Shown: positions 1 through 64,000 of the stretch, piece by piece
How positions within the stretch are numbered: position 1 is the stretch's first letter
Layout: each line of letters starts with the position of its first letter
Source: Flavobacterium terrisoli
Lineage (GTDB): Bacteria > Bacteroidota > Bacteroidia > Flavobacteriales > Flavobacteriaceae
Direction of reading: 5' to 3'
Assembly (NCBI RefSeq): GCF_030167905.1
Contig: NZ_JARGNA010000005.1
Coordinates: 248,001-312,000 of the forward strand
DNA: 64,000 nucleotides
The notes under the pieces: model-generated
What the model saw: only the letters and a program-made list of their open reading frames with translations
The model's database searches: none
Told to the model about the DNA's origin: nothing
Program-made: the position numbers and the translations under genes

Positions 1-2
1 CA

Positions 3-347
3 TTCCACGATCCTTGTTATTTAGGTCGTGCCAACAATGTGTATGAAGCACCAAGAGATTTAATCCAGAAACTGGATGCCGAATTGGTGGAAATGAAACG
101 TTCGCGTGCCAATGGGTTGTGTTGTGGTGCCGGTGGTGCCCAAATGTTCAAAGAACCTGAACCTGGAAACAAAGACATCAATGTAGAAAGAACCGAAGAT
201 GCTTTGGAAACCCAACCGGAAATCATTGCGGCCGGTTGTCCTTTCTGCAACACGATGATGACCGATGGTGTGAAAGCCAAAGAAAAAGAAAGCAGCGTCA
301 AAGTCATGGATGTTGCCGAATTGATTGCTAATGCTCAAGATTTATAA
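3..347 (+). CDS. (Fe-S)-binding CCG-domain protein, C-terminal part
   Basis: The 5' end lies left of the window; the frame is open from base 3. The visible 114 residues carry one full cysteine-rich CCG signature: HDPCYLGR near the left edge, then GLCCGAGG and AAGCPFC. This domain is shared by the LutA/GlpC/heterodisulfide reductase-type subunits that bind Fe-S clusters and pass electrons in lactate or glycolate oxidation and related redox complexes. Which complex it belongs to cannot be read without the N-terminal part, so no symbol is given. The stop codon TAA (345-347) is itself part of a heptameric repeat that fills the 19-base gap to the next gene. Confidence 0.85.
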   Translation, partial: FHDPCYLGRANNVYEAPRDLIQKLDAELVEMKRSRANGLCCGAGGAQMFKEPEPGNKDINVERTEDALETQPEIIAAGCPFCNTMMTDGVKAKEKESSVKVMDVAELIANAQDL

Positions 348-364
348 CTCATAACTCATAATTC
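344..364 (+). repeat. heptamer array, ATAACTC x2 plus ATAATTC
   Basis: Three abutting 7-base units, ATAACTC, ATAACTC and ATAATTC, fill the gap between two genes. The array starts inside the stop codon of the upstream gene and ends two bases before the next ATG. The same unit occurs seven times at 23669-23720, in the same orientation relative to the following gene. Confidence 0.8.
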
Positions 365-366
365 CA

Positions 367-849
367 ATGTACGTTCCTTTTGAAAATTTACCCGAAGATT
401 CCAGAATTTGGATTTACCAATCCAATCGCAAATTTTCAGATGATGAGATGACCGAAATCGAAAATGACCTAAAGGCATTTGTCGAAAATTGGGCAGCTCA
501 CGGAACCGGTTTGGAAGCCTCTTATCTGTTGAAATACAACCGATTTATCATTTTGGCTGTCAATCAGGAAGTCCAACAAGCTACAGGTTGTTCCATCGAT
601 TCCTCAGTGGCCTTTATTCAAAATTTAGAACAAAAATATGAAGTAGATTTACTCGATAAAATGAACGTTACGTTCAAAAATGGCGAACATATCGCCCACA
701 AATCGTTGATTGATTTCAAACGAATGGCCAAAGAAAAAGCAGTGACTGCGAATACTATTGTGTTCAATAATTTGGTCAATTCTATTGAAGAATTCAACGA
801 CAACTGGGAAGTGCCGGCCGGCGAAAGTTGGCATAGTCGTTTCTTTTAA
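367..849 (+). CDS. conserved flavobacterial protein of unknown function
   Basis: This 160-residue soluble protein has no signal peptide, membrane segment or Walker A/B motif. It begins MYVPFENLPEDSRIWIYQSN and ends GESWHSRFF. From memory, relatives in flavobacterial genomes carry the label ABC transporter ATPase; nothing in the sequence supports an ATPase, so that label is not used. The gene lies 19 bases after the Fe-S protein gene and 11 bases before the GH3 lipoprotein gene on the same strand, so the three may be co-transcribed. Function unknown. Confidence 0.8.
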   Translation: MYVPFENLPEDSRIWIYQSNRKFSDDEMTEIENDLKAFVENWAAHGTGLEASYLLKYNRFIILAVNQEVQQATGCSIDSSVAFIQNLEQKYEVDLLDKMNVTFKNGEHIAHKSLIDFKRMAKEKAVTANTIVFNNLVNSIEEFNDNWEVPAGESWHSRFF

Positions 850-860
850 ATCTTATTTTA

Positions 861-3800
861 ATGAAGTATTTTTTGTTCAGAATTGGTCTATTCACCGCAT
901 TGCTGTTTTTGGTAACGAATTGTTCGTCAACCAAAAAAAAGAAGACAACTGCCGTTGTCAAACCGGTTACTCCTGAAGTGGTTGAAGACAACAGCCCATA
1001 CATAAAGACCGAACGAAAAATTTTTTTCCCCGAAACAGAAGCCGAAACCAAATGGGTTGACAGCATTTATGGCCAAATGACTTTTGATGAAAAAGTCGGG
1101 CAGTTGTTTATGATTGCCGCTTATTCCAATAAAGATACTGTTCACACCAATGCCGTTGAAAAGTTAGTCCGTGATTATAAAATCGGTGGCCTGATTTTCT
1201 TTCAGGGCGGACCAAAACGCCAGGCACGTTTAACCAATAAATACCAATCGTTAGCCAAAGTGCCATTGTTTATAGGAATCGACGCCGAATGGGGCATGAG
1301 CATGCGTTTGGATTCTACTTTCCGTTATCCTTTCAACATGACTTTGGGTGCCATTAAAGATTTAAAATTGGTGGAAAAAGTGGGTACAGCCATGGGTTCC
1401 GAAAGCAAAAGAATGGGTGTTCACTTCAACTTTGCACCGGTTTTAGACATCAATACCAATCCGAAAAACCCAATTATCGGTTACCGTTCTTTTGGGGAAA
1501 ATAAAGTCAATGTTACCGAACATGCAATTGCCTTAATGAACGGTTCGCAGGGACAAGGCGTTTTTTCAACCGGAAAACATTTCCCGGGACATGGCGACAC
1601 TTCAACCGATTCCCACAGTACATTGCCTGTGGTGAATGCGTCTTTGGCGCACCTTGACAGTGTGGAATTGTATCCGTATAAAAGAATGTTTGACCAAGGA
1701 TTGGTTTCCGTGATGGTAGCGCATTTGAATGTGCCGAGTCTGGAACCAAGAGCAGGTTTTCCAACGTCAATCTCACCTGCAGTCGTAACCAATTTGCTGA
1801 AAAAAGAGCTCGCTTTTGACGGTTTGATTTTTACCGATGCGTTGAATATGAAAGGCGCAGCCAATTTCCTTAAGCCCGGAGATATTGACTTGGAAGCGTT
1901 TTTGGCCGGAAATGACATTTTGCTTTTTGCCGAAAACGTACCGTTGGCCATGGAGAAAATCTGTGTTGCTTATCAGGACAGTGTTTTTACCGAAAGCCGT
2001 TTGGCAGAATCGGTGAAGAAGATTTTGCGCTACAAATACAAAGCCGGTCTGAACAAATACCATCCAATTGAAGGCATCAATCTGTTTAATGATTTGAATC
2101 CGAAGTCGAATGAAACGCTGCAGTACGAACTGTATGAAAATGCGGTTACGGTCGTAAAAAATGAAGGCGAGATATTACCGATTAAAAATCTGAACCAAAA
2201 GATTGCCTATGTAAAATTGGGCGATGACAGCAACAGTTCTTTTGTCAATACCTTGAAGAAATACACCGAAGTGACTGAAGTTGCGGATGCCAATTTAGAT
2301 TCACTAATGACCAAATTGACCGATTTTGAAACCGTAATTATTGGTTACCACAAATCGGATAAATCCTGGTGGAGATCACCGGAATTGATGGTGAATGAAT
2401 TGCAGTTGATTGATTCGATTGCTCAAAAGAAGAAAGTAATCATTGATTGTTTTGCCAAACCGTATTCACTTTCCAAAATTTTAAATTTTGACGCGATTGA
2501 AGGCATCGTAGTTTCTTATCAAAACGGCGATATCGCTCAGCAAGTTTCAGCTGAATTGATTTTTGGTGCGGTTGATGCCAAAGGATTGCTACCGGTTTCC
2601 ATCAATAGTTTTTTCAAAGCCGGCGATGGTATAACTACGCGTAAATTGAATCGTTTGGGATTCAGTACACCGGAAAGCGTCGGGATGAGTTCGGAGAAAT
2701 TAAGCCAAATAGAAAAGCTCGCTCAAAAAGCCATCGATGGCAAAATGACTCCCGGAATGCAGGTTTTGGTGGCCCGAAAAGGAAAAGTAATTTACCAGAA
2801 ATCTTTTGGGAAACAAACCTATGATGGTGACGTGAAAGTGAAAAATTCCGATTTGTATGATGTGGCTTCGTTGACCAAAATGGTGGCAACCTTGCCCAAT
2901 GTGATGCAACAGTATGACCAAAAGAAAGTGACTTTAGATACAAAGCTTGATGAAATGCTGCCCATTTTCAGAGGTTCCAACAAGCAACACATGACTTTTA
3001 AAGAATTGATGTCACACTACGGCAGAATGCAGGCGTGGATTCCGTTTTACAAAGCGACTGTTGATTCGGCTAAAGTGCCGATGGAAAAATACTACCGAAA
3101 AATAAACACCGAAGGCTTTAGCAAACGCGTTTCGGATAGTTTGTACCTGCGCGATGATTACCACGACAGCATCATGAAGCAAATCATCAACAGTCCGTTG
3201 ATTGAGAAAAAAGAATACAAATACAGTGATTTTACGTTTATCATCCTCAAACAATATTTGGAAAGAACCACAAACAAATCGTTGGACGAATTGACCTATG
3301 AGAATTTCTACAAGACTTTGGGGATGAACAATACCCTGTACAATCCGTTGTCAAGATTTGACAAAAGTGTGATTGCGCCAACCGAAATCGACACCTATTT
3401 CCGTCACGATACCATTCAGGGTTATGTGCACGATATGGAAGCCGCGATGGAAGCCGGAGTAGGCGGGCATGCCGGGATTTTCTCCAATGCGATGGATGTG
3501 GCCAAAATGATGCAGTTGTACCTGCAAAAAGGAAATTATGGCGGTATTCAATATTTTGCTCCTGAAACTTTTGATACGTTCAATACCTGTCATTTCTGCG
3601 CCGAAGGCAACCGTCGTGGTTTAGGCTTTGACAAACCGCAGATTAGCGGCGCCGGACCAACGTGTGGTTGTGTTTCGATGTCGAGTTTTGGACATACCGG
3701 TTTTACGGGAACCATTGCCTGGGCTGATCCTGAAACCGAAATTGTTTATATTTTCTTATCGAACAGGACTTATCCTGATTCTAATTTGCCAAACACCTTG

Positions 3801-3863
3801 TCGAAGGAAAACATCCGTGAAGACATCCAGAAAGTGATACAGGAGGCGATTATTGAGAGGTAG
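861..3863 (+). CDS. GH3 beta-N-acetylhexosaminidase / beta-lactamase-fold fusion lipoprotein
   Basis: 1000 residues. The N-terminus is a lipoprotein signal with the lipobox cysteine at residue 21 (LVTNC), so the protein is probably anchored in the envelope. Residues about 60-400 are a glycoside hydrolase family 3 N-terminal domain of NagZ type: KHFPGHGDTSTDSH near residue 237, and the candidate nucleophile Asp in FTDALNMKG near 325. A GH3 C-terminal-like region follows. Residues about 610-1000 form a class C beta-lactamase/serine hydrolase domain with the SxxK motif SLTK near 670, a YSD candidate for the Tyr motif, and GHTGFTG near the end. This two-enzyme arrangement is known in Bacteroidota; a role in peptidoglycan or muropeptide turnover is inferred. 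The gene converges on the LRR gene with 5 bases between them. Confidence 0.9.
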   Translation: MKYFLFRIGLFTALLFLVTNCSSTKKKKTTAVVKPVTPEVVEDNSPYIKTERKIFFPETEAETKWVDSIYGQMTFDEKVGQLFMIAAYSNKDTVHTNAVEKLVRDYKIGGLIFFQGGPKRQARLTNKYQSLAKVPLFIGIDAEWGMSMRLDSTFRYPFNMTLGAIKDLKLVEKVGTAMGSESKRMGVHFNFAPVLDINTNPKNPIIGYRSFGENKVNVTEHAIALMNGSQGQGVFSTGKHFPGHGDTSTDSHSTLPVVNASLAHLDSVELYPYKRMFDQGLVSVMVAHLNVPSLEPRAGFPTSISPAVVTNLLKKELAFDGLIFTDALNMKGAANFLKPGDIDLEAFLAGNDILLFAENVPLAMEKICVAYQDSVFTESRLAESVKKILRYKYKAGLNKYHPIEGINLFNDLNPKSNETLQYELYENAVTVVKNEGEILPIKNLNQKIAYVKLGDDSNSSFVNTLKKYTEVTEVADANLDSLMTKLTDFETVIIGYHKSDKSWWRSPELMVNELQLIDSIAQKKKVIIDCFAKPYSLSKILNFDAIEGIVVSYQNGDIAQQVSAELIFGAVDAKGLLPVSINSFFKAGDGITTRKLNRLGFSTPESVGMSSEKLSQIEKLAQKAIDGKMTPGMQVLVARKGKVIYQKSFGKQTYDGDVKVKNSDLYDVASLTKMVATLPNVMQQYDQKKVTLDTKLDEMLPIFRGSNKQHMTFKELMSHYGRMQAWIPFYKATVDSAKVPMEKYYRKINTEGFSKRVSDSLYLRDDYHDSIMKQIINSPLIEKKEYKYSDFTFIILKQYLERTTNKSLDELTYENFYKTLGMNNTLYNPLSRFDKSVIAPTEIDTYFRHDTIQGYVHDMEAAMEAGVGGHAGIFSNAMDVAKMMQLYLQKGNYGGIQYFAPETFDTFNTCHFCAEGNRRGLGFDKPQISGAGPTCGCVSMSSFGHTGFTGTIAWADPETEIVYIFLSNRTYPDSNLPNTLSKENIREDIQKVIQEAIIER

Positions 3864-3868
3864 AAAAT

Positions 3869-6523
3869 TTATTCTTTTATAATTTTTGTATTGATTACTT
3901 CTTTATCTGTATAGGCTTTTATAATATAATTTCCAGTTTTCAGGTGGGTTAGGTCAACGATGTTTTCATATACCGGTAACGAATTCAGAACTCTTCCCAT
4001 AAAATCATAAACTTCAATCTTTATAATTTCGTCGGCGGTTTTGAAGTGCAGCAAGTCTTTGGTAGGGTTTGGATACACTGAAAAAACATTTCCAAATCCG
4101 TTTTCATGTATGCCAAGGGATGAAATAGTTGAAACAAAAGTATTGGTTATTATTGGATAATTATAATCAAAATAGATACTTGCTGTGTTGCTAAAAGTAT
4201 CTCCAACAACTAAATTGGATTTGGTCTTAATCTTGAAGGCTATAAAACCATCATTATTGGCATCATCAAAAGGAAGATTAATGTTATCGAAAATAAATTC
4301 CACTACATTACTATCTATAACTCTTGTTCTCACATTATCACTTGAAGCTATTGGAACTAAGGTTGAAATATCAAATTTTGTTAAATCTATTACGTCCCTA
4401 ACTACAATATTTTGTGCGTTTGCGGTACCATTATTTTCAAAATTAACAATGTAATGAACATAGTTATTTATTGAAGCTGTAGAGACATTAACGCCTTCCA
4501 AACAGATTTTATTATTGGGATCATAGGAGTTTACTACTGTTTGTTGCAAAGCAGAGATATTATCTGTTTGATTTTCATCCAAAGGTGAAGCAGTAATGCT
4601 TGCCGTAAAATTTAACAAAGTACCGGCATTGACTGGTGGTGTTTCTATTGGGGAATTGACGTTAAATATAAATTCAATAGTTCTGCTCTCAAAAGGCATT
4701 AAATTAGAAAAAGGCCACTGTAAATTGTTTGCTGAAACAGTAGCTATTGGATTAGAAATCACCAAGTCCATCACTGCATCATTGAATGTTAGGTTGATTG
4801 AGCCCGATTCTATCTGATTGCCTTTATTTTTGTAAACAATTTTATAATGGGTATCAAATCCCGGTCTTGCTTGCTCTGTTGGCAAAAGAGTCACCTCTAC
4901 ATCATGGTGCGGAATATTTGGTGCTAAGCATAAATTCACATAATCTACAATAGTATTTGGAGTAAAATTGATAACGATTGGGCCTGTTAAGCCGAAATCA
5001 AATAAGGGATACAAATCATTTTGAGGAGTAATTGTCACTGAATTGCTTTGTGTGTACAAAATAAAATTCCCTTGAGTGTCTGAAAAATTAAAACAATTAG
5101 GGATAGCACAATTGTAGTTGAGCCTGATTCCTTCAACACCAATATTGTTCTGACAGCCATCACCCTCAATGTCAAACCTCACATTGCCGATAACCGTATT
5201 ATAGGCACAATTTGGGGTGAAATTATAATAAGGGCTTTGTTGGATGGTTGCCGGTAAAAAAGAAAAGTTTTCATTAAAATCAACAGCAACCAAAGTCAGA
5301 TTCGGGCAAGAATAATAAGTAAATAAACCTGCATTTATGCTACTTTCATTGGAGCCGTTTTTTAAATTAATTCTTTGCAGATTATCACAGTTTTGAACTC
5401 TTATTTCGCTGTAATTGCTTGAACATGATAAATCTAACTCAGTCAGATAAGGGTTGCTGTTCACTATCGCTTTATTCAAACTCCAGCAGTTTTTTAGGTT
5501 AATCACCTGTAATCCGGTGTCACTAAATATGTCCTCATTACCATAACAATCCAATCGGTACAAATTGGTCAAATCATGCAAATCTAAACTAGTCAAAACA
5601 TTTCTGGAGCAAATCAGGGTGACAAGATTGGTGCAGCCCTGAACATTCAGTGAAGTGAAGTCATAGGCGAAACTGGTGCTGGCATTATCACAGTCAAGGC
5701 TGACAAGGGTTGTCATGTTGGAAACATCCAGCCCTGGTAGTTTATTCCAGCTTAAATCAAGGGTTTGTAAATTGGTAAATAGTGTTTTGTCAAAAGTAGT
5801 CAAGTCACTTCCTGAAAGCTTTAACACTTCAATGATATTATTTGGTGCTAAAGTTAAATTTGACAGGCTGTTGTTGTCTAATTCAACGATTTTTAAATTA
5901 GGTTTATTACTTAAATTCAACGAAGTAACCGTCGATCTTAAACCTTGATTTCCATGGATGTTCTCAAGGCTTGTTAGATTATCTAAGGTGTTAGCGAAAA
6001 AATTACAGCCTACAAAATTAATGGTTTTGATAACCGGTAAATTCAAAAGCGAATAAACAGGGGTAGTTGTATTGCTACCTGCAAACTGGCAATACAGCGT
6101 CTCCAGTAAAGGCAAATTTTGAATTGTCATGGAATCAAGCCATTGATCATTATTGCTACAGTCAATATAGGTAAGATGTTGCATGCCGGTAATACTCAGG
6201 GCTTCGATTCTGTTATTTCTTAAATCTAATTTAGTTAAATTGTTAAAATTGGTAATTCCGATTACACTTGTAATGAAATAATTAGTACTATTTAAAGGCA
6301 GGTTTAGATACAATTCAGAAACGTTATCCGCTTCGTTTTGTTGAATCTCACTATCATTATTGGCATCAATCTTAAAATAATTACCGCTTAAATTTTTTGC
6401 AATCATATTAGATGTGCTGGCGCCTAAAAGTTTGGTTTTAAAATTGACATCAGGAATATTCACTATTTGTGCGTTACACAAAGAAGTGACTATAGTGAAT
6501 AGAAGAAGTAATTTTGCTCTCAT
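3869..6523 (-). CDS. leucine-rich-repeat secreted protein with T9SS sorting domain
   Basis: 884 residues with a Sec signal peptide ending around CNAQ (residue 19). Residues about 60-420 are irregular leucine-rich repeats (patterns such as LTKLDLRNNRI and LQTLDLSWNKLPGLDV). Next come an SdrD-B/carboxypeptidase-like beta domain (GNVRFDIEGDGC), a DUF11/DUF7619-like region and, from about residue 805, a type A T9SS sorting domain (VYPNPTKDLLHF, with a final TKIIKE). It is expected to be exported across the outer membrane and either attached to the cell surface or released. The LRR face suggests binding to protein or glycan ligands; the ligand is unknown. It is transcribed divergently from bshA. 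Confidence 0.88.
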   Translation of the reverse strand: MRAKLLLLFTIVTSLCNAQIVNIPDVNFKTKLLGASTSNMIAKNLSGNYFKIDANNDSEIQQNEADNVSELYLNLPLNSTNYFITSVIGITNFNNLTKLDLRNNRIEALSITGMQHLTYIDCSNNDQWLDSMTIQNLPLLETLYCQFAGSNTTTPVYSLLNLPVIKTINFVGCNFFANTLDNLTSLENIHGNQGLRSTVTSLNLSNKPNLKIVELDNNSLSNLTLAPNNIIEVLKLSGSDLTTFDKTLFTNLQTLDLSWNKLPGLDVSNMTTLVSLDCDNASTSFAYDFTSLNVQGCTNLVTLICSRNVLTSLDLHDLTNLYRLDCYGNEDIFSDTGLQVINLKNCWSLNKAIVNSNPYLTELDLSCSSNYSEIRVQNCDNLQRINLKNGSNESSINAGLFTYYSCPNLTLVAVDFNENFSFLPATIQQSPYYNFTPNCAYNTVIGNVRFDIEGDGCQNNIGVEGIRLNYNCAIPNCFNFSDTQGNFILYTQSNSVTITPQNDLYPLFDFGLTGPIVINFTPNTIVDYVNLCLAPNIPHHDVEVTLLPTEQARPGFDTHYKIVYKNKGNQIESGSINLTFNDAVMDLVISNPIATVSANNLQWPFSNLMPFESRTIEFIFNVNSPIETPPVNAGTLLNFTASITASPLDENQTDNISALQQTVVNSYDPNNKICLEGVNVSTASINNYVHYIVNFENNGTANAQNIVVRDVIDLTKFDISTLVPIASSDNVRTRVIDSNVVEFIFDNINLPFDDANNDGFIAFKIKTKSNLVVGDTFSNTASIYFDYNYPIITNTFVSTISSLGIHENGFGNVFSVYPNPTKDLLHFKTADEIIKIEVYDFMGRVLNSLPVYENIVDLTHLKTGNYIIKAYTDKEVINTKIIKE

Positions 6524-6815
6524 TTATAGGATTTTAAGTTTGTTGATGTTTCTTTTTGTTTTAGGTTAGCGTTGCCCATTCTGTCCGGTTTTAACTTCAA
6601 GTATAGTTGGAATTGTAAAAATATTTTTTAGCTAAAATATGTATTTTCTGTAGAAAATTGACAATTGACCGAAGTATTATGAAAAATGCCTGTTAGCCAA
6701 TCACTCCAATTGCTAATATACTAAAAATACCACAAGTCCTGAAAATAACATTTTAACAATCCATAGGGAAATAGGTCTTTAATTTTCCTTAATTTCGTAG
6801 TACTAAAAAAACAAT
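6524..6815. other. 292-base divergent intergenic region
   Basis: AT-rich spacer between the leftward LRR gene and the rightward bshA. It should hold both promoters. A partial -7-like element TAATTTCG lies at 6790-6797 in front of bshA, but no convincing -33 partner was found. No ORF, hairpin or repeat array is evident. Confidence 0.4.
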
Positions 6816-7958
6816 ATGAAAATAGCGATTGTATGCTATCCTACATTTGGCGGTAGTGGTGTAGTTGCCACAGAACTCGGACTCGAATTGGCCCATCGCG
6901 GACACGAAATCCATTTTATTACCTATAGGCAGCCGGTGCGTTTGGCGCTCTTAAACCCCAATGTACATTACCACGAAGTAAACGTTCCCGAATATCCGTT
7001 ATTCCATTACCAACCTTATGAATTGGCGCTGTCAAGCAAGTTGGTTGATATGGTCAAACTTTACAAAATAGAATTGTTGCATGTACATTATGCCATTCCG
7101 CATGCGTATGCCGGTTATATGGCGAAGCAAATGCTAAAGAGCGAAGGCATCAAAATCCCAATGGTGACCACGCTTCACGGAACTGATATCACGTTGGTTG
7201 GGAATCATCCGGTGTACAAACCAGCAGTGACTTTCAGCATCAACAAATCAGATATTGTGACTTCGGTTTCCCAAAGCTTGAAAGACGACACCAACAATTT
7301 TTTCAATATCAAAAAGGAAATCCATGTGATTCCCAATTTTATTGAATTGGACAAAATCAGAAACGAAAGCCTGATTTCCTGTCAGCGTTCGGTAATGGCG
7401 AAGAAAGAAGAACGCATCGTGACGCACATCAGTAACTTCAGAAAAGTAAAATGCATCCCCGATATCATCAAGATATTCTATAAGATTCAGGAAAAAATCC
7501 CGGCCAAGCTAATGATGGTAGGCGATGGTCCCGAAAAACGCAGAGCCGAGCAATTGTGCAAAGATTTGGGGATTGAGGACAAAGTGATTTTCTTTGGCAA
7601 CAGCAATGAAATCGACCAGATTTTATCCTATTCCGATTTGTTCTTATTGCCTTCTGAAACCGAGAGTTTCGGATTGGCCGCTTTGGAAGCCATGGCCTGG
7701 AGCGTGCCGGTGATTTCGAGTAATTCCGGTGGTTTGCCCGAAGTAAACTTCGATGGCGTTTCGGGTTACCTTAGTAATGTGGGCGATGTAGAACACATGG
7801 CCGAAAACGCCTTGAAAATATTATCTGATGAAGCCACTTTGCAACAATTTAAAACAAATGCCTTGGGAGTTGCCAAGCAATTTGATATCAAAAACATATT
7901 GCCGTTGTATGAAAATCTGTATCTTGAAGCCATAAATAAAGCCAAATGCGAAAAATAG
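6816..7958 (+). CDS. bshA: N-acetyl-alpha-D-glucosaminyl L-malate synthase BshA
   Basis: 380-residue GT4-family glycosyltransferase, the usual BshA length. It catalyses the first step of bacillithiol synthesis, transfer of GlcNAc from UDP-GlcNAc to L-malate, in the cytoplasm. The N-terminal loop CYPTFGGSGVVATELG is typical of BshA; HGTDITLVG follows in the middle, and the C-terminal nucleotide-sugar site shows SETESFGLAALEAMA (E-x7-E type). The stop overlaps the start of the downstream small lipoprotein gene by 13 bases, indicating translational coupling. bshB and bshC are not in the window. Confidence 0.93.
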   Translation: MKIAIVCYPTFGGSGVVATELGLELAHRGHEIHFITYRQPVRLALLNPNVHYHEVNVPEYPLFHYQPYELALSSKLVDMVKLYKIELLHVHYAIPHAYAGYMAKQMLKSEGIKIPMVTTLHGTDITLVGNHPVYKPAVTFSINKSDIVTSVSQSLKDDTNNFFNIKKEIHVIPNFIELDKIRNESLISCQRSVMAKKEERIVTHISNFRKVKCIPDIIKIFYKIQEKIPAKLMMVGDGPEKRRAEQLCKDLGIEDKVIFFGNSNEIDQILSYSDLFLLPSETESFGLAALEAMAWSVPVISSNSGGLPEVNFDGVSGYLSNVGDVEHMAENALKILSDEATLQQFKTNALGVAKQFDIKNILPLYENLYLEAINKAKCEK

Positions 7959-8371
7959 TCCCAATAATTTTAGTCTTGTTCCTGGTTTCCTGTTCTTCAA
8001 CAAAAACCACTGGAGACAAACCTTTGTATGAAGTGCTCACCACCAACAATGATGGCGGAGCCAATATAAAGTTTTATGAAATCCTTACCGAACCAAAGGA
8101 AATCATGATGTTGTTGAGCGATGAAACCCTGCGCAAAAAAATTGATAAGAACGATACCACCAACAGTAGTTTTATCATTTTGAATTCGGGGCCAACCAAG
8201 GAAAGTTATAATAGGGTAAAAATTGATAGAGTGGTGGAAACCGATAACTTTATCGAGGTTTATGTCAAAGACACACAGAAAAGCGTCGAACCCGATTTGG
8301 CCGATGACAGCATTGTCTTTCCGTATACGATTATCAAAATCAATTCGAAAAAGCAAATCATTATCAAATAA
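7946..8371 (+). CDS. small lipoprotein of unknown function
   Basis: 141 residues. A lipoprotein signal ends with LVSC, cysteine at residue 16, followed by SSTKTTGDKP. The mature part is short, soluble and rich in beta-type sequence, with no recognised domain. The start codon lies inside the last codons of bshA (13-base overlap, different frame), so it is translated from the bshA message. A strong rho-independent terminator follows the stop directly. The pairing with bshA suggests a link to thiol or redox homeostasis, but that is inference from position only. Confidence 0.8.
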   Translation: MRKIVPIILVLFLVSCSSTKTTGDKPLYEVLTTNNDGGANIKFYEILTEPKEIMMLLSDETLRKKIDKNDTTNSSFIILNSGPTKESYNRVKIDRVVETDNFIEVYVKDTQKSVEPDLADDSIVFPYTIIKINSKKQIIIK

Positions 8372-8400
8372 AAAAATCCCGCTGTTTAGGCGGGATTTTT
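8372..8400. terminator. bidirectional rho-independent terminator
   Basis: Perfect 11-bp stem (8372-8382 with 8390-8400, core ATCCCGC/GCGGGAT) and a 7-base loop, with A-run and T-run on the two sides. It serves the rightward lipoprotein gene and the leftward barrel gene that ends at 8417. Confidence 0.93.
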
Positions 8401-8416
8401 ATTTATCTGCAAATTA

Positions 8417-8920
8417 TTACCATCTGTAACGGATGCTCAACGCAAGGTCCGGTCCGAAACTGTCATAATCATCAAAGTCACTTCGATTATCACTAAAGTA
8501 AATTTCAGGTCTGAAGTCTAATGCTACTTGCAAAGGAATATCAAAATTATATTCTATTCCAATATCACCGGCAGCTAATAAGAATGTTCCTCCATCTGGA
8601 TCTGGATCTCCGGGACCATCATAGCTCCAACTTCCGATACCACCACCAACTCCGGCGTACCAATTAAATCCTCCTTCGATGTTCCAAACCCATTGGTACA
8701 AACCAACAACTTTAATAGCATCAATGTTTTTGCTGTTTCTCCAACCTAAATCTAGTTCCAAACGGTTGTTTTTTGACAGACCTCTCTGATAGGATATTTC
8801 ACCACCAAAACCGTCATTGTCTCCCAAACGCAGTCCTAATGCGTTCTTTGAAAATTGTTGCGCTTGTGTGCTGAATGCTAATCCTATTAGCATAAAGGCA
8901 CTTAGAAATAATTTTTTCAT
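8417..8920 (-). CDS. outer membrane beta-barrel protein
   Basis: 167 residues. A cleavable Sec signal peptide (MKKLFLSAF... ending FSTQAQQ) is followed by alternating short beta strands rich in Gly, aromatic and acidic residues (GLRLGDNDGFGGEISYQRG, LDLGWRNS) and a last strand ending LALSIRYRW, with the terminal aromatic residue typical of outer membrane barrels. The size fits a small 8-stranded barrel of the OmpW/OmpX type. Function unknown. It stands alone and shares the terminator at 8372-8400 with the preceding convergent gene. Confidence 0.82.
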   Translation of the reverse strand: MKKLFLSAFMLIGLAFSTQAQQFSKNALGLRLGDNDGFGGEISYQRGLSKNNRLELDLGWRNSKNIDAIKVVGLYQWVWNIEGGFNWYAGVGGGIGSWSYDGPGDPDPDGGTFLLAAGDIGIEYNFDIPLQVALDFRPEIYFSDNRSDFDDYDSFGPDLALSIRYRW

Positions 8921-9117
8921 AATTCTTGAATTTTGTTTTTAAAAATGTAAAGTTAGATATATTAAAAAGTAGAAAATGTAGCTACAATTAGATTCAATTT
9001 GTAGTAACAATTCTACTAAAACAAAGTTAGGGCTATATATCGTTGAGGGCTTACATAATATTTGATAAAAGTTATAAAATTACTATTTCTCTTGCCAAAA
9101 AATAATATCAATACAAA

Positions 9118-9149
9118 TTTCGGTAAATAATATCAAAAAACTATATTTG
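9118..9149 (+). promoter_or_regulatory. aroC promoter, Bacteroidota type
   Basis: The -7 element TATATTTG (9142-9149) matches the Bacteroidota consensus TAnnTTTG exactly. A weak -33 element TTTC (9118-9121) lies 20 bases upstream, the same spacing as in several other promoters here. Predicted transcription starts about 10 bases before the aroC ATG. Confidence 0.6.
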
Positions 9150-9165
9150 TTTAAAAGATTATACA

Positions 9166-10227
9166 ATGGCCGGAAATAGCTACGGAACACTTTTTAAACT
9201 CACTACTTTCGGGGAATCACATGGTGAAGCTTTAGGCGGCATCATAGATGGTTGCCCGGCAGGAATGGCCCTCAATCTGGAGGCAATTCAACTCGAGATG
9301 CAACGCAGAAAACCTGGGCAGTCTAGTATTGTTACCCAAAGAAAAGAAGAAGACGAAGTACAGTTTCTTTCCGGTATTTTTGAGGGAAAGACGACCGGAA
9401 CACCAATAGGTTTTATCATTCCCAATACCAATCAGAAGTCGGATGATTATTCCCATATCAAAGACAGTTACCGACCAAGCCATGCCGATTATGTGTATGA
9501 GAAAAAATATGGCATCCGCGATTACCGTGGCGGCGGAAGAAGTTCGGCGCGTGAAACAGCCTGCAGGGTTGTCGCCGGTGCGATTGCTAAACAGGTTTTG
9601 GATAATATCAAAATCAATGCTTTTGTTTCGTCTGTAGGCGATATTTTTATCGATAAACCATACCAGGCTCTGGATTTCTCGTTGACCGAAAGCAATGCCG
9701 TGCGTTGTCCCGATTTGGCGACAGCCGAAAAAATGGAAAACTACATCAAGGAAATCAGAAAAGAAGGCGACACTGTTGGCGGAACTGTTACCTGTGTGAT
9801 TCAGAATGTGCCCATAGGATTGGGCGAACCTGTTTTTGATAAGCTTCATGCTGAGCTTGGAAAGGCCATGTTGTCTATCAATGCAGTTCACGGTTTTGAA
9901 TATGGCAGTGGATTTTGCGGTGCCAAGATGAAAGGCAGCGAACACAATGATTTATACAACGAAGATGGAACGACAAAAACCAATCTTTCGGGCGGTATTC
10001 AAGGAGGCATTTCCAATGGAATGGATATCTATTTCAGGGTTGCCTTCAAGCCAGTGGCGACTTTGATTCAAAAACAAGAAGTCTTGACCAATCAGCATAC
10101 GATTGTAGAGCAACAGGGCAAAGGCCGACATGATCCTTGTGTGGTACCGAGAGCAGTACCAATAGTAGAAGCCATGGCCGCTTTGGTCTTAGCCGATTTT
10201 TATTTGATAAACAAAACATACCAATAA
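9166..10227 (+). CDS. aroC: chorismate synthase
   Basis: 353 residues, normal length. It converts 5-enolpyruvylshikimate-3-phosphate to chorismate using reduced FMN, the last step of the shikimate pathway, in the cytoplasm. Family signatures are clear: [18 protein letters not shown] at the N-terminus, [20 protein letters not shown] in the middle, and [19 protein letters not shown] at the C-terminus. A good promoter lies just upstream and the gene appears to be monocistronic or followed by the symporter gene 86 bases on. Its product feeds the pabB-type enzyme encoded at 42.8 kb. Confidence 0.97.
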
Positions 10228-10235
10228 TATTAGTG

Positions 10236-10306
10236 GTCAGAATGCGGTAACAGTTGGCAGTAAAGTTAAAACTGTAAACTGAGACTGATGACTGAGACTG
10301 AAAACT
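10236..10306. repeat. 7/13-base periodic repeat with inverted halves
   Basis: The gap between aroC and the symporter gene contains CAG-type units (CAG at 10238, 10251, 10258), then ACTG-type units (ACTG at 10271, 10278, 10284, 10291, 10297), i.e. steps of 13 and 7 or 6. The second half is roughly the reverse complement of the first (CAGT versus ACTG). The array ends seven bases before the next ATG, separated by an A-run. It looks like a degenerate member of the heptamer family seen elsewhere in the window. Confidence 0.6.
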
Positions 10307-10313
10307 AAAAAAA

Positions 10314-11570
10314 ATGAATACAACCCAAACTCAAAAGAAGTCTTTTTTCTCCAACCTTACCGTTCAAATCCTGATTGCCATGATTATTGGCGCACTAATC
10401 GGGATTTATGTGCACAACAATTACAGCGAAGAATCGGCTAAAGAGTTTAGCGGATACATCAAGATGTTAGCGACCGTTTTTATCCGTTTGGTTCAAATGA
10501 TAATTTCGCCGTTGGTGTTCACGACTTTGGTTGTCGGCATTGCCAAATTGGGTGACATCAAAGCAGTAGGCAGAATAGGAGGCAAGGCATTGGGCTGGTT
10601 CTTTTCAGCTTCTTTGATTTCGCTGTTAATCGGAATGTTTTGGGTAAATGTGCTGCATCCTGGAACCGGTTTGCAATTGACTGATGTTGATGCGTCAACC
10701 GCCGCAGAAGTAACGGATAAAACGCAAAACTTTTCGGCACAGAATTTCATCGAGCACATCATCCCGAAAAGTATCGTGGAAGCGATGGCGACCAATGAGA
10801 TTTTGCAAATCGTTATTTTCTCTATTTTCTTCGGATTAGCGGCCGCTTCTATTGGTGATAATGCCAAGCCGGTAGTGAAAGCATTGGATAAGACCTCGCA
10901 TATTATCCTTAAAATGGTGAACTATGTAATGAAATTTGCACCGATTGGCGTGTTCGGTGCCATCGCAGGTGTTTTTGCCATCCGTGACTTAAATGAATTA
11001 TTGATTACCTATGCTAAGTTTTTTGGTTCATTTTTAGTTGGAATCTCAACACTTTGGGTGGTTTTACTTTTGATTGGCTATATCTTCCTCAAAGGTGCCA
11101 TGACAAATCTCCTGAAAAGAATTGTCAGTCCATTGATTATTGCTTTTGGAACAACCAGCAGCGAAGCAGTTTTTCCTAAATTAACGGAAGAATTAGAGCG
11201 TTTTGGGGTAAAAGACAAGATAGTTTCTTTTATGCTCCCTTTGGGCTATTCGTTCAATCTGGATGGTAGTATGATGTATATGACTTTTGCCAGTATTTTT
11301 ATCGCGCAGGCCTATGGAGTGCATTTGGATACCGGAACCCAAATGACAATGTTGTTGGTCTTAATGCTTACCAGTAAAGGGATTGCGGGAGTTCCGCGTG
11401 CGAGTCTGGTAGTAGTAGCTGCCACCTGCGGAATGTTTAAAATCCCTATTGAAGGCATAGCGCTAATCTTGCCAATTGACCATTTTTGTGACATGTTCAG
11501 AAGCGCAACTAATGTGCTTGGAAATGCAATAGCCACATCGGTTGTCGGCAAATGGGAAAAAGATAGTTAA
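10314..11570 (+). CDS. dicarboxylate/amino acid:cation symporter (DAACS family)
   Basis: 418 residues with about eight membrane segments and two re-entrant hairpins expected for the GltP/DctA/Glt family. It takes up glutamate, aspartate or C4-dicarboxylates with H+ or Na+ across the inner membrane. Signature regions are FGTTSSEAVFPKL (serine-rich hairpin 1), LGYSFNLDGSMMYMT (the NLDG binding-site helix) and SKGIAGVPRAS (hairpin 2). The ATG is preceded by AAAAAAA and the repeat described at 10236-10306. The exact substrate cannot be read from sequence. Confidence 0.92.
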   Translation: MNTTQTQKKSFFSNLTVQILIAMIIGALIGIYVHNNYSEESAKEFSGYIKMLATVFIRLVQMIISPLVFTTLVVGIAKLGDIKAVGRIGGKALGWFFSASLISLLIGMFWVNVLHPGTGLQLTDVDASTAAEVTDKTQNFSAQNFIEHIIPKSIVEAMATNEILQIVIFSIFFGLAAASIGDNAKPVVKALDKTSHIILKMVNYVMKFAPIGVFGAIAGVFAIRDLNELLITYAKFFGSFLVGISTLWVVLLLIGYIFLKGAMTNLLKRIVSPLIIAFGTTSSEAVFPKLTEELERFGVKDKIVSFMLPLGYSFNLDGSMMYMTFASIFIAQAYGVHLDTGTQMTMLLVLMLTSKGIAGVPRASLVVVAATCGMFKIPIEGIALILPIDHFCDMFRSATNVLGNAIATSVVGKWEKDS

Positions 11571-11597
11571 AATTGTATGTTATTTCAAATACTTTAT

Positions 11598-11605
11598 TAA
11601 ATTTG
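11598..11605 (+). promoter_or_regulatory. -7 promoter element for the T9SS protein at 11635
   Basis: TAAATTTG matches TAnnTTTG exactly and lies 30 bases before the ATG. A -33 element at the usual distance is not clear (candidate ATTG at 11572-11575, 22 bases away). Confidence 0.45.
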
Positions 11606-11634
11606 TTTCTTAAACTCTAAAAAAATCAATATTT

Positions 11635-13086
11635 ATGAAAAAACTTTTACTCTTTTCTTTCCTTGTAATGGGAATTTCAAACGTATCCGCGCAGGGATTA
11701 ACATGTGCTACTGCTACCGCAATTACTGCTGACGGTTTGTACACCAGTCCGGCAATTACAGGAACTTATGTTGGAACTTGTGCACCTAATGGTAACGTTG
11801 CTAACCCTAATGCTATGTGGTGGTCTTATACTGCTACAGCAGATGGTGAAGTAACACTAAATAGTGACTTGTTTCAAGCGACAGGTAATGATGATACAAG
11901 GGTATCTGTATTTACAGGAACTTGTGCTGCTTTAGTATGTTATGCTGGTTCAGACGACGTTTCTGGAGATAATTATCTAACAACTTTAACTTTCCCGGTT
12001 CAGTCAGGAACAACTTATTATATCCAATGGGATGACAGATGGTCTGCTCTTGGATTTGATTTTGATTTCCTTTTTGCAGTTGTAGATTGTGTTATGCCTA
12101 ATGCTGCCGGAGTAACTCAACCAACAAATATCACAACTACGAATGGTCAATTAAACTGGGCTGTAGGTATTGGAAATCCTGCAAGTTATGATGTAGAATA
12201 TGGTCCTGTTGATTTTGCTCAAGGAACAGGAACTGTTGTAAACTCTACTACAAACTCTGTGACAGTTAGTGGCGCAGCTTCTACAGTAGTTGATTATTAC
12301 TTAAGAAACAATTGTGGTGCTTCTCAAAGTGTTTATGTTGGTCCTTTCTCTCTTTATTTGGCGGTTACTTTACCGTATTCAAATGACTTTGATGACGAAA
12401 ATGACTTAGCAGCCGGATTCTTAGCATCAGGATGGTCATTAACAACTTCTACAACTTTAGGTCATAGTGGTCAGTACTTTTATTTCAGTAATGCCAGTAC
12501 TACTGCTGCGGTAAATCACGCATTGTACTCAAGAGCTATTGCTTTACAAGCTAATGAGCAAGTAACTGTAACATTCTGGACAAGATTGAACAATGTGGCT
12601 GGTTCAGCTCAAACTTTAAAAGTTTGGTTTAACAATGCTCTAACTCTTACAGGTGCTACTCAAGCAGGTGCAGATATTTCTGTTAGTGGAAATGTTTATG
12701 TACAACAAACAAGAACATTTACTGCTCCAACAGCAGGAACATACTACGTAATCATGAACAATGCTTCACCAGCGGTTACTACTAATACAAACATGTTCCT
12801 TGATACTGTAGCAATAACTTCAGTTTTAGCTAACGATCAATTCTTAGCTTCTAGCTTTAATGTTTATCCAAACCCTGCGAACAATTTTGTAACTATTTCT
12901 AATACTACTGACGCTTTAGTTAATGGTGCTGAAATCGTTGACATGAACGGTAGAGTAGTTAAATCTCAAAAAGTAGCTAACGTTTCTGAAACTCAAATCA
13001 ATGTTTCTGATTTAGCGAATGGTGTTTATATGATGAACATCTCTACTGACAGAGGTAGCTTAACTAAGAAATTGGTTATTGAATAA
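11635..13086 (+). CDS. secreted T9SS type A sorting-domain protein with FN3 and jelly-roll-like modules
   Basis: 483 residues. The Sec signal peptide ends near NVSAQ (residue 20). A pre-peptidase-like beta domain follows (about 22-155, with WWSYTATADGEVT), then a fibronectin type III-like module (about 160-240, ending in YVGPF), a choice-of-anchor/MAM-like jelly roll (about 245-400, starting LPYSNDFDD) and a C-terminal sorting domain from about 410 (FNVYPNPANNF, MNGRVVKSQ, final TKKLVIE). It is exported by the type IX system; a binding or adhesin role is inferred. Codon use here is AT-richer and more regular than in neighbours, as often seen for highly expressed secreted proteins. A terminator follows. 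Confidence 0.88.
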   Translation: MKKLLLFSFLVMGISNVSAQGLTCATATAITADGLYTSPAITGTYVGTCAPNGNVANPNAMWWSYTATADGEVTLNSDLFQATGNDDTRVSVFTGTCAALVCYAGSDDVSGDNYLTTLTFPVQSGTTYYIQWDDRWSALGFDFDFLFAVVDCVMPNAAGVTQPTNITTTNGQLNWAVGIGNPASYDVEYGPVDFAQGTGTVVNSTTNSVTVSGAASTVVDYYLRNNCGASQSVYVGPFSLYLAVTLPYSNDFDDENDLAAGFLASGWSLTTSTTLGHSGQYFYFSNASTTAAVNHALYSRAIALQANEQVTVTFWTRLNNVAGSAQTLKVWFNNALTLTGATQAGADISVSGNVYVQQTRTFTAPTAGTYYVIMNNASPAVTTNTNMFLDTVAITSVLANDQFLASSFNVYPNPANNFVTISNTTDALVNGAEIVDMNGRVVKSQKVANVSETQINVSDLANGVYMMNISTDRGSLTKKLVIE

Positions 13087-13107
13087 TTTCAAATAATACC
13101 ATAATAG

Positions 13108-13140
13108 AAAACGACTAAGGAAACTTAGTCGTTTTTTTTT
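13108..13140 (+). terminator. rho-independent terminator
   Basis: ACGACTAAG (13111-13119), a GAAA tetraloop, CTTAGTCGT (13124-13132), then a run of T. The left flank AAA also pairs with Ts. It lies 25 bases after the stop of the T9SS protein. Confidence 0.93.
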
Positions 13141-13161
13141 TGTTCTTATTTTTCAGGAAAG

Positions 13162-13584
13162 TTATTCCAGGAATTTGTCTTTAAGCTCCGGCGTAGGAAT
13201 CATGCAGGATTCCTGTCTGCCATACCATTTGTAACGGTTTCTGGCGATATAATCATAAACGGCATTGGAAATGAATTTTGGAAAAATATGGAATATTTGT
13301 AACAAAGAATAAACACCACCAAATTCATTTACCGCTTTCAAAGCTGCTTCGGCTTTGTAATAGTAAGCTTTCGTTGGTTCATACAAAACAAAGCTGTCCG
13401 TATGTTTTGGGTCAATGCCGATGTGTTCTATGATTTTTTGTCCCAAGGCTGATTGCAGCGCCACAAATCGAAAAATATCTTTCTTATCATGTTTAATGAC
13501 AAATTGCACCGAAGCATTACAAAGATTGCAAACACCATCAAAGAGAATGATTTTTTTGTCTTTTGGTAAGTCTGCTATTTCCAT
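13162..13584 (-). CDS. DCC-family (DUF393) thiol-disulfide oxidoreductase-like protein
   Basis: 140 residues. The N-terminal motif LFDGVCNLCN is the DxVCxxC signature of the DCC/DUF393 family, a thioredoxin-like fold proposed to act as a thiol-disulfide oxidoreductase. No signal peptide or membrane segment is present. The typical tail (YRWYGRQESC-like, here YKWYGRQESC) is also there. The start lies 3 bases after the stop of the mutS2-like gene, so the two are one transcription unit. Substrate unknown. Confidence 0.87.
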   Translation of the reverse strand: MEIADLPKDKKIILFDGVCNLCNASVQFVIKHDKKDIFRFVALQSALGQKIIEHIGIDPKHTDSFVLYEPTKAYYYKAEAALKAVNEFGGVYSLLQIFHIFPKFISNAVYDYIARNRYKWYGRQESCMIPTPELKDKFLE

Positions 13585-13587
13585 AGT

Positions 13588-15756
13588 TTATTTTGCTTGT
13601 ACAAATTCCAGTTCTTCCAAACTCACTTTTGAAGTAAAGATGCCATAATTGACCACCGCTTTATTCTTCTCTATTTTATCAATGGTGCCAATGGATTTTC
13701 CGTCAATCATTCGAACGCGGTCGCCAATTTTCAGAGTCACTTTTGGCTTTTCAGCTTCCAGTTTCTGAGCCTTGATTTTTTTCTCTTTCTTTTCCTTTCG
13801 GATTTCTTCTACGATGACTTTGACTTCTTCAACCACCTTTTTTTGGATGACTTCTTTTTCTTTTTTCTCCTTAACAGTGGCTTTCTTGCGTTTGGAGTTT
13901 TCGATTTCCACCATTTTGAGGAATTCGCCAATCAGGACTTTTTTGTCTTTGTTATTGAAATATTTCTCCGAAAGATCATCTACTTTCTGGCCCATATAAA
14001 TCAAGCGTTGGTTGGCATCATACAATTCCTGATATCGTTCCAGTTTGTCCTGGATCTTCGCATTGATGTTTTCCATTTTTTTACTTTCTTCACGGGCTTT
14101 GGTTTCTTCTTCTTTGAGGTTTAATGAAGTTTTCTCCAGTTTAGAGCGTTCTTTTTGTAAAGTCGCAATCGTTTTGTCAAAGCGCACTTTTCCACCTTCA
14201 ATTTTCTTTTTTGCCCGATTGATTAAGCCAAACGGAATACCATTTTTTTGCGCGACTTCAAACGTGAACGAACTTCCGGCTTGTCCCAATATCAATTTGT
14301 ACATCGGTTCCAATGATTTCTCATCGAAAAGCATATTGGCATTGGAGGCAAATGGCAGTTCGTTCGCCAAAATCTTCAAATTGGAATAATGCGTCGTAAT
14401 GATTCCGAAGGCTTCCCGGTGATAGAATTCTTCCAGAAAAATCTCCGCCAAAGCACCGCCGAGTTCAGGATCTGAACCGGTTCCGAATTCGTCAATCAGG
14501 AATAAGGTTTTGGCATTGCACTTTTTCAAAAAGTAATTCATATTCTTCAAGCGGTAACTATAGGTGCTCAAATGATTTTCTATCGATTGGTTGTCGCCGA
14601 TATCGGTCAGGATTCGGTCAAACAAGAAAGTCTCGCTTCGTTCGTGCACCGGAATTAAGATTCCACATTGCAACATCAACTGAAGTAAGCCAACAGTTTT
14701 AAGCGAGATGGTTTTTCCGCCGGCATTAGGTCCCGAAATCACAATGATTCGGCTGTCATTTTTGAGTTCGATGGTTTGCGGAAATGTTTTCTCCTTTTTC
14801 TCCAGATTGTTTAAAAACAAAATAGGATGGAAGGCATCCCTAAAATATAGCCTTTTATCTTCGATGATTTTAGGTAATATGGCGTTGATTTTAAGCGCAT
14901 ATTTGGCTTTGGCCGAAACCACATCAATATCACTGAGAAAGTCCTGGTATTGCTTTAATAAGTTGATATACGGACGTATGTCATTCGATAATTTCTTTAG
15001 AATCTTAGTGATTTCCTCGCGTTCTTCATATTCAAGATTGTTCAGTTCCCTTGAATAGCGCAAAGTCGCTTCAGGTTCGATATACGCAATGCTTCCGGTT
15101 TTGGAACTGCCCAAAATGGAACCTTTTACTTTTCGCCTGTACATAGCCAGAACCGCCAGAACCCTGCGGTTTTCAACAATGCTTTCTTTGATTTCATCCA
15201 AATAACCCAAACCGTTGTATTGGCTCAAAGCCTGACCAAAACTTTGGTTGACTTTGCCTCGAACCAGGTTCATATCTCTTCGGATATTAACCAGTTCAGG
15301 CGAAGCATTGTCTTTGATTTCGCCATATTTGTCAACCACTTCATCAATTTTCTGAATGATGAATTTGGTGTATTCTATTTGTGCTGCTTTCTCGTTTAGC
15401 TTTGGGTAATAATCATGGAATTTTTTCAGGAACAGTAATAATGCATTCGTAGTTTCCGAAAGTGTGGCTATTTTTCTGAAACTGCCCACTTCAAGGAAAC
15501 TGTCTTCGATGCCAAGAAACTTAATATCATTGGTGATATTCTCAAATCCGTGATTTGGAATCGCGTTGTTGTTGGTAAAAGAGGATAAGTATTCGGAGGT
15601 TTGCAACAGTGCATCCATCAAGGTTTCCTTGTTTTTGAAAGGAACGATTTCCAATGCTTTCTGTTTCCCGATTTCAGTATTACATCTGTCTGAAATGGTA
15701 TGCAAAACGGTATTAAATTCTAAATCCTGTAGTGTTTTATCTGTAATCGATATCAT
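13588..15756 (-). CDS. mutS2: MutS2-family ATPase lacking the Smr nuclease domain
   Basis: 722 residues. An N-terminal MutS-like core and lever domain are followed by the MutS ABC ATPase: Walker A GPNAGGKTIS near residue 340, and DEFGTGSDPELGG (Walker B/D-loop) near 420. A long, highly charged coiled coil (about 515-665, Lys/Glu-rich) and a small KOW-like beta segment (IGDRVRMIDGKSIGTIDKIE) come next. MutS2 proteins such as that of Bacillus subtilis are about 785 residues and end with an Smr nuclease domain; here translation stops where Smr should begin. The family acts on recombination intermediates or collided ribosomes. The downstream DCC gene is 3 bases away. Confidence 0.88.
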   Translation of the reverse strand: MISITDKTLQDLEFNTVLHTISDRCNTEIGKQKALEIVPFKNKETLMDALLQTSEYLSSFTNNNAIPNHGFENITNDIKFLGIEDSFLEVGSFRKIATLSETTNALLLFLKKFHDYYPKLNEKAAQIEYTKFIIQKIDEVVDKYGEIKDNASPELVNIRRDMNLVRGKVNQSFGQALSQYNGLGYLDEIKESIVENRRVLAVLAMYRRKVKGSILGSSKTGSIAYIEPEATLRYSRELNNLEYEEREEITKILKKLSNDIRPYINLLKQYQDFLSDIDVVSAKAKYALKINAILPKIIEDKRLYFRDAFHPILFLNNLEKKEKTFPQTIELKNDSRIIVISGPNAGGKTISLKTVGLLQLMLQCGILIPVHERSETFLFDRILTDIGDNQSIENHLSTYSYRLKNMNYFLKKCNAKTLFLIDEFGTGSDPELGGALAEIFLEEFYHREAFGIITTHYSNLKILANELPFASNANMLFDEKSLEPMYKLILGQAGSSFTFEVAQKNGIPFGLINRAKKKIEGGKVRFDKTIATLQKERSKLEKTSLNLKEEETKAREESKKMENINAKIQDKLERYQELYDANQRLIYMGQKVDDLSEKYFNNKDKKVLIGEFLKMVEIENSKRKKATVKEKKEKEVIQKKVVEEVKVIVEEIRKEKKEKKIKAQKLEAEKPKVTLKIGDRVRMIDGKSIGTIDKIEKNKAVVNYGIFTSKVSLEELEFVQAK

Positions 15757-15775
15757 TCAATCATTGTCTTTGGTT

Positions 15776-15807
15776 CAAAGTTACAAAGGATAAAATCCAT
15801 ATTGCAA
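15776..15807 (-). promoter_or_regulatory. mutS2 promoter, Bacteroidota type
   Basis: On the minus strand GTTG (15804-15807) is followed after 20-21 bases by TAACTTTG (15783-15776), an exact TAnnTTTG match, about 20 bases before the mutS2 start codon. Confidence 0.6.
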
Positions 15808-15817
15808 CAGAAAACGC

Positions 15818-15825
15818 TATTTTTG
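15818..15825 (+). promoter_or_regulatory. -7 promoter element for ung
   Basis: TATTTTTG matches TAnnTTTG exactly and lies 15 bases before the ATG at 15841. It places the transcription start after the upstream in-frame TTG at 15802, which supports 15841 as the ung start. No clear -33 element is seen. Confidence 0.45.
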
Positions 15826-15840
15826 GTAAAATTTTATAAG

Positions 15841-16506
15841 ATGTTAATCAAAATACATTCTTCCTGGCACGACCAACTTTCTGCTGAATTTGAGAAATCT
15901 TATTTTGAGAAGTTAGTCTCTTTTGTAAAAAACGAATATGCCACGAAGACTTGTTTTCCGATTGGCACCCAAATTTTTGCTGCTTTTGATCATTGTTCGT
16001 TTGACAATGTCAAAGTGGTTATCATTGGTCAGGATCCATATCACGGTGTCGGACAAGCCAATGGTTTGTGTTTCTCCGTCAATGATGGGATTGCTTTTCC
16101 GCCATCGTTGATTAATATCTTCAAGGAAATCGAATCCGATTTGAAAATGCCTTTTCCCCGAAGCGGCAATCTGGAACGTTGGGCTGACCAAGGCGTTTTA
16201 TTGCTCAACGCTACGTTAACCGTTCGTGAAAGCGAAGCCGGAAGCCATCAAAACCAAGGTTGGGAAACCTTTACCGATGCGGTTATACAAAAAATATCAG
16301 ACGAAAAGCAAAATGTCGTGTTCCTGCTTTGGGGTGGATTTGCCAAAAAGAAAGGTGCTAGAATCGACCGTGCGCGACACTATGTATTGGAAACCGGACA
16401 TCCGTCACCATTGAGCGCTAATCGCGGACTGTGGTTTGGCAACAAACATTTCAGCAAGACCAATGCCTACCTGCAAACAATCGGTGCAGCCGAAATCCAG
16501 TGGTAA
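15841..16506 (+). CDS. ung: uracil-DNA glycosylase, family 1
   Basis: 221 residues from the ATG at 15841; an in-frame TTG at 15802 would add 13 residues but lies upstream of the likely transcription start. It removes uracil from DNA in base excision repair. Family 1 motifs are all present: GQDPYHGVGQANGLCFSV (catalytic Asp in the water-activating loop), the LLLNATLTV strand, and the minor-groove loop GHPSPLSANRG. It diverges from mutS2 and converges on the lipoprotein gene at 16510 with 3 bases between stops and no terminator. Confidence 0.96.
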   Translation: MLIKIHSSWHDQLSAEFEKSYFEKLVSFVKNEYATKTCFPIGTQIFAAFDHCSFDNVKVVIIGQDPYHGVGQANGLCFSVNDGIAFPPSLINIFKEIESDLKMPFPRSGNLERWADQGVLLLNATLTVRESEAGSHQNQGWETFTDAVIQKISDEKQNVVFLLWGGFAKKKGARIDRARHYVLETGHPSPLSANRGLWFGNKHFSKTNAYLQTIGAAEIQW

Positions 16507-16509
16507 TGC

Positions 16510-17103
16510 CTAGTTTACATTGAAATAAAAGAAACCACTGGCGTCAAGATTTGCCACAGCTGCATTCAGGTTTACAATCAAGTTTTTAGTTGAGTTTTGA
16601 GAAACCAATTCTACACTGTTGGTTGAAGCACTGTTGTAACCAAAGGCAACACGGTAATTTCCGGCTGTCAATAATGGAAAACCAACGTCATAACGATATT
16701 CTTCTGTTACGGTATTATACTCACAAACGCCATAAACAAACGCACCGTTTTGAGCATCTCCTTGGTTGATGTCGAGCTGATTGTCATTTACAGTAACCAC
16801 CTGCCAATCGGTAGCATTTATTTTGCGTTCAATCACATACGAAAAAACAAATTCAGGTGCATTTCCGGTAGTTCTGTAAACATCTAATTGCGAACCCGGA
16901 TGTCCTGGTTCGTCAATATAGCGGTTAATATCCGCATTTACATAAAAATAATCTCCCACAGTGTAAGTGGTCTGAGGCGAAAATGTTACAATAGTATTGT
17001 TGCCTTCCACATAAATGGTTTTGTAAAACGTATCGTCATTGGTGTCGCAGCCTGTAAATAAACCGGTAACCAATAGTAAAGCGATGTATGATAGTTTTTT
17101 CAT
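16510..17103 (-). CDS. lipoprotein of unknown function
   Basis: 197 residues. The lipoprotein signal ends LFTGC with cysteine at residue 19, followed by DTNDD, an acidic stretch compatible with surface export in this phylum. The mature part is all-beta in appearance (NNTIVTFSPQTTYTVGDYFY) and ends in FFYFNVN. No domain recognised. It starts 10 bases downstream of the barrel gene at 17114-17683, so the two are probably co-expressed as an outer membrane barrel plus lipoprotein pair. Confidence 0.8.
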   Translation of the reverse strand: MKKLSYIALLLVTGLFTGCDTNDDTFYKTIYVEGNNTIVTFSPQTTYTVGDYFYVNADINRYIDEPGHPGSQLDVYRTTGNAPEFVFSYVIERKINATDWQVVTVNDNQLDINQGDAQNGAFVYGVCEYNTVTEEYRYDVGFPLLTAGNYRVAFGYNSASTNSVELVSQNSTKNLIVNLNAAVANLDASGFFYFNVN

Positions 17104-17113
17104 GTTTTTTGAA

Positions 17114-17683
17114 TTAAAATCGGTAACCTATATTAAATCCTACTCTTGAAATCACATCCGGGCTTTTCTCGCGGTTGGTCAGGTTTGAACCAAATCCGGC
17201 TAAAAATTCAATGACAAAAGAATCCTTGATGTACATTTTATAGCCTAAACCACCACCCAATCCAAAGTCGGAATACGTTGATTTTTTTGTGGTGTAATAA
17301 CCGTTTCCAAATTCATCTTCTAAACGAACAATTTCTTTGAAATCTCCGCCATTATAAGAAGCAAATACTTCGGCAAAGTAGAAACTGCTTCGGCCTTTTG
17401 ATAATTTGTAACGCACGTAAGGATTGAATTCAAACTTGGGTACATTATTTCGGTATCCGTTATCAAAGTCATCATTCAATTTATTACTATCTGAAAAGTT
17501 AACATTGAAACCGGTCGAAAAATTTCCGTTAAAATAACGTTCATAACTCAAACTGGCTTTTTGCCAAACAATAGCTGACAAAACATCAACTCTGAATTCA
17601 TTTTTCTTTTTGTCCAAAGGTGAACTCTCCTGGGCTTGTGAAGCCAAGGAAACCAACAGAAACAGGCAAAGCAATTTTTTCAT
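17114..17683 (-). CDS. outer membrane beta-barrel protein
   Basis: 189 residues. The signal peptide (MKKLLCLFLLVSLASQAQ) is followed by strands with alternating aromatic residues (VNFSDSNKL, FEFNPYVRYKLSKGRSSFYF, GLGGGLGYKMYI). The protein ends GFNIGYRF with the C-terminal Phe expected of a barrel recognised by BamA. It is an OmpX/OmpW-sized barrel of unknown function. The downstream lipoprotein gene is 10 bases away in the same direction. Confidence 0.82.
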   Translation of the reverse strand: MKKLLCLFLLVSLASQAQESSPLDKKKNEFRVDVLSAIVWQKASLSYERYFNGNFSTGFNVNFSDSNKLNDDFDNGYRNNVPKFEFNPYVRYKLSKGRSSFYFAEVFASYNGGDFKEIVRLEDEFGNGYYTTKKSTYSDFGLGGGLGYKMYIKDSFVIEFLAGFGSNLTNREKSPDVISRVGFNIGYRF

Positions 17684-17750
17684 TTTGGATTGTTTTATAC
17701 GAAACGAATATACTAAATAAAATAGTCAGTAATTATAAATTGGATAAGAA

Positions 17751-18683
17751 TTATTCTAAGGTTAACGCTCCTAAAATTTCTTCATTCATAAACGGACCGC
17801 CGGGATATTTGGCCGTGTAATCGAGATTCAGCCAAATGTTTCCCCGTTCATCGATGTGGTAATTGATGGGTTTGTTTTTAGTTTCCAATGGAAAGAGTTC
17901 TTTTTTAATAGCGTAATTGACCCGTTCCAAATCCTTCTTCTGGCCAATCAATATTTCGGGATACATATGTCCTTTAGTGTGAATAATCCTGGTCGTTCCT
18001 CCGATTGATTTGATGGCAGCCACCATCAGAATGGTGTGATCATCACAATCCCCCGATAGGTACTGCAAAGATTCAGTCGCAGTGGCAATATAATCGTGTC
18101 CTTTGGGATCGCTGACGTAGTTCCAGCGTGTATTGATTTCCTTAAAAACAGCAAAAGACTGGATGATAGTAAAATAATCGTGATAGCCTTTTACATTTTT
18201 GAAATGCTTGGAAGTGGCCATAATGGCAAAATTCCTGATTTTAGGATTCTGATACTCTATGGCATCCAATATCTTAGACTTATTAGGAAAAGGCAATAAT
18301 TTGGAAATGATAAGATCTTGCGGATAAGGATCATCATTCATCGTATAAATCATCGAACGGTAATCCTCAAAAACGGTATGAAAACCATAATCACTAAACA
18401 AACTGCCATAACCTAGTATCAGAAGATAGATGATGACAGAAATCAAAGTCACTCTTCTCAATAGTCGCAGTAGCAATTGCAAGATGACAAGAATTAGGAC
18501 AAATAATATGATCCTGTCGATGTGAAAAAGCCAATCTAGTTCAATTAAATTGTGATGGATAATGATAAAAACAGGGATGGTAATCAGAATGTTCAGGGCA
18601 AAAATGATAACCATGTCCCACGGACTTTTTATCCTGAATTTCTCCTTAAGTTGCTGATAAGTAAGATTCCTTGATTTTATCAT
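17751..18683 (-). CDS. membrane protein with transglutaminase-like domain
   Basis: 310 residues. Three or four hydrophobic segments occupy residues about 20-110, and a soluble transglutaminase-like (papain-fold) domain follows. The Cys-His-Asp site is visible as YLSGDCDDHTILMVAAI (Cys in GDCDDH), then HTKGHMYPEI with the His. The fold includes cysteine proteases and peptide N-glycanase-like enzymes; the actual reaction is not known. The upstream gene (the binding protein) ends 16 bases before this start, so it may be the distal gene of that leftward unit. Confidence 0.8.
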   Translation of the reverse strand: MIKSRNLTYQQLKEKFRIKSPWDMVIIFALNILITIPVFIIIHHNLIELDWLFHIDRIILFVLILVILQLLLRLLRRVTLISVIIYLLILGYGSLFSDYGFHTVFEDYRSMIYTMNDDPYPQDLIISKLLPFPNKSKILDAIEYQNPKIRNFAIMATSKHFKNVKGYHDYFTIIQSFAVFKEINTRWNYVSDPKGHDYIATATESLQYLSGDCDDHTILMVAAIKSIGGTTRIIHTKGHMYPEILIGQKKDLERVNYAIKKELFPLETKNKPINYHIDERGNIWLNLDYTAKYPGGPFMNEEILGALTLE

Positions 18684-18699
18684 ATTGCCAATGTAGAAG

Positions 18700-19551
18700 C
18701 TAAACGGCTTTTACGATTTCAGCAAAAGTACCTTTTTTCCCGATAATTTTGAGGTCAAACAATTGATTTTGAATTTTGTTTAACACTTTCTCTTCTAAAG
18801 GTTTTTGCGACCATTTGGTCAGCGATAACCATTCCTGAATATCTTCGGTTTTTTGATGGTATTTGGACGCCAAAGTTCTGTCAATACTTGGAATGTCTTT
18901 GAACTCGGCGGTAGTATTATTGATAATATCGAGAAGTAGATCAACCGTTTGAAAATTGTTCTCCAAAAATTCATTTCGAACCGCAATCACAAAGCAAGGC
19001 CAAGGCGTTGGACAATCGGCAACACGACGAAAAACACCTTTGTCTACCAAAGGTTTGGTCATAAAACGTTCCCACATGAAATAATCGGCAGTGCCATTGG
19101 TTAAGGCTTCCACCGCGCCATCAATGGTGTTGACGATTTCAAATTCTAATTTTTCGGTGTTCCAGTTATTATTTTGTGCATTTACATACGCCATCAAATG
19201 GGAACCTGATCCATAACGTGAAATCGCCACTTTGGTGTTTTCCAAATCGGCTAAAGTTTTATAATTTGAATGGGCACCAACATGTATTCCCCAAATCAAT
19301 GGGCTTTCGACATAAACCTGTACAATCGAACTCGGATTACCGCCAACAATGTCTTTGACAATGCCTTCGGTTAAAATTACCGCAATATCAGTTTCACCAT
19401 CGCGGAGCATTTGACACATTTTGCCTGTGCCTTCAGGAACATCAGTCCATTGCAAATCGATGCCGACTTTCTCAAACTCGCCATCATCGATGCATAAATG
19501 CCAAGGTAAATTAAAATGTTCCGGAACGCCGGCGATTCGTATTGTTTTCAT
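18700..19551 (-). CDS. cytoplasmic Ca3427-like (NMT1/THI5 fold) binding protein
   Basis: 283 residues from the ATG at 19551; a longer frame reaching 19599 would overlap the upstream gene and lacks support. The start IRIAGVPEHFNLPWH, the VPEGTGKMCQML segment and YVESPLIWGIHVG closely resemble the Candida Ca3427 family of type 2 periplasmic-binding-like proteins. There is no signal peptide or lipobox, and no ABC permease or ATPase gene nearby, so it is unlikely to be a classical transporter subunit. Ligand and role are unknown; a pyrimidine- or thiamine-precursor-like ligand is only a guess from the fold. It starts 7 bases after the glycosidase-like lipoprotein gene. Confidence 0.82.
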   Translation of the reverse strand: MKTIRIAGVPEHFNLPWHLCIDDGEFEKVGIDLQWTDVPEGTGKMCQMLRDGETDIAVILTEGIVKDIVGGNPSSIVQVYVESPLIWGIHVGAHSNYKTLADLENTKVAISRYGSGSHLMAYVNAQNNNWNTEKLEFEIVNTIDGAVEALTNGTADYFMWERFMTKPLVDKGVFRRVADCPTPWPCFVIAVRNEFLENNFQTVDLLLDIINNTTAEFKDIPSIDRTLASKYHQKTEDIQEWLSLTKWSQKPLEEKVLNKIQNQLFDLKIIGKKGTFAEIVKAV

Positions 19552-19558
19552 GATTGAT

Positions 19559-20668
19559 TTAGTTTTTTTGTTTTGCCATCCATTGCAGCCAGGAATCATA
19601 AGCCAGACGTTCGTTGCCGTTCTGATCTTTTAAGCCGGTGTCCTGCCAAAGACCAAATAAATCCTGGTATAAACCCATCGACACCAAAGTCTGATTGGCG
19701 TGATCATAATCTTTACTGCAGAACCAAATGATGAATTCGGCCTGATGCGTATTGCAAAGTTGGCACATTTTCTCCAGATAATCCTTTTGCCAAGCTTCGG
19801 TGCCCTGTTTGTTTAAACTGAATGATGGAATGACTAAGTTTTCAGCTATATAGGCGGTCTCGGCAATCACCAAAGGTTTGTTGGCCAAATTGATGAATCG
19901 CTCAAAATAATTCGCCGGAAACAGCGCGGGATTTGTGTTTCCTCCCGCAGAAGAACTTACGGTGACATAAGGATAAGCACTCAATCCGACATAATCGGTA
20001 TAGGGAATTAACTGATTGGCATTGTTGAGACCTTCGGTAGTTTCATCCACGATAAAGCTCACGAATAGAGGAATGTTTGGGTATTTGTTTTTCAGATAAG
20101 GGTAAATCTGGGATAAAAAATCTTTGTATAACGCAAAATCAGCATTTGGAAAAGTAGCCACATTACTTTCAACGCCATAGTTGATATAATCAGGTTGAAA
20201 AGAATCGATTAACCAACTCATATAATTTTTATAGGCCATAATTACATCAGGATGATTGACCGGTAAATTTTCCCAGTTGTCCTGAATCGTTCCGGAAACT
20301 GTTGAATTGGCATAGTAATCTGCTTTGTGGATTCGGGTTAAATTCAAAGCCGAAACGCTCAATAAAATTTTCTTATTGGCTGAAGTCCTTGTAATCCTGT
20401 TTTGCACATCCTGTTGGAGTTGGACAGGCATGGGTTGGTTGTTGAATGCTTCTTCATAGGGAATGCCATCGTCAAAATGATGGGAAACCATATCGCAATG
20501 CTCGTTGATGAACTGGTAAACGGTATCCACTTCTGCTAGAGTGAAATCGCCCGGCCATGGCGTTACGCCCATATAAAACGATCTTTTCTCCGTTCCGGTT
20601 GCATCGTTATCGCTGCAACCAACGGTGAAGAAGTAAATAATGCATAAAGTCAATAATAAATGCTTCAT
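19559..20668 (-). CDS. lipoprotein with clan GH-A-like glycosidase domain
   Basis: 369 residues. The lipobox is FTVGC with Cys18, followed by SDNDATG. The mature domain looks like a TIM barrel of clan GH-A, closest in feel to GH53 endo-galactanases: YINYGVESN contains the candidate acid/base Glu after strand 4, and KPLVIAETAY contains the candidate nucleophile Glu after strand 7. Between them lies DYVGLSAYPYV, a strand-6 type motif. The family assignment is tentative. It may act on a beta-linked polysaccharide at the cell surface. The gene is followed after 7 bases by the Ca3427-like gene; no SusC/SusD pair is present. Confidence 0.72.
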   Translation of the reverse strand: MKHLLLTLCIIYFFTVGCSDNDATGTEKRSFYMGVTPWPGDFTLAEVDTVYQFINEHCDMVSHHFDDGIPYEEAFNNQPMPVQLQQDVQNRITRTSANKKILLSVSALNLTRIHKADYYANSTVSGTIQDNWENLPVNHPDVIMAYKNYMSWLIDSFQPDYINYGVESNVATFPNADFALYKDFLSQIYPYLKNKYPNIPLFVSFIVDETTEGLNNANQLIPYTDYVGLSAYPYVTVSSSAGGNTNPALFPANYFERFINLANKPLVIAETAYIAENLVIPSFSLNKQGTEAWQKDYLEKMCQLCNTHQAEFIIWFCSKDYDHANQTLVSMGLYQDLFGLWQDTGLKDQNGNERLAYDSWLQWMAKQKN

Positions 20669-20700
20669 TGTTTTTTTGTTTTGTTTAGCGAAAAACTGCT

Positions 20701-21186
20701 TTAATGGCTGGACTTAATTTTATATGCATTATCAAAGTATTTGTCATATTCACTTCTGCTTAACTTGTATTTACACTTCGCAGATGGATGTAATTGGTCT
20801 AACATAAAACCATGAACTGGCATTTTCACTCGTGTACAAGTTCCAGACAAATGAACAGTTACAGTTGCTGTATCTTTCAAATGAGTATGAAATAATTCTC
20901 TAATTTCAGAATAATTTCTTTCAGCTAAACCTCTAAAAGCATAACATCTTAAAAGTGCATTGTCATGTTCAGTTAAAAATACTAGATCGTCATTTGAAGC
21001 AATATTTTGCAGAGCTTTAAATTTTCTATTTTCGCTTGTTTCATCTAGCAAAACCAGCTTTTCTTTAGATAAGCTATCAACCGCAATCTGGACTTTTTTG
21101 TCAAGCTTATCTTTTTCTGTTTGTCTTGAACAAAAGGAAAATAACATTTGGACAAAAAGAAGAAAAATTAAACTATGTTTTCTCAT
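20701..21186 (-). CDS. small lipoprotein of unknown function
   Basis: 161 residues. The lipoprotein signal ends LFSFC with Cys19. The mature part begins with a charged helix (EKDKLDKKVQIAVDSLSKEK) and continues with a helical repeat-like stretch (NDDLVFLTEHDNALLRCYAF). Several cysteines occur late in the chain (GTCTR, AKCKY). Base composition is AT-richer than the flanking genes. No domain recognised. A 32-base gap separates it from the next leftward gene. Confidence 0.7.
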   Translation of the reverse strand: MRKHSLIFLLFVQMLFSFCSRQTEKDKLDKKVQIAVDSLSKEKLVLLDETSENRKFKALQNIASNDDLVFLTEHDNALLRCYAFRGLAERNYSEIRELFHTHLKDTATVTVHLSGTCTRVKMPVHGFMLDQLHPSAKCKYKLSRSEYDKYFDNAYKIKSSH

Positions 21187-21246
21187 AATAGTTGATTTAG
21201 TCTTGCCATTAACTATAATATAAACGTCAAATTCCCCAAAATAGTA

Positions 21247-21780
21247 TTAACGATTAGGGTTTTTCATTTGCCACCAATTCCAGATGACACCATCTTTATC
21301 GGGATAGTTTTCAATGAATGACATTCCGATTTTTTCCAAAACACGATTGGAAGCGCCATTTTCGTGATGCGCATAGGCGTTCATAATATCAATTTTCATT
21401 TCGTTAAAACCATAATCCAACCAGGCCAATGAAGCTTCAGAAGCATAACCTTTGCCCCAGAATTTTGGGTTCAATCGATAGCCATAATCATAAAAGTTGA
21501 TATTACCGTTTTCGGGTTCATCAGTGATAAATTTGATACCAGTCCAACCGATGAATTCGCCGGTTTCTTTTAGGATTGTGGCAAATCGACCAATATTATT
21601 TCTTTCATATTGACCGTGGATGTTTTCGATAACTTTAATGATTTCTTCAATGGTTTGTGTCGGATTCTGCCAAAGGTATTTGTGCACTTCGGGATTACTA
21701 TCCATGGCAAACATATCGGCTGCATCAGAAAGTTCCAATGGGCGAAGTATAAGTCGGTCGGTTGCTAGAGTTATGTTCAT
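21247..21780 (-). CDS. GNAT family N-acetyltransferase (RimJ/RimL type)
   Basis: 177 residues. The pattern is typical of RimJ/RimL-like GNATs: TDRLILRPLELSDAADMFAM at the start, then YGYRLNPKFWGKGYASEA, the acetyl-CoA binding loop (Q/RxxGxG/A type), and NGASNRVLEKIGM near the end. The substrate is not predictable. The start overlaps the stop of the upstream GNAT gene by 4 bases. The two proteins are clearly paralogous (shared LRPLELSD near the N-terminus), so this looks like a tandem duplication. Confidence 0.88.
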   Translation of the reverse strand: MNITLATDRLILRPLELSDAADMFAMDSNPEVHKYLWQNPTQTIEEIIKVIENIHGQYERNNIGRFATILKETGEFIGWTGIKFITDEPENGNINFYDYGYRLNPKFWGKGYASEASLAWLDYGFNEMKIDIMNAYAHHENGASNRVLEKIGMSFIENYPDKDGVIWNWWQMKNPNR

Positions 21781-22307
21781 TTATTGAATTTGTTTTTTTC
21801 AAATTGGTACCAACTGTGTGGCTGATTATTGGCTAAATATTCATTGGTAAATTCAAAACCGAGTTTTTGCAAAACGGTATTGGAACCAATATTGTCACTC
21901 ACGGCGCAGGCATAGATGATAGGCAGTTTCATTGTGTTGAAGCCGTATTCCAACCAGGCGATTGCCGCTTCGGTGGCGTAACCTTTGCGCCAGTGTTCTT
22001 CGGCAAACCGATAGCCCAAATCATAAAAATCGATATGATTGTTTTCTAAAGCCGCCCTGTATTTTAACCCTGAAAAGCCGATGAGTTTATTCGTGTTCTT
22101 TAAAATCACGGCAAATCTTCCAATCCCGTTTTTCTGGTATTCATTGATGATTTTCTGAATGTACTGTTTGGTTTCTTCTCTTGTCTGCAAAGGATTTCTC
22201 AAATAGGCATTGACATTTGGGTTGTTATTCATCGCAAAGAAATCATCCACATCAGAAAGTTCCAATGGGCGAAGGATCAATCGTTCGGTTTCAAGAATTA
22301 GATTCAT
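21777..22307 (-). CDS. GNAT family N-acetyltransferase (RimJ/RimL type), paralogue
   Basis: 176 residues. It begins MNLILETERLILRPLELSDV and has the acetyl-CoA loop in LGYRFAEEHWRKGYATEA and a GSNTVLQKLGFEF segment. It is the paralogue of the next gene downstream. Both ends overlap neighbours by 4 bases (ATGA-type junctions), so VOC protein, GNAT and GNAT form one tightly coupled unit. The substrate is unknown; small-molecule or ribosomal protein acetylation are both possible for this family. Confidence 0.88.
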   Translation of the reverse strand: MNLILETERLILRPLELSDVDDFFAMNNNPNVNAYLRNPLQTREETKQYIQKIINEYQKNGIGRFAVILKNTNKLIGFSGLKYRAALENNHIDFYDLGYRFAEEHWRKGYATEAAIAWLEYGFNTMKLPIIYACAVSDNIGSNTVLQKLGFEFTNEYLANNQPHSWYQFEKNKFNK

Positions 22308-22681
22308 GCCGTTTTTGAGCTTGAAATGATAATGCGATAGCCGTCAGGATCTAAAACCATAATGCCGTTTTGGTTCCAATAGGGATTTTTTGACTCAATG
22401 GTTTTAATACCGTTTTCGGCCAGCTGATCAATCAAAGCTTTATATTCTGATATGGTTTTCGGATAAAAAACCAGTATATCGTCTTCATCAAAAGTGTGCT
22501 TGGCCAAATCGTCGGATTTTGTAAATTCCAAATGCCAGTCTAGCGTTGGTTTCCCAATAAAAATACCGTCATAACCATCATGGTTTTCAAAACTGCCCAA
22601 TAATTCCATGCCCAAAACATCAATATAGAAAGCTTTGATTCTTTCTAAATCGTTGGTGTGTCGGGCATATCTGAAAGTCAT
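22304..22681 (-). CDS. VOC family (glyoxalase/bleomycin-resistance fold) protein
   Basis: 125 residues. A vicinal oxygen chelate domain is shown by the start TFRYARHTNDLERIKAFYID, the central DGIFIGKP and WHLEFTKS strands, and the ending VLDPDGYRIIISS. Such proteins bind a divalent metal and act as dioxygenases, isomerases or antibiotic-binding proteins. Candidate metal ligands are His8, the Glu in WHLEFT, and others not resolved here. It is the first gene of a three-gene overlapping unit with the two GNATs, which suggests a detoxification or resistance role, by inference only. Confidence 0.85.
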   Translation of the reverse strand: MTFRYARHTNDLERIKAFYIDVLGMELLGSFENHDGYDGIFIGKPTLDWHLEFTKSDDLAKHTFDEDDILVFYPKTISEYKALIDQLAENGIKTIESKNPYWNQNGIMVLDPDGYRIIISSSKTA

Positions 22682-22696
22682 GGTTTTTACATTTTT

Positions 22697-22791
22697 AGCC
22701 CCGATTGCAGCAAGTATCCTTTTTTTAAAATAAGCACCTCGACTGCGCTCGGTGTGACAAAAAAAGATACTGCGGAAAGCGGGAATTGGCT
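22697..22791. repeat. structured intergenic repeat (long imperfect hairpin with inner REP-like stem)
   Basis: This element fills the gap between the nucleoside phosphorylase and VOC genes. Outer arms AGCC/GGCT (22697-22700, 22788-22791) and CCCG/CGGG (22700-22703, 22780-22783) are followed by a strong inner stem: AGTATC, a bulged C and TTTTTTT (22713-22726) pair with AAAAAAA and GATACT (22759-22771). The apical part holds CACCTCGACTGCGCTCGGTG (22735-22754), a self-complementary REP-like sequence. From memory, very similar intergenic elements are dispersed in many Flavobacteriaceae genomes; this was not checked. It may double as a transcription terminator for the phosphorylase gene. Confidence 0.65.
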
Positions 22792-22798
22792 TCTAAAA

Positions 22799-23665
22799 TT
22801 ATTGAGACAATTTATCCAAAGTATACGCAATCAAAGCATCTACGGCTTTGTATGGGTCTTCGCTGAACGTTCCCGTCGCCCTGTTGGCGATGATAGCGTT
22901 CAATGACAAACAGTTGTGTCCAAGGAGTTTTCCTAAACCGTAAATCGCTGCGGTCTCCATTTCGAGGTTGGTCATTTTAATGCCTTCGAATTCGAAGCTG
23001 TCCATTTTGGTATTCAATTCAGGATCCTGGATTTCGAGACGCAACACACGGCCTTGTGGTCCGTAGAAACCGCCGGCAGTTCCGGTGAAACCTTTGTGCA
23101 TTTGGCTACTTTCGATTCGTTTTTCCAAGGTTTCCGAACAGGTAATTACATATGGTCGCCCTTTTCTCAAGTCCCAATCAGTTTGTTTGATGAAGGCTTC
23201 TTCGAGGTTTTTTTCTGAAACTTCGTCAATCAGATAGGAGCGAAGCATATTGTCTAAGCCCATGCCGTATTTGCTCATCACAAAGCTGTCGCAGGGAATA
23301 TCAGCCTGCAGCGAACCCGAGGTTCCGATGCGGACAATGTTTAGGGAAACCAATTCTTCTTTTGGCTCACGGGTTTCCAAATCGATGTTGACCAAAGCAT
23401 CCAGTTCGTTCATCACGATGTCGATATTGTCCGGGCCGATTCCGGTGGACATTACGGTCATTCTTTTGCCTTTAAACTTCCCGGTTTGGGTTTTGAATTC
23501 GCGTTTTTGGGTCGAGAATTCTATACTGTCAAAGAACTGCGTGATTTTTTCTACTCGGTTTTGGTCGCCCACAAAGATGATATCATGTGCGATATGTTCG
23601 GGTTTGAGGTTTAAGTGATAGACGCTGCCGTCAGGGTTTAATATTAATTCTGATGATTGGATCAT
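22799..23665 (-). CDS. nucleoside phosphorylase (uridine phosphorylase-like)
   Basis: 288 residues of the PNP/UDP family, which reversibly cleaves nucleosides with phosphate to the base and (deoxy)ribose-1-phosphate in salvage. Signatures are VGDQNRVEKI at the N-terminus (phosphate and sugar site), MSTGIGPDNIDIVMNEL, VRIGTSGSLQ, and NLEMETAAIYGLGKLLGH with the ribose-binding MET motif. It is most like uridine phosphorylase, though purine specificity cannot be excluded. Its ATG is directly preceded by the seven-copy heptamer array, so the array lies in the leader or promoter of this gene. Confidence 0.9.
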   Translation of the reverse strand: MIQSSELILNPDGSVYHLNLKPEHIAHDIIFVGDQNRVEKITQFFDSIEFSTQKREFKTQTGKFKGKRMTVMSTGIGPDNIDIVMNELDALVNIDLETREPKEELVSLNIVRIGTSGSLQADIPCDSFVMSKYGMGLDNMLRSYLIDEVSEKNLEEAFIKQTDWDLRKGRPYVITCSETLEKRIESSQMHKGFTGTAGGFYGPQGRVLRLEIQDPELNTKMDSFEFEGIKMTNLEMETAAIYGLGKLLGHNCLSLNAIIANRATGTFSEDPYKAVDALIAYTLDKLSQ

Positions 23666-23668
23666 TTT

Positions 23669-23720
23669 GAGTTATGAGTTATGAGTTATGAGTTATGAGT
23701 TATGAGTTATGAGTTATGAG
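23669..23720 (-). repeat. perfect heptamer array, seven copies of GAGTTAT (ATAACTC)
   Basis: Seven identical 7-base units plus three bases. On the strand of the following gene the unit reads ATAACTC and the array ends about three bases before the phosphorylase ATG. It is the same unit and orientation as at 344-364. Perfect copies suggest recent or ongoing expansion. Confidence 0.95.
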
Positions 23721-23792
23721 TTTTTACCTTTTAACTTCAACTCTATTATATGTTTTTTTCTTGCTTTTTTTCTCTTGCTTCTTACTTCTGAA
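23721..23792 (-). repeat. degenerate heptamer tract reaching the stop codon
   Basis: The rest of the gap is also 7-base periodic: TTTTACC, TTTTAAC, TTCAACT, then TTCTTGC (23758), TTTTTTT (23765), CTCTTGC (23772), TTCTTAC (23779), TTCTGAA (23786). The last unit abuts the stop codon (23793-23795) of the SUI1-like gene. Confidence 0.65.
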
Positions 23793-24125
23793 TCATCCTC
23801 CGACACGTTTGGTTTTGAAGCCTTTGTCCTGAAGCAGTTTCATGATTTTGTCGCGGTAATCGCCTTGAATGATGATGGCGCCGTCTTTGAAAGTACCGCC
23901 AACGCTGAGTTTGGTTTTGATTTCCTTGGCTAAGACTTTGAAATCCTCGTCACTGCCATCATAGCCTTCGATGATGGTTGTTGCTTTGCCTTTGCGTTTT
24001 TCGTATTTGCAAATCATCGGCTCCTTTTGGATAAAAAGCTCGTGATTTTCTTCGGCAACTGCTTCCGGTTCGTTCGATGGTTCGTGGTCGGGAAAGAGTT
24101 TTTTTAATTGTTCCTGTAAGTCCAT
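23793..24125 (-). CDS. eIF1/SUI1-family translation factor
   Basis: 110 residues from the ATG at 24125 (MDLQEQLKKLFPDH); a frame to 24170 adds residues without family likeness. The C-terminal half is a SUI1 domain: RKGKATTIIEGYDG, LSVGGTFKDGAIIIQGDYRDKI, and KGFKTKRVGG at the end, as in bacterial YciH proteins. These bind the small ribosomal subunit and discriminate initiation events; bacterial roles are poorly defined. The stop codon abuts a heptameric repeat tract that runs to the phosphorylase gene. Confidence 0.9.
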   Translation of the reverse strand: MDLQEQLKKLFPDHEPSNEPEAVAEENHELFIQKEPMICKYEKRKGKATTIIEGYDGSDEDFKVLAKEIKTKLSVGGTFKDGAIIIQGDYRDKIMKLLQDKGFKTKRVGG

Positions 24126-24199
24126 TTTAATTTGTAAAAAACCAAAAAAGACATCAAGTGTAAAACTCAATGTCTTTAATGAAATTATTGAATTAACCT

Positions 24200-25153
24200 T
24201 TACTTTTTCTTTAATCCTAGTTCTACCAGTCTTTCGTCAAGGAATTCACCTGCCGTGATGTCTTCAAATCCTTTCGGATGATCGGCATCAATACACTTCT
24301 CTAGACAGTTTAGTGGCATATCGCTCACCGGGTGCATAAAGAACGGAATAGAAAAACGTGATGTTCCCCACAATTCTCTTGGAGGATTCACTACCTGGTG
24401 AATCGTTGATTTCAATTTGTTATTGGTGTGGCGTGATAACATATCGCCCACATTAATCATCAACTCGTCCGGTTGTGCAATAGCATCTACCCATTCGCCG
24501 TTGTGATTTTGTACCTGTAATCCTTTCCCTTGTGCCCCCATTAAAAGTGTTATCAGGTTGATGTCACCATGTGCGGCAGCACGTACGGCGCCGTCTTTTG
24601 GTTCGTCAGTGATTGGCGGATAATGGATAGGTCTTAGGATACTGTTACCGTCTTTGATGTAGTTATCAAAATAAAACTCGTCCAAACCAATGTACAAAGC
24701 CAAAGCTCTTAATACATAAATACCTGTTTTTTCAAGCATTTTGTAAGCTTCCTTACCAACCTCATTAAAATGTGGCAATTCAGAAACGGTTACATTGTCC
24801 GGGTATTCGTGAGCGTATTTTGATCCTTCGCTAACGTATTGTCCAAAATGCCAAAATTCTTTCAAGTCACCGGCTGAACGCCCTTTTGCATGTTCTTTTC
24901 CAAAAGAAACATAACCGCGTTGGCCACCGATACCGGGAATTTCATAATTAGCTTTGGTTTCCAAAGGTAAGTTGAAGAAGTTACGCACTTCAGCGTATAA
25001 ATCTCCTACCAGTTTGTCATCAAGAAAATGACCTTTTAGTGCTACGAAGCCAATGTCTTCGTAAGCTTTTCCGATTTCATTTACAAATTTTTGTTTACGT
25101 GCCGGATCGTCCGACAGGAAATCACGTAAGTCAACACTTGGAATTTGTTGCAT
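24200..25153 (-). CDS. 2-oxoglutarate/Fe(II)-dependent oxygenase, isopenicillin N synthase-like family
   Basis: 317 residues. The N-terminal DIOX_N-type region is IPSVDLRDFLSDD, and the double-stranded beta-helix core has the iron facial triad: His and Asp in AAHGDINLITLL and a distal His in LKSTIHQVVNP. RFSIPFFMHP supplies the Arg-x-Ser motif for the 2-oxoglutarate carboxylate. Related proteins hydroxylate or desaturate small molecules; the substrate is not known. It has a clear promoter with an inverted repeat just downstream of the predicted transcription start. Confidence 0.9.
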   Translation of the reverse strand: MQQIPSVDLRDFLSDDPARKQKFVNEIGKAYEDIGFVALKGHFLDDKLVGDLYAEVRNFFNLPLETKANYEIPGIGGQRGYVSFGKEHAKGRSAGDLKEFWHFGQYVSEGSKYAHEYPDNVTVSELPHFNEVGKEAYKMLEKTGIYVLRALALYIGLDEFYFDNYIKDGNSILRPIHYPPITDEPKDGAVRAAAHGDINLITLLMGAQGKGLQVQNHNGEWVDAIAQPDELMINVGDMLSRHTNNKLKSTIHQVVNPPRELWGTSRFSIPFFMHPVSDMPLNCLEKCIDADHPKGFEDITAGEFLDERLVELGLKKK

Positions 25154-25183
25154 ACTACTAAAACTTTTTTGTTAATAACTTAA

Positions 25184-25200
25184 GTTGGAAAAATTCCAAC
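25184..25200. promoter_or_regulatory. perfect inverted repeat at predicted transcription start of the oxygenase gene
   Basis: GTTGGAA (25184-25190), AAA, TTCCAAC (25194-25200). It lies between the -7 element (25209-25216, minus strand) and the ATG at 25153, right where transcription should begin. It could be an operator for a dimeric regulator or a hairpin at the 5' end of the mRNA. Confidence 0.5.
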
Positions 25201-25208
25201 CATAACTA

Positions 25209-25243
25209 CAAATGTAACTAATTTTTAAATATAAAAATCCAAA
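25209..25243 (-). promoter_or_regulatory. promoter of the 2OG-Fe(II) oxygenase gene
   Basis: On the minus strand TTTG (25243-25240) is followed after 23 bases by TACATTTG (25216-25209), an exact TAnnTTTG match. Spacing is slightly longer than the 20 bases usual in this window. Confidence 0.55.
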
Positions 25244-25298
25244 GTTATTAACAATTGTTTCAGGATTATAGACTCATTCATAGAAGGTTAAAGACGTG

Positions 25299-25329
25299 TT
25301 GCTTTTTTAAATTAATTCCGTTAAATTTG
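25299..25329 (+). promoter_or_regulatory. promoter of the T9SS protein gene at 25362
   Basis: TTG (25299-25301), 20 bases, TAAATTTG (25322-25329). The -7 element ends 32 bases before the ATG. Confidence 0.6.
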
Positions 25330-25361
25330 GTTTATTATTAACCCCCTAAAAAAATACCACT

Positions 25362-26093
25362 ATGAATAAACTTTACACTTTATTTTTATTTATAACCGTT
25401 GGGATGCAGGCACAGCCCGGCAATTTGTGTACGGATCCTATAGTGATTACCACTTTGCCTTATAGCACAACTGATAACACTTCCAACTACGGTGATAATT
25501 ATGATCCGCCTACAGGTGCATCCATTGCCTGCGGTGCGGGAACTGCCGGTAATTACTATCTGGGAGGCAACGATGTGATTTACTCCTTTACGCCAGCGGT
25601 CAGCGGAACGGTTACCATTGAACTGCCTTCATCAGTTGCGTGGACTGGTCTTTTTGTTTTTACCAGTTGTGCCGGTATAGGTGCTCCGCCTTATGCCTGT
25701 AATTGTAGTTCGGCCGCCGGAAACAGAACCATCAGCAATATGGCGGTAACCGCGGGAACAACCTATTATATCGTAATTTCCTCGTGGCCTGCGCCTCAAA
25801 CCATTGCCTATACTTTGAATGTAACCCAAACAACCCTGGATAACAATGAAGTTAGCCAACCAAAATCAGTGGCTTTGTATCCTAATCCGGTGCGTCATGA
25901 ATTGTTTTTGGAAACCAATGACATTATTAAAAACGTGAATATTATATCGGTTAACGGCCAACGTTTGACAGCCAAACTGCAAAGCAATAACAGCATTAAT
26001 GTAGAAGGTTTGTCAGCCGGGTTTTATATCCTTGAAATGACCACGGAAGATGGCGTTACCTTGCACAAGAATTTTATAAAAGCAGCAAATTAA
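25362..26093 (+). CDS. small secreted T9SS type A sorting-domain protein
   Basis: 243 residues. The signal peptide ends MQAQ (residue 18). A single beta domain of pre-peptidase/jelly-roll type (about 19-155) has regularly placed cysteines (GNLCTDP, IACGAG, TSCAG, YACNCSSA). The C-terminal sorting domain starts near 168 (VALYPNPVRHELFLE) and ends TLHKNFIKAAN. Exported by the type IX system; binding function unknown. It has its own promoter upstream and a terminator downstream, so it is monocistronic. Confidence 0.86.
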   Translation: MNKLYTLFLFITVGMQAQPGNLCTDPIVITTLPYSTTDNTSNYGDNYDPPTGASIACGAGTAGNYYLGGNDVIYSFTPAVSGTVTIELPSSVAWTGLFVFTSCAGIGAPPYACNCSSAAGNRTISNMAVTAGTTYYIVISSWPAPQTIAYTLNVTQTTLDNNEVSQPKSVALYPNPVRHELFLETNDIIKNVNIISVNGQRLTAKLQSNNSINVEGLSAGFYILEMTTEDGVTLHKNFIKAAN

Positions 26094-26113
26094 TTTAGAA
26101 CCTATTTATAGTG

Positions 26114-26145
26114 AACCCCAAGCGATGATTCATTTGGGGTTTTTA
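26114..26145 (+). terminator. rho-independent terminator
   Basis: AACCCCAA (26114-26121), 12-base loop, TTGGGGTT (26134-26141), followed by Ts. It lies 20 bases after the stop of the T9SS protein. Confidence 0.85.
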
Positions 26146-26205
26146 TTTTGGCAAAATTGTGGCCAACTTTCCCATAAAAACTACAACGATTGAAATCTGT
26201 TTTTA

Positions 26206-26213
26206 TACTTTTG
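26206..26213 (+). promoter_or_regulatory. -7 promoter element for the E1 fusion gene
   Basis: TACTTTTG matches TAnnTTTG exactly and lies 19 bases before the ATG at 26233. No clear -33 partner. Confidence 0.45.
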
Positions 26214-26232
26214 CAACACTAAAATAAAACCG

Positions 26233-28209
26233 ATGAATTTCGACAGAAAAGAGTTATCCAACATCCAGTTATTGGATTTATATAAAAGACTGCTCAAACC
26301 CAGATTGATAGAAGAAAAAATGCTTATCCTGTTGCGTCAGGGTAAAGTATCCAAATGGTTTTCCGGTATCGGACAGGAAGCCATTTCAGTAGGAATTACA
26401 GCCGCTTTAGACAAAGACGAATACATTTTACCGATGCACCGAAACTTGGGAGTTTTTACCGGAAGAGACATTCCGTTGCACCGCTTGTTTTCGCAATGGC
26501 AGGGCAAGAAAACCGGTTTTACCAAAGGTAGAGATCGTTCGTTTCACTTTGGAACCCAGGAATTCAATATCATTGGTATGATTTCGCATTTGGGTCCGCA
26601 AATGGGTGTGGCTGACGGAATTGCTTTGGCCAATAAATTGAAAAATAACGGAAAAGTTACCGCAGTATTTACCGGTGAAGGCGCTACTTCTGAAGGCGAT
26701 TTTCACGAAGCCTTAAACATTGCAGCAGTATGGGAATTGCCGGTGTTGTTTGTCATTGAAAATAACGGTTATGGTTTGTCAACACCAACGAATGAGCAAT
26801 ACCGTTGTGAGAACTTAGCCGATAAAGGTGTTGGTTACGGAATGGAAAGCCATATCATAGATGGGAACAATATTCTTGAGGTTTTTACCAAAATAGCCGA
26901 ATTAAAAGCTTCGATGATTGACAATCCGAGACCGGTGTTGTTGGAGTTTAAAACTTTTAGAATGCGCGGACATGAAGAGGCGAGTGGTACCAAATATGTG
27001 CCACAGGAATTGATGGACCTGTGGGCCATTAAAGATCCGATTTCAAATTACAGAGACTATTTACTTCAGGTGAGTGTATTATCTGAAGAAGAAGATGAAA
27101 AAATAAAGAAAGCGATTAAAGCAGAAATCGATGAGCATTGGGCTATTACGGTAGCCGAACCGGAATGTGAAGCTGATTTAGCCGAAGAGCTCAAAGATAT
27201 GTACGAACCTTACGAGTTCGAAGCCATCAATCATGGTGAGGCTGTTGAGAATATCCGTGTGGTGGATGCGATTTCGAATGCGTTGCGCCAGTCGATGGAA
27301 CGCCATGACAATTTGGTCATTATGGGACAAGATATTGCCGAATATGGTGGTGCTTTTAAAATCACTGATGGTTTTGTGGCACAGTTTGGCAAAGAAAGGG
27401 TTCGCAACACGCCCATCTGTGAAAGTGCCGTAGTTTCGGCTGCCAATGGATTGTCAATTAACGGACACAAAGCGATTGTTGAAATGCAGTTTGCCGATTT
27501 TGTTTCGACGGGTTTTAATCCGATAGTCAATCTTTTGGCCAAACAACATTACCGTTGGAATGAAAAAGCCGATGTTGTAGTGCGTATGCCTTGTGGCGGC
27601 GGAACACAGGCCGGACCGTTTCACTCACAAACCAATGAAGCCTGGTTTACCAAAACTCCGGGATTGAAAGTGGTTTATCCGGCATTTCCTTATGATGCTA
27701 AAGGCTTACTGAATACCGCTATCAACGACCCGAATCCGGTGATGTATTTTGAGCACAAACAATTGTACCGTTCGGTTTACCAAGATGTGCCGACGGATTA
27801 TTATACCATTCCATTTGGTAAAGCAGCATTACTAAAAGAAGGAACTCAGGTAACGGTTATTTCTTTTGGTGCCGGAGTGCATTGGGCTTTAGAAACTTTG
27901 AGCAAACATGCTGAAATTAGTGCTGATTTATTGGATTTGCGCAGTTTGCAACCCTTGGATACAGAAACTATTTTTGCTTCGGTTAAGAAAACCGGAAAAG
28001 TGATTATACTGCAGGAAGATACTTTGTTTGGTGGCGTTTCCAGCGATATTTCTGCGATGATTATGGAACAATGTTTTGAGCATTTGGATGCACCAGTGCG
28101 ACGAGTAGGAAGTTTGGAAACCGCGATTCCTTTTGTCAAAGCATTGGAAGATCAATATTTACCAAAAGACCGTTTTGAAGAGACACTTTTAGAATTAATG
28201 GCTTATTAA
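26233..28209 (+). CDS. fused branched-chain 2-oxoacid dehydrogenase E1 (alpha plus beta)
   Basis: 658 residues. Residues about 1-325 are E1 alpha with the thiamine diphosphate motif [20 protein letters not shown] ... ENNGYGLST; residues about 345-658 are E1 beta ([40 protein letters not shown], final region [20 protein letters not shown]). It decarboxylates 2-oxo acids (branched-chain type most likely) and passes the acyl group to E2 lipoamide. Alpha/beta fusion is common in Bacteroidota. E2 and E3 genes are not adjacent. In a branched-chain role it would feed iso-branched fatty acid synthesis, which is typical of flavobacteria. Confidence 0.92.
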
Positions 28210-28227
28210 ACCATTAAGATTTCAAAT

Positions 28228-28257
28228 AAAAAAGGCGCTATGATTAGCGCCTTTTTT
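28228..28257. terminator. bidirectional rho-independent terminator
   Basis: AAAAAAGGCGCTA (28228-28240), TGAT loop, TAGCGCCTTTTTT (28245-28257). Perfect stem between convergent genes. Confidence 0.95.
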
Positions 28258-28271
28258 ATTATCAGTATTGC

Positions 28272-28682
28272 TTAATTTTTCTTTTTTGATTCATCAATTA
28301 CCGCTCCCGTTCCTGCACCGACGGCTGCCCCGGCAACGCCTCCAATTATGGCGCCTTCTCCTTTCTTTTTGGAAACGATGGCTCCGGTAACGGCACCTAC
28401 ACCGGCACCAATCAGCGCACCTTTAACCGGCGTGCTCATTCCTTTTTTCTTAGCTGTTGTAGTTGTATTTGTATTTGCACTGGCTGCCTGTTGCTGCTGT
28501 TCAGCTTCCTGTTGGGCCATAGCAGTTTTCATCGAGTCAATGATTCTTTGTTTTTCCATAACGACTTTCATGGAGTCAATGGTAGCCTGTTTCGCTCTTT
28601 CTTGTGCTGCTTTTTCTTCTTCCATATTTTTGCAGGAAAACGAAATAAGAGCTAAAGCAATAACTAAAAATATTTTTTTCAT
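28272..28682 (-). CDS. glycine-zipper lipoprotein
   Basis: 136 residues. The lipobox is SFSC with Cys17 (then KNMEEEKAA). A charged, Gln/Ala-rich helical region follows (about 20-70, with QQEAEQQQQAASANTN), then a glycine zipper (about 82-130: GALIGAGVGAVTGAIV and GAIIGGVAGAAVGAGTGAVI). Such repeats form membrane-inserted helical hairpins in OmpA/Rick_17kDa-like envelope proteins. Function unknown. It shares the terminator at 28228-28257 with the convergent E1 gene. Confidence 0.83.
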   Translation of the reverse strand: MKKIFLVIALALISFSCKNMEEEKAAQERAKQATIDSMKVVMEKQRIIDSMKTAMAQQEAEQQQQAASANTNTTTTAKKKGMSTPVKGALIGAGVGAVTGAIVSKKKGEGAIIGGVAGAAVGAGTGAVIDESKKKN

Positions 28683-28716
28683 AACCTCAAGTATTTAATA
28701 AATGAATTCTAATTTA

Positions 28717-28724
28717 CAAAAATA
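28717..28724 (-). promoter_or_regulatory. -7 promoter element for the glycine-zipper lipoprotein
   Basis: On the minus strand TATTTTTG (28724-28717) matches TAnnTTTG and lies 34 bases before the ATG. No -33 element was found at the usual spacing. Confidence 0.35.
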
Positions 28725-28750
28725 AATTGGGTGACAGCCTTTTTTATTGT

Positions 28751-28909
28751 CTAATGTTGCTGAGTCTTTTCTTTTTTGTTTTTTCTCATGTCTTTCTTAA
28801 AATAATCTCTCAATTCCCTTTCCTCTTTTCTATTTCGGATGAAATAGTAGATGACAAAATTGATGACGATTACGACTATAATACTAATAAGTATAAAATT
28901 GTCTTCCAT
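28751..28909 (-). CDS. 52-residue single-pass membrane protein
   Basis: Open frame ATG at 28909 to TAG at 28751-28753. The product starts MEDNFILISIIVVIVINFVI, one clear transmembrane helix, then YYFIRNRKEE and a strongly basic, charged tail ending KEKTQQH (N-out/C-in expected). A very good promoter sits directly upstream (28928-28957), which supports a real gene. The opposite-strand frame 28727-28936 is its shadow. No homologue recognised; proteins of this shape include small regulators of membrane complexes. Confidence 0.7.
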   Translation of the reverse strand: MEDNFILISIIVVIVINFVIYYFIRNRKEERELRDYFKKDMRKNKKEKTQQH

Positions 28910-28927
28910 GACTGTTCTTTGTTTACC

Positions 28928-28957
28928 CAAAACTAATAAAAAGCACTATCATTCAAA
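28928..28957 (-). promoter_or_regulatory. promoter of the 52-residue membrane protein gene
   Basis: On the minus strand TTTG (28957-28954), 18 bases, TAGTTTTG (28935-28928). Both elements match consensus exactly; the -7 element ends 18 bases before the ATG. Confidence 0.65.
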
Positions 28958-29093
28958 GCCTAAAAGTTTGAGAAATAAAAAAATAACCTTGAGCTGTTAC
29001 TTTTTTTAAGAAAAAACGTATAAAATTATTATAGAATTTATTGTTTTATGAAAATTAACTGATTATTATTTCTCTTAACTGGCAGTGTAAAGT

Positions 29094-29843
29094 TTATGAG
29101 GTAAAAACTACATCACCTCCATTTCTGTTGACTTCGTCAGCCAGTTTGGCTTCAATATCGGCCATGTTGTTTATGATAACAATGACTAAAAAGGCCTCAA
29201 TCACCTGTAAAACATCAGAAACCATATAAGCTTGGGAAAGTGTAATAATACTTTCCATTGTTTTGTTATCATCAAAGGCAGCGCTCATCAGGTAACGACC
29301 AATAAAATGGCTGATAATAAATAAGAACCACCAAACACCGATGCTAAATCTGTTGGGTTGTATGGTATAATTTGAATCCAGTTCCTTGATTTTATCCTGG
29401 GTTTTGTTCCATATTTCATACATCATTTGTACGGGTCTGAAAAGACAAATAATAGGGATGATAAAACTCCAAACCGCCATCGATTCTGAATGGAGTGGAT
29501 CTTGTTTGATGCGATCCAAATTGCCATAGGCACGACGAAACCAACAGATAAAGAGGATAGCGGAAACAACCATTCCAATCATTTGGATAATAGCCAGTAC
29601 TCTTTGTCGGGTATCACTGCTGGTAATGACTTCATCTGATAATATTTCACCTGCAGCCATGTCTTTCAAAAGCATAATTTCATAATAATCGGAAACTGAG
29701 GCTAATAATGTCAGGCCAAACATCAGCCAAAAAGCGATAATTAAATTTTTAGACCGTTGGGCATTGCTCCATATTTCAAAATGTTCCTTTGGTTCGTTTG
29801 TTTCTTCGATTTGGATTGGCTCTGGGAGTATGTTCTCTTCCAT
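29094..29843 (-). CDS. DUF4328-type multi-pass membrane protein
   Basis: 249 residues. After a charged N-terminus (about 1-30) there are about six hydrophobic segments (LIIAFWLMFGLTLLASVSDY, VLAIIQMIGMVVSAILFICW, WSFIIPIICLFRPVQMMYEI, and others). The motif WFRRAYGNL and the RPVQMMYEIW segment are typical of DUF4328 proteins. Function of the family is unknown. No close neighbour on the same strand, so probably monocistronic. Confidence 0.8.
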   Translation of the reverse strand: MEENILPEPIQIEETNEPKEHFEIWSNAQRSKNLIIAFWLMFGLTLLASVSDYYEIMLLKDMAAGEILSDEVITSSDTRQRVLAIIQMIGMVVSAILFICWFRRAYGNLDRIKQDPLHSESMAVWSFIIPIICLFRPVQMMYEIWNKTQDKIKELDSNYTIQPNRFSIGVWWFLFIISHFIGRYLMSAAFDDNKTMESIITLSQAYMVSDVLQVIEAFLVIVIINNMADIEAKLADEVNRNGGDVVFTS

Positions 29844-32228
<2,385 letters not shown>

Positions 32229-32257
32229 TTTAGCTTAATAGAAATTTTATCAATAGA

Positions 32258-32287
32258 AAAAGGTGGTTCATTTGAGCCACTTTTTTT
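32258..32287 (+). terminator. rho-independent terminator after katG
   Basis: GTGGTTCA (32263-32270) pairs with TGAGCCAC (32273-32280) with one G-T wobble and a tight loop, flanked by A-run and seven Ts. Confidence 0.88.
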
Positions 32288-32300
32288 ATGGTAGGATTAT

Positions 32301-32612
32301 TTAAAAAATGGCCAATGGTTTTTTTCTACTCATTAAAGCACCTATTACCGTTGCTATCATTCCAATAGGAAAAAACAATGCTGCACCGGTGGCACATCTT
32401 GAGGAACTACCCGCTGCCGCCATTGATTCTACGATTCCATTGGCACTTACTATCATTGAGCCAAATGTGCAGACAATTCCACAGCCAATGACTAAAATTA
32501 TAATTAAAAAATCAGGAAACTTAGGAACTGCTTTTCTTTTGAGTAATTTTAAAAACAAGGCCACTATTATTGGTAACAGCGCAATTAATAACGGATAAAT
32601 AAAGATTTTCAT
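32301..32612 (-). CDS. small three-helix membrane protein
   Basis: 103 residues with three hydrophobic segments: about 3-24 (IYPLLIALLPIIVALFL), 35-58 (LIIILVIGCGIVCTFGSMIV) and 75-95 (ALFFPIGMIATVIGAL), ending in a basic tail RKKPLAIF. No motif recognised. It begins 11 bases after the DUF2200 gene stop on the same strand. The opposite-strand reading frame over the same bases is treated as a shadow because this frame has proper membrane topology and spacing. Confidence 0.6.
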   Translation of the reverse strand: MKIFIYPLLIALLPIIVALFLKLLKRKAVPKFPDFLIIILVIGCGIVCTFGSMIVSANGIVESMAAAGSSSRCATGAALFFPIGMIATVIGALMSRKKPLAIF

Positions 32613-32623
32613 TTTTTGATTTT

Positions 32624-32986
32624 TTACTTCCTTAAAATCTTTTCCATTGGTCTCCCTTTGGCCAATTCATCAATCAATTTGTCTAAATACCTTGCTTGTT
32701 TTGTTAAAGGATTTTCCAATTCTTCAATCTTATAGCCACAGATGGTTCCTGTAATAAGCTCGGCTTTCGGGTTCAATTTGGCTTTATGAAAAAAGGTTTC
32801 AAAAGTTACTCTTTCGTCAATCAGCTCTCGGAGTTTGTTTTCATCAAAACCGGTCAGCCATTCTATGACCTGATGCAATTCCTGTTTTGTACGGCCTTTG
32901 CTCTCCACTTTTGTGACATAATGCGGATAGACCGAGGCAAATATCATCTTCGCTATTCGCTCATTGTGTTCGGGTGTTGCTTTCAT
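32624..32986 (-). CDS. DUF2200 family protein
   Basis: 120 residues from the ATG at 32986 (MKATPEHNERIAKMIFASVY), the start that matches the DUF2200 family; a longer frame to 33082 would overlap the upstream gene. Other family-like parts are GRTKQELHQVIEWLTGF and the C-terminal RYLDKLIDELAKGRPMEKIL. It is a soluble small protein of unknown function, widespread in bacteria. It is followed after 11 bases by the small membrane protein gene. Confidence 0.85.
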   Translation of the reverse strand: MKATPEHNERIAKMIFASVYPHYVTKVESKGRTKQELHQVIEWLTGFDENKLRELIDERVTFETFFHKAKLNPKAELITGTICGYKIEELENPLTKQARYLDKLIDELAKGRPMEKILRK

Positions 32987-33071
32987 TGTCTTAAAGATTC
33001 TTTGTTGTTTTATCAAATTGAAATCTGCTCCAACAGCATTTTGCATTGGCTGAAAAGACTGTAAACCACGG

Positions 33072-33563
33072 TTAACCGGCATTTTTTGTATTCAAAAAGG
33101 AGCGAACCTCAATCTCATTATCTTTTAGCCTTTGTACTTCGGCAGTAAATTGCTCTTCGTTGAATATGATTAAATCAATAGTAGTCAGTCCCATTGGCCC
33201 GAAATTGTTTTCTGAAAGGTAAAGGTTGTTGGATAGTTTGATAAAGGCAGATTGGTCAAAATCAACTTCGTCACCATCATAACTGAAATAAAAATCCAGT
33301 ATGGTTTGTCCGGCAAAAGAGGTTTTCAATTTATCAGGAACCGACTTTCCGGCCTCAAACATCTTTTTATAATAATCCAAATTGTCATAGGTCAAATTGA
33401 GATAATCATCGTCGTCATATTTCGGGATGTCAATAATCCAATTGTTGGCCAGTTTTATATAAGTATGGAAAGACTGCAAACCATATTCATTCTCCGGAAT
33501 ATAGTGAAACCTCAAGTCTTCAATCTCTTGTCCGATAAGCTCTGATAATTTTAGTGTATCCAT
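33072..33563 (-). CDS. hypothetical protein
   Basis: 163 residues, acidic, no signal peptide or membrane segment. It begins MDTLKLSELIGQEIEDLRFH and contains alternating strand-like stretches (TYIKLANNWIIDIPKYDDDD, FIKLSNNLYLSENNFGP, TTIDLIIFNEEQF). Composition recalls immunity or SMI1-like small proteins, but no family is claimed. It lies in a leftward series (methyltransferase, this gene, DUF2200, small membrane protein) with short gaps of 18 and 85 bases. Confidence 0.7.
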   Translation of the reverse strand: MDTLKLSELIGQEIEDLRFHYIPENEYGLQSFHTYIKLANNWIIDIPKYDDDDYLNLTYDNLDYYKKMFEAGKSVPDKLKTSFAGQTILDFYFSYDGDEVDFDQSAFIKLSNNLYLSENNFGPMGLTTIDLIIFNEEQFTAEVQRLKDNEIEVRSFLNTKNAG

Positions 33564-33581
33564 TTAATGCCTGATAATGTT

Positions 33582-34448
33582 TTATGGTTTTTCCCCAACT
33601 GCTACAATCATTTCGCATGGTCCGGTAAAGCCTTTTTCAGATTCAAATTTTTGAAGCTCTGTTTCAATTTCTTCCCAAACCGCTTCTTTTTCTGCAGCTG
33701 ATAAATTGCTCATCATTTGATGCAGGGCGCCAAATGACTCTTTTTCAAACCGCACGCAATCGCTTGCTGAGGTAAGCTGTAAAGGCGAATCTACCAATTC
33801 TGATTTCACATTTATAAATCCGGCTTGTTCAAATGCTTTTTCAATAACCCCTTCAGCACCCAGGCTGAAAGGTCCGGGTTGACCAGGCAACGGCGGTGGC
33901 AAATTGGCCCGGTTGCGGATAATGGAAACCGGAATCGAGAAAAATTTATTTTTATCGGGAGTGGAATACACTATGGCGGCTACTTTTCCGCCTGGTTTAA
34001 GTACCCGTAACATCTCTTTCAAGGCGCGCTGCTGATCGGGAAAATAGATCAGCCCAACCCTGGAAATAACAGCATCAAAGGTTTCATCCTCAACCGTCAG
34101 GTTTTCGCCATCCATTACTTTTGTCCTGATATTGCCCAAGCCATTTTGCTCAGCCAGCTTTTGGGCAAACTCCAAAATGTTAGAGGAAATGTCAGTCGCC
34201 AGGACTTCACCCGAAGGGCCAACTTTTTGGGCTGTGGTGATGGATTGTTCACCCGCTCCTGCAGCGACATCAAGTACCCGATGTCCGGTGCTGACACCTG
34301 CCATAACAAGCATTCTTTCTGTGGCATTGCCCAGCCATTGGTGAAGCGTAGGACTCCAGCGATACCAAGCATCGGCAGTTTCCTGCCACTGGTCGCGGGT
34401 GGTGTTTTTGTACTTAATGGGGTCAAATTGTGGTGTTGCGGGTTCCAT
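33582..34448 (-). CDS. class I SAM-dependent methyltransferase (UbiE/Coq5-like)
   Basis: 288 residues. The SAM-binding motif I is VLDVAAGAGEQSI near residue 59, followed by motif II-like LATDISSNILEFA, a DAVISRVGLIYF post-motif and MLRVLKPGGKVAAIVYST. The C-terminal cap is less typical. The substrate is unknown; members of this group methylate quinones, sterols or small metabolites. It is upstream of, and 18 bases from, the hypothetical protein gene, so it may head that small leftward unit. Confidence 0.88.
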   Translation of the reverse strand: MEPATPQFDPIKYKNTTRDQWQETADAWYRWSPTLHQWLGNATERMLVMAGVSTGHRVLDVAAGAGEQSITTAQKVGPSGEVLATDISSNILEFAQKLAEQNGLGNIRTKVMDGENLTVEDETFDAVISRVGLIYFPDQQRALKEMLRVLKPGGKVAAIVYSTPDKNKFFSIPVSIIRNRANLPPPLPGQPGPFSLGAEGVIEKAFEQAGFINVKSELVDSPLQLTSASDCVRFEKESFGALHQMMSNLSAAEKEAVWEEIETELQKFESEKGFTGPCEMIVAVGEKP

Positions 34449-34568
34449 AATATTTGATTTTAAGTTTAAATGTAAGGATTTTTAATGACCTGCGAGGTTT
34501 TGTAGGGATGCCGTTCTTGCTTATTGTTACAAGGTTGATGCTGCAAATAGCTGTTGTTATCAGTTTTG

Positions 34569-36026
34569 TTAATTAAGAGTTGCAACATTTTCAAAATTAA
34601 GAGCTTCTTTTATGTTAGGAATTCTATAATAACCTCTTTCAGGTTTTTCCTTTTCGGCTAATTCTGATATCTTTTTTTTGAATTCATTGACATCATTGAG
34701 GTCAAATAAATATTTTATTTTTTCAAAATATCTTTTAGAAATTATTTTTGGAAATAACTCATAATTCCAGGAGTTATAACAACTTGTTTCGGGGAACCAA
34801 TCATGTCTAAAAAAGCCACTTGATTTTGCTGGATAGAATAAAGACATGTAATAGTTTAATAAATCTGAAGTAATATTATCTTCAAATTTTAATATTGTCG
34901 AATATTTTTTAATTAAATCAGCAACAACGCTTACTCTTTTGGGATTAATTGATTGGTTTTTAAATTCATTCAAAGTGTAAACATATTGCCTAAACATTGT
35001 GAAATTTAATACTTCGGGTTTAGCGGTATCTCTTTTTGTAACAAAGAAATTATTTTGATATATAAAATTTAGTGTTTTAAATCTCTCATTTTTTAAAAGT
35101 ACTGTTACAAAACTTATGAATAAATCATAGTTGAAAAATCTATAATTGTCGTTGATGGCATCTTGTAGATTATTACTTGAACTTATTCGTACTTCGCTAT
35201 CTTCATAAAATTGCAATAGTTGTTCAAAAAAATCTAAAAAAAGTTCTCCAAAATCTTCATCAGAATACTTAGATATAACATTTAAAAATTCTATAAAATC
35301 ATTTTTAAGAGGTTGCATTTGTTCAATTGACAACTCGACTTTTTCAATAAAGTTATTAGTGTTTATTCCGTCTTTTTGAATATCCAGTTTAAATAACAGA
35401 AGACTTTGGATAAATGTTTCCAGGTAGTCTTTTATAAACAACAAGCTGTTTTTGTTTCCATTTAAAAAGGAGTTTTTAATTTGAACTACTTTATGAGCGG
35501 TTGGCAAGAATAAAGGACTTTCATCTTCCAAGTGTACTGGCATTTTTCCAATTGGAGGCCTCTTTGAAATCGGTTTATTAAAAATATTCCGTATTAATTT
35601 TTCATAATTTTCTTCAAAAATTTCATCACTACTTAAGTCAATGAAAATCCTTGAGTTTATAAATGTGGGTAAACAAGGTTTGCTGTTTTCATATTCCATT
35701 ACTATCGGTATGAATTTTGTTTGCTCCACTTGATTATAAATTTCGTCTGAAACAATTAAACTTTCAATTCCAACACCACCCTTTTTTTCATTAGCTTTTT
35801 GGGCATACTCTTTATTGCAAATTAATAATACTTTATTAACGGTTTCATCATTTACCATTTGTTCCATAAAATGGTATTTATCTTGACCTTCTTTTAGATC
35901 CCAATCGTCAAGAATTATGTGAATTCCGTCATTAGTCAGTCTTTCAGCCAATTCAATAACTTTCAATTTGTTAGTATATGGTTTCCAGCTATATGAGATA
36001 AAAATCTTTTTTATTTCTTGTGACAT
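34569..36026 (-). CDS. SEFIR/TIR-domain protein with unrecognised C-terminal region
   Basis: 485 residues. Residues about 7-150 form a SEFIR-type TIR domain: KKIFISYSWKPYTNK, LDDWDLKEGQDKYHFMEQMV and KKGGVGIESLIVSDEIY all match conserved SEFIR blocks. The remaining 330 residues are helical-looking and AT-rich in coding, with an unusual aromatic patch (FFRHDWFPETSCYNSWNYEL) and no domain I recognise. No signal peptide or membrane segment. Bacterial TIR/SEFIR proteins often act as NAD-consuming or signalling effectors in phage defence; that role is inference. Base composition is visibly more AT-rich than neighbours, suggesting transfer. Confidence 0.8.
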   Translation of the reverse strand: MSQEIKKIFISYSWKPYTNKLKVIELAERLTNDGIHIILDDWDLKEGQDKYHFMEQMVNDETVNKVLLICNKEYAQKANEKKGGVGIESLIVSDEIYNQVEQTKFIPIVMEYENSKPCLPTFINSRIFIDLSSDEIFEENYEKLIRNIFNKPISKRPPIGKMPVHLEDESPLFLPTAHKVVQIKNSFLNGNKNSLLFIKDYLETFIQSLLLFKLDIQKDGINTNNFIEKVELSIEQMQPLKNDFIEFLNVISKYSDEDFGELFLDFFEQLLQFYEDSEVRISSSNNLQDAINDNYRFFNYDLFISFVTVLLKNERFKTLNFIYQNNFFVTKRDTAKPEVLNFTMFRQYVYTLNEFKNQSINPKRVSVVADLIKKYSTILKFEDNITSDLLNYYMSLFYPAKSSGFFRHDWFPETSCYNSWNYELFPKIISKRYFEKIKYLFDLNDVNEFKKKISELAEKEKPERGYYRIPNIKEALNFENVATLN

Positions 36027-36164
36027 AAGTCTGTTGTTAAAATTGCTGCCAACTTGTTAATCAGTATGATAAGCTTATTTCTTTTCAGCTAATTTAATAA
36101 AAATAGTACAAATTTTATTTTTTGGCGCAATTATTTGTCAGTTTCGTCCACGCTTTCTCCACAG

Positions 36165-36198
36165 TTTGTTCGCAAAATGACCCTGTTTTGCGAACAAA
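36165..36198. repeat. 13-bp perfect inverted repeat
   Basis: TTTGTTCGCAAAA (36165-36177), loop TGACCCTG, TTTTGCGAACAAA (36186-36198). It overlaps the first of two tandem CGAACAAAACC units. Confidence 0.85.
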
Positions 36199-36217
36199 AC
36201 CCGAACAAAACCCAAAC

Positions 36218-36267
36218 ACTTCGAGTGTTCTCGATACAATTTTTACTTCGCAAAAATCACTCGAACT
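36218..36267. repeat. REP-like palindromic element
   Basis: ACTTCGAGTG (36218-36227) pairs with CACTCGAACT (36258-36267) at nine of ten positions. A nested stem ATTTTT/AAAAAT (36239-36244, 36252-36257) closes the top. From memory, CACTTCGAGTG...TCGATAC-type repeats are frequent between genes in Flavobacteriaceae; not checked. Confidence 0.6.
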
Positions 36268-36284
36268 GACGATACTGAACAAAC

Positions 36285-36311
36285 AAAAAACCACTCACTT
36301 TCGCGAATGGT
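36285..36311 (-). terminator. terminator of the amidohydrolase gene
   Basis: On the minus strand ACCATTC (36311-36305), 8-base loop, GAGTGGT (36296-36290), one G-T pair, followed by a run of T (A-run at 36285-36290 on the plus strand). Confidence 0.75.
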
Positions 36312-36352
36312 CTTTTCTCTATTTTCTGTGTTCTATTTTCTAAATTCTAATT
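36311..36352 (-). repeat. heptamer array ending in the amidohydrolase stop codon
   Basis: TCT recurs exactly every 7 bases at 36318, 36325, 36332, 36339 and 36346 (units TCTATTT, TCTGTGT, TCTATTT, TCTAAAT, TCTAATT). On the coding strand the units read as AAATAGA-like and the first contains the TAG stop (36347-36349). Confidence 0.8.
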
Positions 36353-39300
36353 ATGAATCGCATCACAACAGTGATGCTCCATAAAGCTTTCGGTTTCCTC
36401 ATGCCAAGGGAAAGCCGCGTTGTATTTGTTGTTTTCCCAATAGAACGTTTTGCGGTTTTTTGGTTCGTTGCCTTCTTCGTTCATCGTTTCGGAGTTGTAC
36501 ATTCTGCCGTTGGCAATCGTATAACGCAAAGTTGCCGAGTTTTGAATATTGTCTAACGGGTTTTTGTCCAAGACCAGGATGTCGGCTAGTTTTCCGGCTT
36601 CGAGAGAACCAATGTCATGTCCGGCACCGATATAGTTGGCCGAATTGATCGTCGCGGTTTTAAGCGTCTCTAAATTGCTCATGCCGCCTTGGTTGATGCT
36701 CCACAATTCCCAGTGAGCACCCAATCCCTGCAATTGCCCGTGTGCACCCATATTTACTTTTACACCGCTATCGGCTAGTTTCTTGGCTGTTTTTGAAGTC
36801 AGGATATGATCGTTTTCAAATTCTTCATCCGGCGCCATGGTACGGAAACGCGAACGCGAGTCGATGATGCTTCTTGGGGTGAATTGCAATAGTTTTTTGT
36901 TTTCCCAGACATTGGTTTTTTGGTACCAATAGTATTCGGCATTCAAACCGCCATAGTTGACAATCAAAGTAGGCGTGTAGCCCACGCTGCTTTTGCCCCA
37001 AAGCTCAAGCACATCTTTATACACCGGTGTCACTGGAATGTTATGCTCTACGCCGGTATGGCCATCAATCACCATCGTCATGTTGTGGAAAAAGTTGGAA
37101 CCGCCTTCAGGAACGACATTAATGCCTTCTTCACGCGCTGCCTGCAACACCTGTTGGCGTTGGTCACGACGCGGTTGGTTATAACTTTTTACCGACAAAG
37201 CACCAAAGGCTTTGGTGCGTTTGATAGACGAGCGCGCGTCATCAAGGCTGTTTACCAAGGCTTTGAAATCGCCATCGGCACCATACAGGATAAAACCGGT
37301 AGAGTAAATTCTTGGCCCAACTAAGGCGCCGCTTTTCACCATTTCCGCCAGGGAGAATATCGATTCGGTATTTGATGACGGATCATGCGAAGTGGTTACC
37401 CCAAAAGCCAGGTTGGCGTAAAACTGCCAGTTCTGTTGCGTGGTCAATCCATAACGGAAAGCTCCGATGTGTGCGTGAGCATCGACCATTCCCGGCATCA
37501 GGGTTTTTCCGGTTAAGTCATATACTTTGGCATCGGCAGGAACAGTCACGTCACTTGAATTGCCCACGGCTTCAATGCGGTTTTGGTTGATGATAAGCGT
37601 TCCTTTTTCAATGACTTTATCGCCATCCATGGTGATAATTCGGGCATTGGTTAAGGCAATTTTCCCTTTTGGTTTATCGACTTTAGAAGTCAGGCCAATT
37701 TTGATTCCGGCATCGGTTGGTTTTTCTACTTTCTCAGGCGAACCCGGAAGAAAGGTAAAGCGGTCCTTGATATCGTTGGCATAATAACTGTCGCCCAAAG
37801 TCCACATTATTTTTTGGCTGTTGCTTGCCCAATGCAGATTGATTCCGGCGTCTTTGGTCAATTCAGCAACTGGAACGGCAGTCGATTTGTTGTCCAAATC
37901 AGCTTCCTGTCCGTTCATATTCAATGGCGCGACATAGGCTTTGTGTAAATGCATAAACGCGATCCATTGGTTGTCCGGACTTGGCACCAAACGGTTGGCG
38001 TATTTCGATTTGATGTGCGTTCTTTCGTCTTTTCCGTTTAAATCAACACTTTTCAGTTCTTTGGTCAGGCTGCCAAAAAACACTCCGCCGGTTTGGTAAA
38101 AAATGCGGTTGCCTTCTTTGGTAAACAAAGGATATTGTCCATTTTCGGTAACGAATTTAGAACTGCCACCATTACTGTTCATGGTATAAATTCCGGGGTT
38201 TTTAGCAAAAGCCAATCCTTGGTCGTTGTTACCGCTTTCTTTTCGATAGACGATAGTTTTACCGTCAGGCGATAGGGAAGGTGTTCTGTAGATGCCTTTC
38301 TCGGTAGTCAGTTTCACAGCATTTTTGCCATCCAAGCCCACTTTTCTGATGCTGCCCAGTTCGGTATCATTCCAGGTTACATAGATGATGGTTTTGCCAT
38401 CTGCTGTAAAGGTTGGTTCGGCTTCAAAGTCGGCGCCATTGGTCAAACGCTTTGGTGTACCGTTGGGTAAAGCTTTGGTCCAAATATAACCCAAAGCCCT
38501 AAACGCTAGAATCTTTCCGTCAGGCGAAGTTACCGCATCGCGTATCATTTTTACGGTAAAATCATTATCCGAAATCGGTGTATTGAAATGCACGCGTTCT
38601 GCCACATCAATCACCACATCAGCGGTGAAAGGAATATTGGTTAGTGTCGATGTTTTGGTGTTTAATTTGTTGATTTTTCCACCGGTCCAGATGATGATAT
38701 CTTCATTATTCGGCATCCAGTTGAAGTTGGGATACACGCCAAACATTGCCCAAGCCGTTTGCTGGTCTTTGTCGAGTTTGTCATACACCGGCCATTCTTC
38801 TCCGGTTTCCAAATCGTGTAAATACAAAACGGTACTCGTTCGCACTCTTTTGATAAAAGCCAGTTTCTTACCATCGGGAGAAATCTGTGGACGCGCTGCA
38901 CCACCGGGTCCGCCGGTAATGTCTTCTGTTTTTCCGGTCTCAAATTCGTAACGTTTAATTACATAGATTTGGTTGTTTGGATCTTTGTTGTATTGGAAAA
39001 AACCTCCGGGATACATGTCTTCGCTGTAGTAGATGTATTTGCCGTCTCTGGAGATATTGGGTTCGTTTACGTCCTGTTGGTCATTTTTACGTTTGGTCAA
39101 TTGTACGCCGCTTCCACCGCTGATATGGTATTGCCACATTTCTCCGGCACCGGCCGAGCGCTGTGACGTAAAGTTTTTTCTGCCTATGATATAATTCCCG
39201 TTGGGCATCCATGCCGGATTACTCATCAGCCTGAAATCTTCTTTGGAAACTTGCTTGGCATTGGTACCATCGGCATTCATTACCCAAAGGTTGTCACCGC

Positions 39301-39646
39301 CGCCGGCATCGCTCGTAAAGGCAATCTTCTTACCATCCGGGCTAAAACGCGGCTGTACTTCAAACGGAATTCCCGAGCGCAATACTTTGGCTTTGCCGCC
39401 CGCAACAGGTATGCTATAAATATCGCCCAACATATCAAAAATGATAGTCGTTCCATCGGGGCTGACATCGAGGTTCATCCAGGTTCCTTCGCTGGTGGTG
39501 AAGTTTTGGGTTTTATAGTTAAAGCTGTCTCCCGGTTTGGACACATCCCATTTGGGTGTTTCTTTATCGGCTTTGTCTTTTTCCTGAGCGTTGGTTGAAC
39601 TGAAAGCGGTTAAGGCAACAAGTAAAAAGGGTATTTTTCTATACAT
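36347..39646 (-). CDS. amidohydrolase with N-terminal TolB-like beta-propeller
   Basis: 1099 residues. The signal peptide ends STNAQ (residue 21). Residues about 55-640 are PD40/TolB-type propeller repeats (PDGTTIIFDMLGDIY, FSPDGKKIAFTSDAGGG, SPDGKTIVYRK). Residues about 665-1075 are an amidohydrolase domain: LPG-type entry TLMPGMVDAHAHIG with the HxH metal ligands, later His residues in VPEGGSNFFHNMTMVIDGH and GVEHNIP, and the C-terminal GSLEAGKLADILVLDKNPL. It probably hydrolyses a peptide- or amide-like substrate in the periplasm; substrate unknown. The stop codon lies in a heptamer array. Confidence 0.9.
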   Translation of the reverse strand: MYRKIPFLLVALTAFSSTNAQEKDKADKETPKWDVSKPGDSFNYKTQNFTTSEGTWMNLDVSPDGTTIIFDMLGDIYSIPVAGGKAKVLRSGIPFEVQPRFSPDGKKIAFTSDAGGGDNLWVMNADGTNAKQVSKEDFRLMSNPAWMPNGNYIIGRKNFTSQRSAGAGEMWQYHISGGSGVQLTKRKNDQQDVNEPNISRDGKYIYYSEDMYPGGFFQYNKDPNNQIYVIKRYEFETGKTEDITGGPGGAARPQISPDGKKLAFIKRVRTSTVLYLHDLETGEEWPVYDKLDKDQQTAWAMFGVYPNFNWMPNNEDIIIWTGGKINKLNTKTSTLTNIPFTADVVIDVAERVHFNTPISDNDFTVKMIRDAVTSPDGKILAFRALGYIWTKALPNGTPKRLTNGADFEAEPTFTADGKTIIYVTWNDTELGSIRKVGLDGKNAVKLTTEKGIYRTPSLSPDGKTIVYRKESGNNDQGLAFAKNPGIYTMNSNGGSSKFVTENGQYPLFTKEGNRIFYQTGGVFFGSLTKELKSVDLNGKDERTHIKSKYANRLVPSPDNQWIAFMHLHKAYVAPLNMNGQEADLDNKSTAVPVAELTKDAGINLHWASNSQKIMWTLGDSYYANDIKDRFTFLPGSPEKVEKPTDAGIKIGLTSKVDKPKGKIALTNARIITMDGDKVIEKGTLIINQNRIEAVGNSSDVTVPADAKVYDLTGKTLMPGMVDAHAHIGAFRYGLTTQQNWQFYANLAFGVTTSHDPSSNTESIFSLAEMVKSGALVGPRIYSTGFILYGADGDFKALVNSLDDARSSIKRTKAFGALSVKSYNQPRRDQRQQVLQAAREEGINVVPEGGSNFFHNMTMVIDGHTGVEHNIPVTPVYKDVLELWGKSSVGYTPTLIVNYGGLNAEYYWYQKTNVWENKKLLQFTPRSIIDSRSRFRTMAPDEEFENDHILTSKTAKKLADSGVKVNMGAHGQLQGLGAHWELWSINQGGMSNLETLKTATINSANYIGAGHDIGSLEAGKLADILVLDKNPLDNIQNSATLRYTIANGRMYNSETMNEEGNEPKNRKTFYWENNKYNAAFPWHEETESFMEHHCCDAIHN

Positions 39647-39690
39647 CGAAGAAGTTGTTTGTTATTAAAGTGCATAAAAATAAAGAAAAA

Positions 39691-39768
39691 TAGGGATAAG
39701 GGAAAAGAAAAAGGGATAAGCTTCATAACTGAAATACTTATCCCTTTTCCCTAATTACTGGTCCCTTA
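39691..39768 (-). repeat. two inverted heptamer arrays after the permease gene
   Basis: GGG recurs at 39693, 39700 and 39713, and CCC at 39742, 39749 and 39763, i.e. steps of 7, 13 and 7, 14. The right array begins in the TAA stop of the permease (39766-39768). The two arrays are inverted relative to each other. Confidence 0.7.
39709..39748 (-). terminator. hairpin downstream of the permease gene, built from repeat units
   Basis: AAAAGGGATAAG (39709-39720) pairs perfectly with CTTATCCCTTTT (39737-39748) around a 16-base loop. On the minus strand it is followed by a T-rich stretch, so it may terminate the permease transcript. Confidence 0.6.
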
Positions 39769-41439
39769 TTTTTTATTGAGTTTACTGTTTTTGTAGCCAT
39801 AGGCAAAGTAAAATACCAAACCGATAGCCAGCCAAATACCAAACCATCGCCAGTTAGATACCGCCATACCAGTAAGTAAATAACAACATGAGATAAGTCC
39901 AAGTAAAGGAATAAGAGACAGATTTTTAAGAAATGCCAATACAGCCATTACGATGCACAAAATAATAAAGACTACCATTGGTGCATTGGTTGCAAAAAAG
40001 TCATCAGAATAGCTAAAAGTATCTGGGAAGAATGTTGGCAGGAAGTACTGTACCGCACCAAAAGCCCCCAAACATATCAATGGGAATATATACTTTGAAT
40101 TGATATAAGGAATTCTGAATTTGCCTTTGGTGGCACGCTCTGCTAATTCGGATTCGCTTTGCGGAGACAGCATCAACACACCGCCACAAACCAAAACGAA
40201 AGCAAACAAGGTTCCGATGCTGGTAAAATCGAGTACAAAGTTTTCATCGGTAAAGAATATCGGAATACCAACCACTAATCCGGTTACGATAGTAGCAAAG
40301 CCCGGGGTTTTGTGTTTAGGATGTATTTCTGCAAACCTCTTAGGCATTAATCCGTCACGACTCATGGTCATCCAAATACGCGGTTGCCCCATTTGGAATA
40401 CCAGCATTACGCTGGTCATGGCGACCACGGCAGCGATTGAAACAATGAATAACATCCATTTCACACCTTTTAAGGCAAAGATTTCTGCCAATGGGTCGCT
40501 TACGCCAAGTAAGTCGTATTTCACCATTCCCGTTAGGACTAAGGCCAAAATGATATACACAATGGTACAAATCACCAACGAATAAATCATGCCTCGTGGC
40601 AAATCGCGTTGCGGGTTTTTGCTTTCTTCCGCCAAGGTTGATACGGCATCAAAACCAATATAGGCAAAGAACACGGCAGAAACTCCGGCCATCACACCGC
40701 CAAAACCATTAGGCATAAATGGTGTCCAGTTGTCGATATCCACATACATTGCCCCAACGATAATTACTAAAACAATAATGGCCAATTTAATGTAAACCAT
40801 TACGTTACTGAAGTTTTTGGATTCTTTAGTGCCTTTATAAACCAAATAGGTGATCAGAATATTTATTACAACCGCTGGTAAATCAAAGATGATACGCAGT
40901 CCGCCAATGATAGGCGCATTGTTCCAGGCGGTCAAGCCTTCGCCCGGTTTATTGGCTTCCAAGGCATCATGCGCGGATTGGTAATTGATGGTCAGCCATT
41001 CGGGTAAGTGCAGGTGGAAACTCTCGAGTAAATTGGTAAAATAACCACTCCACGAAAAAGCGATATAGATATTCCCGATGGAATATTCCATCAGTAATGC
41101 CCAACCGATAATCCAGGCAAATACTTCTCCGAAAGACACATAGGCATAGGTATAAGCACTACCTGAAACCGGAACACGTGAGGCAAATTCGGCATAACAC
41201 ATGGCAGTAAAACCACAGGCAATAGCACAAATAATGTATAAAAACACCACGCCTGGACCGCCGGAAAAGCAGGCATTTCCAATGGCGCTAAATGTTCCGC
41301 CTCCGATGATGGCTGCGATTCCAAAGAAAGTTAAGTCTTTTACGGTAAGTACTTTATGTAAGCCGGAATGTTCTCCATCGCCGCCTTCTTTTAGAATTAC
41401 TGAGGTCGACTTTTTTCGGAACAGGTTGGATAATGACAT
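39766..41439 (-). CDS. APC-superfamily amino acid permease (CAT-like)
   Basis: 557 residues with about 12-14 membrane segments. The first helix carries the APC glycine motif FFGIAAIIGGGTFSAIG, and helix 3 region SRVPVSGSAYTYAYVSFGE is typical of cationic amino acid transporter-like permeases. FFAYIGFDAVSTLAEESKNP (helix 6 region) is also a strong signature. It takes up amino acids with a proton at the inner membrane; specificity unknown. It has a good promoter directly upstream and a repeat-derived hairpin downstream. Confidence 0.92.
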   Translation of the reverse strand: MSLSNLFRKKSTSVILKEGGDGEHSGLHKVLTVKDLTFFGIAAIIGGGTFSAIGNACFSGGPGVVFLYIICAIACGFTAMCYAEFASRVPVSGSAYTYAYVSFGEVFAWIIGWALLMEYSIGNIYIAFSWSGYFTNLLESFHLHLPEWLTINYQSAHDALEANKPGEGLTAWNNAPIIGGLRIIFDLPAVVINILITYLVYKGTKESKNFSNVMVYIKLAIIVLVIIVGAMYVDIDNWTPFMPNGFGGVMAGVSAVFFAYIGFDAVSTLAEESKNPQRDLPRGMIYSLVICTIVYIILALVLTGMVKYDLLGVSDPLAEIFALKGVKWMLFIVSIAAVVAMTSVMLVFQMGQPRIWMTMSRDGLMPKRFAEIHPKHKTPGFATIVTGLVVGIPIFFTDENFVLDFTSIGTLFAFVLVCGGVLMLSPQSESELAERATKGKFRIPYINSKYIFPLICLGAFGAVQYFLPTFFPDTFSYSDDFFATNAPMVVFIILCIVMAVLAFLKNLSLIPLLGLISCCYLLTGMAVSNWRWFGIWLAIGLVFYFAYGYKNSKLNKK

Positions 41440-41465
41440 GGTTTCAATTTTGGTTTAGTAAAAAA

Positions 41466-41494
41466 CAAATATATAAAAACTAAAGTCATGTCAA
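41466..41494 (-). promoter_or_regulatory. promoter of the amino acid permease gene
   Basis: On the minus strand TTG (41494-41492), 18 bases, TATATTTG (41473-41466), 26 bases before the ATG. Confidence 0.6.
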
Positions 41495-41575
41495 GTTTAA
41501 TGATTTTGATTAATAAACAGCCTGGATAGTGAAAGGCTATTAACAAATAAAAAAATTTAATTGGCAGATACTTTT

Positions 41576-41602
41576 TTTGAAGGGATTAACTAAGTACTTT
41601 TG
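41576..41602 (+). promoter_or_regulatory. promoter of the peroxiredoxin gene
   Basis: TTTG (41576-41579) and TACTTTTG (41595-41602), 15 bases apart, shorter than usual. The -7 element is exact and lies 38 bases before the ATG. Confidence 0.5.
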
Positions 41603-41640
41603 CGCCATCAAAAAAAATAACATTTAAACCATACACAATT

Positions 41641-42276
41641 ATGTCATTAGTAGGTAAAAAATTCCCCAACATTACTGTAGATGCAATCTCTTTCAAAGGA
41701 AATGACTTGAGAATCAATGTGCTTGATGAAGCCACAAAAAACAACAAAAAAGTAATTTTATTTTGGTATCCAAAAGATTTTACTTTCGTATGTCCAACAG
41801 AATTGCATGCTTTTCAAGCGGCTTTAGGTGAGTTTGAAAACAGAAATACAATGGTAATTGGTGCTTCATGTGATACAAACGAAGTGCATTTTGCTTGGTT
41901 AAATACCCCAAAAAACAACGGTGGAATCGAAGGAATAACTTATCCACTTTTGGCTGATACGACCAGAAATTTATCAGCAGCGCTAGATATTTTAGATGCA
42001 GAATGGGTTTATGATGCAGAATTAAACGACGAAATCCTTGAAGGTTCAAATGTAACTTTCAGAGCAACTTATCTGATTGACGAAACCGGAAAAATATTCC
42101 ACGAAAGCGTAAACGATATGCCGTTAGGAAGAAACGTAAATGAGTACTTGAGATTAATCGATGCTTATACACATGTGCAGACTGTAGGCGAAGTTTGTCC
42201 GGCCAACTGGCAACAAGGTAAAGAGGCCATGACTGCTGACCGTTTGAGTACTGCAGCTTATTTAAGCCAAAACTAA
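41641..42276 (+). CDS. 2-Cys peroxiredoxin (AhpC/Prx1 type)
   Basis: 211 residues. The peroxidatic Cys is in FTFVCPTELHAFQ and the resolving Cys in VGEVCPANWQQG. The domain reduces hydrogen and organic peroxides with electrons from a thioredoxin or AhpF-like partner; no ahpF is nearby. Cytoplasmic, no signal peptide. Codon use is regular and AT-rich, as expected for a highly expressed gene. It has its own promoter and a strong terminator, so it is monocistronic. Confidence 0.94.
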   Translation: MSLVGKKFPNITVDAISFKGNDLRINVLDEATKNNKKVILFWYPKDFTFVCPTELHAFQAALGEFENRNTMVIGASCDTNEVHFAWLNTPKNNGGIEGITYPLLADTTRNLSAALDILDAEWVYDAELNDEILEGSNVTFRATYLIDETGKIFHESVNDMPLGRNVNEYLRLIDAYTHVQTVGEVCPANWQQGKEAMTADRLSTAAYLSQN

Positions 42277-42296
42277 AAAGTCAATATTTGATAAAT

Positions 42297-42330
42297 AAAA
42301 AGCGTCCCGGTTACCGGGACGCTTTTTTTA
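42297..42330. terminator. bidirectional rho-independent terminator
   Basis: AGCGTCCCGG (42301-42310), TTA loop, CCGGGACGCT (42314-42323), A-run and T-run on the two sides. Perfect stem between the convergent peroxiredoxin and DoxX-like genes; the stop of the latter lies in the T-run. Confidence 0.96.
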
Positions 42331-42702
42331 TGGTGTGAAAACTGATTTGTAATTGTCCCAATAACGCCAAATCAAAAACAGATTGCCTATGAAAAGTGCT
42401 GCTGCAATGGGTAATGTTTCGGGTGACATAAAATAGTTAATCAGTAGAATATTGATAGTTACCGGTAAAATAACAATATTGGCTAAGGTTACATATCGAC
42501 CTATAACATACGATAAGCCACATAATAGTTCAACGGCTTTTGCCAAAGGAATTAAATAAACAGAAGCAATCAAACCGGTGTTGAATGCTTTAAAGCTTCC
42601 GGTTGCTTCAGTTTCCGGCGCTAATTTCAAAAAGAAACTAATTGAGGCATACAGTAAAAATAATCCAATAAGTACTCTGATAATGATAGTTGTGATTTTC
42701 AT
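42328..42702 (-). CDS. DoxX-like small membrane protein
   Basis: 124 residues with four membrane segments. The start IIIRVLIGLFLLYASISFF, the LAKAVELLCGLSYVIGRY segment (helix 3 with a conserved Glu in a hydrophobic helix) and the last helix LPIAAALFIGNLFLIWRY fit the DoxX family. DoxX-like proteins are membrane partners of oxidoreductases, often linked to thiol or sulfur redox chemistry. Function here unknown. It converges on the peroxiredoxin gene and shares its terminator. Confidence 0.78.
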   Translation of the reverse strand: MKITTIIIRVLIGLFLLYASISFFLKLAPETEATGSFKAFNTGLIASVYLIPLAKAVELLCGLSYVIGRYVTLANIVILPVTINILLINYFMSPETLPIAAALFIGNLFLIWRYWDNYKSVFTP

Positions 42703-42730
42703 GATGATTGTGATTTAATGATTGTTCTAC

Positions 42731-42738
42731 CAAAGTTA
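42731..42738 (-). promoter_or_regulatory. -7 promoter element for the DoxX-like gene
   Basis: On the minus strand TAACTTTG (42738-42731), exact consensus, 28 bases before the ATG. No -33 element found. Confidence 0.4.
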
Positions 42739-42816
42739 AACAAAAAAAGGCTAAAGAATGTCAGAATTAGTATTTATTTAAGCGTCAGTATTTTACCAAT
42801 TAAAGATGCTAATTCG

Positions 42817-42847
42817 TTGAAACAAAAATAAAAATATTGTAATTTTG
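42817..42847 (+). promoter_or_regulatory. promoter of the pabB-type gene, abutting the annotated ATG
   Basis: TTG (42817-42819), exactly 20 bases, TAATTTTG (42840-42847). The ATG at 42849 starts one base later, so transcription should begin at or after it. See the finding on the start codon. Confidence 0.6.
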
Positions 42848-42848
42848 A

Positions 42849-44153
42849 ATGCCTTTAAATGCATACTGCTTGAGAACCATTATTTCCAAAAAAATTGACC
42901 AGACCGATACTTTTAAGAGCCAATTATTGGCTTGGTCTCAGCAGTTTCGGGAAGTGGTTTTTCTGGATTCCAATAGCTATAACCAACAGTATTCCAGCTA
43001 TGACTGCGTGTTGGCAGTTGAAGCTTTTACTTCAGTAAAGACCGACTATCACAACGCTTTTGAGGATTTAAAACAATACCAACAGCAAACCAGGGATTGG
43101 CTGTTTGGTTATTTGTCCTATGATTTGAAAAATGATGTTGAGGTATTGCAATCCAATAATTTTGAAGGTTTGGATTTTCCAGATCTGTTTTTCTTCCAGC
43201 CCAAGAAGTTGTTTTTGCTCAAAGGCGATGTAGTGGAAATGCACTATCTCCGAATGTGCGATGATGAAATGAATTTTGATTTTGAAGAGATTGGGAAGTG
43301 TTCAGTGTCTAGTGTTCAGTGTTCAGAAATTAGTTTAAAACACAGAATTTCTAAGGAAAACTACATCGCCAAAGTCAGCAAAATGCTCGAGCATATCCAT
43401 CGCGGTGATATTTACGAAGCCAATTTTTGCATGGAGTTTTATGCCGAACAGGCAAAGATTGAACCTCTGGAGATTTATCAGAAACTGAATGGCATTTCTC
43501 ATCCGCCATTTGCGGCTTATTTTAAAAACAACCATCAGTATTTGCTTTGCGCTTCGCCCGAGCGGTATCTGAGAAAGGAAGCTGATAAAATCATTTCCCA
43601 ACCGATAAAAGGTACTGCCAAGCGTTATGCTGACGCAGTTCAGGATGATAAAGCTAAAAATGATTTGTCCCAAAACCCAAAAGAACGTTCGGAAAACATC
43701 ATGATTGTTGACTTAGTCCGCAATGATTTGTCTCATACGGCTACGAAAGGCTCAGTGGAAGTTGAAGAGCTTTGCGGTATTTATTCCTTTGAGCAAGTCC
43801 ACCAAATGATCTCAACAGTAGTGTCAAACGTTGAAAATACAACTTCGCCCATAGAAATCCTGAGAACCACTTTCCCGATGGGAAGCATGACCGGAGCGCC
43901 AAAAATCTCCGCCATGAAAATCATCGAAGAGCTTGAGGAAACCAAACGCGGTCTCTACAGTGGCGCGGTTGGCTATTTTACACCAACGAATGATTTCGAT
44001 TTCAATGTCGTCATCCGAAGCATTTTATACAATGCCCAAAACGGGTATTTGTCTTTTTCGGTAGGTAGTGCGATTACTTCGCAGGCTATTCCTGAATTGG
44101 AATATGAAGAATGCCTGTTGAAAGCTAAAGCGATGTTTGAAGTGTTGAAATAG
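42849..44153 (+). CDS. pabB: anthranilate/aminodeoxychorismate synthase component I-like (PabB family)
   Basis: 434 residues if started at the ATG. It makes aminodeoxychorismate (or a related product) from chorismate and ammonia. The chorismate-binding domain (about 170-434) shows GDIYEANFCMEFYAE, ASPERYL, QPIKGTAKR, MIVDLVRNDLS and MGSMTGAPKISAM. Family proteins typically begin with a sequence like LRTIISKKI, which here follows an in-frame TTG at 42870; with the promoter position this makes TTG a serious start candidate. A linker at about residues 150-162 (KCSVSSVQCSEIS) is encoded by a heptamer array. tilS follows after about 20 bases. Confidence 0.88.
   Translation: MPLNAYCLRTIISKKIDQTDTFKSQLLAWSQQFREVVFLDSNSYNQQYSSYDCVLAVEAFTSVKTDYHNAFEDLKQYQQQTRDWLFGYLSYDLKNDVEVLQSNNFEGLDFPDLFFFQPKKLFLLKGDVVEMHYLRMCDDEMNFDFEEIGKCSVSSVQCSEISLKHRISKENYIAKVSKMLEHIHRGDIYEANFCMEFYAEQAKIEPLEIYQKLNGISHPPFAAYFKNNHQYLLCASPERYLRKEADKIISQPIKGTAKRYADAVQDDKAKNDLSQNPKERSENIMIVDLVRNDLSHTATKGSVEVEELCGIYSFEQVHQMISTVVSNVENTTSPIEILRTTFPMGSMTGAPKISAMKIIEELEETKRGLYSGAVGYFTPTNDFDFNVVIRSILYNAQNGYLSFSVGSAITSQAIPELEYEECLLKAKAMFEVLK
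43297..43324 (+). repeat. heptamer array inside the pabB coding sequence
   Basis: Four abutting units AGTGTTC, AGTGTCT, AGTGTTC, AGTGTTC, followed by AGAAATT. The unit is the same family as the array after the ompA-like gene at 56915-56954. Translation gives CSVSSVQCSEIS in the linker ahead of the chorismate-binding domain. Confidence 0.9.
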
Positions 44154-44163
44154 AAATTATTAC

Positions 44164-44171
44164 TACTTTTG
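44164..44171 (+). promoter_or_regulatory. -7-like element directly upstream of tilS
   Basis: TACTTTTG, exact TAnnTTTG, ending 3 bases before the tilS ATG at 44175; TTG at 44145-44147 lies 16 bases upstream. It might drive a near-leaderless tilS transcript in addition to read-through from pabB. It may also be chance. Confidence 0.3.
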
Positions 44172-44174
44172 GGC

Positions 44175-45485
44175 ATGCTGTCAAAATTCCAAAATCACAT
44201 CAACGCCAATCTTCCTTTTCTCAAAGAGAAGAAGTTGCTATTGGCTGTCAGCGGTGGTGTTGACAGTGTGGTTTTGGTGCAGTTGTGTCATGAATCCCAA
44301 CTTGATTTTGCGGTGGCACATTGTAATTTTCAGTTGCGTGGTGAAGAAAGTAATGAAGATGAAGCCTTCGTGAAATCACAATGTGAAGCATTGAATATTC
44401 CAATTTTTATTCAAAAATTTGACACCAAAACCTTTGCGCAACAATATAAATTATCCATTCAGGTTGTAGCGCGTAACTTGCGTTATGAATGGTTTTTAAC
44501 TATTTTAGAGAAACATAACTTCGATTATATTTTGACCGCGCATCATCTTGATGACAGCCTGGAAACTTTCCTGATTAATTTCACACGTGGTTCGGGTTTG
44601 GATGGCTTAACCGGCATTCCGGAGCAGAATGATAAAGTGATTCGCCCACTATTAGTTTTTTCCAGAAATGAGATTGAAGCTTTCGCTAGAGAAAAGAATA
44701 TCAGTTGGCGTGAAGACAGCAGCAATGAGTCGGATAAATACCTTCGGAACAAATTGCGACACGATGTGATTCCGGTTTTAAAGGAACTGAATCCGGGTTT
44801 GTTGTCGTCTTTTGAAAACACCATCAACCATCTGAAACAATCTCAGTCATTGGTTCAGGATGCTTCAAAGGATTTGTTCCAAAAAGTGGTCAGTGAAGAG
44901 GAAAATCACACGACTATCGACTTAGTAAAGTTGTTAAAACACCGAAATTTTAAAGCCTATTTGTTTGATTGGCTGCAACCTTTTAGCTTTGCCGATTGGA
45001 CTTCTGTTTATGATTTAATCAATGCACAATCGGGGAAGCAAGTGTTCTCAGACACCCATATTCTCTTGAAAAACAGGGATTCTTTGCTGTTGTTTCCAAA
45101 GCAGCAAATGACAAATGATGCCGTGTTTTGGGTACAAAAGGATCAAAATGAAGTTAAATTTCCCTTAAAACTTTCGTTTTGTAATGCAAATGACATTTCT
45201 CTTCAATCAACAAATACTATATTTGTCGATGAAGATAAGCTTCAATTTCCGTTGACGATTCGCCGTTGGCAGGAAGGTGATTTTTTTCATCCTTTGGGTA
45301 TGGCCGGGAAAAAGAAATTGAGCAAATATTTCAAAGATGAAAAGCTCTCCTTGTTGGAAAAGACCAATGTTTGGCTACTGTGTTCGGATGATAAAATCGT
45401 TTGGATAGTAGGGAAAAGACAGGATGAGCGGTTTAAGGTAACAGAAACAACAACTAAAACACTTCAAATAAACTACATTAACTAA
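44175..45485 (+). CDS. tilS: tRNA(Ile)-lysidine synthetase
   Basis: 436 residues from the ATG at 44175 (MLSKFQNHINANLPFLK); an in-frame TTG six bases earlier is less likely. It joins lysine to C34 of tRNA-Ile(CAU) using ATP, an essential decoding modification. The N-type ATP pyrophosphatase loop is LLLAVSGGVDSVVLVQ, followed by AHCNFQLRGEESNEDEAFV and TAHHLDDSLETFL. The C-terminal TilS domains are present (WQEGDFFHPLGMAGKKKLSKYF). Its stop overlaps the ATG of the dsbD-like gene (TAATG), so translation is coupled. Confidence 0.95.
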   Translation: MLSKFQNHINANLPFLKEKKLLLAVSGGVDSVVLVQLCHESQLDFAVAHCNFQLRGEESNEDEAFVKSQCEALNIPIFIQKFDTKTFAQQYKLSIQVVARNLRYEWFLTILEKHNFDYILTAHHLDDSLETFLINFTRGSGLDGLTGIPEQNDKVIRPLLVFSRNEIEAFAREKNISWREDSSNESDKYLRNKLRHDVIPVLKELNPGLLSSFENTINHLKQSQSLVQDASKDLFQKVVSEEENHTTIDLVKLLKHRNFKAYLFDWLQPFSFADWTSVYDLINAQSGKQVFSDTHILLKNRDSLLLFPKQQMTNDAVFWVQKDQNEVKFPLKLSFCNANDISLQSTNTIFVDEDKLQFPLTIRRWQEGDFFHPLGMAGKKKLSKYFKDEKLSLLEKTNVWLLCSDDKIVWIVGKRQDERFKVTETTTKTLQINYIN

Positions 45486-47485
45486 TGAAGAAAGTACTAT
45501 TTTTTCTTTTGACTTTTTTGGCTTTCGCCAATCTAAATGCCCAAATCGTAAACCCTGTAAAATGGACCAGTAAAGTTGAAAAAATCAGCGACACCGAATT
45601 TAATTTGGAGATGGAAGGGAAGATAGATGATAATTGGCATATGTATTCTCAATTTACGCCTGAAAACGGACCATTACCGGCCGAATTCAGTTTCAAAGAT
45701 ACCAAAGGCAACTATGAATTGGTAGGCAAAGTCAAAGAAACGCCATATAAAAAACAATACAATGAGGTTTTTGAAGTAGACGAATATTATTTTGATAAAA
45801 AAGTAAAGTTTACCCAAAAAGTTAAAATCATTAATGCCAGCCTGAAGGCCATCAAGGCTACGATTGATTATCAGGTTTGTAAGGACGTTTGTATCAATCA
45901 GGACAATGCCTTTACTTTTCAACTGCCAAAAATTGAAAAAACAAGTTCCGATGTAGCTGTAACAACTGTTGACACTGCAAAAGCGGATACAGTTCAAACT
46001 GCTCCGACAGAAGTAAAACAAGCTCCGCCAGCCGTTGTAACCGAGCCAGAGAAAGCAGAAGACAAAGGATTGTGGACGATTTTTATTTTTGCGCTTTTAG
46101 GCGGTTTTGCAGCAACGTTTACACCTTGTGTTTACCCGATGATTCCAATGACCGTTAGTTTCTTCCTGAAACAGTCGGATAATAAGTCGAAAGGAAGGTT
46201 TAACGCTATTTTCTATGGCGCCTGCATTGTTTTTATCTGTTTTGCGATTACGATACCATTTCACATTTTTGAAGGGATAAGCCGGGATATTTTCTCGGAG
46301 ATTTCAACCAATGTTTACCTGAATATCTTCTTCTTTATCATCTTTGTGGTTTTTGCCATTTCTTTCTTTGGTGCTTTTGAAATCACCATGCCTTCCAGTT
46401 TGTCTAACAAAGTAGATAGAGCTTCTGATAAAGGCGGATTGATTGGGATATTCTTTATGGCCTTGACGCTGATTATAGTGTCATTCTCCTGTATCGGACC
46501 TGCTCTTGGTTTTGTATTTGGGACTTCGCTGAATTCTGATGGAGGTGCCTTGATTCTCTCCATTGCGATGCTGGGTTTTGGTTTTGGTTTGGCGCTGCCT
46601 TTTATGTTCTTTGCCTTGACACCCAATTTATTAGGTAATATGCCTAAATCGGGCGGATGGCTTAATACTGTTAAAGTGGTGTTTGGTTTTATCGAATTGG
46701 CTTTGGCATTTAAATTCTTATCAAACGCCGACATTGGATTGGATTTGCATTTACTCGAAAGAGAAGTGTTTATCGCAATCTGGATTGCTGTTTTTGGAGC
46801 GTTAGCGTTATACCTTTTTGGAAAAATTACTTTGCCACACGACAGTCCGTTATCGCATCTTTCTGTGGGAAGAATGCTTTTGGGAGTGACTTCTTTAGCT
46901 TTTGCAGTTTACTTGGTTCCCGGACTTTGGGGCGCGCCGTTAAAACTGATTTCTGCTTTTCCACCGCCAACTACCTATAGTGAAAGCCCACAGGGTTTTG
47001 GTAGTAAAGCAACTGTTATGAGCGAAGATAAATTGCCCGATGGCGCTGAATTAGCCGTTCACAATTTGGTTTCCTTCACCGATTATCAAACCGGATTGGC
47101 GTATGCCAAAAAAGTAAACAAACCTATCATGATTGACTTTACCGGTAAGCAATGCGTGAATTGTCGATTGATGGAAAATAACGTTTGGTCGAATGAAAAG
47201 GTTTTGGAAATCTTAAAAAATGATGTGGTACTGATTTCATTGTATGGCGATGACAAAAAAGAACTGCCAAAAGACGAACAATATGTTACCGCAAAAGGAA
47301 AAGAAATCAATACAATAGGGAAAAAATGGAGCGAATTTCAAATCACCCGATTTAATAATAATGCCCGACCGCTGTATGTTCTTTTGGATCTAAATGAAAA
47401 GGAATTAAACGTTCCCGTAGCTTATACACCCGATATTGAAGAGTATTTAACATGGCTTAAAGACGGTATTTCTAAATTCAAATAG
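45485..47485 (+). CDS. dsbD: DsbD-like thiol:disulfide interchange protein
   Basis: 666 residues. Signal peptide (ending NLNAQ, residue 20), N-terminal DsbD-alpha-like domain (about 21-150, with the YQVCKDVCINQDN cysteine pair), a charged linker with TAPTEVKQAPPAVV, a transmembrane CcdA-like core of about eight helices (about 195-500, Cys in FTPCVYPMIP and SFSCIGPALG), and a periplasmic thioredoxin domain (about 530-666) with the CVNC site in FTGKQCVNCRLM. It carries electrons from cytoplasmic thioredoxin to periplasmic thiol proteins. Start overlaps the tilS stop by one base. Confidence 0.94.
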   Translation: MKKVLFFLLTFLAFANLNAQIVNPVKWTSKVEKISDTEFNLEMEGKIDDNWHMYSQFTPENGPLPAEFSFKDTKGNYELVGKVKETPYKKQYNEVFEVDEYYFDKKVKFTQKVKIINASLKAIKATIDYQVCKDVCINQDNAFTFQLPKIEKTSSDVAVTTVDTAKADTVQTAPTEVKQAPPAVVTEPEKAEDKGLWTIFIFALLGGFAATFTPCVYPMIPMTVSFFLKQSDNKSKGRFNAIFYGACIVFICFAITIPFHIFEGISRDIFSEISTNVYLNIFFFIIFVVFAISFFGAFEITMPSSLSNKVDRASDKGGLIGIFFMALTLIIVSFSCIGPALGFVFGTSLNSDGGALILSIAMLGFGFGLALPFMFFALTPNLLGNMPKSGGWLNTVKVVFGFIELALAFKFLSNADIGLDLHLLEREVFIAIWIAVFGALALYLFGKITLPHDSPLSHLSVGRMLLGVTSLAFAVYLVPGLWGAPLKLISAFPPPTTYSESPQGFGSKATVMSEDKLPDGAELAVHNLVSFTDYQTGLAYAKKVNKPIMIDFTGKQCVNCRLMENNVWSNEKVLEILKNDVVLISLYGDDKKELPKDEQYVTAKGKEINTIGKKWSEFQITRFNNNARPLYVLLDLNEKELNVPVAYTPDIEEYLTWLKDGISKFK

Positions 47486-47509
47486 GCAAATTCTAATTCA
47501 GAACGGGCA

Positions 47510-47538
47510 AATTCTCAATGGAATTACCATTTGGAATT
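47510..47538 (+). terminator. imperfect hairpin downstream of dsbD
   Basis: AATTCTCAATGG pairs with CCATTTGGAATT at ten of twelve positions around a short AATTA loop. No clean T-run follows, so termination is uncertain. A 10-base unit GGCAAATTCT also repeats with a 21-base step (47485 and 47506). Confidence 0.35.
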
Positions 47539-47540
47539 TT

Positions 47541-47575
47541 CTGACGCAACCTAATCAGGATTTTAATATCTTTAT
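47541..47575 (+). promoter_or_regulatory. candidate ECF-type promoter of triplet lipoprotein 1
   Basis: CTGACGCAACC (47541-47551), 17 bases, TCTTTAT (47569-47575), 18 bases before the ATG. The same arrangement precedes the two paralogues. It does not fit the TAnnTTTG housekeeping consensus; a -35 AAC-type and -10 TCKT-type pair at 16-17 bases is the layout of ECF sigma promoters. Confidence 0.55.
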
Positions 47576-47593
47576 ATTGTCAAAACAAACAAT

Positions 47594-49336
47594 ATGAGGA
47601 AAATCAATACCTTTTTGTGTTTACTACTTTTGGTAGTTTCATTCTCCGCCTGTGAATCCAATGATGATTCTAATAGTAACGATCAAAACGACGATACTTT
47701 CGCTGAAAACTTCGGGAGTGAAGTCTCAAGAAACTTCATCGGTCAAATCGTCGGCACAGACAATCAACCTTTACAAGGTGCAACTGTACAAATAGGAACT
47801 TCTACTGTACAAACCGATCTAAATGGTGTTTTTATCATTAATGGCGCCAATGTGCATGAACGCTTTGCCTATATCACGGTAACCAAAGCCGGTTATATTG
47901 ATGGTTCACGGGCTATGGTTCCGACAAACGGAATGAACAATATAAAGATTATGTTGATTCCCAATACACCATTGGAAACCATACAATCGGGAGTTCCGAG
48001 TGAAGTAGTCATGCCAAATGGAACTAAAGTGGTTTTTGACGGTGCTTTTCAGGATGAGAATGGATTGGATTATTCCGGTTCGGTTCAGGTCGCGATGTTC
48101 CATTTATTGCCAAGCGATGAGAATATCAGTAAATTAATGCCGGGCATGTTATACGCCCAAACTCAAAGCAATGAAGAAGCGGTTTTGCAAACTTTTGGCA
48201 TGCTTAATGTTGAATTACGCGGCAGTGCCGGACAAAAATTAAATATCAAAGAAGGTCATACCGCAGAAATAACTTTAAAGATTGACGATAGTCAAATAGG
48301 AAGTGCTCCAAATTCAATTCCGTTATGGCATTTTGATGAAGCCAAAGGCTATTGGAAAGAAGATGGCGTAGCGACTAAAGTGGGTAATAAATATATGGGA
48401 GAAGTGTCTCATTTTTCGTGGTGGAATTGCGATGCTTCATTTCCAATAATTAATTTAACCGTAACCTTGGTCGATAGTAATGGGAATTCATTGCCTAATG
48501 CAGGAATTGGGTTGGTTGCCAATGGCATTAGTTACAATAATTCAGCGATGGGCCATACAGACAATAATGGAAGTGTTTCAGGTCTTGTTCCTTCCAATCA
48601 AACAATGACTTTAAATGTTTATCAAGAATGTGGTATTGTTTTCACGACAACCATTGGCCCGTTTAATAATGACACTGTAGTTCCAATTACATTGCCCAAT
48701 TCATCAGTAATTATATCAAAGATTAATGGTTCTCTATTAAAATGCAATGGATCAAATGTAACCAATGGTTATATTGTACTCTCAAAAAATGGTGTTGAAG
48801 AAATTATAAATGTTACTAATGGAACTTTTAGTTTTAGCACAATGTTCTGTGCTGGAGCAACCTCTTTCACGCTGAATGCGATTGATATTGATAATCTTCA
48901 GGCGGTACCAACCAGCACTCACACAATAGCCACGCCTATTACCAATGTTGGCAATTTAACTGCCTGTAATTCTATTACAGAATATCTATATTATAAATTA
49001 GATAATAATCCTGTGAAATATATATTTTCGAATAAAGGCGGTGGGTATAATTCAGCTAGCTTGCCTTTCACTGCCTGGGGTTATGATTATTCTACAGGCG
49101 CCAGTTTGTTTGTAATCGGTTACAGCCTGGTTCCGGGAGTATATGACAGTAGTGTTTTTCAAATTGATCAATTAGGAGGCGCTTATGTTTATGCAAACGA
49201 AAACATTACTTTCAATTTATCCAAATTTGGAAACATTGGACAGCCCATACAGATGACATTGGCAGGAACTTTTGATGATCAATATGGTGTTAATCATACC
49301 GTTACTGCGACCATCAATGTTATAAGAAATCAATAG
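47594..49336 (+). CDS. triplet lipoprotein 1: carboxypeptidase-regulatory-like domain plus variable C-terminal half
   Basis: 580 residues. The lipobox is SFSAC with Cys20, followed by ESNDDSNSN, an acidic stretch like the surface-export signal known for flavobacterial lipoproteins. Residues about 45-115 are a carboxypeptidase-regulatory/CarboxypepD_reg-like fold (GQIVGTDNQPLQGATVQIG ... KAGYIDGSRAMV). Residues about 120-285 are a conserved beta domain with a central LMPGMLYAQT and GYWKEDGVATKVGNKYMGEV. The C-terminal half is predicted beta-sandwich and diverges strongly from the two following paralogues, ending HTVTATINVIRNQ. Probably a surface-exposed binding protein; ligand unknown. Confidence 0.82.
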   Translation: MRKINTFLCLLLLVVSFSACESNDDSNSNDQNDDTFAENFGSEVSRNFIGQIVGTDNQPLQGATVQIGTSTVQTDLNGVFIINGANVHERFAYITVTKAGYIDGSRAMVPTNGMNNIKIMLIPNTPLETIQSGVPSEVVMPNGTKVVFDGAFQDENGLDYSGSVQVAMFHLLPSDENISKLMPGMLYAQTQSNEEAVLQTFGMLNVELRGSAGQKLNIKEGHTAEITLKIDDSQIGSAPNSIPLWHFDEAKGYWKEDGVATKVGNKYMGEVSHFSWWNCDASFPIINLTVTLVDSNGNSLPNAGIGLVANGISYNNSAMGHTDNNGSVSGLVPSNQTMTLNVYQECGIVFTTTIGPFNNDTVVPITLPNSSVIISKINGSLLKCNGSNVTNGYIVLSKNGVEEIINVTNGTFSFSTMFCAGATSFTLNAIDIDNLQAVPTSTHTIATPITNVGNLTACNSITEYLYYKLDNNPVKYIFSNKGGGYNSASLPFTAWGYDYSTGASLFVIGYSLVPGVYDSSVFQIDQLGGAYVYANENITFNLSKFGNIGQPIQMTLAGTFDDQYGVNHTVTATINVIRNQ

Positions 49337-49340
49337 TAAA

Positions 49341-49365
49341 AACTCCCGATACAATTAGGGCTTTG
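49341..49365 (+). terminator. degenerate terminator after triplet lipoprotein 1
   Basis: ACTCCCGATACAATTAGGGCTTT resembles, with several changes, the strong hairpins after triplet genes 2 and 3. Only about three to five pairs remain, so termination here may be weak. Confidence 0.35.
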
Positions 49366-49391
49366 TTGTTCAAAGTTTGGTTTTTATTTTT

Positions 49392-49425
49392 CTAGTGCAG
49401 CCAAATTAGGTTTTATTGTCTTTAT
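49392..49425 (+). promoter_or_regulatory. candidate ECF-type promoter of triplet lipoprotein 2
   Basis: CTAGTGCAGCC (49392-49402), 16 bases, TCTTTAT (49419-49425), 19 bases before the ATG. It is a slightly degraded copy of the motif before the other two genes. Confidence 0.5.
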
Positions 49426-49444
49426 GTAGTCAAATCAAATTATT

Positions 49445-51253
49445 ATGAAAAAAATCCATTCTCTTTTATGGTTACTATTTTTGGTAGTTTCATTCTCCGC
49501 CTGTGAATCTAATGATGATTCTAACGGTAACCAACAAAATGACGACACTTTCGCTGAAAACTTCGGTAATGAAACTTCGAAAGATTTTATCGGTCAGGTT
49601 GTCGACACAGACAATCATCCTATCCAAGGCGCAACCATACAAATAGGTTCTTCCACAGTACAAACCGATGTCAATGGTGTTTTTATAATTAATGGTGCCA
49701 ATGTGCATGATCGTTTTGCTTATATCACCGCAACCAAAGCCGGTTATATTAACGGTTCTCGCGCGATGGTGCCAACAGGCGGCAAAAACAATGTGAGAAT
49801 AATGTTGATTCCAAATACTCCGATAGAAACGATTCAGTCAGGAGTAACAAGCGAAGTAGCGATGCCAAATGGAACCAAAGTTGTTTTTGATGGTGCTTTT
49901 CAGGATGAGAATGGAATGGATTATTCCGGTTCGGTTCAGGTGGCGATGTTTCACTTATTACCAAGCGATGAAAACATCAGCAAATTGATGCCTGGCATGT
50001 TATACGCCCAAACCGAAACCAATGAGGAAGCGGTTTTAGAAACTTATGGCATGCTCAATGTTGAATTACGAGGCAGTGGCGGACAAAAATTAAACATCAA
50101 AGAAGGTCATACGGCTGAAATTGAAATGAAAATTGATGATGCTCAAATGACAACGGCTCCAAGTTCGATTCCGTTATGGCATTTTGATGAGGAAAAAGGT
50201 TATTGGAAAGAAGATGGCGTTGCGACTAAAGTTGGGAACAAATACGTTGGTGAAGTATCTCATTTTTCCTGGTGGAATTGTGATGTTCAGTTCCCAACAG
50301 TTAATTTCACTGCAACGATTGTTGATGTAAACAATAACCCGGTTTCTAATATCGCTGTAGCCATAGTTTTTGACTTTCCAAGAACAAATCTTACGGATGA
50401 CAGCGGAAATGTTTCAGGATTAATTCCGGCAAATCAGGTTATGACCCTAAACATCTATGATGTATGCGGTAATATTATTTATACTTCACAGATTGGGCCT
50501 TACTCACAGAACACTAATCTGGGTCAAATACAATTGCCTGGTTCGAGTATACAGACCGCTAATGTATCAGGTAGTTTGCTTAAATGTGACAATACAATCG
50601 TAACCAATGGTTATGTAGTACTTAAAAACGGCAATAGGATATTAATATCCGGGTTAGATAATGGAAATTATGATTTTACTACTGTTACTTGTTCGGGTTC
50701 AAATAATTTTACGATTGAAGGATTTGATTTTGATACATTACAGAGTACAGGAGAGTTAAATTATCAGTTTGAATTTCCTGAAACACATATTAATGCATTG
50801 CAAGCCTGCAATGCGATAACTGAGTATATTACGTTTAATATAAATGGAGAAAATACCATAGTCACCGGTAACATCAGTTCACAAATATTTTTGAATACTG
50901 TGACTTATGGAAATAATATTTTCGCAAACCAGATGACAATTTATGCCAATTATGGTAATGTTCCCGGAGGTGGTGCAATACAAACTCCGGGTGTAGCTAT
51001 TGAATGCGGAAGCACGATTCCTGGAAATTATACCTTAAATAATACAAGTGTCAGGATAAGCACCCAACCGAGCAGTACTCCTAATCAATATTTTTTTATT
51101 TATGGACCACCGGAAATATCCAATTATAATTTTAGGATTATTAAGTTTGGGGCTGTTGGAGATTATATTGATGTTTCATTTACAGGAGACATTGAAATAC
51201 TAGGAGTTTCTTACCTTGTTAATGGTATAGCCCATGTGATAAGGGATCATTAA
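49445..51253 (+). CDS. triplet lipoprotein 2: carboxypeptidase-regulatory-like domain plus variable C-terminal half
   Basis: 602 residues. Lipobox SFSAC (Cys20) then ESNDDSNGNQQNDD. The first 285 residues are nearly identical to its neighbours (GQVVDTDNHPIQGATIQIG, ARGSGGQKLN-type block, GYWKEDGVATKVGNKYVGEV and HFSWWNCD). Beyond that the sequence is related only in scattered positions (SGSLLKCDNTIVTNGYVVL versus equivalents) and ends NGIAHVIRDH. The pattern suggests tandem duplication with gene conversion in the first half and free divergence in the second. A strong terminator follows. Confidence 0.82.
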   Translation: MKKIHSLLWLLFLVVSFSACESNDDSNGNQQNDDTFAENFGNETSKDFIGQVVDTDNHPIQGATIQIGSSTVQTDVNGVFIINGANVHDRFAYITATKAGYINGSRAMVPTGGKNNVRIMLIPNTPIETIQSGVTSEVAMPNGTKVVFDGAFQDENGMDYSGSVQVAMFHLLPSDENISKLMPGMLYAQTETNEEAVLETYGMLNVELRGSGGQKLNIKEGHTAEIEMKIDDAQMTTAPSSIPLWHFDEEKGYWKEDGVATKVGNKYVGEVSHFSWWNCDVQFPTVNFTATIVDVNNNPVSNIAVAIVFDFPRTNLTDDSGNVSGLIPANQVMTLNIYDVCGNIIYTSQIGPYSQNTNLGQIQLPGSSIQTANVSGSLLKCDNTIVTNGYVVLKNGNRILISGLDNGNYDFTTVTCSGSNNFTIEGFDFDTLQSTGELNYQFEFPETHINALQACNAITEYITFNINGENTIVTGNISSQIFLNTVTYGNNIFANQMTIYANYGNVPGGGAIQTPGVAIECGSTIPGNYTLNNTSVRISTQPSSTPNQYFFIYGPPEISNYNFRIIKFGAVGDYIDVSFTGDIEILGVSYLVNGIAHVIRDH

Positions 51254-51260
51254 TACAGAT

Positions 51261-51290
51261 AAAAGCCCCGATTCATTCGGGGCTTTTTGT
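51261..51290 (+). terminator. rho-independent terminator after triplet lipoprotein 2
   Basis: AAAGCCCCGA (51262-51271), loop TTCAT, TCGGGGCTTT (51277-51286), more Ts. The core is identical to the terminator after triplet gene 3. Confidence 0.95.
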
Positions 51291-51311
51291 TTATTCCTTT
51301 TTCTTATTTTT

Positions 51312-51346
51312 CTGACGCAACCAATATGACTTTTTTCTATCGTATA
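51312..51346 (+). promoter_or_regulatory. candidate ECF-type promoter of triplet lipoprotein 3
   Basis: CTGACGCAACC (51312-51322), 17 bases, TCGTATA (51340-51346), 21 bases before the ATG at 51368. Its position inside a longer upstream frame argues for the 51368 start. Confidence 0.55.
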
Positions 51347-51367
51347 AGAAAACCAAAACCTAACGTT

Positions 51368-53116
51368 ATGAAAAAAATCAATTCTCTCTTGTGTTTACTA
51401 CTTTTGGCAGTCTCTTTTTCAGGTTGCGAGCCAAATGATTACAGCAACCATAATTCCGAACCTAATGACGAAACGTTTACTCAAAACTTTGGAAATGTTG
51501 TCCATCGGGATTTTATCGGCCAGATAGTCGATACAGATAATAATCCCATACAAAATGTAACCATTTCAATTGGTGATGCAACAGTCGAAACCGATGTCAA
51601 TGGTGTTTTTATGATCAATGGCGCCAGTGTGCATGAACAATTCGCTTACATCAAGGCAACCAAAGCCGGTTATATTGATGGATCGCGCGCTATGGTTCCA
51701 ACATCGGGTAAAAACAATGTGAGGATAATGTTGGTTCCCAATACGCCATTGGAAACCATACAATCCGGTGTAACCAGTGAAGTGGCTATGCCAAACGGAA
51801 CCAAAGTTGTTTTCGATGGTGCTTTCCAGGACGAGGCTGGCAATAATTATTTGGGAAGCGTTCAGGTAACCATGTTTCATTTAGCTCCAAGCAATGAAAA
51901 TATCAACAAACTAATGCCAGGCATGTTATACGCCCAAACCCAAACCAATGAAGAAGCCGTTTTAGAAACTTTTGGTATGCTCAACGTTGAATTGCGTAGC
52001 AGTGCAGGGCAAAAACTAAATATCAAAGAAGGCCACACCGCTGAGATTACCATGAAAATAGATGATAGTCAATTAGCAACTGCACCGAGTTCAATTCCAT
52101 TATGGCATTTTGATGAGGAACGTGGTTATTGGAAAGAAGATGGCGTTGCAACCAAAGTGGGGAACAAATACGTAGGTGAAGTGTCTCATTTTTCTTGGTG
52201 GAATTGTGATGCTCCTTTTCCAACGGTTGCATTAACAGTTAACATAGTTGATTCCAATGGGAGACCACTGTCTAATATTGCTGTTGGCTTGACAGTAAAC
52301 AACCTATTTCTTAACGCAAGTATCGCCTATACAGATGATCAAGGTCAAGTTTCGGGTTTAATTCCTGCCAATGAAATACTCACGCTTCAATTGTACTCTG
52401 ACTGTGGTGTTTTTTATACTGCCACAATTGGGCCATTTAGTACAAATACAGTTTTACCGACAATTACAATTAATAATACAAACGTACAATCCACTCATAT
52501 TACAGGCGCTTTGTTAAAATGTAACAACAATAATGTAACCAATGGTTATGTTTTGCTTTTAAGAAATGGTGTAACTAGCTTGGCAACAATCACTAATGGT
52601 AATTTTAGTTTTTATGAAGTTTATTGCCCGGGTGATACCGCATTTTCACTCAAAGGATATGATGTAGAAAATTCAGAGATGACAGATGTTATTAACTACA
52701 ATTTTACACCTAACACCACTAATATTGGAAATATTCAAGCCTGTACAGTTGTTAATGAATTTATATCATACAGAATAGATAATGGCAATCCGGTTTTTCT
52801 TTTTGATAATTTGTATTTTTCTCTTGCGGCAGGAAATGTTGTTCAAATTGATGGTGAGCATTTATTTCAAAACAAAGTTTTACATATCCAAGGAGTAGCA
52901 GGTGGACCAAGCAATCCTGTTTTTGTAAATTATGTTATACAAGGCACTGATTTTGGTTATGTTCAATCCTCAAATGTTAATAATGATATCGTTTATGTTT
53001 TGAATGCCATTGGAAATCTTGGCGAAATGGTAGATATCACTTTCAACGGTACGTTTCATAATACCACTGGAATACACACCGTCACAGGATTAATCCATGT
53101 TCTTAGAGATAATTAA
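51368..53116 (+). CDS. triplet lipoprotein 3: carboxypeptidase-regulatory-like domain plus variable C-terminal half
   Basis: 582 residues from the ATG at 51368 (MKKINSLLCLLLLAVSFSGC); the frame extends upstream to 51287 but that part contains the promoter and terminator. Lipobox SFSGC then EPNDYSNH. The first half matches its two neighbours closely (GQIVDTDNNPIQNVTISIG, VTSEVAMPNGTKVVFDGAFQ, GYWKEDGVATKVGNKYVGEV). The second half is again divergent and ends GLIHVLRDN. Same inferred role as the other two. It shares its downstream terminator with the convergent gene. Confidence 0.82.
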   Translation: MKKINSLLCLLLLAVSFSGCEPNDYSNHNSEPNDETFTQNFGNVVHRDFIGQIVDTDNNPIQNVTISIGDATVETDVNGVFMINGASVHEQFAYIKATKAGYIDGSRAMVPTSGKNNVRIMLVPNTPLETIQSGVTSEVAMPNGTKVVFDGAFQDEAGNNYLGSVQVTMFHLAPSNENINKLMPGMLYAQTQTNEEAVLETFGMLNVELRSSAGQKLNIKEGHTAEITMKIDDSQLATAPSSIPLWHFDEERGYWKEDGVATKVGNKYVGEVSHFSWWNCDAPFPTVALTVNIVDSNGRPLSNIAVGLTVNNLFLNASIAYTDDQGQVSGLIPANEILTLQLYSDCGVFYTATIGPFSTNTVLPTITINNTNVQSTHITGALLKCNNNNVTNGYVLLLRNGVTSLATITNGNFSFYEVYCPGDTAFSLKGYDVENSEMTDVINYNFTPNTTNIGNIQACTVVNEFISYRIDNGNPVFLFDNLYFSLAAGNVVQIDGEHLFQNKVLHIQGVAGGPSNPVFVNYVIQGTDFGYVQSSNVNNDIVYVLNAIGNLGEMVDITFNGTFHNTTGIHTVTGLIHVLRDN

Positions 53117-53120
53117 ATAA

Positions 53121-53150
53121 AAAAGCCCCGATTCATTCGGGGCTTTTTTT
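53121..53150. terminator. rho-independent terminator after triplet lipoprotein 3
   Basis: AAAGCCCCGA (53122-53131), TTCAT, TCGGGGCTTT (53137-53146), T-run, A-run on the other side; also serves the leftward gene whose stop (53149-53151) lies in the T-run. Same core as at 51261. Confidence 0.95.
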
Positions 53151-53673
53151 ATCCTAAAACTTCACTGACTTCACTTTTCAGGAACGCCAGTGCCACATTG
53201 GTTGCGCCTTCATCCTGAAGTAAATTGCTTAGTATTTTTTCTCTTAGTTTATCTGCATCAACAACCGAAGTATCCGCAGTTGTTTTTCTGATGTGTTGAA
53301 TAATCGTGTTTTTTGCGGTCATGATGATTGTCCAACATTCATCAGTAATATAAACCTGTTGGGTCAGATTGTGCTCGAATTCCTGTTCGATATGGTGAAT
53401 CAACAAGTTTTGATAAGCTACTTTATCGTCATTTACCGGTGCTACTCTAATTAACAATTTCGCCGGATTGATGCGTTCCAAAAACAAAGCCATTCGCTCA
53501 TAAGCCTGCAAACGCAATGGCAAAGCGTGTTTCTGATTTTCCTTTTGTGAAATCCAACGGCGTGTGTGCTGTTGGTCTTTGAAATAACTGTCAAATAAAT
53601 AATACGCCACACCGCCCGTAATCAAAGCAGGTAAGGTGTAAAAAGCTAACTCAAGGATTTTATCTGTACTCAT
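53149..53673 (-). CDS. conserved protein with one N-terminal membrane helix
   Basis: 174 residues from the ATG at 53673 (MSTDKILELAFYTLPALITG). One transmembrane helix (about 8-27), then a charged cytoplasmic domain with helical character (RRWISQKENQKHALPLRLQA, AYERMALFLERINP, and a conserved-looking ITDECWTIIMTAKNTIIQHI). From memory, proteins like this are common in Flavobacteriaceae next to the UvrD gene. No function known. It diverges from the helicase gene. Confidence 0.75.
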   Translation of the reverse strand: MSTDKILELAFYTLPALITGGVAYYLFDSYFKDQQHTRRWISQKENQKHALPLRLQAYERMALFLERINPAKLLIRVAPVNDDKVAYQNLLIHHIEQEFEHNLTQQVYITDECWTIIMTAKNTIIQHIRKTTADTSVVDADKLREKILSNLLQDEGATNVALAFLKSEVSEVLG

Positions 53674-53728
53674 GGTATAATGGACTAAAAATTGTTGACA
53701 AATATAATAGAAATACACTAAAAATGTA

Positions 53729-53759
53729 TTGTAATTAAGGGTCAGTAATCATAAATTTG
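53729..53759 (+). promoter_or_regulatory. promoter of the UvrD-type helicase gene
   Basis: TTG (53729-53731), exactly 20 bases, TAAATTTG (53752-53759), 13 bases before the ATG. Confidence 0.65.
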
Positions 53760-53772
53760 AGCTTTCTCAAAA

Positions 53773-56109
53773 ATGATGATAGACAAATATATATCGCAAC
53801 TGAACGAAGCCCAACAAGCACCTGTTTTCCAGAAAGATGGCCCGATGATTATCATTGCTGGTGCCGGTTCTGGGAAGACCCGTGTGCTGACCGTTCGTAT
53901 TTCCTACCTGATGAGTTTGGGTGTGGATGCGTTTAATATTTTGGCACTGACTTTTACCAACAAAGCCGCCCGTGAAATGAAAAAGCGTATTGCGGATATT
54001 GTTGGGAATAATGAAGCCAAAAACCTTTGGATGGGAACTTTTCACTCGGTATTTGCCAAGATTCTGCGTATTGAAGCCGATAAATTGGGTTATCCGTCCA
54101 ATTTTACGATTTATGATACACAGGATAGCGTTCGATTGATTTCGGCGATTATCAAGGAAATGCAATTGGACAAAGATATTTATAAACCCAAACAGGTTTA
54201 CAGTAGGATATCATCATATAAAAATTCACTGATTACGGTCAAAGCTTATTTTAACAATCCCGAACTGATGGAAGCCGATGCGATGAGCAAAAAGCCGCGC
54301 ATGGGTGAAATCTATCAGCAATATGTGGAACGTTGTTTCAAAAGCGGCGCGATGGATTTTGATGATTTGTTATTGAAAACCAATGAACTGCTGAACCGTT
54401 TTCCCGATGTTTTGGCTAAATACCAGGACCGTTTCCGTTATATTTTAGTGGATGAGTACCAGGATACTAATCATTCGCAGTACTTGATTGTTCGCGCATT
54501 GTCTGACCGATTCCAGAATATTTGTGTCGTAGGCGATGATGCGCAGAGTATTTATGCGTTTCGGGGCGCCAATATCAATAACATTCTCAACTTCCAAAAG
54601 GATTATGAGAATGTAAAAACTTATCGTTTGGAGCAAAACTACCGTTCGACCAAGAACATTGTGGAAGCCGCTAATTCGATTATAGACAAGAACAAAACCA
54701 AGTTGGAGAAAGTGGTTTGGACCGCGAACGACTTTGGACCCAAAATAAAAATCCACCGCAGCATTACCGATGGAGAAGAAGGCCGGTTTGTAGCCGGAGA
54801 AATCTTTGAGCAAAAAATGCGCAATCAGATGATGAACGGACAGTTTGCCATTTTGTATAGAACCAATGCGCAATCCCGAGCCATGGAAGACGCTTTGCGC
54901 AAGCGCGACATTCCATACCGAATTTATGGAGGCTTGTCTTTCTATCAAAGAAAGGAAATCAAAGACGTACTGTGCTATTTGCGTTTGGTGATTAATCCAA
55001 AAGACGAAGAAGCTTTGGTGCGCGTCATCAATTATCCGGCAAGAGGAATAGGTGATACGACAGTAGAAAAACTAACGGTTGCGGCCAATCATTACAAGCG
55101 TTCTATCTTTGAGGTGATGGAACACATCGATAAGATTGATTTGAAACTCAACTCGGGAACCAAACAAAAGATAGAAGACTTTGTCACGATGATTAAGAGT
55201 TTTCAGGTGATTAATGAGCAGCAGGATGCTTTTGTCTTGACCGAACATGTTGCCAAGAAAACCGGATTGATTCAGGAACTTAAAAAAGACGCTACTCCGG
55301 AAGGCATTGCCCGTATTGAGAATATCGAAACCTTGATGGGCGGTATCAAGGACTTTATCGAAGGACAAAGAGAAATTGATGGTGCGCGTGGTGCGTTGTC
55401 TGAATTCCTCGAAGATGTAGCCTTGGCCACCGATTTGGATAATGATACCGGTGACGATGACCGGGTAGCGTTGATGACGATTCACCTGGCCAAAGGTTTG
55501 GAATTCCCCTATGTGTTTGTCGTTGGGATGGAAGAAGATTTGTTCCCGAGTGCGATGAGTATGAATACGCGAAGCGAATTGGAAGAAGAACGCCGTTTGT
55601 TCTATGTAGCGTTGACCCGTGCCGAACATCAGGCGTATTTGACTTATGCGCAATCGCGTTACCGCTGGGGCAAACTGACAGACGCCGAACCATCGCGTTT
55701 TATAGAAGAGATTAATGATGAGTATTTGGAATATATCAATCCAATGGACAACAGAGGTTATCAATACAAACCAACCATTGACTTGGATATTTTTGGCGAT
55801 ATCGACAAATCGAAATTGCGTTTGGCCAAACCCATAGCCGGAACACCGCCAAAAACTTATGGAGAAGAACCATCATCTTCGGTAAATATTCGTAAATTGA
55901 AACCAGTTTCGAGTCAGGCGCCCGGAAACACCAACTTATTCGATAGTAAATTAACCGTTGGCAATAAAGTAATGCACGAACGCTTCGGCAAAGGTGAAAT
56001 CGTAAATCTCGAAGGCATTGGCGCCGACAGAAAAGCCGAAATCAAGTTTGAAGTCGGCGGCATCAAGAAATTGTTGTTGAGGTTTGCGAAGTTGGATGTG
56101 ATAGGGTAA
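53773..56109 (+). CDS. UvrD/PcrA-type superfamily 1 DNA helicase
   Basis: 778 residues. All SF1A motifs are visible: Walker A AGAGSGKTRVL near residue 35, TFTNKAAREMKKRI (Ia), DEYQDTNHSQY (II), GDDAQSIYAFRGANI (III), LEQNYRSTKNI (IV), MTIHLAKGLEFPYVFVVGMEE (V) and FYVALTRAEHQAYLTYA (VI). It is a 3'-5' helicase in nucleotide excision or mismatch repair and replication restart. The C-terminal tail has a small tudor-like segment (GNKVMHERFGKGEIVNLEG) as in PcrA. Named generally because UvrD and PcrA cannot be told apart. Confidence 0.95.
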   Translation: MMIDKYISQLNEAQQAPVFQKDGPMIIIAGAGSGKTRVLTVRISYLMSLGVDAFNILALTFTNKAAREMKKRIADIVGNNEAKNLWMGTFHSVFAKILRIEADKLGYPSNFTIYDTQDSVRLISAIIKEMQLDKDIYKPKQVYSRISSYKNSLITVKAYFNNPELMEADAMSKKPRMGEIYQQYVERCFKSGAMDFDDLLLKTNELLNRFPDVLAKYQDRFRYILVDEYQDTNHSQYLIVRALSDRFQNICVVGDDAQSIYAFRGANINNILNFQKDYENVKTYRLEQNYRSTKNIVEAANSIIDKNKTKLEKVVWTANDFGPKIKIHRSITDGEEGRFVAGEIFEQKMRNQMMNGQFAILYRTNAQSRAMEDALRKRDIPYRIYGGLSFYQRKEIKDVLCYLRLVINPKDEEALVRVINYPARGIGDTTVEKLTVAANHYKRSIFEVMEHIDKIDLKLNSGTKQKIEDFVTMIKSFQVINEQQDAFVLTEHVAKKTGLIQELKKDATPEGIARIENIETLMGGIKDFIEGQREIDGARGALSEFLEDVALATDLDNDTGDDDRVALMTIHLAKGLEFPYVFVVGMEEDLFPSAMSMNTRSELEEERRLFYVALTRAEHQAYLTYAQSRYRWGKLTDAEPSRFIEEINDEYLEYINPMDNRGYQYKPTIDLDIFGDIDKSKLRLAKPIAGTPPKTYGEEPSSSVNIRKLKPVSSQAPGNTNLFDSKLTVGNKVMHERFGKGEIVNLEGIGADRKAEIKFEVGGIKKLLLRFAKLDVIG

Positions 56110-56110
56110 A

Positions 56111-56145
56111 AAAAAGATGAAAGAACATAGAGAAAAGAATATAGA
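56111..56145 (+). repeat. heptamer array after the helicase gene (NNNNAGA)
   Basis: Units AAAAAGA, TGAAAGA, ACATAGA, GAAAAGA, ATATAGA, directly after the helicase stop codon. They are of the same family as the coding-strand units at 36311-36352. Confidence 0.75.
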
Positions 56146-56197
56146 CTTTTGTTTGTTTCAAATGTTGTGGCTTAGTTTTTTAAAATAATTATCTTTT

Positions 56198-56225
56198 TTC
56201 TATATTCTATTTTCTATATTCTAAA
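56198..56225 (+). repeat. inverted heptamer array before the Sua5/YciO gene
   Basis: Units TTCTATA, TTCTATT, TTCTATA, TTCTAAA, ending seven bases before the ATG. They are the reverse complement of the 56111-56145 type: GAATATAG (56137-56144) can pair with CTATATTC at 56200-56207 or 56214-56221. Confidence 0.8.
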
Positions 56226-56231
56226 AAAATT

Positions 56232-56852
56232 ATGGCCGAATTCATCAAAATATACGAAGACAATCCTAACGAAGCCGCAATCAAAAAAGTGGTTGATTTA
56301 TTGCGCAATGGCGGTTTGGTGATTTATCCGACGGATACCGTTTATGGATTGGGTTGCGACATTACCAATAGCAAAGCTTTGGAACGCATTGCCAAAATCA
56401 AGGATGTCAAACTGGAGAAAGCCAATTTTTCTTTTGTTTGCAGCGATTTAAGCAATCTTTCCGATTATGTGAAGCAAATTGACACTTCGACTTTTAAAAT
56501 CCTTAAAAGAGCGCTTCCCGGACCGTATACCTTTATTCTTCCGGGCAATAACGATTTGCCAAAAGAATTCCGCAAAAAGAAAACTGTCGGTATTCGTGTG
56601 CCGGACAACAATATTGCTTTAGATATTGTGAGAATGCTTGGAAACCCAATTGTTTCAACCTCTATTCACGATGATGATGAGGTGTTGGAATATTCCACAG
56701 ATCCCGAATTGATTTTTGAAAAGTGGCAAAACCGTGTTGACATGGTCATTGATGGCGGTTATGGCGACAATGTTGGTTCCACCGTAATTGATTTGTCAGG
56801 CTATGAACCGATTGTTTTAAGAGAAGGAAAAGGCGATCCTGATATTTTTTAG
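56232..56852 (+). CDS. Sua5/YciO/YrdC-family protein (threonylcarbamoyl-AMP synthase-like)
   Basis: 206 residues. The YrdC fold is shown by GGLVIYPTDTVYGLGCDITN, RIAKIKDVKLEKANFSFVCS and RALPGPYTFILPG, then KTVGIRVPDN and STVIDLSG. Family members make threonylcarbamoyl-AMP for the t6A modification of tRNA; the YciO subgroup has diverged and its activity is debated. The usual KR..KP motif is altered here (KLEKANFSF), which fits YciO better than TsaC. Its start codon sits behind a heptamer array and its stop codon begins another. Confidence 0.88.
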   Translation: MAEFIKIYEDNPNEAAIKKVVDLLRNGGLVIYPTDTVYGLGCDITNSKALERIAKIKDVKLEKANFSFVCSDLSNLSDYVKQIDTSTFKILKRALPGPYTFILPGNNDLPKEFRKKKTVGIRVPDNNIALDIVRMLGNPIVSTSIHDDDEVLEYSTDPELIFEKWQNRVDMVIDGGYGDNVGSTVIDLSGYEPIVLREGKGDPDIF

Positions 56853-56865
56853 TATTCAGTTTACC
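56850..56865 (+). repeat. two heptamer units starting in the Sua5/YciO stop codon
   Basis: TAG stop, then AGTATTC (56851-56857) and AGTTTAC (56858-56864). It faces the inverted array at 56915-56954 across the terminator. Confidence 0.55.
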
Positions 56866-56880
56866 TTTATTGTTATAAAT

Positions 56881-56914
56881 AAAAAACGTCTCGATTTCTC
56901 GGGACGTTTTTTTT
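56881..56914. terminator. bidirectional rho-independent terminator
   Basis: ACGTCTCGA (56886-56894), loop TTTC, TCGGGACGT (56899-56907) with one G-T pair, A-run and T-run. Lies between the convergent Sua5/YciO and OmpA genes, flanked by two inverted heptamer arrays. Confidence 0.92.
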
Positions 56915-56954
56915 ATCTGAGCACTGCTCACTGAATCCTGAATCCTGAACACTA
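56915..56954 (-). repeat. heptamer array ending in the ompA-like stop codon
   Basis: CTGA/CTGC recurs exactly every 7 bases at 56917, 56924, 56931, 56938, 56945 and 56952 (CTA of the stop). On the coding strand: AGTGTTC, AGGATTC, AGGATTC, AGTGAGC, AGTGCTC. The unit AGTGTTC is the one found inside pabB. Confidence 0.9.
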
Positions 56955-57788
56955 TTTTTTCTGGTTCTTCATTTCTTTCTCAACCATATCGTAAAACTCG
57001 TCAATTTTAGGAAGTACTACAATACGGGTTCTTCTGTTTTTCGAACGATTGTCAGCCGAGTTGTTTTCCACTAACGGAATATATTCTCCGCGACCTGCAG
57101 CAATCAATTGAGAAGGTTTTACGCCTAACTCTTTGGTCAATACCCTGATAATCGCTGTTGAACGTTTTACGCTCAAATCCCAGTTGTCAACCAAAATCGC
57201 ATTACCTGTAAAAGGAACATTATCGGTGTGGCCTTCAACCATACATTCAAAGGTTGGTTTATCATTAATCACTTTCGCTACTTTCGCCAAAACTTCTTTG
57301 GCTCTGTCACTCACCACATAACTACCGCTTTTGAACAATAGTTTATCAGCAATAGAAATGAAAACCACTCCTTTTTCTACATTCACTTCGATATCCGGAT
57401 CAGATATGCCTACAGAGCTTTTCAGACTGGTAACCAAAGCTAAGGTAACGCTGTCTTTTCTGGTCAATGCATCCTGAAGACGGGTGATTTTTAAATCTTT
57501 TTCTTTTAAACTCTCAAGAGATTTTTCTAAGTTTTGTGCACCTTTTGAAGTCAACATGGTCAACTCTTTTTGGTTGTTGATCAAATCTGAATTGTTTTGT
57601 TTCAGATAATCATTTTGCTTCGATAATGCCTCTTTTTCAGAAAGACACAAATTCAATTTGACAGTAGTTGAATTTAATAAATCGTTACATTCCTTGTTCT
57701 TTGCTTCGAGTGCAGCAATTTTTTTCTTTGTTCCACACGATGTCAACGTTAAGGCGACTAATGAAAGGGCAAAAATTACTTTTTTCAT
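56952..57788 (-). CDS. OmpA-family lipoprotein with coiled coil
   Basis: 278 residues. The lipobox is LTSC with Cys18 (then GTKKKIAALEAKNKE). A long coiled coil covers about 22-115 (LCLSEKEALSKQNDYLKQNN, SLESLKEKDLKITRLQDAL). The C-terminal OmpA domain (about 145-265) binds peptidoglycan: VEGHTDNVPFTG, NWDLSVKRSTAIIRVL, GRGEYIPLVEN, SKNRRTRIVVLP. It links the outer membrane to the cell wall. A -7 element is present upstream; the stop codon lies in a heptamer array. Confidence 0.92.
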   Translation of the reverse strand: MKKVIFALSLVALTLTSCGTKKKIAALEAKNKECNDLLNSTTVKLNLCLSEKEALSKQNDYLKQNNSDLINNQKELTMLTSKGAQNLEKSLESLKEKDLKITRLQDALTRKDSVTLALVTSLKSSVGISDPDIEVNVEKGVVFISIADKLLFKSGSYVVSDRAKEVLAKVAKVINDKPTFECMVEGHTDNVPFTGNAILVDNWDLSVKRSTAIIRVLTKELGVKPSQLIAAGRGEYIPLVENNSADNRSKNRRTRIVVLPKIDEFYDMVEKEMKNQKK

Positions 57789-57810
57789 AGGTGTTTGATT
57801 AAAATTTTAA

Positions 57811-57818
57811 CAAAAATA
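57811..57818 (-). promoter_or_regulatory. -7 promoter element for the OmpA-family gene
   Basis: On the minus strand TATTTTTG (57818-57811), exact consensus, 22 bases before the ATG. No good -33 element at 18-20 bases. Confidence 0.4.
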
Positions 57819-57869
57819 CGATTATTTTGGTTTTGACAGGTTGAATTTATTGATAAACTCTTGTTAAAA

Positions 57870-58859
57870 TCATTGCTCAAAAACGGTGCCGTTCTTCACG
57901 AAGTAGCGGTATACAATGCTTCCAGAGTGATAGTAGTTTTCAGTCGTTGTTCCGCTACGTTTTTTTAACATCTTGTTAATCAGTCTGTAAAAAGCAAAAT
58001 GCGCTTTGATAATGGCCCAGCAATGAACAAATCTTCCCTTGAAAATAAATTGGATTCCGGCAATGCCATCTAGGCAAAGTCGGGTCAAAAGTACCGGAAA
58101 CAGCTTGTTATCGGGTAAATTCTTCACCAGCATGAATAAAGAATTTCTGAAATTTAGGAATGTTTTTCTCGGATTGCTTTCGTTTAAAGTGGCACCACCA
58201 ACGTGATATACTACCGATTTTGAAGTGTATTTTGCCTTATAGCCCAAATTAAAAGCACGCCAACACAAATCAATCTCTTCCTGATGGGCAAAGAAATCAT
58301 CGTCAAAGCCTTTTAGCGCACTGAAAACTTCCTTCCGGATGAACAAACAGGCACCGCTCGCCCAAAAGATTTTGGTTTCGTCATCGTATTGACCATGGTC
58401 TTTTTCAATCGATTCAAAAATACGGCCACGACAATATGGATAGCCAAACTGGTCAATATAACCGCCTGCGGCTCCGGCATACTCAAAGTATTCTTTGTTT
58501 TTATAATCTAAAACTTTCGGTTGGACAATCCCAATGTTGGGTTCGTTGTCAAAAATGGATAGGACAGGAGTGAGCCAGTTTTTCGTCACTTCAATATCAG
58601 AATTGACTAAGGCATAATAAGGTTCTTCGACTTGTTGCAACGCCATGTTATAGCCTTTGGCAAAGCCATAATTGCCTTCGTTTTGAATAATTGTAATCTG
58701 AGGGAATTGGGCTTTGATCACTTCAATGGAATCATCTGTTGAAGCATTATCGGCAACATATATTTTAGCTTCATCGGAGAATGCCACCACTGAAGGCAGA
58801 AATTGCTCCAACAATTTGGCTCCATTCCAATTGAGTATGACAACAGCTATTTTTTTCAA
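57870..58859 (-). CDS. GT2-family glycosyltransferase (rhamnosyltransferase-like)
   Basis: 329 residues. The GT-A start is KKIAVVILNWNGAKLLEQFL, followed by VADNASTDDSIEVI, the metal-binding ALVNSDIEVT (DxD-like), GACLFIRKEVF and the acceptor-side EEIDLCWRAFNLGYKAKYTS motif. A membrane-associated C-terminal helix region follows (about 240-300). It transfers a sugar during surface polysaccharide or glycoprotein synthesis; donor and acceptor are not known. The gene is 3 bases after the HsdR_N-like gene on the same strand, so they are one unit. Confidence 0.92.
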   Translation of the reverse strand: MKKIAVVILNWNGAKLLEQFLPSVVAFSDEAKIYVADNASTDDSIEVIKAQFPQITIIQNEGNYGFAKGYNMALQQVEEPYYALVNSDIEVTKNWLTPVLSIFDNEPNIGIVQPKVLDYKNKEYFEYAGAAGGYIDQFGYPYCRGRIFESIEKDHGQYDDETKIFWASGACLFIRKEVFSALKGFDDDFFAHQEEIDLCWRAFNLGYKAKYTSKSVVYHVGGATLNESNPRKTFLNFRNSLFMLVKNLPDNKLFPVLLTRLCLDGIAGIQFIFKGRFVHCWAIIKAHFAFYRLINKMLKKRSGTTTENYYHSGSIVYRYFVKNGTVFEQ

Positions 58860-58862
58860 GGT

Positions 58863-59312
58863 TTATAAGTTTGTAAAATCAGGTAACTCTTTTAGGAAAA
58901 CATATTGTTCTTTTTCAAAGTCCATTTGACAAAAGTAATGATTTAGACCGTTGGTTACCATTAAGTATTGTGCATTCAATTTGAGGTTGTAGCGTGCAAT
59001 TTGGTCAAAAGTGTTTTGGGTAATATTGATTTCCGGTGCTTTGCATTCAATTAATAAAAATATTTCTCCATTAGGCTGAAAAACAACAATATCGTAACGT
59101 TTACTTATGCCATTGATTTTTATTAATTTTTCAACGTTGAGGTATGATTTAGGGTATTTTTTTTCCTGAAGCAAAAACTGAACGGTATGTTGACGAACCC
59201 ATTCTTCGGGTGTGAGAATGATAAACTTTTTCCTGATGTCATCAAAAATGGACACTTTATTTTCACTATTTTTGAAGCGAAACGAATAAGCAGGAAAGTT
59301 GAGGTTTTGCAT
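58863..59312 (-). CDS. HsdR N-terminal-like (HSDR_N_2) nuclease-fold protein
   Basis: 149 residues. The PD-(D/E)XK core is visible as KRYDIVVFQPNGEIFLLIEC followed by KAPE, i.e. Asp in YDIVVF and the E-C-K of IECKAPE. This is the N-terminal nuclease domain of type I restriction R subunits, here as a stand-alone protein without helicase or HsdM/HsdS genes. From memory it is conserved near holA in flavobacteria, so it is likely a housekeeping relic or repair factor and not a restriction system. The promoter is so close that the mRNA may be leaderless. Confidence 0.85.
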   Translation of the reverse strand: MQNLNFPAYSFRFKNSENKVSIFDDIRKKFIILTPEEWVRQHTVQFLLQEKKYPKSYLNVEKLIKINGISKRYDIVVFQPNGEIFLLIECKAPEINITQNTFDQIARYNLKLNAQYLMVTNGLNHYFCQMDFEKEQYVFLKELPDFTNL

Positions 59313-59316
59313 ATAG

Positions 59317-59348
59317 CAAATCTATCATCAAATAAGCGAATAACCAAA
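59317..59348 (-). promoter_or_regulatory. promoter of the HsdR_N-like gene
   Basis: On the minus strand TTTG (59348-59345), exactly 20 bases, TAGATTTG (59324-59317). Both elements are exact. The -7 element ends 4 bases before the ATG at 59312, placing transcription at about the start codon itself. Confidence 0.7.
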
Positions 59349-59366
59349 TAACCAATTCAACTTATT

Positions 59367-60371
59367 TTGGACGAAGTAGTAAAGATTATCAACGATATAA
59401 AATCCGGAAAAGTCAAGCCCATCTATTTTTTGATGGGTGAAGAGCCTTATTATATTGATCGGATTACGGAATATTTGGAGCACAACCTTTTGACAGAAGA
59501 CGAGAAAGGTTTCAACCAAATGGTCTTATATGGCCGTGATACTTCCATTGATGAGATTGTTTCCAATGCAAAGCGTTATCCGATGATGGCCGAACGCCAG
59601 GTGGTGATTGTAAAAGAAGCGCAGGATTTGGCCAAAACCATTGATAAATTGGAACCTTATGCCGAGAATCCACAACCGACAACGGTTTTGGTAATGGCTT
59701 ACAAATACAAAACCCTTGACAAGCGTAAAAAAGTAACCAAGACCTTAGAAAAACACGGTTTGGTTTACGAAAGTAAAAAAATGTATGAAAACCAGGTCGG
59801 GCAATGGATTACCAGGGTTTTACAGGGTAGAGGTTATACCATTGAGCCCAAAGCCAATGCAATGCTGGTGGCTTTCTTAGGAAATGATCTAAGCCGAATT
59901 GCCAATGAGTTGACCAAGCTTGAAATCATTTTGCCAAAAGGAAGCACCATTACGCCGCATCATATTGAGGAAAATATTGGATTCAGCAAGGATTTTAATG
60001 TGTTTGAGTTTCGGAAAGCGATTGGTGAAGGCAATCAAATAAAAGCGTATCAGATTGCCACTTATTTTGCCCAAAACCAAAAAGAAAATCCTATGGTTGT
60101 GGTCAATGGTCAGGTTTTTTCTTTTTTCTCAGCTTTGTTGCAATACCATGGACTGAAAGATAAATCACCATCAAATGTGGCCAAGGTTTTAAAGGTAAAC
60201 CCTTATTTTGTTAATGATTATATTGGTGCCGCCCGAAATTATCCAATGCGAAAAGTGAGCGGTATTGTGGCTACTTTGCGAGACATTGATGTCAAAGGGA
60301 AAGGAGTAGGCGCGGCTAATCTGGATGACGCCGATTTGTACAAAGAGATGTTAGTTAGCATATTCAGATAA
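59367..60371 (+). CDS. holA: DNA polymerase III delta subunit
   Basis: 334 residues starting from a TTG codon at 59367 (product begins MDEVVKIINDIKSGKVKPIY), the only start that keeps the conserved N-terminus; the next ATG would remove it. HolA is the delta subunit that opens the sliding clamp in the clamp loader. Recognised blocks are FLMGEEPYYIDRITEYLE, the VIVKEAQDL strand, GNDLSRIANELTKLEI and the helical C-terminal collar KSPSNVAKVLKVNPYFVNDY. It is transcribed divergently from the HsdR_N-like gene. Confidence 0.93.
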   Translation: MDEVVKIINDIKSGKVKPIYFLMGEEPYYIDRITEYLEHNLLTEDEKGFNQMVLYGRDTSIDEIVSNAKRYPMMAERQVVIVKEAQDLAKTIDKLEPYAENPQPTTVLVMAYKYKTLDKRKKVTKTLEKHGLVYESKKMYENQVGQWITRVLQGRGYTIEPKANAMLVAFLGNDLSRIANELTKLEIILPKGSTITPHHIEENIGFSKDFNVFEFRKAIGEGNQIKAYQIATYFAQNQKENPMVVVNGQVFSFFSALLQYHGLKDKSPSNVAKVLKVNPYFVNDYIGAARNYPMRKVSGIVATLRDIDVKGKGVGAANLDDADLYKEMLVSIFR

Positions 60372-60413
60372 AAAAAAGAAACCCTCATTAAATTAATAAT
60401 GAGGGTTTTTTAT
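60371..60413. terminator. bidirectional rho-independent terminator
   Basis: AAACCCTCATTA (60379-60390), loop AATTAA, TAATGAGGGTTT (60397-60408), T-run, A-run on the left. Perfect stem between holA and the large secreted protein gene. Confidence 0.95.
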
Positions 60414-60432
60414 TGAATTTAAAAGCTGAGAG

Positions 60433-63400
60433 TTATCTCTTTACTACACGAAGTGTTTTTACTACTTCATCCTGAGTGATTACTACATTGTAAACACCGC
60501 TTGGATATTGTGATCCAATAGCTGAAGATTCCATACTGTTCACTCCGATTTGTTGTTGGTCTACCAATCTTCCAATCATATCGTAAACTTTAATGCTTAC
60601 CGGTGAATTACTTTCGGTAGTCACATCAATCAGGAAGTTGTTGGCAAATGGATTTGGATAAGCCGTTGCATTAAATGCTCTATCGGTTTGTGTTTTAACA
60701 ATGACACCGCCTTCATCATTTCCATCACCATTTCCACCCGGAACAATCAATTGACAATCCTTACCAGAGTAATAATTACCAAATAACTGAACATCAACAA
60801 AAACTGAATAAGTTGCTCCAGGAGTTAAAGGCGCTAACGCTTCAAAATCACTCAATCTGAAATTGTTAAAGGTATGCTCCACAAATTGATTGTATCCTAA
60901 CTCTTCACTGGTTAGGGTAAAGCGATACATTGTAGTGTAATTTACAGTATTAGAATACAATATTGTACTCATAGTCGCGGGTGTGATTCCGTCTTCGTCA
61001 CAAGCAGTCATAAAGGCTTCCGGAGCCGGTGGTGTTGTAACCGTACATGGATCACCATATACTCCCCAAACTTCTTCACCGTCAATCAATACTTTTGCTT
61101 TTACTCTAACTATATAATCAGTATCGTAAGTTAGTGGTAATGCATTTGGTGCAGTACCAGCCATTATCATTGAGAAGTTGTTGTAAAGTCTTTCAAACTC
61201 TTTAACAACACCAGGATTAGAGGCCAATGCAACTTCATATCGGTAACCAAGAGCATAGCTCACGGAAGTACAAGCAATAGAAGATGACATAGAAGTAGCG
61301 GTTGTACCACAATGAACCAATTTAGTCAATGGAACACCAGGTGTTGAGATTAAACAAGGTGTGCTAAATGGTTGTTCTTCACCGTTTATCACAACAGCAA
61401 CCATTACTGAATACTGAGTGTTGTAAGCAAGAATATCAGTCATTCCAAAGTTAAAGTTTCTGAATGCCCTTGGCAAATCAACAGTTGTATTTGTAGATAA
61501 ATTAGTTATTCTGAACAAATAAGATAGTCCAGGACCTGTATAGTTTGCATTCGTAGCTGTGATGGTTGCTTTTGCTTTTGGCAAAGTACTGCCACAGAAG
61601 CTAGGTAAAATATTCACCAGGACTGGTGCGCAACCTTCTGATAAAAATCCGTCACAGTCATCATCGATACCATTGAAACAAACTTCAGTCGCATTAGGAT
61701 GTACATTTGGATCATTGTCATCACAGTCACCACCAACTATAGCAGCGCCAGGAATAATTCCACAAAAATCAAGTGCAGTGTTATCATCTCCATAACCATC
61801 GCCATCAATATCTCCGTAATAAGTATAACAATCGTTGCTAAAGAATACATTGTCAAGATAAATCTGAGTAGGAGTGGTCGTATTTTGCTCTAATTTTATT
61901 CCGGCAACCTGATTTAAAATAGCATTAGTATATTGAGATAACTCAATGTTTATTGAATTCCAACCTGCTGTAAGATTAGTCTTTTCGATTAATTGCTCTC
62001 CACCATTCCATAAAAGAGAAATGAATATTCTTGAGGTAGCAGGATTCGAAGTTAAAGGCGCATTAAGATAAATATCTAAATGTAGATTCGTCATGCCTTC
62101 AACGTTGAAATTAGCATAGGTTTCAACTGCAGGATTTGGTCGGTGAACTAAACCAAGGTATCCGAAGTTTTCTAATTTCAAACAGTTATTTGTACCATTT
62201 GGAACTTCAGTCATCGTTGTTGCTGCTGTCCAATTGGCTCGTACTGCTTTAATATCAGTTGGGTAAAGCGTTGGTGAGCCTGTATACATCGAAACATATC
62301 TGTCCGGTGTTCTTGGATATGGCGCCGGAGAAGCAGTTGGTGGCCCATAAGCAACTACAAATTGAGCAGTTACACTTCCCGCAGCATAAGTTGCTGTTGC
62401 CGCTTGAGTAGCTGTAATAGTTGCAGTTCCGCCACCTACAATTGTTATGGTGTTTCCTGAAATTGTGGCTACTGATGGAGCACTACTGGTATAAGTGAAA
62501 GCACCTGCACTATTAGAAGTTGGCTGCGTTATTGTGAATGCCGGATCTCCTGCCGTTTTTGCCGGAATCGAGAATCCGGTAATCGTTGGCGGCTCAAGGG
62601 TTGGAGCTCTGTAGAAATAAATGTTGTCTACATAAATATTTTTTAAAGGTGTAACCGCACCGGTTGGGCTAACAAACTGAATATTATTAATTGCAGTTAA
62701 TGGTGCGCCTGCAAAAGATGCCAATGGAATATCAAAGCTTGCCCATGTATTCACAGGTGTAATCGCTATATATTGCACATTGTTCAATCTTACCCAAACC
62801 GTACCATTATCAAGAGAATGAATATCAAAATGCAACGTTGACATAGGGGAAACATCTGTATTAGCAAAACTCATCTGAGCTAGAACATAATTTTGCAAAT
62901 ATTTTGTTGCATCTCCGGAAAGAGACACGTCACTTATTGTTGCGTTACCACCCCAAGTAGGTGTTGGTGTAATATTAGTATAAGCTCCACTATAACAAGA
63001 GATAACATCCCAGGCATTTCTGGCCGGTGGTGTAGGTGCTGGTGTATTTAATGGTGGAACAGCAACATTTAATGTAGCAGTTATTGATCCTGCTTCAAAA
63101 GATCCGCTAGCAGCTTGTGAAGCTGTAATGGTTGATGTACCAGGAGCTACTAAATGCACAGTGCTACCACTAATTGTTGCTACTGCAGGATTACTACTGG
63201 TATATGTCCAGGCACCTGGGCTATTTGAAGTTGGTTGGGTTAATGCAAAGTCAGCATCACCAAAAACTTTTGATGGAACCGTGAAGTTAGTAATCGTTGG
63301 TGGAGTACCGGCAACGTAGAAATAAATATTATCTACAAACATATTTCTTAAAGTACCTGCTCCAAGTGGATTTTCAATCTTAACAACATTAACTGAAGTT

Positions 63401-64000
63401 AAATTCACTCCAATTGCTGAATATTGAGACAAAGGAATATCTATACTCGTCCATGAATTTACACCGACATTAATGTCTTTTCTGTTAGTTCCTACCCATA
63501 ACCATAAAAGAGTGGCATCCATTGAATAGATATCAACGTGTATGTGGGTCATAGTTGAAACATTTTTTGCAGCAAATGCAATTTGTCCAAAAGTAAAATT
63601 GTTTACATATCTGGCATTATTACCGGCTAATGAAACATCTGTAGTTGTAGTATTAGCGCTCCAGGTTGGCGTAGCTTCAAGAGCATAAGCGCCACTGTAG
63701 TAAGAAATAACGTTTGTTGCTACTCTTGCCGGAGGCGTTGGTGCTGCTGCAGGTGTTACCAATAACGAAGCCGTTTTACTTAATGCACCATAAGTTCCGT
63801 CTGAAGCTTGAGTTGCAGTAATAGTTGTTGTTCCACCGGCTAAAATAGTTACTGTATTCCCGCTGATAGTTGCAACTGCTGTATTACTACTGGTGTATGA
63901 CCAAGTACCTGAACTATTAGATGTTGGTGCAGTTAAGGCAAATGCTGCGTCTCCAACAGCTTTTGGTGATGGAACGGTGAAGGCGCCTTGTGTTGGCGGT
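60433..64000 (-). CDS. giant modular T9SS secreted protein, 5'-truncated by window edge
   Basis: At least 1189 codons; the frame is open to the right edge, so the N-terminus is outside. Three repeated pairs run through the first part: a BIG2-like Ig domain (motif SNSPGAWTYTSSNPAVATIS) and a carbohydrate-binding-like jelly roll (ending RNMFVDNIYFY or similar). Then comes a thrombospondin type 3/MopE-like Ca-binding stretch (DIDGDGYGDDN, GDCDDNDPNVHPNATEVC), three FN3-like modules with conserved Cys, and the T9SS type A sorting domain (ATAYPNPFANNFLID, final TLRVVKR). Likely a surface adhesin or glycan-binding protein. Confidence 0.88.
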   Translation of the reverse strand, partial: PPTQGAFTVPSPKAVGDAAFALTAPTSNSSGTWSYTSSNTAVATISGNTVTILAGGTTTITATQASDGTYGALSKTASLLVTPAAAPTPPARVATNVISYYSGAYALEATPTWSANTTTTDVSLAGNNARYVNNFTFGQIAFAAKNVSTMTHIHVDIYSMDATLLWLWVGTNRKDINVGVNSWTSIDIPLSQYSAIGVNLTSVNVVKIENPLGAGTLRNMFVDNIYFYVAGTPPTITNFTVPSKVFGDADFALTQPTSNSPGAWTYTSSNPAVATISGSTVHLVAPGTSTITASQAASGSFEAGSITATLNVAVPPLNTPAPTPPARNAWDVISCYSGAYTNITPTPTWGGNATISDVSLSGDATKYLQNYVLAQMSFANTDVSPMSTLHFDIHSLDNGTVWVRLNNVQYIAITPVNTWASFDIPLASFAGAPLTAINNIQFVSPTGAVTPLKNIYVDNIYFYRAPTLEPPTITGFSIPAKTAGDPAFTITQPTSNSAGAFTYTSSAPSVATISGNTITIVGGGTATITATQAATATYAAGSVTAQFVVAYGPPTASPAPYPRTPDRYVSMYTGSPTLYPTDIKAVRANWTAATTMTEVPNGTNNCLKLENFGYLGLVHRPNPAVETYANFNVEGMTNLHLDIYLNAPLTSNPATSRIFISLLWNGGEQLIEKTNLTAGWNSINIELSQYTNAILNQVAGIKLEQNTTTPTQIYLDNVFFSNDCYTYYGDIDGDGYGDDNTALDFCGIIPGAAIVGGDCDDNDPNVHPNATEVCFNGIDDDCDGFLSEGCAPVLVNILPSFCGSTLPKAKATITATNANYTGPGLSYLFRITNLSTNTTVDLPRAFRNFNFGMTDILAYNTQYSVMVAVVINGEEQPFSTPCLISTPGVPLTKLVHCGTTATSMSSSIACTSVSYALGYRYEVALASNPGVVKEFERLYNNFSMIMAGTAPNALPLTYDTDYIVRVKAKVLIDGEEVWGVYGDPCTVTTPPAPEAFMTACDEDGITPATMSTILYSNTVNYTTMYRFTLTSEELGYNQFVEHTFNNFRLSDFEALAPLTPGATYSVFVDVQLFGNYYSGKDCQLIVPGGNGDGNDEGGVIVKTQTDRAFNATAYPNPFANNFLIDVTTESNSPVSIKVYDMIGRLVDQQQIGVNSMESSAIGSQYPSGVYNVVITQDEVVKTLRVVKR

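Follow-up and report, generated by a model that had tools for sequence, protein, structure and literature searches.

For the most part, the ECF regulons of Flavobacterium still await definition. In Bacteroides, control of vesiculation is exerted by the Dma proteins. According to the excerpted text of PMC13088901, the Dma/Das system of Bacteroides thetaiotaomicron has a dual membrane-spanning anti-sigma beside an ECF21 sigma; Dma has an anti-sigma domain at its N-terminus, then one transmembrane (TM) helix and a long disordered tether, and a beta-barrel at its C-terminus, and dma2 is a member of a three-gene operon. One ECF-type promoter motif of Flavobacterium, SM6, was mapped in Flavobacterium psychrophilum, and its authors could not assign a single sigma to it (PMC9723704, in the sections available). 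In F. johnsoniae, 31 of 47 outer-membrane lipoproteins increased when TamL was lost (PMC12045153, likewise an excerpt).

We analyzed a stretch of 64,000 nucleotides from Flavobacterium terrisoli (the window), in which three neighbouring paralogous genes on the forward strand encode lipoproteins. The original prediction had placed an ECF-type promoter motif in front of each member of this triplet, with TCTTTAT or TCGTATA as the second block. The sequences and coordinates are as described there: CTGACGCAACC at 47541-47551 and ATG at 47594 for site 1; CTAGTGCAGCC at 49392-49402, TCTTTAT at 49419-49425 and ATG at 49445 for site 2; and CTGACGCAACC at 51312-51322, TATCGTATA at 51338-51346 and ATG at 51368 for site 3. 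The shared second block is a different one. Site 1 reads ACGCAACC-N15-TATCTTT, with the putative -35 element at 47544..47551 and the -10 element at 47567..47573, and site 3 reads ACGCAACC-N15-TATCGTA, with these elements at 51315..51322 and 51338..51344, respectively; both thus have TATCKT 15 bases 3' of the octamer, and alignment with other genomes reduces the conserved core to [C/T]ATC[T/C]. At site 2 (CTAGTGCAGCC-N16-TCTTTAT, 49392..49425) the AAC core is altered and the spacer is one base shorter, and this copy is not intact.

A scoring matrix was built solely from the ECF operon promoters of 19 other genomes (see below), and the window was scanned with it on both strands. Site 1 (score 21.4) and site 3 (17.9) ranked first and second in the window, and site 2 (2.7) ranked 595th. 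Across 20 random windows, the highest score reached was 19.7 and no second-best score was above 16.1; the score of site 3, to which its -10 contributes only 2.0, was exceeded by the best score in four of the 20. Judged by sequence, the motif is genuine at two of the three predicted places, sites 1 and 3, and decayed at site 2.

As predicted, none of the sites has an exact TAnnTTTG box: site 1 reads TATCTTTA, site 2 TGTCTTTA and site 3 TATCGTAT. They could nevertheless be ordinary sigma-A promoters, with TATCTTTA as a variant of the -7 box and GCAACC serving either as a site for an activator or as an upstream element, since TATCTTTA is one base off the sigma-A box TAnnTTTG, TATCTTT conforms to TAnnTTT, one member in the same genome (L029) reads TATCTTTG exactly, and TAnnTTTG is found at the promoter position in 12 of 79 family members. 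We consider this quite improbable. The base after TATCTTT is never G in the nine promoters of the triplet family that were inspected, the spacing between the two blocks is rigid, ten of the 12 members with TAnnTTTG lack the GCAAC class, and in the ECF operon promoters that share this -35, the -10 is mostly CATCT, with no sigma-A box.

The octamer ACGCAACC alone is not enriched in the genome (58 occurrences versus 96 for the reversed control), and it was discarded as a genome-wide enriched element on these counts. Nor was enrichment seen for GCAACC-N16-RTCY in the whole genome of F. terrisoli (22 versus 22), and a genome search with a pattern close to the one originally proposed (TCKTMT in place of TCKTWT, gap 13-19) gave 2 versus 2. 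It is the two blocks together, at a fixed distance, that occur more often than by chance. A survey of 46 genomes from the genus gave 93 ACGCAACC-N6..26-ATCTA pairs, of which 48 have a spacing of exactly 16; ACGCAACC-N16-RTCTW occurs 115 times in 61 genomes versus 18 times for the reversed control; and ACGCAACC-N15-TATCTTT, precisely as at site 1, was found 13 times versus 0 in 150 genomes, a count that includes the F. terrisoli genome and site 1 itself. Within F. terrisoli, nRTCY stands at N16 in seven of ten intergenic ACGCAACC sites, with site 3 entered as a miss, and in one of 48 in-gene sites (Fisher test, 3e-6, a post hoc value because the rule was partly derived from those sites).

The motif is retained before the same gene family in other Flavobacterium species. 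GCAAC was found upstream of 18 of the 79 family members (61 are without it), and among members with GCAAC, nATCY lies at N16 in 13 and at N15 in one, the other 19 spacings giving none. It also precedes unrelated lipoprotein genes. At 22 of 30 loci of the genus with the motif, an ORF starts within 120 nt, and 18 of these 22 ORFs have a lipobox by a simple pattern, versus 21 of 136 for random positions; a GTSKS-type sigma lies downstream in eight of the 30. The suggested link to T9SS did not emerge: no T9SS component was recognised among the downstream genes examined in F. terrisoli, three of eight of which had no Pfam match. Presence of the ECF agreed weakly with presence of the motif (16/30 versus 0/6, p 0.024, for 36 hand-picked genomes with kinship ignored).

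Genes 2 and 3 are paralogues of gene 1 with 59-60% identity to it, so the likeness of the upstream regions in the triplet might be a functionless remnant of gene duplication; these regions share more than the motif, namely a T-rich tract and an AAAC-rich leader, and site 2 has decayed. Such a reading seems very improbable to us, as the two blocks keep their fixed spacing across species although the spacer sequence varies, and the same motif precedes unrelated lipoprotein genes and an ECF operon. The comparisons rather establish a predicted promoter class of fixed spacing that is conserved and occurs in association with both lipoprotein genes and the ECF operon. Its AAC-core -35, fixed spacing and TC-containing -10 support the ECF-type promoter that had been proposed.

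This operon (locus L247 on contig C1 of the same genome) adjoins recA and comprises genes for a lipoprotein (662-1069), an ECF sigma (1097-1648) and a putative anti-sigma (1645-3249), the last overlapping the 3' end of the ECF gene. The motif precedes it in F. terrisoli and at all 25 loci of other genomes, with a spacing of N16 in 24 of them and N15 in one, and RecA peptides were found at 26 of 26 ECF operon loci. The sigma has GTSKS in region 4. A long ORF lies 3' of the ECF gene in all 21 operons that were read completely. The anti-sigma has one TM helix (hydropathy peak of 2.08 at residue 49), followed by a tether in which N/S/T/K/G/D/E/Q/P make up 79% of residues 81-294 (a measure of composition only), and the same pattern of TM helix and polar tether was seen in three other anti-sigmas inspected. 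Its C-terminus resembles PF13505 (7.7e-5; 23.4 bits, below the cut-off of 28.7), and the final residue is F in 21 of 21. Pfam searches gave no match for the anti-sigma N-terminus and no family for the operon lipoprotein. The anti-sigma appears to bridge cytoplasm and outer membrane and is a probable membrane-to-membrane sensor, which would fit the surface or envelope signal of the original prediction.

The genome of F. terrisoli harbors four ECFs of the GTSKS type, L063, L064, L070 and L071, which cluster in the tree (support 0.977) and all have GTSKS in region 4. The triplet sites might be read by L063, L070 or L071, or by several ECFs with overlapping preference; overlapping ECF regulons were held possible by the authors of the F. 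psychrophilum study (PMC9723704, in the part available). L063 and L071 are also preceded by GCAACC: L063 has TGCAACC with CGTCT one base farther, and ACGCAACC stands before the lipoprotein gene of the L071 operon. We nevertheless deem a reading by these ECFs rather unlikely. ATC at spacing 16 is missing from the L071 promoter and from those of two orthologues with a visible GCAACC promoter (L218 and L221), the CGTC of L063 sits at spacing 17, and the triplet sites match the register of the recA-linked operon. With GCAACC also preceding L063 and L071, it is the -10 block that decides for L064, the recA-linked ECF. The -10 found in the triplet (TATCTTT) itself departs from the usual CATCTA of the ECF operon.

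The interpretation that we favour, and hold to be likely, is that sites 1 and 3 are promoters of a GTSKS-type ECF sigma, most likely the recA-linked one, and that gene 2 is reached by read-through. We infer the following working of the system. In the resting state the anti-sigma, which by its one TM helix, long polar tether and putative barrel-like C-terminal domain appears to extend to the outer membrane, would hold the sigma; an event at the outer membrane or the cell surface would release it; and the freed sigma would transcribe the ECF operon itself together with several lipoprotein genes, including triplet genes 1 and 3, from GCAAC-N16-[C/T]ATC promoters. Because the same promoter precedes the ECF/anti-sigma operon, two of the three neighbouring surface-lipoprotein genes probably belong to the response of this sensor.

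Gene 1 (47594..49336) encodes a 580-aa lipoprotein, gene 2 (49445..51253) a 602-aa paralogue and gene 3 (51368..53116) a 582-aa paralogue; for gene 3 we took the ATG at 51368, not the TTG at 51287 of the ORF list, because the ATG matches the paralogues. Strong terminator-like hairpins lie on the forward strand between genes 2 and 3 (51261..51288) and 3' of gene 3 (53119..53150), and no strong hairpin was seen at the equivalent place 3' of gene 1 (49337..49391). The predicted folds are -19.2 kcal/mol for 51251-51313 (z -5.5; 0 of 200 shuffles equally good), -20.2 kcal/mol for 53114-53176 (z -5.9; 0 of 200) and -10.5 kcal/mol for 49334-49396 (z -1.0; 30 of 200). With its promoter and the terminator of gene 1 both decayed, gene 2 probably depends on read-through transcription that starts upstream of gene 1.

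The protein of gene 1 has a CarboxypepD_reg-like N-terminal domain and a beta-rich multidomain model (mean pLDDT 81.8, pTM 0.48). In the PDB it matches best with pilins, teneurins and adhesins (TM at most 0.16 by query length) and, over about 85 residues, with carboxypeptidase-D-type domains; we take the model only to indicate a stalk-like surface protein. Promoter classes of the family differ by lineage: GCAAC-N16-ATC in Flavobacterium, GGGTAACA-N16-TATATA before family genes in marine genera, a TAGGGTA-type promoter in a few species and TAnnTTTG in others. No ECF was found with a simple pattern beside the GGGTAACA-N16-TATATA promoters in the 3-kb loci. We tentatively suggest that the stalk-like lipoprotein family may have moved between stress-type promoter classes across lineages of Flavobacteriaceae. 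If different trans-envelope ECF systems read GCAAC-N16-ATC and GGGTAACA-N16-TATATA, the cargo would stay under the control of surface sensing while the sensor is swapped.

Literature searches (motif letters, and ECF, lipoprotein, anti-sigma and Flavobacterium) gave no publication describing this promoter class among the matches listed; the kind of system is already known, and the promoter class and its sigma assignment were not met in the literature among these matches. The TamL result fits a lipoprotein stress response, and no sigma is named in the available text (PMC12045153). PorXY-SigP of Porphyromonas gingivalis exemplifies ECF sigma control of the T9SS, a surface machinery, in Bacteroidota (PMC4800418, in part); in contrast, no T9SS component was recognised behind the motif here. 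SM6, as far as its published description goes, shares with the present class the genus, an ECF-type -10 and an ECF/anti-sigma pair among the targets, but its -10 contains a CGT box, which is absent at sites 1 and 2 and out of register at site 3, and it has several T9SS targets (PMC9723704); no T9SS component was recognised in the F. terrisoli list of examined genes behind the motif. A tie to SM6 through the shared gene trhO/yceA was rejected, a GCAACC promoter being present there in only one of 30 genomes, that of F. terrisoli.

The recA-linked operon appears to share the layout of Dma/Das in the description available (PMC13088901), and differs in belonging to another bacterial family and in its leading lipoprotein without a Pfam family. 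Sequence comparison now connects a two-block promoter with an ECF operon that is conserved beside recA and whose anti-sigma looks Dma-like, and a consensus and candidate targets are available for asking whether flavobacteria switch surface lipoproteins with a Dma-type sensor.

The three triplet genes, gene 1 (47594-49336), gene 2 (49445-51253) and gene 3 (51368-53116), all on the forward strand, encode lipoproteins of 580, 602 and 582 amino acids, respectively, and are paralogues arranged in tandem. Identity to gene 1 is 60% for gene 2 and 59% for gene 3, with conservation in the N-terminal half and divergence in the C-terminal half. A CarboxypepD_reg-like domain was found in Pfam with a score below the cut-off, and protein 1 is predicted to have a multidomain, beta-rich structure.

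The genome of F. terrisoli contains 14 Sigma70_r2 genes, one of which adjoins recA in an operon encoding a lipoprotein, an ECF sigma factor and a 534-aa anti-sigma factor. Twenty five other genomes have the same arrangement, preceded by ACGCAACC and an RTC block (at N16 in 24 genomes and at N15 in one), and RecA peptides were present at the locus in 26/26 cases including F. terrisoli itself. An anti-sigma factor of 486-628 aa follows the ECF gene in all 21 operons read further (own one counted). Near residue 49 it has a single hydrophobic helix, followed by a polar tether that extends to about residue 294; a Pfam match to a beta-barrel scores under the cut-off, and the last residue is phenylalanine in 21/21 cases.

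A weight matrix built on the promoters that precede this operon in 19 other genomes, with the triplet sequence and the own operon left out, was used to scan both strands of the window. The original prediction of a shared motif before all three triplet genes held for site 1 (47544; score 21.4, rank 1) and site 3 (51315; 17.9, rank 2), in which CTGACGCAACC and 15 further bases precede TATCTTT and TATCGTA, respectively; it did not hold for site 2 (49395; CTAGTGCAGCC, spacer shorter by one base), which is decayed (2.7, rank 595). In 20 random windows the top score reached 19.7 and exceeded 17.9 in four, so that site 3 alone is within chance for a 64-kb scan, and its position before a family member is what supports it as a putative promoter; the second-best score never exceeded 16.1. 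Genes 2 and 3 are each followed by a strong terminator-like hairpin and gene 1 has none of that strength, which, together with the decay of site 2, suggests that promoter 1 is common to genes 1 and 2 and that gene 3 has its own promoter. The terminator of gene 1 and the promoter of gene 2 have decayed jointly (49337-49425), as if gene 2 now depended on read-through from gene 1.

On its own, the octamer shows no enrichment in the 3.5-Mb genome (58 occurrences vs. 96 for the reversed control), unlike the two-block pattern, which is enriched: across 61 genomes of the genus, ACGCAACC-N16-RTCTW occurs 115 times vs. 18 for the reversed control (five of the 115 in F. terrisoli), and the exact site 1 form, ACGCAACC-N15-TATCTTT, 13 times vs. 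0 in 150 genomes (two in F. terrisoli, one being site 1). With the spacing from ACGCAACC to ATCTA left free between 6 and 26 in 46 genomes, 93 matches were found (reversed control, 46 over all spacings), 48 of them at 16, 10 at 15 and five at 17, with between 0 and 6 at every other spacing. When the context of all 58 octamers was read, nRTCY at N16 followed 7 of the 10 outside long ORFs (site 3 among the 10) vs. 1 of the 48 in ORFs (Fisher p 3e-6, post hoc, the rule being partly derived from the same sites); the genus counts are the fairer test. The sole in-ORF match (L020) overlaps a gene end just before a DUF4136 lipoprotein gene. With ACG dropped, GCAACC-N16-RTCY is not enriched in this genome (22 vs. 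22).

The motif also precedes other genes of the genome, among them several lipoprotein genes, one for a TPR protein and one for a member of the rhodanese family. Twenty two of 30 genus loci have an ORF start at most 120 nt from the motif, and a simple lipobox pattern is present in 18 of these ORFs (L189 being doubtful) vs. 21/136 at random positions; a GTSKS-type ECF sigma gene lies downstream in 8/30. A 163-aa lipoprotein with a ACGCAACC-N15-TATCTTT promoter in three genomes (L177, L182, L184) is likely another regulon member. Motif pairs 168-180 bases apart on one strand were seen in five genomes (G006:C3:729665, G008:C2:769081, G015:C10:509695, G042:C1:1084396, G060:C2:143211); since no ORF of at least 60 aa starts within 120 bases in L188 or L205, the two of these loci that were read, a small RNA or a small protein could be specified there.

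Upstream DNA could be read for 79 family members; GCAAC is present in 18 of them, followed by nATCY at N16 in 13 and at N15 in one, and at none of the other 19 spacings tried. The other upstreams carry GGTAAC (19), TTAATTTAG (15), TAGGGTA without GGTAAC (3) or TAnnTTTG (10, or 12 counting two that also match GCAAC), the last being the sigma-A consensus according to PMC9723704; 15 have none of these. Presence of an ECF factor like that of the recA-linked operon (L064) or another GTSKS-type ECF (L071) agrees weakly with the motif before the family gene (16/30 vs. 0/6, p 0.024, kinship uncorrected). A second promoter-like class, GGGTAACA-N16-TATATA, was observed in marine Flavobacteriaceae (L303, L304, L306-L309, L311, L314, L315; upstreams of 19/79 family members). 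In eight genomes chosen because their family member has or nears the GGTAAC type, it accounts for 9 of 16 distinct GGGTAACA-N10..22-TATMTA sites (reversed control, 6 matches), located before five family genes, three other lipoprotein genes and one gene for another exported protein.

This kind of system, an ECF promoter with a Dma-like anti-sigma factor, is already known. Our literature search found no description of the consensus, of its association with the operon next to recA or of the place of the triplet, which is weak evidence of absence. SM6, the ECF motif mapped in F. psychrophilum, is characterized by a CGT box and T9SS targets (PMC9723704), from which the present promoter class differs; comparison of one shared gene, trhO, gave no support for their identity. 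A second operon of F. terrisoli (L248, C9:331500-337500) encodes an ECF factor and a 515-aa Dma-like anti-sigma factor, and is preceded by two ACGCAACC sites with a different -10 and by genes for further lipoproteins and for one of 441 aa whose end is Lcl_C-like. The recA-linked anti-sigma factor resembles in its layout the dual membrane-spanning (Dma) anti-sigma factors of B. thetaiotaomicron, whose cognate sigmas belong to group ECF21 according to PMC13088901.
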